From: a virus
Direction: 5' to 3' (one strand)
Virus record (IMG/VR): IMGVR_UViG_3300027971_000246
Coordinates: 1-21,799 of that record
Length of the DNA: 21,799 nucleotides
Shown here: one piece after another, positions 1 to 21,799 of the stretch
Numbering within the stretch: the first letter of the stretch is position 1
How the letters are laid out: each line of letters opens with the position of its first letter
Position numbers and translations under genes: made by a program
Notes under the pieces: generated by a model
What the model was told of the DNA's origin: nothing
Seen by the model: only the letters and a program-made list of their open reading frames with translations
Databases searched by the model: none

Positions 1-1
1 C

Positions 2-1291
2 AGCAATGCTGACCAAGTATTCTCGACAGCGGTATCATGGTCTCTGTGCTACAACAGCACCTTTATTAAACTGGTTTATCGAAACGGTATTCATCCGTAT
101 CTCGTGGAACCGGCCAGCATCGGTGTCTTACGAGAGGACACTCCATACACTGACAGACAAGAAGCAATAATTCAGACTTACTACATCACGAAGTCTGAAC
201 TCTTCAATCGCCTCTACAGCCACCCTCAGAGGGAAAAGATCGTAGAGCGCGTGTCGTATATGCAACACGAGCGCACCGAAGTTGCCAACGGTGTGCAGCG
301 CATCATCATGAGCCAGACGGACCCAACCCTTTACGGGAACGTCAACCTCGATCTCTCTGGCGGCAACCGCTACAAAGCACAAGTCTCCGAAGAAACCGTC
401 GAGATGACGGAACTCTGGGTGTGGAACGATGAGACCGGCGACTACCAAGTGGTCACCCGCGCAGATCCAGATGTAATCATCTACGACCGTCCTGGCGCGA
501 CCGTCTTCTTGAAAGGCGAGCTGCCCTTCATCCAGATCTGCCCCCTGCCGCTCTACGATTACTACTGGGGCCAGTCAGAAGTATCCCGTCTAATCTATCT
601 CCAGCAGATGCGTAACAAGCGCATGACGGAGATCTTGGACATTCTGTCTAAGCAAGTCAGCCCACCTACGGCACTCATCGGGTTCACTGGAATCTTGGAT
701 GAGAAGAACTTTGCTCTCAACCGTGCAGGCGGAATCTTGGCGACAGATATGCCAAGCGCCAAGGTGGAGAAGTTGGCCCCGCAAATGCCGCCAGATCTCT
801 TCCGTGAAATCGGCGAAATTGACTTAATGTTCGAAGAAGCCTCTGGAATCGTCTCAGTCTTGCAAGGACGAGGCGAGTCTGGGGTCAGATCGTCCGGTCA
901 TGCCAGTCAACTTGCCCGTTTAGGGTCATCTCGTGCCAAAAAACGGGCGCTTGTCATCGAAGATTCGCTAGAAAAGATGGCGACTCTGTATCTCAAGCTC
1001 ATGCAAGCGTATCCAAACACGCATTACACGGATACAAGGGGCAATAGGTTCATTGCCGAGCAATTGCCCAAGAATTACGCCGTAAAAGTGGATGCACATA
1101 GCAATTCACCAATCTTCATGGAAGATTTGCGCCAATTGGCGTTCAATCTGTTCAAAGCACAAGTCATTGACAAGGAATCCTTGCTAGACTTGCTTGAACC
1201 ACCCATGAAACAACAATTGAAAGACCGTCTCAAGAAAATGGAAGCCGCACAAGCCCAGCAAGCGGCTATGCAATCTCCAAAGGAGCAATAA
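2..1291 (+). CDS. Portal protein (5' end cut by window edge)
   Basis: The frame is open from base 2, so the gene begins upstream; about 429 residues are visible, and the GTG at 104 is an internal valine, not the start. The portal is the dodecameric ring at one capsid vertex through which DNA is packaged and released. Supporting features: a long mixed alpha/beta body, a segment LPFIQICPLPLYDYYWGQSE followed by a helical stretch with many Arg/Lys/Met (RNKRMTEILDILSKQ), as in portal stem regions, and a charged, Gln/Ala-rich C-terminal helix (KDRLKKMEAAQAQQAA). Position before scaffold and coat genes is the usual order. The stop TAA overlaps the ATG of the next gene (TAATG), and its last codons carry that gene's AAGGAG. 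Family assignment rests on recognition of sequence style plus synteny. Confidence 0.85.
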   Translation, partial: SNADQVFSTAVSWSLCYNSTFIKLVYRNGIHPYLVEPASIGVLREDTPYTDRQEAIIQTYYITKSELFNRLYSHPQREKIVERVSYMQHERTEVANGVQRIIMSQTDPTLYGNVNLDLSGGNRYKAQVSEETVEMTELWVWNDETGDYQVVTRADPDVIIYDRPGATVFLKGELPFIQICPLPLYDYYWGQSEVSRLIYLQQMRNKRMTEILDILSKQVSPPTALIGFTGILDEKNFALNRAGGILATDMPSAKVEKLAPQMPPDLFREIGEIDLMFEEASGIVSVLQGRGESGVRSSGHASQLARLGSSRAKKRALVIEDSLEKMATLYLKLMQAYPNTHYTDTRGNRFIAEQLPKNYAVKVDAHSNSPIFMEDLRQLAFNLFKAQVIDKESLLDLLEPPMKQQLKDRLKKMEAAQAQQAAMQSPKEQ

Positions 1292-1455
1292 TGGTTACTC
1301 AAGGCTACACAAAGACCGGGGATCAACCCCGCGTCACTGCAAAAAGTCTAGATGCAAGACAGGCAACTCCATCCTTGACGTACCGTACACAGACGAATAG
1401 GATGGGAAGTGCGGGCAATTCTTCCCGCATGACCCGTGACTACACACGAAGGTAA
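1291..1455 (+). CDS. Small hypothetical protein, 54 aa, basic C-terminus
   Basis: A 54-codon frame starts at the ATG overlapping the portal stop (TAATG) and has a strong AAGGAG site about six bases upstream, so translation is probably coupled to the portal. The product is polar and basic, begins MVTQGYTKTGDQPR and ends RMTRDYTRR. No membrane segment, signal peptide or known motif is visible. Its Arg-rich ending resembles the two tiny basic peptides that follow it. I do not recognise the family; a small virion or DNA-contacting protein is possible from position and charge only. Confidence 0.7.
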   Translation: MVTQGYTKTGDQPRVTAKSLDARQATPSLTYRTQTNRMGSAGNSSRMTRDYTRR

Positions 1456-1460
1456 TTGCA

Positions 1461-1502
1461 ATGTACAACGCAATGAAACGCGGTCGCAAGACTCGCCGGT
1501 AA
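1461..1502 (+). CDS. Tiny basic peptide, 13 aa (RGRK motif, copy 1)
   Basis: The frame encodes MYNAMKRGRKTRR. It is preceded by GAAGG with about eight bases before the ATG, five bases after the preceding stop. Its C-terminal eight residues align with those of the 10-aa frame at 1570: basic, R, G, R, K, x, R, basic, then stop. The conserved residues use mostly different synonymous codons, which suggests selection on the peptide rather than chance. Function is unknown; a nucleic-acid-binding or leader-type peptide is conceivable. Length alone makes this uncertain. Confidence 0.45.
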   Translation: MYNAMKRGRKTRR

Positions 1503-1569
1503 TTCTTTAAGAGTTTGATGGGTATGGCTGCTTGCCCTTCTCAAGTGGCCCCGCAACCAGGAGATCGTC

Positions 1570-1602
1570 ATGGCACGTCGTGGTCGTAAAGGTCGGAAGT
1601 AA
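1570..1602 (+). CDS. Tiny basic peptide, 10 aa (RGRK motif, copy 2)
   Basis: The frame encodes MARRGRKGRK and has a good AGGAG site six bases before the ATG. Apart from Met, Ala and two Gly, every residue is Arg or Lys. It shares the pattern R-G-R-K-x-R with the peptide at 1461, with third-base changes (CGC/CGT, AAG/AAA, CGC/CGG) at conserved residues. It may be a duplicated tiny gene. The role is unknown; see the finding on the mini-ORF array. Confidence 0.45.
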   Translation: MARRGRKGRK

Positions 1603-1634
1603 TCCGAACGTAACAGGTTTCTGAACCGGCCTGC

Positions 1635-1657
1635 GGGAGGTGGGCGATGAGCCTCCC
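1635..1657 (+). promoter_or_regulatory. Hairpin enclosing a ribosome binding site and start codon
   Basis: GGGAGG (1635-1640) is complementary to CCTCCC (1652-1657), leaving an 11-base loop that contains the ATG at 1647. An alternative pairing GTGGG (1640-1644) with CCCAC (1655-1659) is mutually exclusive with it. Either would influence access to the GGGAGG site. There is no following U-run, so it does not look like a terminator. Regulatory meaning is inferred. Confidence 0.35.
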
Positions 1658-1685
1658 ACTTGACTTGATTTCTAATTGGGTATAA
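1647..1685 (+). CDS. Possible 12-aa leader-like peptide with sequestered ribosome site
   Basis: The frame encodes MSLPLDLISNWV and has GGGAGG seven bases before the ATG, a near-ideal ribosome site. The same GGGAGG can pair with CCTCCC inside the frame. The stop lies ten bases before the start of the next real gene at 1696, so it could act as a translated leader for that gene. The peptide is not basic, unlike its neighbours. It may equally be a chance frame. Confidence 0.25.
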   Translation: MSLPLDLISNWV

Positions 1686-1695
1686 AAGGTCGCAC

Positions 1696-2151
1696 ATGAG
1701 CGTACCAGCAGATAAATTGATGGAATTGATGAAAGGTGACCGCAGCGCCGGTGCACCCGCTCCAACTCCCTCGTCTCCAGCGGCATCAACCCCTGAGACG
1801 CCTCCTATGGCTGCTCCAATGTCTACTCCTGAAAAGCAGATGGGCACTCGTGAAGCGGCAATGATCAATATTTCTATTGCACTTGATCTTCTTGACCAGT
1901 CTCTCCCGGCAGTCGGTGCAGAGTCGGATGAAGGAAAGGCAATCATGGAAGCATCTCGCAAACTTGGTGGTTTGCTAGGTGGCAAGCGTAATGAAACTGG
2001 AGAACTCCAGCAGTCAGAAATTCTGCAAATGTTGCAGACGCTACCTAAAGCCGGTGGCATGACTCCTGAGTCCCGTGCAATTCAGTCAGCCCCGCCTCCG
2101 GGAATGACGCCCCCTGGCGCAGGTGCGCCAAAACCTCCTGGACTAGGATAA
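1696..2151 (+). CDS. Hypothetical pre-capsid protein, Pro/Ala-rich ends
   Basis: The product has 151 residues. A Pro/Ala/Thr/Ser-rich linker occupies roughly residues 18-48, followed by a helical core (about 52-115) with the run NISIALDLLDQSLPAVG and a Leu/Gln-rich stretch, then a Pro/Gly-rich tail ending PKPPGLG. The start is preceded by AAAAGG at a suitable distance. It lies between portal and scaffold genes, so it is probably a minor head or assembly protein. Disordered tails around a helical core are typical of such proteins, but no specific function is visible and I do not recognise a named family. Confidence 0.7.
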   Translation: MSVPADKLMELMKGDRSAGAPAPTPSSPAASTPETPPMAAPMSTPEKQMGTREAAMINISIALDLLDQSLPAVGAESDEGKAIMEASRKLGGLLGGKRNETGELQQSEILQMLQTLPKAGGMTPESRAIQSAPPPGMTPPGAGAPKPPGLG

Positions 2152-2154
2152 ACA

Positions 2155-2337
2155 ATGGACCTCTTTAAGCCTCGCGGAGCTTCTGCTCCACGCCGCCCAA
2201 CTGATGATCGTCAGGAAAACGGCCAAGTCGTAAACACGCCACGCTTCTCGCGTTTCGGCGGCCTTGACAAGCCATCTGATCTTTCTAAGAACAAGATGGC
2301 AGTGCAAAAGCCTGCTGACGGCAAGAAAGTCATCTAA
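2155..2337 (+). CDS. Small hypothetical protein, 60 aa
   Basis: The gene starts three bases after the preceding stop, with an AGGA site six bases upstream of ATG. The product is polar and basic, with no membrane segment; it begins MDLFKPRGASAPRR and ends in a Lys-rich QKPADGKKVI. It sits directly before the scaffold candidate and probably belongs to the head-assembly operon. Function is unknown. Retained as real because of good start signals, tight spacing and lack of a competing frame. Confidence 0.6.
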   Translation: MDLFKPRGASAPRRPTDDRQENGQVVNTPRFSRFGGLDKPSDLSKNKMAVQKPADGKKVI

Positions 2338-2360
2338 ACCACATTGTAACGAGGGTAACA

Positions 2361-2891
2361 ATGTCTCTTGAAAACTTATCAGTTGATGCACGCGATGAAC
2401 TCGCGGCGTTAGCCCAGCAACTTGCTGAGAATCCTTCCACTCGCAAAGAATTTTTGCGAATGACCAAGAAGGTTAAGCCTGATCTTCCAATTCCTGAACT
2501 GGAAATTGAAGATCACACCAACACTGCCGTTGCAGCAGCAGAAGCACGAGTCCAATCTTTGGAGAACAAACTCCGAGAGCGTGACGCCGTGGAAGAACTG
2601 CAAAAACGTCGAAATTCGTTGAAGCAAAAAGGCTTGGCAAGTTCTGACGATGATATCAAGGGCATTGAAAAAATTATGCTCGAACGCGGTATCACTAATC
2701 ACGAGACTGCCGCCGAGTATCATGAGTGGATGAAGCAAGCAGCGACACCCACACCTTCCGGGTACAATCCACAAGTTATTCAAAAATTTGATTTGAATAA
2801 GTATTGGAAAAACCCGGTTAGCGCAGCAAGAAACGAGGCGGTCAGCGCATTGCAAGATTTGCGGCGACCGAATCGTCCTATTGGTTTGTAA
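2361..2891 (+). CDS. Putative capsid scaffolding protein
   Basis: The 176-residue product is highly charged and mainly helical, lies immediately upstream of the coat gene and is preceded by GAGGGT. Residues about 57-95 form a heptad-like coiled coil (AAAEARVQSLENKLRERDAV), followed by a charged helical region with a conserved-looking ERGITNHETAAEYHEWM segment near residues 112-128. The C-terminus is short and basic (LRRPNRPIGL), as expected for a scaffold that docks on acidic coat protein surfaces. Scaffolds guide coat polymerisation and leave the procapsid. Assignment is from fold character and synteny, since scaffolds diverge too fast for simple recognition. Confidence 0.6.
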   Translation: MSLENLSVDARDELAALAQQLAENPSTRKEFLRMTKKVKPDLPIPELEIEDHTNTAVAAAEARVQSLENKLRERDAVEELQKRRNSLKQKGLASSDDDIKGIEKIMLERGITNHETAAEYHEWMKQAATPTPSGYNPQVIQKFDLNKYWKNPVSAARNEAVSALQDLRRPNRPIGL

Positions 2892-2909
2892 ACCTCACCG
2901 GAGATTGAT

Positions 2910-3920
2910 ATGGCCATTGGTGGCGGAATTCTACCGGCAACGGGATCAACTCAGTACACTGAGTTAACTTACGTCACTCGTAGGGCATTCATCCCGAAGC
3001 TGGTTGTACAGCTCTATAACTCGACCCCTCTTCTCGCAGCACTGATTGCTAACAGTCAGCAAGCCAGCGGCGGTGTGTCTTCCGTAACAGTGCCTGTCCA
3101 AGGCGCTCAGTTTGTAAACGCACAATGGTCAGACTACAGCGGCTCGTTCGCTCAACCGTCTGTCCAGCAGGGTGCTTACAACGCTGAGTTCAACCTCAAG
3201 CTGATGATCACGCCAGTCCCATTCCTCGGGATGGAAGGCGCGGTTCAGCAGGACGCAGCAATTATCCCGCTGATCGAAGCTCGGATGAACGATGCGACCA
3301 ACGTGATGATGGACGCGATGGCAACGTCGCTCTACCAGAACTACACGAACACCCAGCAGTTTATCGGCCTCCCAGGCGCGATTGACGATGGTACGAACCT
3401 AGTGACCTACGGGAACATCAACCGTAACACCTACACTTGGTGGAAGTCGAAGGTCTACAACGCTGGTAACGTCAACCCAACCCGTCAGAACATCCTGCAA
3501 TACATTTCTGGAACCGTGAAGAACGGTGCAGAAGTGCCATCGTTTGGTGTTTGCGGATTCGGTACTTGGACTCTGTTGGCTCAAGACTTTGTTGGTCAAG
3601 AGCAGTATGTCATCACCCCAGGTTCTGGGTTTGATGGCGACAACAACGGACCACAGGCTGCGTTCCGCGCATTGATGGTTGCTGGTGTGCCGATCTATCC
3701 AGATCCGTATTGCCCAGAAGGCGTTGTCTACTTTGTCAACACGAACTACCTGAACCTCTACATCCACGAGCAGGGTTCGTTTGTGTTTACTGGGTTTGAG
3801 TCCACTTTGCCTAACTGGCAGATTGGTTACGTCGGCGCAGTGCTGATGATTGCTGAGTTGATTAGTACTAAACCAAAGTCTATGACTAGGGTTAGTTCTT
3901 ATAACTCTCTGACTCTGTAA
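2910..3920 (+). CDS. Major capsid protein
   Basis: The 336-residue product is the expected size for an HK97-fold coat subunit and follows the scaffold candidate, with GGAG upstream of the ATG. It is an Ala/Gly/Asn/Gln-rich soluble alpha/beta protein without signal peptide. Visible features include an N-terminal arm (residues 1-45), a segment PVPFLGMEGAVQQDAAIIPL followed by a long helix EARMNDATNVMMDAMATSLY matching a spine helix, and a beta-rich C-terminal half ending with KPKSMTRVSSYN. The gene is one of the most GC-regular, codon-biased genes of the window, as expected for a highly expressed protein. It forms the icosahedral shell. Confidence 0.85.
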   Translation: MAIGGGILPATGSTQYTELTYVTRRAFIPKLVVQLYNSTPLLAALIANSQQASGGVSSVTVPVQGAQFVNAQWSDYSGSFAQPSVQQGAYNAEFNLKLMITPVPFLGMEGAVQQDAAIIPLIEARMNDATNVMMDAMATSLYQNYTNTQQFIGLPGAIDDGTNLVTYGNINRNTYTWWKSKVYNAGNVNPTRQNILQYISGTVKNGAEVPSFGVCGFGTWTLLAQDFVGQEQYVITPGSGFDGDNNGPQAAFRALMVAGVPIYPDPYCPEGVVYFVNTNYLNLYIHEQGSFVFTGFESTLPNWQIGYVGAVLMIAELISTKPKSMTRVSSYNSLTL

Positions 3921-3930
3921 GGAGAGAAAC

Positions 3931-4257
3931 ATGGCTCTCGCCCTAAACAAGATCCTGATTGCCGGTGCTAACAGCAATACCACCGGAGCATACTTTCAGA
4001 CCACAACCCTCATCGCTCCTGCGACCGTTGCTGGCAACGTAGTCCCTGCTGGCGTATATCTGATGTTCCCCGTTTTGAACAGCCAGATCTACGCTAACAA
4101 CGGCACTGCGCTGGCCCTGCTTACGGCGGCTAACACTGGTGGTGTTCTGATCAGCGACGGCGTGAACGTATTTGCCAACTCGACTACCTCGGCAAACACC
4201 ATCACTCTGTTGACGGTCAACGGTGGTCTGACTGCAAACTCCACGTTTACTAGCTAA
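3931..4257 (+). CDS. Small head-associated structural protein, 108 aa
   Basis: A strong AAGGAGAG site precedes the ATG, ten bases after the coat stop, suggesting high expression. The product is Ala/Thr/Asn/Val-rich, with alternating polar and hydrophobic residues that predict an all-beta fold, and has no catalytic motif. Position directly after the coat gene and the expression signals fit a capsid decoration (cement) or head-fibre protein, but this is inference. No named family was recognised. Confidence 0.6.
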   Translation: MALALNKILIAGANSNTTGAYFQTTTLIAPATVAGNVVPAGVYLMFPVLNSQIYANNGTALALLTAANTGGVLISDGVNVFANSTTSANTITLLTVNGGLTANSTFTS

Positions 4258-4266
4258 GGAGTAAAC

Positions 4267-4722
4267 ATGGCAAATCCAAATGCAGTAGGATCAAACACAC
4301 CAGACTCGTTTGGTACCTATGCCATTGGCCGTGCTACCGGGGTTTCGTTGGCAACGGTTGGAAATGCTGTGGTAGCAATTCCCCTCCTCCAGGGGGGTCT
4401 CACAAATGCTGGGGCTCTCGCTGGATCTGGGGAAGTGATCATTCGTCGGGTTACGGTTCAGAACGCAAATGCAAGTGCATCTTTGGCAAACGTGAATATC
4501 ACGACAAGCAATGATGGCAACACTAGCAACGCGGTTGTTGCAACAGTCTCGTTAGCAAACTTGACTGCTGTCAACAGGTTCCAAGACCTGACGGTTGCCA
4601 GCCCTTACGCATTGACAACTACCATCAATGGAGCAAATACCTCGGCTCTGTATGTGAACGTCACCAACGCAGCTTCTGCACTGGTTGACATTCGTATTTA
4701 CGGTGACACGGTTTCGTTCTAA
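4267..4722 (+). CDS. Beta-rich head/virion structural protein, 151 aa
   Basis: A strong AAGGAG site precedes the start. The 151 residues are dominated by Ala, Asn, Thr, Val and Ser in short alternating strands, ending in LVDIRIYGDTVSF, a typical terminal strand. An Ig-like or jelly-roll virion protein is likely. Its stop overlaps the next start (TAATG). It is probably another capsid-surface or head-vertex component alongside the 3931 gene; exact role unknown. Confidence 0.6.
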   Translation: MANPNAVGSNTPDSFGTYAIGRATGVSLATVGNAVVAIPLLQGGLTNAGALAGSGEVIIRRVTVQNANASASLANVNITTSNDGNTSNAVVATVSLANLTAVNRFQDLTVASPYALTTTINGANTSALYVNVTNAASALVDIRIYGDTVSF

Positions 4723-5042
4723 TGGAAGTTTTTGTAACCAACTATAGTGATACCGACTTGGCTGATCGCCATGCTGGTGTTGACTATAAGTTCAAAAAAG
4801 GTGTGCCTACGTCAGTCCCTATCGAGGCTGCTAGGCACATCTTTGGTTACCAAGATGATCACAAACTCCCATACGCAGTCCGTCTGGGGTTTGCAACCCA
4901 CTCGTCGGATGTTGAAATCGGACTTGAACGGTTGGCTATGTTTCGCATCGGCCAACATTCAGCGCAGGACCGCATTCCCTCGGCGGTAGGCGTAGTACCC
5001 CTACCCGTCAAAAAAGTAGGGGTAGGGGGAAAAGTCTCCTGA
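4722..5042 (+). CDS. Hypothetical protein, 106 aa, between head and adaptor genes
   Basis: The start overlaps the previous stop by one base, so translation is probably coupled. The N-terminal half is a compact domain (MEVFVTNYSDTDLADRH ... FKKGVPTSVPIEAARHIFGY) that resembles short conserved proteins found between coat and head-completion genes in many phages. The C-terminal tail is Val/Pro/Gly/Lys-rich (PLPVKKVGVGGKVS) and its DNA forms the hairpin at 4996-5024. No enzyme motif is visible. A minor head protein is likely from position only. Confidence 0.55.
   Translation: MEVFVTNYSDTDLADRHAGVDYKFKKGVPTSVPIEAARHIFGYQDDHKLPYAVRLGFATHSSDVEIGLERLAMFRIGQHSAQDRIPSAVGVVPLPVKKVGVGGKVS
4996..5024 (+). 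promoter_or_regulatory. Perfect 9-bp hairpin at the head/tail gene junction
   Basis: TACCCCTAC (4996-5004) is the exact reverse complement of GTAGGGGTA (5016-5024), with an 11-base A-rich loop. A second register pairs CCCCTACCC with the downstream GGGTAGGGG. It lies in the last codons of the 4722 gene, 37 bases before the adaptor start. There is no U-run after it, so it is not a standard intrinsic terminator; RNA processing, mRNA end protection or attenuation are possible. Confidence 0.4.
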
Positions 5043-5060
5043 GGGTTACAATAGGCAACT

Positions 5061-5906
5061 ATGGCAACCCTAAATTCGTACATCACAGACGTTCGCAGGC
5101 TCTTACATGATGCCAATGCGAACTTTTGGTCTAACGATGAGATTACGGATTACGTCAACAATGGGCGTGAAAGGGTAGTACGGGACACAGGTTGCCTGCG
5201 TACTCTGCAAATATCCGCTACACCACTCGCTCCAGACGGCACAGCCGCAATTATCTGGTCTGCTGGACTTGTTGTTACCGCAGGACAGTACATATTCTCA
5301 AATATCTTTATCTACCAAGTCACGGTAGGTGGGACGCTGGGAACTACATCTCCTCCGTACCCAACATCTGGGACTAATTTCCCTCCGTCAACTGCTTTTA
5401 CTAACGGCACAGCAACCTTGCTGTACGTTCAGAATGCAGAAATTATCCCGTTTTCGTCGCTACCTAATGGTTCGCAGACTCTGGATGTACTCAATCTGAC
5501 AATCTATTGGGGTAATTCTAGGATTCCCCTGCGTTACCTGCCCTGGACGAACTTCAACGCCCAGTTGCGTTACTGGCAGAACTACGTTGGACGGCCTGTG
5601 TGCTTCTCAACGTATGGTCAATCGCAAATTTACATCTCACCTATCCCTGACCAGTCCTATAGCATGGAAGTGGATACGGTCATCCTGCCTTCTCCGCTGG
5701 TTTTGACCAATCCTACGGTCAATGACGCCATCAACGACCCGTACACGGTTCCTGTGGCGTTCTACGCGGCCTACAAGGCCAAGTACAAGGAACAGAGCTA
5801 CGGGGAATCTGAGATTTTCCTTCAGCAGTACAACCGTCAAGTACAGAGCGTGTTGAATTCAGTCTTCACGCGTAGAATTCCGGACCCGTATAGCAGTCCT
5901 TACTAA
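5061..5906 (+). CDS. Putative head-tail adaptor protein with inserted beta module
   Basis: The 281-residue product begins MATLNSYITDVRRLLHDANA, then FWSNDEITDYVNNGRERVVRDT, an N-terminal helical pair typical of SU10-like adaptor proteins that attach under the portal ring. Residues about 62-124 look like an inserted small beta module (YQVTVGGTLGTTSPPYPTSG ... NGTATLLYV), a pattern better known from phage fibre proteins. The rest returns to adaptor-like sequence with a Tyr/Gln-rich helical C-terminus (VAFYAAYKAKYKEQSYGESE). It is followed by the nozzle-like gene with one base between. Adaptor role is inferred from N-terminus and synteny. Confidence 0.65.
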   Translation: MATLNSYITDVRRLLHDANANFWSNDEITDYVNNGRERVVRDTGCLRTLQISATPLAPDGTAAIIWSAGLVVTAGQYIFSNIFIYQVTVGGTLGTTSPPYPTSGTNFPPSTAFTNGTATLLYVQNAEIIPFSSLPNGSQTLDVLNLTIYWGNSRIPLRYLPWTNFNAQLRYWQNYVGRPVCFSTYGQSQIYISPIPDQSYSMEVDTVILPSPLVLTNPTVNDAINDPYTVPVAFYAAYKAKYKEQSYGESEIFLQQYNRQVQSVLNSVFTRRIPDPYSSPY

Positions 5907-5907
5907 C

Positions 5908-8121
5908 ATGGCATCCCAAGAACAGCAAAAAAGATACACTGTTCTGAAGACGTTCGGGGGAATCAACACCAAAGCCAACCGAACAGCCATCAAGGACAGT
6001 GAATTCTCGTGGTTGGAAAACGCCATGCCGATTGGCGACTCCAACATCAAGATTGTTCCTGCCCAAGAAGCTGTTAGAGACAGCACAGGCAATGTTGTTG
6101 TCTTTTCAAACACCACTTCTTACCTAACGTCTACAAATATCAATGTATCTGACTACATAGTCAGCTTTGAGATAGACGGTAGAGCGCAAGCGTTCAATCT
6201 CACCAGCAATGTGACCAGTAATGTGGCCGTTGCAGGCACATTTAGCAATGCCAACGTCAGTTCTGCCCAGTGGAAGAACGAAAGACTGATCATTGCCGAC
6301 ACAGACAAAGGTTTGTCGAGCTGGAACGGCGCTAACGTAGTCTCTATAGGCTCTGTTGGCCTGATAGCCGTATCAAACCCAGGCTCTGGCTACACTTCTG
6401 CGCCAAACGTGGTGATCAGCGCACCCAATGATGCTAACGGGGTGCAGGCAGTAGCGACTGCAACAATCGTCACCGGATCTGGTGGTATCAGATCTGTCTA
6501 TGTGACCTCGGGTGGGTCAGGATACACGGCTGTGCCAGATGTAACCATCGGCGCACCCAACATTACAGGTGGAACCCAGGCTACGGCAGTTGCAAGCATC
6601 AGCGGTGGGGCTGTAGTTTCAATTGGAGTTGTTGAAGCAGGGTCTGGATACACTTCTATCCCTACTGTTACCTTCTCTAGCGGTGCAGCCACAGCAAATG
6701 CAGTCATTTCTACTGGTGGTGTTAGCACCGTATCCCTGACTAACGCTGGTAGTGGGTATACGTCATCCCCAACCATCACGTTCTCAGGTGGTGGAGGGTC
6801 TGGTGCTAATGCTATAGCCCAGATTGTCACGTTCAGAACTGGCACAGTCAGCATCTTGCTCAACAACGGTGGTTCTGGCTATACGTCAGCGCCAACGGTA
6901 GCTATCGGCGGTGCTAACACTACTCCTGCTACCGCTACAGCCATTGTTCTAGGCAATACAGTCTCGCAGATTGTGATGACCAACCCTGGCGCTGGGTACA
7001 CAACTGCAAACGTAACGCTTTCCGGTGGTGGGTTCACGACCGCTGCCAACGTCACGGCGGTTGTAAACACAGATCAGGTGGTTTCCGTAGCCACATTTTC
7101 TGGCAGAACCTGGGTGGCCGCTGGGCGCACCGTTTACTACTCTGCCGCAGATTCCTACAGTGACTTCACCAGCGTCTCTGCCGGATCTCTCACGATCTCA
7201 GACTCAACTCTGCACGGCAACATCCGTGCGCTTCTCTCAGCCAATAATTTTTTGTACATCTTTGGTGAGACAAGCATCAACGTCTTCTCTGACGTTCGCG
7301 TTGACACCAACGGTCAAACTTTATTTACCAACACCAACGTATCTGCAAGCGTAGGGACCAAGCGTATCTACGCCATCTACCCGTTTTTCCGCTCTGTGCT
7401 GTTTATGAACGACTACGGGATCTATTCCCTAGTTGGTTCTACCACTAGCAAGTTGTCAGACGCTTTAGACGGGGTGTTCCAACTCATAGACTTTGCTTCT
7501 CCTATCAGCGGAGGACAAGTTTTACTGAACAACATACTATGCGCGGCATTCTCCTTCACTTACAACGACCCGGCAAGTGGAGCGAGAAAGGTCCAAGCCG
7601 TGTTTTTCGAGAAGAAGTGGTTTCTAACCTCCCAAGGAGCGTTGGATTACATCACTTCCGTCCCTACAGCGGGGGTCATTCGCCTCTATGGGACCGCAGG
7701 CTCAAGCCTCTACCGTCTCTATGCTAATTCCACGGCTGGAATAGCAACCACAATCCAAACCGCTCTCATGCCTATGGGTGATCCCATACGAACCAAGCAG
7801 GCATTGAAGTTTGGGATAGAGGCACAGTTGCAAGCAGCATCTACGCTCCTCATTAGCGTGGACAACGAACAAGGAACTGGATCTACTGGTGCTTACACCA
7901 TAGACAATTCCGTCGTTTGGCTCAACAATTATCAAGTCCCGGTCACTTGGCAAAACAATAGTTTGCAGACTGTTGGCTGGGAAACGTCTTACGGATATGC
8001 TCTGTACAAGTCAGATGCCCAGCAATACGGCAAGTATCTCGGCCTGACCATCAACAGTAACAGTGCCGGATATACAGTAAATACTTTCGAGTTTGAACAC
8101 GAATTGAGGGTGAGGTTCTAA
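5908..8121 (+). CDS. Putative tail nozzle/tube protein with six-fold repeat insert
   Basis: The 737-residue product follows the adaptor and has the size and character of short-tail nozzle or tubular proteins. The N-terminus (residues 1-60) carries FGGINTKANRTAIKDSEFSW, resembling openings of nozzle/stopper-type proteins. The segment at residues 110-145 and the region 390-600 read like beta-propeller blades (GRTWVAAGRTVYYSAADSYS; RSVLFMNDYGIYSLVGS). Between them, residues about 151-390 hold six repeats of 36-44 residues, each centred on G-[SA]-G-Y-T. The C-terminus is a beta domain ending FEFEHELRVRF. It probably forms the stub tail through which DNA leaves; the repeat insert may project outward. 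Its stop overlaps the fibre start (TAATG). Confidence 0.65.
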   Translation: MASQEQQKRYTVLKTFGGINTKANRTAIKDSEFSWLENAMPIGDSNIKIVPAQEAVRDSTGNVVVFSNTTSYLTSTNINVSDYIVSFEIDGRAQAFNLTSNVTSNVAVAGTFSNANVSSAQWKNERLIIADTDKGLSSWNGANVVSIGSVGLIAVSNPGSGYTSAPNVVISAPNDANGVQAVATATIVTGSGGIRSVYVTSGGSGYTAVPDVTIGAPNITGGTQATAVASISGGAVVSIGVVEAGSGYTSIPTVTFSSGAATANAVISTGGVSTVSLTNAGSGYTSSPTITFSGGGGSGANAIAQIVTFRTGTVSILLNNGGSGYTSAPTVAIGGANTTPATATAIVLGNTVSQIVMTNPGAGYTTANVTLSGGGFTTAANVTAVVNTDQVVSVATFSGRTWVAAGRTVYYSAADSYSDFTSVSAGSLTISDSTLHGNIRALLSANNFLYIFGETSINVFSDVRVDTNGQTLFTNTNVSASVGTKRIYAIYPFFRSVLFMNDYGIYSLVGSTTSKLSDALDGVFQLIDFASPISGGQVLLNNILCAAFSFTYNDPASGARKVQAVFFEKKWFLTSQGALDYITSVPTAGVIRLYGTAGSSLYRLYANSTAGIATTIQTALMPMGDPIRTKQALKFGIEAQLQAASTLLISVDNEQGTGSTGAYTIDNSVVWLNNYQVPVTWQNNSLQTVGWETSYGYALYKSDAQQYGKYLGLTINSNSAGYTVNTFEFEHELRVRF
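6358..7077 (+). repeat. Six protein-level repeats (GSGYT units) within the nozzle gene
   Basis: GSGYTSAP-like cores occur at residues 159, 203, 245, 281, 322 and 361 of the nozzle protein, spaced 44, 42, 36, 41 and 39 residues. Each unit runs roughly hydrophobic strand, N-x-G-S-G-Y-T-x-x-P, T-V-x-F/I-x-G, Ala/Thr-rich strand. The DNA copies differ at many synonymous positions, so the duplication is old and maintained by selection on the protein. The last unit is the most divergent (GAGYTTAN). Confidence 0.85.
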
Positions 8122-9470
8122 TGACTGTCCCATACGCATTTGCCAATCTAAGCGGGAACATCGCTCTCGCAAAGCTAGACAGCAATTTCAACACGCCGAT
8201 CACCATCGGCAATACGTCTGTCTTGCTGGGCAACACAGTCACTACGCTTAACAACCTTACGCTTGCCAATGTCACCATAACAAGTGGCACGAGCAATGTC
8301 ACAAACGTCACCGTGACCAACGTCACCGTGACCAACCTGACGGCAACGCTTGCCAACGTGACTACGCTCAACGTCGCCAGCGCGTACATCACCAGTGCCA
8401 ATATCGGCACTCTTGCTCTGACCAACGCATTGCCTGTATCAAGCGGTGGCACTGGTCAAGTCACCTTCCCGGCCAACAGCGTCCTGCTGGGCAACGGAAC
8501 CGGAGGTATTGCGACGGTAGCACCAGGAAATGTGGGCAATGTTCTCACTAGCATCGGCGGAGTGTGGGTCAGCAATGTCGCTGTAAGTGGCGCAGCAGCC
8601 GGGGCTAACACGCAGGTTCAATACAACAACGCCAATGCGTTGGCTGGCTCTGCAAATTTGACGTTCAACGGTACAACGCTTACCGCGAACACGCTCAATC
8701 TGACCAATGCGCTGGGCACAACTTACGGTGGTACTGGACTAACGTCATTCACTGCTAACGGTGTTGTCTACGCAAGCTCGTCAAGTGCTCTGACCACTGG
8801 TTCTGCGCTGACGTTTAACGGGACGTTGCTGACCAATACAGTTTCTGACGCTGTCACTGCTTTAAAACTTGCAGGAACTACAGGAAAAGTTCGGGTGCGC
8901 CCATATGTTGATTCAACGTATGGTGTTGTTTTTGATTCAACTAATGCCGCAGAAAGCGCGTATTTGCCGATGAGCTTTTACGGCACAAACATTTATACAA
9001 ACCCTGATACGGCAGCTATTTGGAGAATTGGCGGCTCCGAACAAATGTGCCTGACCAGCACGGGGCTGGGTATTGGGACGAGTTCGCCTACACAGAAACT
9101 CAATGTCAATGGAATTTGTCTGTTTGAGGGGGCCTTGCAAGGCAACATGATCATTCAAAAGACAGGTACAAACGGAGTTTCATTATTTTCAGACGCTGCT
9201 GGCAAACTAGCTTTTTATGATCAAAATGCCGGGGTAACCCGTCTTACCCTCGACTCCTCCGGCAACCTCGGGATTGGGACAACTTCTCCAAGCGCATCAG
9301 CCATCCTAGACGCACAAAGCACGACCAAGGGCGTGAGGATGCCCAACATGACTACAACGCAAAAGAATGCGATTAGTAGCCCTGCTGCTGGCCTGATGGT
9401 GTTTGATACTACGCTGTCAAAACTGTGTGTTTACACTGGCGCTGCTTGGCAAACAATTACTTCTGTTTAA
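8121..9470 (+). CDS. Tail fibre protein, mosaic
   Basis: The 449-residue product starts with a short virion-attachment-like region (YAFANLSGNIALAKLDSNFN), followed by Val/Thr/Asn repeats (NVTVT pentads near residues 62-75) and the fibre motif SSGGTGQ near residue 110. A GNVLTSIGGVW module is shared with the protein at 10137. The distal half has two GIGT-S/T-SP motifs (near residues 315 and 385), common in phage fibre tips, and a C-terminus with GVRMPNMTTTQKNAISSPAAG and AGLMVFDTT-type strands that is also typical of fibre ends. No chaperone peptidase domain is seen. It likely forms a trimeric host-contact fibre. Base composition dips to AT-rich between about 8860 and 9240. Confidence 0.8.
   Translation: MTVPYAFANLSGNIALAKLDSNFNTPITIGNTSVLLGNTVTTLNNLTLANVTITSGTSNVTNVTVTNVTVTNLTATLANVTTLNVASAYITSANIGTLALTNALPVSSGGTGQVTFPANSVLLGNGTGGIATVAPGNVGNVLTSIGGVWVSNVAVSGAAAGANTQVQYNNANALAGSANLTFNGTTLTANTLNLTNALGTTYGGTGLTSFTANGVVYASSSSALTTGSALTFNGTLLTNTVSDAVTALKLAGTTGKVRVRPYVDSTYGVVFDSTNAAESAYLPMSFYGTNIYTNPDTAAIWRIGGSEQMCLTSTGLGIGTSSPTQKLNVNGICLFEGALQGNMIIQKTGTNGVSLFSDAAGKLAFYDQNAGVTRLTLDSSGNLGIGTTSPSASAILDAQSTTKGVRMPNMTTTQKNAISSPAAGLMVFDTTLSKLCVYTGAAWQTITSV
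8304..8333 (+). repeat. Tandem 15-bp direct repeat in fibre gene
   Basis: AACGTCACCGTGACC occurs twice back to back (8304-8318 and 8319-8333), encoding the pentad NVTVT, with partly matching sequence on both sides. Being in frame, it can expand or contract without breaking the gene. Confidence 0.9.
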
Positions 9471-9479
9471 GGAATACCC

Positions 9480-9800
9480 ATGACCACTTTTACATGGACT
9501 GTCACGCAGCTTGACTGCTACCCACAAGCAGAAGGCCAGACTGACGTAGTATTTACCGTTCACTGGACCTGCTCTGGCACAGACGGCGCTTACAACGGCT
9601 CGGTCTACTCGACCTGCAACGTAACCTATGTAGCCGGTACGCCCTACACGCCTTATGACCAACTCACGCAAGACCAAGTGCTCGGTTGGATCTGGTCATC
9701 TGGCGTAGACCAAGCATCTGCCGAGGCCGCTGTGCAGAGTCAGATCAACAATCAGATCAACCCACCTGTCGTTTCACCACCGCTTCCTTGGGCTAATTAA
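9480..9800 (+). CDS. Small fibre-region conserved protein, 106 aa
   Basis: AAGGA precedes the ATG, and the previous stop lies within ten bases. The product reads FTWTVTQLDCYPQAEGQTDV, then a VHWTCSG strand, a LTQDQVLGWIW helix and a terminal PPLPW motif. I recognise this layout (TW-x-V near the start, V-HW, DQVLGW, PPLPW at the end) as a recurrent small family beside phage fibre genes, of unknown function. It may be a fibre-assembly or minor tail protein. No signal peptide or membrane segment is present. Confidence 0.7.
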   Translation: MTTFTWTVTQLDCYPQAEGQTDVVFTVHWTCSGTDGAYNGSVYSTCNVTYVAGTPYTPYDQLTQDQVLGWIWSSGVDQASAEAAVQSQINNQINPPVVSPPLPWAN

Positions 9801-9802
9801 AA

Positions 9803-10135
9803 ATGGGAATTCAAGCCTTTACCCCTATGGGGAACACCGTAACTTTCACGGCTACCAGCAGTTCTCCAACTACGTCCACCCAAGCCGCGTCTACAACCCT
9901 TGGTGGCAATCAATATCGAATCATCAACAGCGGTAACGTAACGGTGTTCATGGGGTATGGGCAGTCCAACGCGAGCGCAGTAGCCAACGCTGTGGTTGTC
10001 ACGAGCACACAGTCATCTATCCCGCTACTGTCAGGCACGGACGAGATCTTGACGTTCACTCCTAACGCTTACTTTGCCGGGATAACCAGCAGCGGTAGTG
10101 CTGTGATATACATCACACCAGGGGACGGGGTGTAA
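9803..10135 (+). CDS. Small beta-rich virion protein (paralogue of the gene at 21501)
   Basis: The 110-residue product begins MGIQAFTPMGNTVTF and is an all-beta Thr/Ser/Val protein with SGNVTVFMGYG, then IPLLSGTDEILTF and a terminal AVIYIT strand. The truncated protein at the right edge aligns along its whole length (QAF-x-PMG-x-T at the start, AAVANA-like middle, V/I-P near the I-x-L strand, V-x-x-IT end). The start has only a weak ribosome site and follows the previous stop by two bases, suggesting coupling. Likely a fibre- or capsid-surface component. Confidence 0.65.
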   Translation: MGIQAFTPMGNTVTFTATSSSPTTSTQAASTTLGGNQYRIINSGNVTVFMGYGQSNASAVANAVVVTSTQSSIPLLSGTDEILTFTPNAYFAGITSSGSAVIYITPGDGV

Positions 10136-10136
10136 C

Positions 10137-10487
10137 ATGGTTCTAAAGACTGTTTCTACTCTTGGGGCTACTGGTGGCGGTGGAGGCGGGACGGTCACGG
10201 CTGTTACCGCTACATCTCCTGTCATTTCTAGCGGTGGAACTGCTCCAAACGTAAGTTTCATTGCACCAGGAACATCGGGTAACGTACTGACAAGTATTGG
10301 TGGGGTATGGACTAGCAACGCTGCTGTTGGTACTGCCGGTGGACCGATCCTTGAGTCTTATCAAACAATCAGTTCTAATTACACAATTACCGCTGGTTCA
10401 AATGGATTCAGCGTTGGGCCTGTATCAATATCAACGGGTGTTGCAGTAACTGTACCTACGGGCCAAGTTTGGCTCATCGCCGCTTAA
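10137..10487 (+). CDS. Short fibre protein sharing a module with the main fibre
   Basis: The 116-residue product has a glycine hinge (GATGGGGGG, residues 10-18), then the module SGNVLTSIGGVWTSNA near residues 48-63 that is also in the main fibre at about 8530-8580. Its C-terminal domain SNYTITAGSNGFSVGPVSIS ending VTVPTGQVWLIAA is a common short phage fibre end. It is probably a small fibre or a fibre-tip subunit. It starts two bases after the preceding gene. Confidence 0.7.
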   Translation: MVLKTVSTLGATGGGGGGTVTAVTATSPVISSGGTAPNVSFIAPGTSGNVLTSIGGVWTSNAAVGTAGGPILESYQTISSNYTITAGSNGFSVGPVSISTGVAVTVPTGQVWLIAA

Positions 10488-10497
10488 AGGATCAAAC

Positions 10498-11142
10498 ATG
10501 AGCGCAATTAAACTTCAAGGTAACGCTAGTGGTGCTGGCACCCAGACTTTACAGGCTGCGGCAACTGCTGGGACACCTATTATTACGTTGCCAGACGCAA
10601 CTGGAACGCTGATTGTTACCGGCGGTGACTTAGGAACGCCTTCAGCTATTGTGCTGACAAACGGCACGGGATTGCCTATATCTACCGGGGTCTCTGGGTT
10701 GGGGACTAACGTCGCTACATTTTTGGCGACCCCGACTAGCGCAAACTTGATTTCAGTAGTTGGTGATGAGACGGGTTCTGGTGTTTTGGTTTTTAATAAT
10801 ACGCCTTCGCTGACCAATCCAACGGTTACGAACTACGTTGAGACGCTGTATTCAGCCAATACCAGCACGGCGATTACGGTTAGTTTGACCAACGGTACAG
10901 TTCAGAACCTGACGCTAACTGGGAATGCGACGATTACTATGCCGACTGCGGTCGCTGGCAAGTCGTTTATTATCATTTTGTCTCAAGACGGGACTGGAAG
11001 CAGGACGGTTACTTGGTCAACCGTATCTTGGCCTTCAGCTACCGCACCGACAATTACGACTACGGCGAGTAAAAAAGACATCTATTCGTTCTTTTCTGAC
11101 GGTACTAACTGGTATGGCACTACTATTGGGCAGAATTACTAA
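10498..11142 (+). CDS. Tail fibre / receptor-binding-type protein, 214 aa
   Basis: AAAGGA at the end of the preceding gene serves as ribosome site. The product contains LQGNASGAGTQTLQAAATAG (a common fibre N-terminal cap), LGTPSAIVLTNGTGLPISTG and VFNNTPSLTNPTV, which are familiar fibre shaft motifs, then a C-terminal beta domain with YSFFSDGTNWYGTTIGQNY, resembling fibre-tip domains seen in other phages. It is probably a separate fibre or a distal subunit of the same fibre. The stop overlaps the LamG gene's ATG (TAATG). Confidence 0.75.
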   Translation: MSAIKLQGNASGAGTQTLQAAATAGTPIITLPDATGTLIVTGGDLGTPSAIVLTNGTGLPISTGVSGLGTNVATFLATPTSANLISVVGDETGSGVLVFNNTPSLTNPTVTNYVETLYSANTSTAITVSLTNGTVQNLTLTGNATITMPTAVAGKSFIIILSQDGTGSRTVTWSTVSWPSATAPTITTTASKKDIYSFFSDGTNWYGTTIGQNY

Positions 11143-13190
11143 TGTTTGCTGCATCTAAATCAGGTCGGGCTGCTGCCTCCGGGTCTGTGGTTCCTTTTTC
11201 GTATGTCCCGCTGTTGTTGGAGACAACTAGCACCAACGGGCAGCAGAACAATACGTTTCTGGACTCCAGCACCAATAACTATACGATCACTCGCACCGGA
11301 GCCGTAACGCAGGGTTCTGTGACTCCGTATTGGCCGACTGGACAATGGAGTAATTATTTTTCATCCAGTTATTTAAGCGTTGCAGATAGTGCCAGTCTTA
11401 GATTTGGGTCTGGAAATTTCACTATTGAAACATGGGTGTTTCGAACGGCATCTGGCGCTACGCATACAATTGCTTGTAAAGGATCATCTGCTGGGCCGAC
11501 TGGTTGGGTGTTTCAAATTAGCTCGGCTGATAAACTTGTTTTTATTGATACTTCAACAAGCATTACTGGAACAACAAGCCTTGCGGCAAATACTTGGTAT
11601 TATGTTGCTGTTGTTCGCGCTGGAACTGGATCAAGCCAAACAACTCTATATCTCAACGGCGCATCTGATGGAACCGGAACGTCGGCTACCACGTTCAGCC
11701 AAACTGACGCAATGCGAATTGGTACGGATAGAAGCGCTGCAAACGGGTTTGCTGGTTACGTTTCAAATTTAAGACTATCAAATACAAACCTAACAATCTC
11801 ATCAACGCCAACAACTCCGTTGACGGCTTTGGGAAGCACAATTTTTTTGTCTTGCGGATACAATCGTTTTGTTGACGGTTCTACTCTTGCAAGCGCAATT
11901 ACTGTTGGATCTGGAACCCCTCAAGTCCAAGCATTCCAGCCGTTCTCACCGACTGCTTCGTACACCGCTGCGGCATATGGTGGGAGTGGGTATTTTGACG
12001 GGGCTAATACGTCCAACACACATTTAAGAAGCCCATCTGTTAGTTATACCAATCCTTCATTTACAGTAGAGTGTTGGTTTTATTTTACAGGCAATCCATC
12101 GGGGCAAGCAATTTTTGATTTTGCTGCGGCCGCCAATGGTTACGGAATGTTTGCGTATATCGACTCAAGCACTAGCAATTTATCAGCTAGGTTTTTTTCT
12201 ACCAATTCAGGTTCGTCTGAAATAGGAAGGATTGATACTCCGTATGCCAAATATTTAAGTCAATGGGTTCATATTGCTGTGGTTTTTGATGGCACTACCT
12301 ATAAAATGTATTTAAACGGTGTTTCTGTAGGAACACCAATATCATCAGCTACCCAAGTTGTTACGCTAACTACATTAACAGTAGGGGCTAGAAGTGATGC
12401 TACTGTTGGTTCGGGGTCTGCTTGGGTAGGATATTTAAGTAATTTTAGGTATGTAAGGTCAACTGCCGTTTACACGGGAAACTTTACACCTCCCCTCCTT
12501 GCCCCATTAACAACCGCGGGATCAACTAGCGCAGCAAGCTACTCAAGCACCACCAACGTAAATACGAGCTTTGCTTCGTCAAACACGGTTCTTTTGCTTA
12601 ATTGCACTAACGCGGGAATCTACGACGCTGCGGTGCAGAACAATGTGACTACGGTTGGAGATGCCCAAGCGTCAACCACGGTATCTAAGTGGTCGCCAAC
12701 GAGCATGAAGTTCGATGGTACTGGGGATTGGCTAACGGCTGTTGACAATCCGCAGCTCCAGCTCGGAACGGGTGATTTTACGATTGATGGTTGGGTTTAT
12801 TTGTCGGCAACTGGCGTTGCTTACGGGATCATCAGTAAAGGCACGGCTTCAACTGGATGGTCTGTTAACGTCACCTCTGGCAACAAACTTCAGTTTAGTT
12901 ATACCGCGTCTAACTTAACCGGCGCTACCTCATTGGCTTCGGCCACTTGGTACTATTTTGCTGTGGTGCGATCTGGCAGCGCGACCGGGAACCTTAAGGT
13001 TTATCTAAATGGATCGGTTGATGCCACGAGCGGCGGCGCTGTGACAGACAACTTTAACCAAACAAGTACTTTGTATGTTGGCGCAGATCGGATCGGGACT
13101 AGCCCGTTAAATGGTTATTTGCAAGACGTTCGGGTTACCAAATACGCTCGCACCATCACAACGCCAACAGCAGCATTCCCAACGAGGTAA
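11142..13190 (+). CDS. Receptor-binding protein with three LamG/concanavalin-like lectin units
   Basis: The 682-residue product has three similar units, each a linker followed by a jelly-roll lectin-type domain: roughly residues 22-235, 236-480 and 481-682. Diagnostic strands recur: FTIETWVF / FTVECWFYF / FTIDGWVYL; TWYYVAVVR / QWVHIAVVFDG / TWYYFAVVR; LYLNG / MYLNG / VYLNG; GYVSNLRLS / GYLSNFRYV / GYLQDVRVT. Units 1 and 3 are the closest; unit 2 is diverged. Such domains bind sugars, so host surface glycan recognition is the likely role. No enzymatic residues are evident. Bases about 11340-12480 are AT-richer than unit 3, suggesting different histories. Confidence 0.8.
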   Translation: MFAASKSGRAAASGSVVPFSYVPLLLETTSTNGQQNNTFLDSSTNNYTITRTGAVTQGSVTPYWPTGQWSNYFSSSYLSVADSASLRFGSGNFTIETWVFRTASGATHTIACKGSSAGPTGWVFQISSADKLVFIDTSTSITGTTSLAANTWYYVAVVRAGTGSSQTTLYLNGASDGTGTSATTFSQTDAMRIGTDRSAANGFAGYVSNLRLSNTNLTISSTPTTPLTALGSTIFLSCGYNRFVDGSTLASAITVGSGTPQVQAFQPFSPTASYTAAAYGGSGYFDGANTSNTHLRSPSVSYTNPSFTVECWFYFTGNPSGQAIFDFAAAANGYGMFAYIDSSTSNLSARFFSTNSGSSEIGRIDTPYAKYLSQWVHIAVVFDGTTYKMYLNGVSVGTPISSATQVVTLTTLTVGARSDATVGSGSAWVGYLSNFRYVRSTAVYTGNFTPPLLAPLTTAGSTSAASYSSTTNVNTSFASSNTVLLLNCTNAGIYDAAVQNNVTTVGDAQASTTVSKWSPTSMKFDGTGDWLTAVDNPQLQLGTGDFTIDGWVYLSATGVAYGIISKGTASTGWSVNVTSGNKLQFSYTASNLTGATSLASATWYYFAVVRSGSATGNLKVYLNGSVDATSGGAVTDNFNQTSTLYVGADRIGTSPLNGYLQDVRVTKYARTITTPTAAFPTR

Positions 13191-13192
13191 TT

Positions 13193-13639
13193 ATGAAACT
13201 CGCTAATCAAAAACTTGTCATCAAAGATCACACAGAGTGGTTTCCCAATACATCGTTTGGCGACCGTGGTCCATTGTTAGAATGGATTGCCGAGCAGGGT
13301 TACTACGTCATCACGGTGTGGAAGCCGCACAACCACGCAACGGAAAAGCTGGTATCTGCCGCTCCTCACCTATATGACGGGATGTGCTGCATTGTTGACA
13401 TTGAACCTTTGACGGCGGAAGAACTTCAATCACGCATTGATACTCAGTGGGCAACAATCCGCAGCCAGCGCAACCAGATACTTAAAGATACGGACTGGAC
13501 GCAATTGGCTGATGCTCCAGTAGATGATTTGGCGTGGGCGGTTTACCGGCAGGCGTTACGGGACATCACTACGCAAACAGATCCTTTTAAAATTGTCTGG
13601 CCTAAGCATCCTGGTCAGGTTGATGTTGCAGTTTCATGA
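13193..13639 (+). CDS. Putative tail (fibre) assembly chaperone
   Basis: The 148-residue product ends with a segment (about residues 88-142) matching phage tail-assembly-chaperone-like proteins: IRSQRNQILKDTDWTQLADA, then a WAVYRQALRDI helix and KIVWPKHP. The N-terminal half is an unrelated alpha/beta domain (YYVITVWKPH). This family usually sits directly after fibre genes, as here after the LamG protein, and is thought to aid folding or trimerisation of fibres. The start has GAGG upstream within the preceding stop region. Confidence 0.75.
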   Translation: MKLANQKLVIKDHTEWFPNTSFGDRGPLLEWIAEQGYYVITVWKPHNHATEKLVSAAPHLYDGMCCIVDIEPLTAEELQSRIDTQWATIRSQRNQILKDTDWTQLADAPVDDLAWAVYRQALRDITTQTDPFKIVWPKHPGQVDVAVS

Positions 13640-13649
13640 TGGTGACTAG

Positions 13650-13847
13650 ATGTCAGACACTACTGAGACCAAACTAGCCGTGCACGAAGCCGTTTGTGCA
13701 AGTAGATATGCTTCCATTCAAGAATCCCTTGACCGTGGAAGAGATCGGATGCGTAACATCGAATGGTTGTTATACATTGTTATTGCAGCGGTGTTGTTTG
13801 GTCCGGGTGTTGCAGCAGACTTTGTCAAAAAGTTGTTAGGGCTATGA
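13650..13847 (+). CDS. Small membrane protein, holin-like candidate
   Basis: The 65-residue product has a soluble N-terminal helix (LAVHEAVCASRYASIQESLD) and one hydrophobic segment at residues 39-57 (WLLYIVIAAVLFGPGVAAD), then a basic tail VKKLLGL. Single-span small proteins in this position are candidates for holins or for virion membrane components. There is no strong ribosome site before the ATG. Its TGA overlaps the next ATG by ATGA. Function is inferred from topology and place. Confidence 0.6.
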   Translation: MSDTTETKLAVHEAVCASRYASIQESLDRGRDRMRNIEWLLYIVIAAVLFGPGVAADFVKKLLGL

Positions 13848-14155
13848 CTGAAAAATTAGAAGCAAAGTCTCAACTTATTGAGAAGACCGCGTTTGCGGTG
13901 CTTCCTATTCTTTTTACTTGCGTTGTTTACCTGATGAGTGCGTTGGACAAACTCACGCATGAAGTTACTGTGCTTAACGCCAAGATCTCCCTTGTTGTTA
14001 CATCTGACAACAAGCAAGCCGTTAACTCTGGGGCTGAACTTGCGCGGGAAAAATTGCGGCAAGAACTTGAGAAAGAAATACAACGAAATCGTGACATGAT
14101 TCACGACAATCAAAAGCATATCAGCATTATTGAAGATCGCATGGCCAGGAAGTAA
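13844..14155 (+). CDS. Single-span membrane protein with coiled-coil tail, 103 aa
   Basis: The start is chosen at 13844 because the ATGA overlap with the preceding stop gives coupling; the in-frame ATG at 13763 would read through the preceding gene's membrane segment. The product has a membrane segment at about residues 16-33 (AFAVLPILFTCVVYLMSALD) and then a long charged helix (residues 36-100) with REKLRQELEKEIQRN. This topology resembles an inner-membrane spanin or an antiholin/holin partner, but no lipoprotein outer spanin is seen nearby. Its TAA overlaps the next ATG. Confidence 0.6.
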   Translation: MTEKLEAKSQLIEKTAFAVLPILFTCVVYLMSALDKLTHEVTVLNAKISLVVTSDNKQAVNSGAELAREKLRQELEKEIQRNRDMIHDNQKHISIIEDRMARK

Positions 14156-14313
14156 TGGAAATAGCTGAACTTTTCCTAAAAGCATGGCCCATTCTGCTGG
14201 GTCTAGTGACGCTCATCATTGTGTTGTCAAAACTAGACCTGAGAGTTGCTGTGCTTGAAGAAAAAGTTAAGTCTGCGTTTGAAATTATCAACAAGATAAG
14301 AGACAAACAATGA
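14155..14313 (+). CDS. Small membrane protein with coiled-coil tail, 52 aa
   Basis: A 52-codon frame overlaps the previous stop by one base (TAATG) and the next start by four (ATGA). The product is MEIAELFLKAWP, then a hydrophobic span ILLGLVTLIIVLSK (residues 13-26), then a short amphipathic helix LDLRVAVLEEKVKSAFEIIN. It looks like a shortened version of its neighbour: one span plus coiled coil, compare the LNAKI and LEEKV regions. Likely part of a membrane protein set; lysis role is inferred. Confidence 0.65.
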   Translation: MEIAELFLKAWPILLGLVTLIIVLSKLDLRVAVLEEKVKSAFEIINKIRDKQ

Positions 14314-14648
14314 ATATGGACGACCTTTCTTACGTTGAGTTTGGAGACGTAGACGGTCTGGGAGTAATGTTGTTTGAGAACGGTGTGCAGCACAAGTTGT
14401 TCTACGAACAGTTGGCTGACAAGGGAATTCTCATTCCTCAGTACCCGTTGATAGACGCAGATCCAAGCAACCTAGATGACTGGTTGTTTGTTCACAACCA
14501 AGAGCATGAAAGACTGGCAAGTCAACTGAACCTAGACAATCCTTTTCAGTTAATCAACGCAGACTGGCAAGTAGAAGATGACTTTTATGATTGGATAGGG
14601 GTACATTTGAGCATCCATGAACAGATTGTCAAAGTATTAGGACTGTAA
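14310..14648 (+). CDS. Hypothetical acidic protein, 112 aa
   Basis: The gene begins with an ATGA overlap. The product is acidic and soluble, with FGDVDGLGVMLFENGVQHKL, LDDWLFVHNQEHERLASQLN and VEDDFYDWIGVHLSIHEQIV. The two HNQEH / SIHEQ segments resemble short helical metal- or partner-binding stretches, but no catalytic family is recognised. Located between small membrane proteins and virion-interior genes. Function unknown. Confidence 0.65.
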   Translation: MNMDDLSYVEFGDVDGLGVMLFENGVQHKLFYEQLADKGILIPQYPLIDADPSNLDDWLFVHNQEHERLASQLNLDNPFQLINADWQVEDDFYDWIGVHLSIHEQIVKVLGL

Positions 14649-14899
14649 TGGACCCACAACTGGAACAAGCACAGGCCGCAACCCAGCAGTTCATGCAGCA
14701 GTATGGGCTGGATGCTAGGACTATGGCGTCTGTAGGGCAGATGGCACAGGAGGCAATACGGGACCAGAGTCTGTACGCCCTCCTGCGTGAACAGTTGTTG
14801 GGCGCACAGATCCTCACAGAGAAAGAATTACCAGAGCAGGTCAACTACATGACCTTGGCCGCACTTGCGACTATGGGCGCTTTGGTTGAGAGGGGTTAA
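14648..14899 (+). CDS. Hypothetical helical protein, 83 aa
   Basis: The start overlaps the previous stop (TAATG). The product is Gln/Ala/Leu-rich and helical throughout (QLEQAQAATQQFMQQYGLDA ... YMTLAALATMGALVERG), with no charged patch suggesting DNA binding. It lies two bases before the large virion-interior gene and may be an assembly partner. Not recognised. Confidence 0.6.
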   Translation: MDPQLEQAQAATQQFMQQYGLDARTMASVGQMAQEAIRDQSLYALLREQLLGAQILTEKELPEQVNYMTLAALATMGALVERG

Positions 14900-14901
14900 T
14901 C

Positions 14902-16920
14902 ATGGCAACTCCAGAACAAAAACAAGCGAACATCCAGAACCTTCTTAAAGAATTAGGCAAAGACGAACCTGCATATATAAAAATTGCAGAAGGTTTGACA
15001 AACCAAGGTGTCGCAAGTCTTAAAGATATTGGCGTGCGGCAAGTTCCAAAATACGCCTATGAAGATGTAGCTCGTTATTACACCGAAGACGGATATATTT
15101 TACAGGGCGTTGACTCTGGTAAAGTTTACCAAGCCAATGATCCAAACCTATCAATAACCCAAACAAACGGTGCCGATGGAGAGAGGCGCGATTATTATCA
15201 AGCCAAATCCCAAGTTGGGTCAGACGCGCAATTTTACAATAAAACCACTGACAAACCAATAACATCCCGTCGCTTTGGGATGCTCGGAAACGGGGAAGGC
15301 GGTATATCTGGCGGAGATTTGTTCTTTAATTTAACAACCGATGCCAGCGGAAATGTTTCTATTGGTCAAGAATTTAGCCCTCGTGCAGGAGGGGTTTTCA
15401 AAGAAATTGCCCCATTAATTGGAGTTGGTCTTCTTTTAATTCCGGGTTTAGGCCAAGCAATTGGAGCTTCCATTTTGGGAGGTTCGGCTGCGGCCGTTGC
15501 TTCTGCCGTAGGATTGTCTGTAACTGCTGTCACTACGGCTGTTGGCGCGGCTACGCTTTCTGCCGGAATGACCGCGTTGCAAGGCGGTAGTGTTGAAGAT
15601 GTAATCAAAGCGGGTCTTTCTGCTGGCGCTGCTTCTGGTGTTAACTTTGCAGCAGGTGGGGGAGTTGCTGGAGCCGCAGCAGGTTCTGCTGTTGGCACGG
15701 CTATTCAAGGTGGTGATGTTAGTCAAATTGTTACTAACGCATTTGCTGCTGGTGTAGGAGCTGGTGTGCAGGGTGTGATGACTGAGAACCCAGATGCAGG
15801 CAAGATCATAGGATCTGCTGCTAGGACGTACATAGCCACGGGTGGTGATTTAGATGAGACGCTGTTAAACACAGCGGCCACGGCCATAGGTACTCTTGAC
15901 CAGCCTGATAAGAGTGCACAGCAACTTCAATCAGTTTCTGCACCTGCAAAAGTTTCTCAAGACCTTATCCAACCTTTTGAAGAGGGTGGACTTAGATATG
16001 AGGAGCAACCAGACGGTACGGCAAAAGTCACAGACCAGTTTGGAAATGAAACAATCATAAGCAGCAGTGATTTTTCTAAAATTTTAAACGCTCCGTTTGA
16101 AGCGCCTGCTGCAGACCCATCCGCAGGGGGAACCGAACTTGCCTCACAAACAGTTACGGCTCCTTCTCCTGTCGTTTCACCCGTAGTTACAGACTTAGAT
16201 CTCATAAACCAAGTTGCCGCGCAGCCAACGCCAACGATTGACCCACAGGTGTTAGAACGAGTCATCGTACAAGGACAGGGTGCTAACGTAGCAAACGTGG
16301 CTCCTGTTGAAACAACAGTAACCACACCAGTTCAGCAAGAAGTTCCGGGAGGAACGGTTCTTCCTCCTGTTGAGGTAGTTGGCACTACAGAAAAGTTACC
16401 AGAATCTGGGTTTGAAGAATACAGCCCTGTTGAGGGTGGGTATGGTTACGAGTACAGACCAGAACTTACCACTTCAAACGTATCTCCTGTTGTTACCGAC
16501 GTTTCAACTGTTGATACAGTTAATACAACACCGGATTCAACAACATTAGACAGAGTTATAGTGACGGGAAGCACTACTCCTGATACTTCAAACGTATCTC
16601 CTGTTGTTACTGATTTGTCACCAGATACAACAACCGATACTACTGTTCCTGCCGTTGACCCTGTTGTAGAAGAACCCGAGAAAGAAAAAGAACCACCAAA
16701 AAAGACTGAAAAGATATATCCAACGGTTACTGGTGTTCCTCCTCCTAAGAAATTAGGAAGACAGCCTATAATCACAGGGGCAAGTCCTGCTAGATTACTG
16801 GCAGACGCTCTGGCTGCGTACAGGCCATCGGGTTCTGTAGAGGGTGTTGATTCTGGGAAAGAAAGGCAAAATGTCTGGAATGAGAAATCACTGCGTCTCA
16901 AAGACGCTCTGGGGTTGTAA
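14902..16920 (+). CDS. Putative virion-interior / DNA-ejection protein with glycine-rich membrane-active core
   Basis: The 672-residue product has a soluble N-terminal region (1-160), a Gly/Ala/Val-rich core (about 165-335) starting with a strong hydrophobic span APLIGVGLLLIPGLG, and a Pro/Thr/Val-rich, probably disordered C-terminal third (405-620) ending in a small basic helix. The core has a three-fold pattern (GG-[SD]-[VL]) near residues 228, 270 and 314. Glycine-zipper cores of this kind are found in podoviral ejected proteins that form a channel in the host envelope. The C-terminal part repeats VSPVVTD (three times) and RVIV-x-G (twice). Assignment is by character and position. Confidence 0.55.
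   Translation: MATPEQKQANIQNLLKELGKDEPAYIKIAEGLTNQGVASLKDIGVRQVPKYAYEDVARYYTEDGYILQGVDSGKVYQANDPNLSITQTNGADGERRDYYQAKSQVGSDAQFYNKTTDKPITSRRFGMLGNGEGGISGGDLFFNLTTDASGNVSIGQEFSPRAGGVFKEIAPLIGVGLLLIPGLGQAIGASILGGSAAAVASAVGLSVTAVTTAVGAATLSAGMTALQGGSVEDVIKAGLSAGAASGVNFAAGGGVAGAAAGSAVGTAIQGGDVSQIVTNAFAAGVGAGVQGVMTENPDAGKIIGSAARTYIATGGDLDETLLNTAATAIGTLDQPDKSAQQLQSVSAPAKVSQDLIQPFEEGGLRYEEQPDGTAKVTDQFGNETIISSSDFSKILNAPFEAPAADPSAGGTELASQTVTAPSPVVSPVVTDLDLINQVAAQPTPTIDPQVLERVIVQGQGANVANVAPVETTVTTPVQQEVPGGTVLPPVEVVGTTEKLPESGFEEYSPVEGGYGYEYRPELTTSNVSPVVTDVSTVDTVNTTPDSTTLDRVIVTGSTTPDTSNVSPVVTDLSPDTTTDTTVPAVDPVVEEPEKEKEPPKKTEKIYPTVTGVPPPKKLGRQPIITGASPARLLADALAAYRPSGSVEGVDSGKERQNVWNEKSLRLKDALGL
15574..15897 (+). 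repeat. Three-fold glycine repeat encoded in the ejection-protein core
   Basis: Segments at residues 225-247 (ALQGGSVEDVIKAGLSAGA...), 267-289 (AIQGGDVSQIVTNAFAAGV...) and 311-332 (IATGGDLDETLLNTAATAI...) align with a period of 42-44 residues: hydrophobic, G-G-S/D, acidic or polar turn, then an amphipathic Ala-rich helix. This appears to be a repeated helical hairpin. Confidence 0.65.
16471..16610 (+). repeat. Exact 26-bp direct repeat, 114 bp apart, in frame
   Basis: The same 26 bases occur at 16471-16496 and 16585-16610 and encode TSNVSPVVT in each copy. The offset is 38 codons, so recombination between copies would remove 38 residues without a frameshift. It lies in the disordered C-terminal third of the ejection candidate. 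Confidence 0.9.
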
Positions 16921-17901
16921 ATGAGTGAACTACGCAAGATGACCCGTATGGGTGGAGATCTCCGCAAGATTGCCCGTCTGCTGCAAGACAAGGGCAGGAA
17001 CGGAGATACTATCCTGGCGCACATCAACCCTCGTGAGGCTGCACTCCTGCGTGAGCAAGGCGGGTCTGGGACTATCAACCCAGAAACCGGCCTGCCAGAG
17101 TTCTACGATGAAGAGCCTGGGTTTGAAGCGTATCAACCACTACCTTCAGACGCAGAACCGGGGTTTGATTCTTACCAACCAGATTTGACCACTCAGTTTG
17201 ACATTCAACCTGCTGATACCGTCACAGGTATTGACCTGACGGGTGGTCCTTATGCTCTCACTTCTGCTCCTACCTTTGGAGCAAGGGGTGCTGAAGTAGG
17301 TGCTATACCAACGGATTACTCTCTTTCTGGCTTTCGTCCTCCTACCGCGTTGGGAGAACCTATAGCCGGTCCACAAGCGGGTCCATCACAAGCACCAGGA
17401 CAGAAAGGATTCTTGGAATCTCTGTCCGGTGGTGACAAAACCCGTCTTGGCTTGGCAGGCGTACAAGGGCTATCTACCGCTCTCATGGCTAACAAAGCAC
17501 GAGCTGGAGCACAGAGAGGCGCAGAGCAGATTCGTCAGGTTGGCGCTCCATACGCTCAACGTGGTCTAGCAGAACAGTCTGCTGCACAGCGTGGTGAACT
17601 CACTCCTGTTGGTCAACAGCAGTTAGACGCTATGAGAGCCAGAGCAGCCCAGGCTGGAGTCGCCCGTGGTGGCGTAGGTGTGGCCCAACAACAGAGAGCA
17701 GAAGAAGACCTGCGTCAACGTCTGAATGCTGCTAGAGAATCGTTTGGCCTACAGTTGAGTCAGATGGGTGACAAGTACACTATGGATGCCATCAAAGCAG
17801 GGATGCAGGCAGACGCAGAGGTCAACCAGCTCTACAACCAGATGTTTGGTAACCTTGCTAGGATTGCCACTCCTACCGTGATTCAAGCCGGAGCCAAGTA
17901 A
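16921..17901 (+). CDS. Putative virion-interior protein, 326 aa
   Basis: The start follows the previous stop directly. The N-terminal region holds LAHINPREAALLREQGGSGT followed by INPETGLPEF (residues 32-61), a motif I have seen in phage interior or tail-associated proteins of unknown mechanism. A short repeat EPGFEAYQP / EPGFDSYQP is at residues 65 and 79. The C-terminal part (about 165-310) is Gln/Ala/Arg-rich and helical (QRGAEQIRQVGAPYAQRGLA). It probably works with its neighbours inside the head. Stop overlaps next start (TAATG). Confidence 0.6.
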   Translation: MSELRKMTRMGGDLRKIARLLQDKGRNGDTILAHINPREAALLREQGGSGTINPETGLPEFYDEEPGFEAYQPLPSDAEPGFDSYQPDLTTQFDIQPADTVTGIDLTGGPYALTSAPTFGARGAEVGAIPTDYSLSGFRPPTALGEPIAGPQAGPSQAPGQKGFLESLSGGDKTRLGLAGVQGLSTALMANKARAGAQRGAEQIRQVGAPYAQRGLAEQSAAQRGELTPVGQQQLDAMRARAAQAGVARGGVGVAQQQRAEEDLRQRLNAARESFGLQLSQMGDKYTMDAIKAGMQADAEVNQLYNQMFGNLARIATPTVIQAGAK

Positions 17902-19421
17902 TGGCTACACCAATCCTCACAGAAGCACTAAGAACTAATTTGGGATCTCCCGTTATGGGAGGTGACTTTGGTTCGCCTGCTCCTACTAAGAGGATTGGTC
18001 CGTCTCCAGAAGAAGATCTGGCAAAAGCAGAAGGTGAGATCAAAAATACACTCACCAAAAGAGAAGATCTGACCACTCAACTTGGCAAAGCAGTCACAGC
18101 ACAAGTTGACTACGATCTCAAAGAAAAAGCATTTGGTGCAGAGCAGCAAAGCATAGCCGCAAAGAAGTCACAGTCTTTGTTAAGTGACCTTGAGTCTAAG
18201 TTTGTTAACTCACCAGAGTACAAAGAATACCAATCCAACGCTGACAAGACAGCAGAGGAACTGACGTTCAAGCCAAGTCAAGAGAACGCCCAGACACTTG
18301 CTCTGGTATTCAGCGTGATCAGTGCCAGCGGGTTCTTGCTAGGCGGGTTGAACAAGAAGAACGCTCTGTCTGCAATGTATGCCATGAATGGCCTGACAGA
18401 GGGTTACGCAAAAGGACGGGAAGACCTGTTCAAGCAGCAGCGTCAAACGTTTGAGACCAACGTCAAGGCTATGCAAGACAGGATGAAAGTCCTCAAAGAC
18501 AAGCTGGATGTTGGCATCAAGACGCTTGCCCGTGACAAAGAACGTGGTGAGTTAGAGATCCAGGCTGCAATGGCAGAGGCTAACGCTGACTTTCTGAAGA
18601 GTCAGAAAGATGCCCGTGGCGTCATTGCTACCAGAGAGATTTTAGAGAATCAAATCAAGCAGTTAGACAAGTCTCTTGATTTTCTTCGTAAGTCAGAAGA
18701 AAAGTACAAAGCTCAGCAGTTGCAGGGCTATTGGAATCAAGAACGCTTGAATATGCAGGAACGGTTGAACGCTGCAACCAACGACACTCGTGAAAGGATT
18801 GCCGCTGAAACGGCACAACGTCAGCGTGAGTTGGCGTACCTTCGCGCTGAGTTGCGTCCTCAAAAAGAAGTCGGCGGGGCAGAAAAACTTAGCGCCACAA
18901 AAGAAAAGAAAATTGATGGTTTGAATTCCATCACAAGTGGTTTGGACAAGCTGAAGAAAGATTTCAAACCCGAATACGCAGGGCTAGGTGTATTTGGATT
19001 TGGTGCAGATCTTGAACTGGAAGCAGCAAGAAGGGGTCTTGGTAAGAAAGAGGCCAATGATGCTGCGCGTTGGTGGGGCAGATACAACCAGTACCAAGCA
19101 CCTAACAGACACGCTTTGTTTGGTGCAACGCTGACCGGTAACGAGTTGAAAAACTATCAGTCATTTACTGCCAAACCTTCTGATTCAGCAGAAACTGTTC
19201 GTGGATTTATTGACGATCAGATAAATTATTCAAAAGATATTTTGGATGTTACTGCTCCTGCTGGGTACAAATCAAAGGCCAAACCGGAAGATTATGAATC
19301 TACGTTTGGTGCTCCAAGTCCTGCACCACAACCTAGTCCTGCACAGCCAAGTACCGGACCCTATATCGATCCAGATAAAGAGCGTCGGTATCAAGACTGG
19401 AAAGCGAGGCAACCAAAATGA
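17901..19421 (+). CDS. Putative virion-interior / ejection protein, coiled coil, 506 aa
   Basis: The 506-residue product is dominated by charged helices: residues about 37-120 and a long coiled coil 165-320 (QAAMAEANADFLKSQKDARG, ERIAAETAQRQRELAYLRAE). Between them is one hydrophobic stretch at 131-150 (QTLALVFSVISASGFLLGGL). A compact C-terminal domain has ARWWGRYNQYQAPNRHALFG followed by LTGNELKNYQSF, resembling domains in phage interior proteins, and a Pro-rich tail (470-487). Such a layout fits a protein packaged in the head and ejected with the DNA. Stop/start overlap (ATGA) with the next gene. Confidence 0.6.
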   Translation: MATPILTEALRTNLGSPVMGGDFGSPAPTKRIGPSPEEDLAKAEGEIKNTLTKREDLTTQLGKAVTAQVDYDLKEKAFGAEQQSIAAKKSQSLLSDLESKFVNSPEYKEYQSNADKTAEELTFKPSQENAQTLALVFSVISASGFLLGGLNKKNALSAMYAMNGLTEGYAKGREDLFKQQRQTFETNVKAMQDRMKVLKDKLDVGIKTLARDKERGELEIQAAMAEANADFLKSQKDARGVIATREILENQIKQLDKSLDFLRKSEEKYKAQQLQGYWNQERLNMQERLNAATNDTRERIAAETAQRQRELAYLRAELRPQKEVGGAEKLSATKEKKIDGLNSITSGLDKLKKDFKPEYAGLGVFGFGADLELEAARRGLGKKEANDAARWWGRYNQYQAPNRHALFGATLTGNELKNYQSFTAKPSDSAETVRGFIDDQINYSKDILDVTAPAGYKSKAKPEDYESTFGAPSPAPQPSPAQPSTGPYIDPDKERRYQDWKARQPK

Positions 19422-20896
19422 CCGAGCAAGAAGAGTTTGAGTTCCGAAACAGATACGAACGAGAAAAAACAATACCCGAAGTTTCTCCACTGAAAGCCGG
19501 TGGTAAAGCTGCGTTTGAAAGTTTAGGTGGCGCAGGGGGTGCACTCGCTGGCGGGGAGGCTGGAGCAGCATTAGGAACAATGGTTGCACCTGGGTTGGGA
19601 ACTATTGTTGGTGGTCTTGGTGGCGCTCTTGCTGGTGGTTACTTAGGTAGTAAGGCTCAGGAAAAAGCAGGTCAATACGTTCCACAGCAGGTTAAAGAGG
19701 CTACTGGATTCACCCCAGAGCAACGTGCAGTAGAAAGGAAGGCTGCACCCACTGCTACGACTATTGGTGAGATCGCACCAGACGTTGCCGCTGCTGCACC
19801 AACACTCGCTAGACTTGGCAAGTACGGCGTCACAAAGGCAAGTGATTTGGTTTCTAGTTTTAAACAACCCAAACCTTTTGCTGATGCAGAAGGTCTAGAT
19901 GTTGTTGGAAAAAAAGGGTTCGATCTTTTAACAAACAAGTTTGAAAAACTTTTTAAAGCAAGAAAAACTGAAGCAGATGATTTGTACAATGATGCTTTTG
20001 TAGTTGCTCGTCAATCCCAAGCTCAAGGGAACCCGTTCGCCACATCTCCACAAGGTCAGGCATTGCTTCAGGCACTTGAGGCTGAAAAACGAGTTGTTTC
20101 TGGGGAAAAAACTTTACTCAAAGGTCAAGAGAAAATAGCTGGCATTGATAGGTTAATTGATGCAATCAAGGGTGTTACCAAGGGCGGAGAAAGAACGGCA
20201 AAAGAAATTGAAAGAACCGGACGTCCTACTGCTAAAATTTATACTCAAACACCAAAGAAAACAACTGAAAAAGACATTGAAGCAGTTGTTGAAGAATTGC
20301 GTTTCTTGCGTGATGTCGATGCCAAAGGTAAACCTTACGAAGCATACGCCGCTCTAAGCGCAGAATACAAAAGAGATTTAATTAAAAAACTTGAAAGCGC
20401 ACTTTATCAATGGAGCGATGAGTACAGAATTGCTGATGAAGCATATCGCGCTGCTTCTCAGAGGTTAGAGCCGTTCAAAACTCGTCTGATGGAAAATGCC
20501 CTCAAGGGCGAAAAGTTTGATCCTAAATCTCTTGTCAAATCACCAGAAGATTTTGGTCCAACATTTTTTTCAGACGTAAACGGCGTCAGGCAACTTAAAG
20601 AAGTTACCCAAGATCCATCATCTGTTGCTCAACTTGGAAAAGAATATGTTGCCTCAATTCTTTCTAACAAGACTCCGCAGCAAGTCAAAGCATTTGCAAC
20701 TGACGCAAAAAACTCGGGGTGGATGAGGGAAGCCGGTATTTACGATGACGTCGTAAACTACGCCAACAAAGCGGCAACAGCGGAAAGCAGATCAGAGATA
20801 CTTAAAAAGATTGGGTACGGTGCAGCAGGCGCCGGGATTGTTTCTACTGTTGGATCACCGCTTTATTACGGTGTTAGAAGAGCATTAGGTCTATGA
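19418..20896 (+). CDS. Putative ejection protein with N-terminal glycine zipper, 492 aa
   Basis: Residues 36-77 form a glycine zipper (GGAGGALAGGEAGAALGTMV, LGTIVGGLGGALAGGYLGSK), a membrane-inserting pattern. The middle (150-440) is a charged helical region with many Lys/Glu and no enzymatic motif seen; a lysozyme or transglycosylase signature was looked for and not found. The C-terminus has a second small hydrophobic stretch (GYGAAGAGIVSTVGSPLYYG). It starts with an ATGA overlap. Probably inserts in the host envelope on ejection with the two preceding products. Overlaps the next start by ATGA. Confidence 0.6.
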   Translation: MTEQEEFEFRNRYEREKTIPEVSPLKAGGKAAFESLGGAGGALAGGEAGAALGTMVAPGLGTIVGGLGGALAGGYLGSKAQEKAGQYVPQQVKEATGFTPEQRAVERKAAPTATTIGEIAPDVAAAAPTLARLGKYGVTKASDLVSSFKQPKPFADAEGLDVVGKKGFDLLTNKFEKLFKARKTEADDLYNDAFVVARQSQAQGNPFATSPQGQALLQALEAEKRVVSGEKTLLKGQEKIAGIDRLIDAIKGVTKGGERTAKEIERTGRPTAKIYTQTPKKTTEKDIEAVVEELRFLRDVDAKGKPYEAYAALSAEYKRDLIKKLESALYQWSDEYRIADEAYRAASQRLEPFKTRLMENALKGEKFDPKSLVKSPEDFGPTFFSDVNGVRQLKEVTQDPSSVAQLGKEYVASILSNKTPQQVKAFATDAKNSGWMREAGIYDDVVNYANKAATAESRSEILKKIGYGAAGAGIVSTVGSPLYYGVRRALGL

Positions 20897-21090
20897 GCAA
20901 GAAGCGTGGCATCAGCACAGATCTAGAGAAGGCTATCGCAGATATGCTGCGCGTGACCATCTCTGACCCGGAAGCCAGTTTGGATGCTAAGATGAAGGTT
21001 ATCGACCGTGCGCTGAAGTTGGAAGCCCTGCGCCTGAAAGACGAGGGTTCTGACTGGGGTACGGGTTTTATGAACGATGACGATGAGTAA
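20893..21090 (+). CDS. Small helical protein, 65 aa
   Basis: The ATGA overlap couples it to the ejection gene. The product is charged and helical: MSKKRGISTDLEKAIADMLR, then DAKMKVIDRALKLEALRLKD and an acidic tail GFMNDDDE. The basic N-terminus with acidic C-terminus suits a small DNA- or protein-binding factor; a small terminase-like or packaging accessory role is possible, but no helix-turn-helix can be shown here. Similar short proteins occur near packaging genes. Unassigned. Confidence 0.6.
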   Translation: MSKKRGISTDLEKAIADMLRVTISDPEASLDAKMKVIDRALKLEALRLKDEGSDWGTGFMNDDDE

Positions 21091-21095
21091 TCTAT

Positions 21096-21317
21096 ATGGA
21101 AGCTATTCAATTGATCAAACTAGCCTTGACCGTGGTGACGGACAGGCTTATTACCGTCCTAGCCCTGCTGACCTCGTTTGGTCTAGGATGCTGGACAATG
21201 TGGGAGCCAACGTGGGAGCGAGTGGCAACACTCGGTATCTATGTGGCTTTCTGTTACCTTACGATCACTGTCAAGGAGTATCGAAATGAAGAGCCGACCC
21301 CAGCAACGGGACCATGA
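21096..21317 (+). CDS. Two-span small membrane protein, holin-like
   Basis: The 73-residue product has two hydrophobic segments at about residues 17-34 (DRLITVLALLTSFGLGC) and 43-59 (VATLGIYVAFCYLTITV), with a Trp-rich loop TMWEPTWER between and a charged, Pro-ending tail. It is preferred over a competing frame at 21077-21289 because that one lacks any recognisable composition and overlaps the previous gene. Two-span topology and size suit a class II holin, but no endolysin is in the window to support it. Starts five bases after the previous stop. Confidence 0.6.
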   Translation: MEAIQLIKLALTVVTDRLITVLALLTSFGLGCWTMWEPTWERVATLGIYVAFCYLTITVKEYRNEEPTPATGP

Positions 21318-21501
21318 TCTAAACCAGCAGATTGCCAAGTCCACTCGGCCACAGTTGCCGAGAGACGGTAGCCAGGGAATGGTGAGGTGGGAGCCAGGAC
21401 AACTGCCTAAAGGTGGATTCCGTCCAGTCATCCCGTTCTGTGAGGGTCCGTACGACACCAAGCAGAGTCCTACCAGTGGTGGCGGTAAGAGGATCTACTG
21501 A
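21286..21501 (+). CDS. Hypothetical basic protein, 71 aa
   Basis: The start at 21286 is chosen because AAGGAG lies eight bases upstream; the in-frame ATG at 21241 has none. The product is polar and basic, with MKSRPQQRDHDLNQQIAKST, MVRWEPGQLPKGGFRP and a Gly/Lys end SGGGKRIY. It overlaps the tail of the membrane-protein gene by 32 bases, and its TGA overlaps the next ATG. Not recognised; a small virion or assembly factor is possible. Confidence 0.6.
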   Translation: MKSRPQQRDHDLNQQIAKSTRPQLPRDGSQGMVRWEPGQLPKGGFRPVIPFCEGPYDTKQSPTSGGGKRIY

Positions 21502-21799
21502 TGGCCTATAACCAAGCCTTCTACCCTATGGGCAGGACGTTTGTTCTGTCTGGTACGACTACAAACCAGAGTGCGAACATCTACGCTGATAGCCCTAGTA
21601 GTCAGTATCTGTTTGTAAACCACGAGGTTGCTTCTACTGGTCAGCCTGTATACGTCAGGATCTCCGCCACTGCCGGTAACAATGCTGCTGTAGCCAACGC
21701 TACGTCTGGAAACTACGGCGTTCCTATCAGGCCAGCAGAGTCCATTGTATTGAGCGGTCCTCAGTGTTCTTCCTCTGCAAACGTGTTTATTACGTTCAT
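21501..21799 (+). CDS. Small beta-rich virion protein, 3' end cut by window edge
   Basis: The frame opens at the ATG overlapping the previous TGA and stays open to the end of the window (99 codons plus two bases). It begins MAYNQAFYPMGRTFVLSGTT and runs as beta strands through YVRISATAGNNAAVANATS and VPIRPAESIVLSG to NVFITF. It aligns with the 110-residue protein at 9803 in its start, middle and end. Probably nearly complete. Structural role inferred from the paralogue. Confidence 0.7.
   Translation, partial: MAYNQAFYPMGRTFVLSGTTTNQSANIYADSPSSQYLFVNHEVASTGQPVYVRISATAGNNAAVANATSGNYGVPIRPAESIVLSGPQCSSSANVFITF

What the first reader, a model, noticed from the sequence alone, without database searches (positions are those of the whole stretch)
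1291..1690. Array of very short genes after the portal, two encoding the same basic RGRK motif
In the roughly 400 bases between portal and the next ordinary gene lie a 54-aa frame and at least three shorter frames with plausible ribosome sites (13 aa at 1461, 10 aa at 1570, 12 aa at 1647). The first two short ones end in [KR]-R-G-R-K-x-R-[RK]-stop. Their conserved residues are coded differently (CGC/CGT, CGC/CGT, AAG/AAA, CGC/CGG), with GGT shared. Synonymous change with kept peptide is what selection on a tiny protein produces. Peptides this small are usually missed by gene callers. Possible roles: DNA-neutralising peptides in the head, RNA-binding regulators, or translated leaders.
Basis: partly seen in the sequence, partly recalled or inferred. 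Interest (0 to 1): 0.62.

Follow-up and report, generated by a model that had tools for sequence, protein, structure and literature searches.

The report
Tiny basic-peptide genes beside phage portal
A widespread group of uncultured, mostly freshwater phages carries two genes of only about 9 to 17 codons, overlooked by gene finders, that make arginine- and lysine-rich peptides kept by natural selection, one of them behind its own conserved RNA pseudoknot; most likely they bind the phage's nucleic acid during head assembly.

Summary
Two of the three very short frames are real genes under strong selection; the third is not. Mini1 (1461-1502, MYNAMKRGRKTRR) and mini2 (1570-1602, MARRGRKGRK) recur in almost all relatives with an SU10-type portal: 197 of 242 distinct portal-to-next-gene intervals carry both, 32 one, 13 none. 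Both evolve as proteins (dN/dS 0.14 and 0.24; invariant Arg coded by up to six codons; Shine-Dalgarno in 99% and 89% of copies, against 18-20% at random sites). Ten 34-40 kb relatives hold almost no other ribosome-site-preceded frames of this composition. Each mini was lost independently several times, and both once in one clade. Mini2 has its own cis-element, a covarying H-type RNA pseudoknot absent from Rfam: 102 of 103 sequence-only pseudoknot matches have a mini2 17-29 nt downstream. The third frame (1647) lies in a second pseudoknot and the conserved capsid-operon promoter and is not kept. Best reading: a two-gene set of free-standing nucleic-acid-binding peptides in the head-assembly operon, mini2 probably controlled through its pseudoknot, as T4 gp32 is. 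Coding is well supported by comparative evidence; peptide function is inferred and no translation was observed.

The parts
2..1291 (+). SU10-type portal protein, C-terminal part (runs off the window start)
   Evidence: Pfam PF23899 SU10_portal E=5.3e-10; PHROG portal families
1291..1455 (+). p54, conserved small gene overlapping the portal stop (TAATG), motif ADQPRV; ordinary neighbour
   Evidence: found across relatives, median 12 nt before mini1; counterpart annotated in MW202753
1448..1452 (+). ribosome-binding site of mini1 (GAAGG)
   Evidence: SD in 99% of distinct mini1 copies vs 18% at random positions
1461..1502 (+). mini1, 13-aa basic peptide MYNAMKRGRKTRR
   Evidence: 138 distinct sequences, dN/dS 0.138 [0.105-0.175]; invariant R9, K10, R13 with 5, 2 and 6 codons
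1520..1550 (+). PKa, H-type RNA pseudoknot: stem 1 GGG 1520-1522 / CCC 1535-1537; stem 2 GGCTGCTT 1526-1533 / AAGTGGCC 1543-1550
   Evidence: covariation in relatives; mini2 downstream of 102 of 103 sequence-only matches; no Rfam match
1559..1563 (+). ribosome-binding site of mini2 (AGGAG)
   Evidence: SD in 89% of distinct mini2 copies vs 20% at random positions
1570..1602 (+). mini2, 10-aa basic peptide MARRGRKGRK
   Evidence: 81 distinct sequences, dN/dS 0.244 [0.146-0.396]
1629..1657 (+). PKb, second H-type pseudoknot: GCCT 1629-1632 / GGGC 1642-1645; GGGAGGT 1635-1641 / GCCTCCC 1651-1657
   Evidence: covarying stems; native fold beats all 30 shuffles in 33 of 41 regions
1647..1685 (+). 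third short frame MSLPLDLISNWV: judged spurious
   Evidence: lies in PKb loop and promoter; ATG not kept in relatives
1660..1686 (+). promoter-like site TTGACT (1660-1665) and TATAAA (1681-1686) of the capsid operon
   Evidence: TTGAC[AT] found before the next gene in 220 of 242 intervals, with A/T-rich -10
1696..2151 (+). p151, first gene of the following operon (then p60, p176, major head protein)
   Evidence: conserved order in relatives; head protein PHROG 9953

Best explanation
Mini1 and mini2 are genuine, independently translated micro-genes at the end of the portal operon. Each makes a free-standing peptide of about 9-17 residues, roughly half Lys/Arg, with almost no acidic and few hydrophobic residues. 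They most likely act by binding nucleic acid electrostatically during head assembly or DNA packaging (for example as DNA-neutralising or DNA-guiding peptides that may enter the head). Mini2 has its own cis-element, pseudoknot PKa, held at a near-fixed distance upstream of its start codon; it most likely sets or feeds back on mini2 translation, in the way T4 gp32 controls its own mRNA through a leader pseudoknot. Well supported by comparative sequence evidence: coding selection, ribosome sites, operon position, pseudoknot covariation, PKa-mini2 linkage, widespread (probably ancestral) presence with repeated independent loss. Inferred: actual translation, nucleic-acid binding, presence in the virion, autoregulation. 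Within the inferred part I put DNA binding in or around the head at about 0.45, RNA binding or regulation at about 0.25, anything else at 0.3.
For: Near-universal pair at the same place in relatives; dN/dS 0.138 and 0.244, differences by codon position 51/33/173 and 23/23/64, binomial p 1.6e-44 and 1.5e-11; invariant Arg residues use CGN and AGR codons; SD conserved; p54 stop to mini1 start median 12 nt, as in an operon; a few chance-like frames and one 48-aa protein aside, they are the only SD-preceded highly basic short frames in ten 34-40 kb records; more divergent copies (MYKKVTKKVTRTTRRR, MARGRKAHKKMRKSKR, MAYKSVKRSRRGKRK) change sequence and length but stay basic, which fits charge-based binding rather than one exact motif. 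PKa: stem pairs covary (GGCTGCTT/AAGTGGCC, GGCTGACT/AGTTGGCC, GGTTTCTC/GAGAAACC; AGGG/CCCT, GAGG/CCTC, AGAG/CTCT); stem 2 fully pairs in 58% of native against 2% of swapped strands; PKa to mini2 start has sd 2.8 nt whereas mini1 stop to PKa has sd 13.8 nt. PKa is absent in the mini1-only phages inspected and present in most mini2-only phages inspected.
Against: No expression, binding or virion data. Both peptides are dispensable: 12 intervals of one clade lack both, with no similar frame elsewhere in its two long records and no charge gain in the neighbouring genes measured. Two phages carry mini2-like frames without PKa (L335, L327), so PKa is not obligatory. Peptides of this size contribute little charge unless made in many copies. 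Portal homologs in this sample are all within about 66-99% identity of the window, so deeper history is unknown. dN/dS on such short frames is coarse, and nearest-neighbour pairs are only roughly independent.
Confidence: 0.55

Rival explanations
1. RNA-binding regulators: the Arg-rich peptides recognise PKa (or PKb) specifically, as lambda N recognises boxB, and act mainly as regulators of the operon.
For: PKa is tightly linked to mini2 (102 of 103) and at near-fixed spacing; arginine-rich motifs of 10-20 residues can bind RNA (own knowledge).
Against: Mini1-only phages have no PKa, yet mini1 stays conserved; mini2 without PKa exists; side-chain identities drift in divergent phages.
Confidence: 0.22
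2. Leader peptides or attenuators: translation or stalling on mini1 or mini2 controls the RNA folds and hence expression of the following capsid genes; the peptides have no life of their own.
For: Size class of bacterial leader peptides; pseudoknots lie on both sides of mini2 and the capsid operon follows.
Against: Mini2 stop to -35 and mini1 stop to PKa distances vary widely with no fixed register (sd 13.8 nt each). In L299-type phages mini1 ends directly at the promoter with no RNA structure behind it. The capsid operon has its own promoter-like site. Arg codons are mostly CGC/CGT, with no sign of a sensed rare codon. The two peptides resemble each other and are lost independently.
Confidence: 0.12
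3. The conserved thing is RNA or DNA (for example a packaging RNA or site), and the reading frames are by-products.
For: Two covarying pseudoknots lie within 150 bases.
Against: Codon-position bias and low dN/dS inside the frames, Shine-Dalgarno sites ahead of both starts, and spacing changes between the elements that leave the peptides intact.
Confidence: 0.03
4. Short frames arising by chance, or assembly artefact.
For: Gene callers do not report them; records are metagenomic.
Against: 242 distinct intervals from many independent assemblies, including two deposited phage records; chance expectation 0.0006 per interval for the strict class.
Confidence: 0.01

Closest known systems
Microvirus protein J / gokushovirus VP8 (VP8 as interior J homolog, PMC11945456)
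   Same: Stand-alone, very small, highly basic phage gene product made with the head genes (J size and basicity from own knowledge)
   Different: J and VP8 are larger and sit in ssDNA virions; here the phage has a dsDNA-type portal, peptides are 9-17 aa, and virion location is untested; no homology shown
AT-hook and AT-hook-like Q/RGR motifs (Lsr2, H-NS; PMC4466236)
   Same: RGR core flanked by Lys/Arg in most mini1 copies, compatible with minor-groove insertion
   Different: No proline after RGR as in the classical hook; the Gly is replaced by Ser, Thr or Ala in some copies; peptides are free-standing, not part of a folded protein
T4 gene 32 autogenous control through a leader pseudoknot (PMC535899, PMC3014915)
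   Same: A (presumed) nucleic-acid-binding product whose own translation start lies behind an H-type pseudoknot
   Different: gp32 is a large folded protein; here the product is 10-13 aa; regulation is not shown
Bacterial leader peptides (own knowledge)
   Same: Frames of 10-20 codons with a ribosome site near structured RNA
   Different: No fixed register to an attenuator, conserved residues not explained by a sensed amino acid, independent loss
Small-protein catalogues (PMC11364881, PMC11188072)
   Same: Under-annotated small genes under purifying selection
   Different: One catalogue starts at 15 codons (PMC11188072), the other at 30 nucleotides (PMC11364881), so these genes lie below or near the floors; I did not search the catalogues themselves, and the phage small-gene study of Fremin et al. 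2022 was not held

Membership tests
Protein-coding micro-gene | Purifying selection on amino acids, not bases | tested here: met
   dN/dS 0.138 and 0.244, third-position bias
Protein-coding micro-gene | Ribosome-binding site at proper spacing | tested here: met
   99% and 89% of distinct copies vs 18-20% at random positions
Protein-coding micro-gene | Observed translation product | not testable with these tools
   needs ribosome profiling or mass spectrometry
Leader peptide / attenuator | Fixed register between frame and downstream RNA folds | tested here: not met
   spacings after both stops vary, sd 13.8 nt; only PKa to mini2 start is near-fixed
Leader peptide / attenuator | Downstream gene expression depends on leader translation | not testable with these tools
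   needs a reporter assay
AT-hook peptide | RGRP core (Pro after RGR) | tested here: not met
   Lys, not Pro, follows Arg9 in all 116 aligned mini1 copies; Gly8 not strictly kept
[quoted passage not shown]
   mini1 positions 7-9 are RGR in most of 116 copies; binding untested
Microvirus J / VP8 type virion DNA-binding protein | Present inside the virion and bound to DNA | not testable with these tools
   no virion proteomics for these uncultured phages
Microvirus J / VP8 type virion DNA-binding protein | Sequence homology to J or VP8 | not tested
   peptides too short for a meaningful search
T4 gene 32-type autogenous control | Pseudoknot ahead of the gene's own start | tested here: met
   covariation, and PKa to mini2 start 42-59 nt, sd 2.8
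T4 gene 32-type autogenous control | Product binds its own leader and represses it | not testable with these tools
   needs a binding and reporter assay
tmRNA (pseudoknots around a short frame) | tRNA-like domain detectable by ARAGORN | tested here: not met
   no tRNA or tmRNA in the window
Any Rfam RNA family | Covariance-model match at gathering score | tested here: not met
   window none; 14 diverse relatives only one unrelated tRNA; permissive scans weak only

The most novel reading that the evidence does not exclude
A self-contained peptide-RNA module: a 10-13 residue, independently encoded phage protein that binds the pseudoknot in its own translation start and the phage genome, giving an autoregulated, protamine-like packaging peptide that would be among the smallest conserved stand-alone protein families known.
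Probability: 0.25. Interest if true: 0.88.

Novelty: new variant of a known kind. Interest (0 to 1): 0.72.

Why it matters
It gives a clear comparative-genomics case that genes of about 10 codons can be stable, heritable protein genes, conserved across hundreds of phage contigs, below or near the lower length limits of the small-protein catalogues I checked. The clades that lost one or both peptides are natural knock-outs, and the mini2 pseudoknot offers a compact test bed for peptide-RNA feedback. Similar genes could be found by the same test (ribosome site, synonymous change, kept charge) in other phages.

Tried and rejected
Known RNA family or tmRNA: no Rfam family at gathering score, no tRNA-like domain. 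Glutamine riboswitch / downstream-peptide RNA, suspected from memory because of the short frame behind a pseudoknot: no match. Programmed frameshift or C-terminal extension of p54 or mini1: distances between frames are spread over all three phases and each frame has its own ribosome site. Third short frame at 1647: in PKb and the promoter, not kept. Compensating charge elsewhere in phages without minis: none seen in p60, p176 or the head protein; p151 is more acidic in them, the opposite direction and possibly only phylogenetic. Fusion of a mini to a larger protein: none noticed. Isolated relatives: only two deposited uncultured phage genomes match the portal; their annotators placed minus-strand ORFs over this interval. 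Single-sequence folding of the window is uninformative because it cannot form pseudoknots. Structure prediction was not used: the peptides are too short.

Full report
What is there. The window is a fragment of an uncultured dsDNA phage whose portal matches the SU10 portal family (PF23899), with an SU10-type adaptor (PF24175) and a PHROG 9953 head protein. Between portal stop and p151 lie, in order: p54 (1291-1455, overlapping the portal stop), mini1 (1461-1502), a pseudoknot PKa (1520-1550), mini2 (1570-1602), a second pseudoknot PKb (1629-1657), a promoter-like site (1660-1686), then p151 and the capsid genes.

Comparison. A scan of IMG/VR with the portal gave 80 near relatives; nearly all with enough sequence downstream show both minis at about 170 and 280 bases after the portal stop. 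Two further portal scans brought in more distant relatives. In 242 distinct portal-to-p151 intervals, 197 hold two or more minis (one, L327, holds three), 21 mini2 only, 11 mini1 only, and 13 neither by this test, one of the 13 (L321) being a mini2 whose ATG has become ATA. Part of this set was fetched by mini patterns, so it overstates their frequency; in the 119 intervals fetched by portal alone, a looser classifier gives 84 both, 22 one and 13 none. Some mini2-only calls may hide a mini1 with a GTG start (L347).

Are they genes? Disjoint nearest-neighbour pairs of distinct sequences give dN/dS 0.138 (0.105-0.175) for mini1 and 0.244 (0.146-0.396) for mini2; changes by codon position are 51/33/173 and 23/23/64. 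In mini1, positions 9, 10 and 13 are always Arg, Lys, Arg while Arg codons range over CGN and AGR (that first run included a few off-target frames, so the restricted run is the one to quote). SD sequences are present in 99% and 89% of distinct copies against 18-20% at random positions in the same intervals. Ten nearly genome-length relatives (34-40 kb) contain almost no other SD-preceded, highly basic short frame: the minis, two frames of 21 residues that look like chance, and one 48-residue basic protein. A portal tree of 71 rows shows the pair to be widespread with several independent losses; phages without either form one clade (support 100/100) beside a mini1-only clade, which suggests stepwise loss (labels were set by hand, and one or two rows may be mislabelled).

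The RNA. Between the minis runs an H-type pseudoknot. Its strands change together: stem 2 GGCTGCTT/AAGTGGCC, GGCTGACT/AGTTGGCC, GGCTGGTT/AACTGGCC, GGTTTCTC/GAGAAACC; stem 1 AGGG/CCCT, GAGG/CCTC, AGAG/CTCT, CGGG/CCCG. Full stem 2 pairing occurs in 58% of native and 2% of strand-swapped combinations; one large type (GGCTTCCT) keeps an internal mismatch. A sequence-only scan of IMG/VR for this element, blind to the peptide, pooled with loci already held, gave 103 usable distinct matches of which 102 have a mini2 17-29 nt downstream; the exception looks unrelated. PKa to mini2 start is nearly constant (sd 2.8 nt), mini1 stop to PKa is not (sd 13.8 nt). PKa is missing from the inspected mini1-only and mini-less phages and present in most inspected mini2-only ones. 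It therefore belongs to the mini2 translation start. PKb lies before the capsid promoter and also covaries. Neither matches Rfam.

How it probably works. The composition (about half Lys/Arg, almost no acidic residues, retained as sequence drifts in divergent members) fits electrostatic nucleic-acid binding; the place, in the portal operon next to the head genes, fits head assembly or packaging. Mini2 with its pseudoknot resembles the T4 gene 32 arrangement (PMC535899, PMC3014915). These are inferences. Leader-peptide function is disfavoured by the lack of any fixed register with downstream RNA folds and by mini1 genes that end directly at the promoter.

Limits. No translation, binding or virion evidence exists. 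Pseudoknots rest on covariation computed with my own scripts, not on a formal phylogenetic test. All sequences are from metagenomic assemblies or uncultured phage records; the host is unknown.

Noticed in passing
window 1629-1657 and counterparts in relatives: Second covarying H-type pseudoknot (PKb) with a short, often A-rich loop, immediately before the -35 box of the capsid operon; purpose unknown.
   Followed up: partly
window 1291-1455: p54, a conserved 50-60 aa family (motif ADQPRV, basic C-terminus) coupled to the portal stop, with no Pfam or PHROG match.
   Followed up: partly
L327 1937-2508: Three mini-like basic frames instead of two, and no pseudoknot PKa.
   Followed up: no
L321, about 230 bases after the portal stop at 3433: Mini2 with start ATG changed to ATA next to near-identical intact relatives (L325): a fresh decay or an ATA start.
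   Followed up: no
mini1 last codon, window 1497-1499: The terminal Arg codon is CGG in 58 of 116 copies although CGG is rare at the other Arg positions; unexplained.
   Followed up: no
L082 and L083 (MW202825.1, MW202753.1): Deposited annotation places minus-strand ORFs over the mini interval (UOF82412.1, UOF81572.1, UOF81573.1) that are probably spurious.
   Followed up: no
p151 in relatives: Mean net charge of p151 is -3.5 with both minis, about -9 with one and -11.3 with none; may be phylogeny only.
   Followed up: partly
L360 5823-6010: Extra small frame with a repeated MADTYE start between portal and p54.
   Followed up: no
L441 2746: A 48-aa, strongly basic SD-preceded frame (MSVKKGLYYNINKRRK...) elsewhere in one relative's genome.
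   Followed up: no
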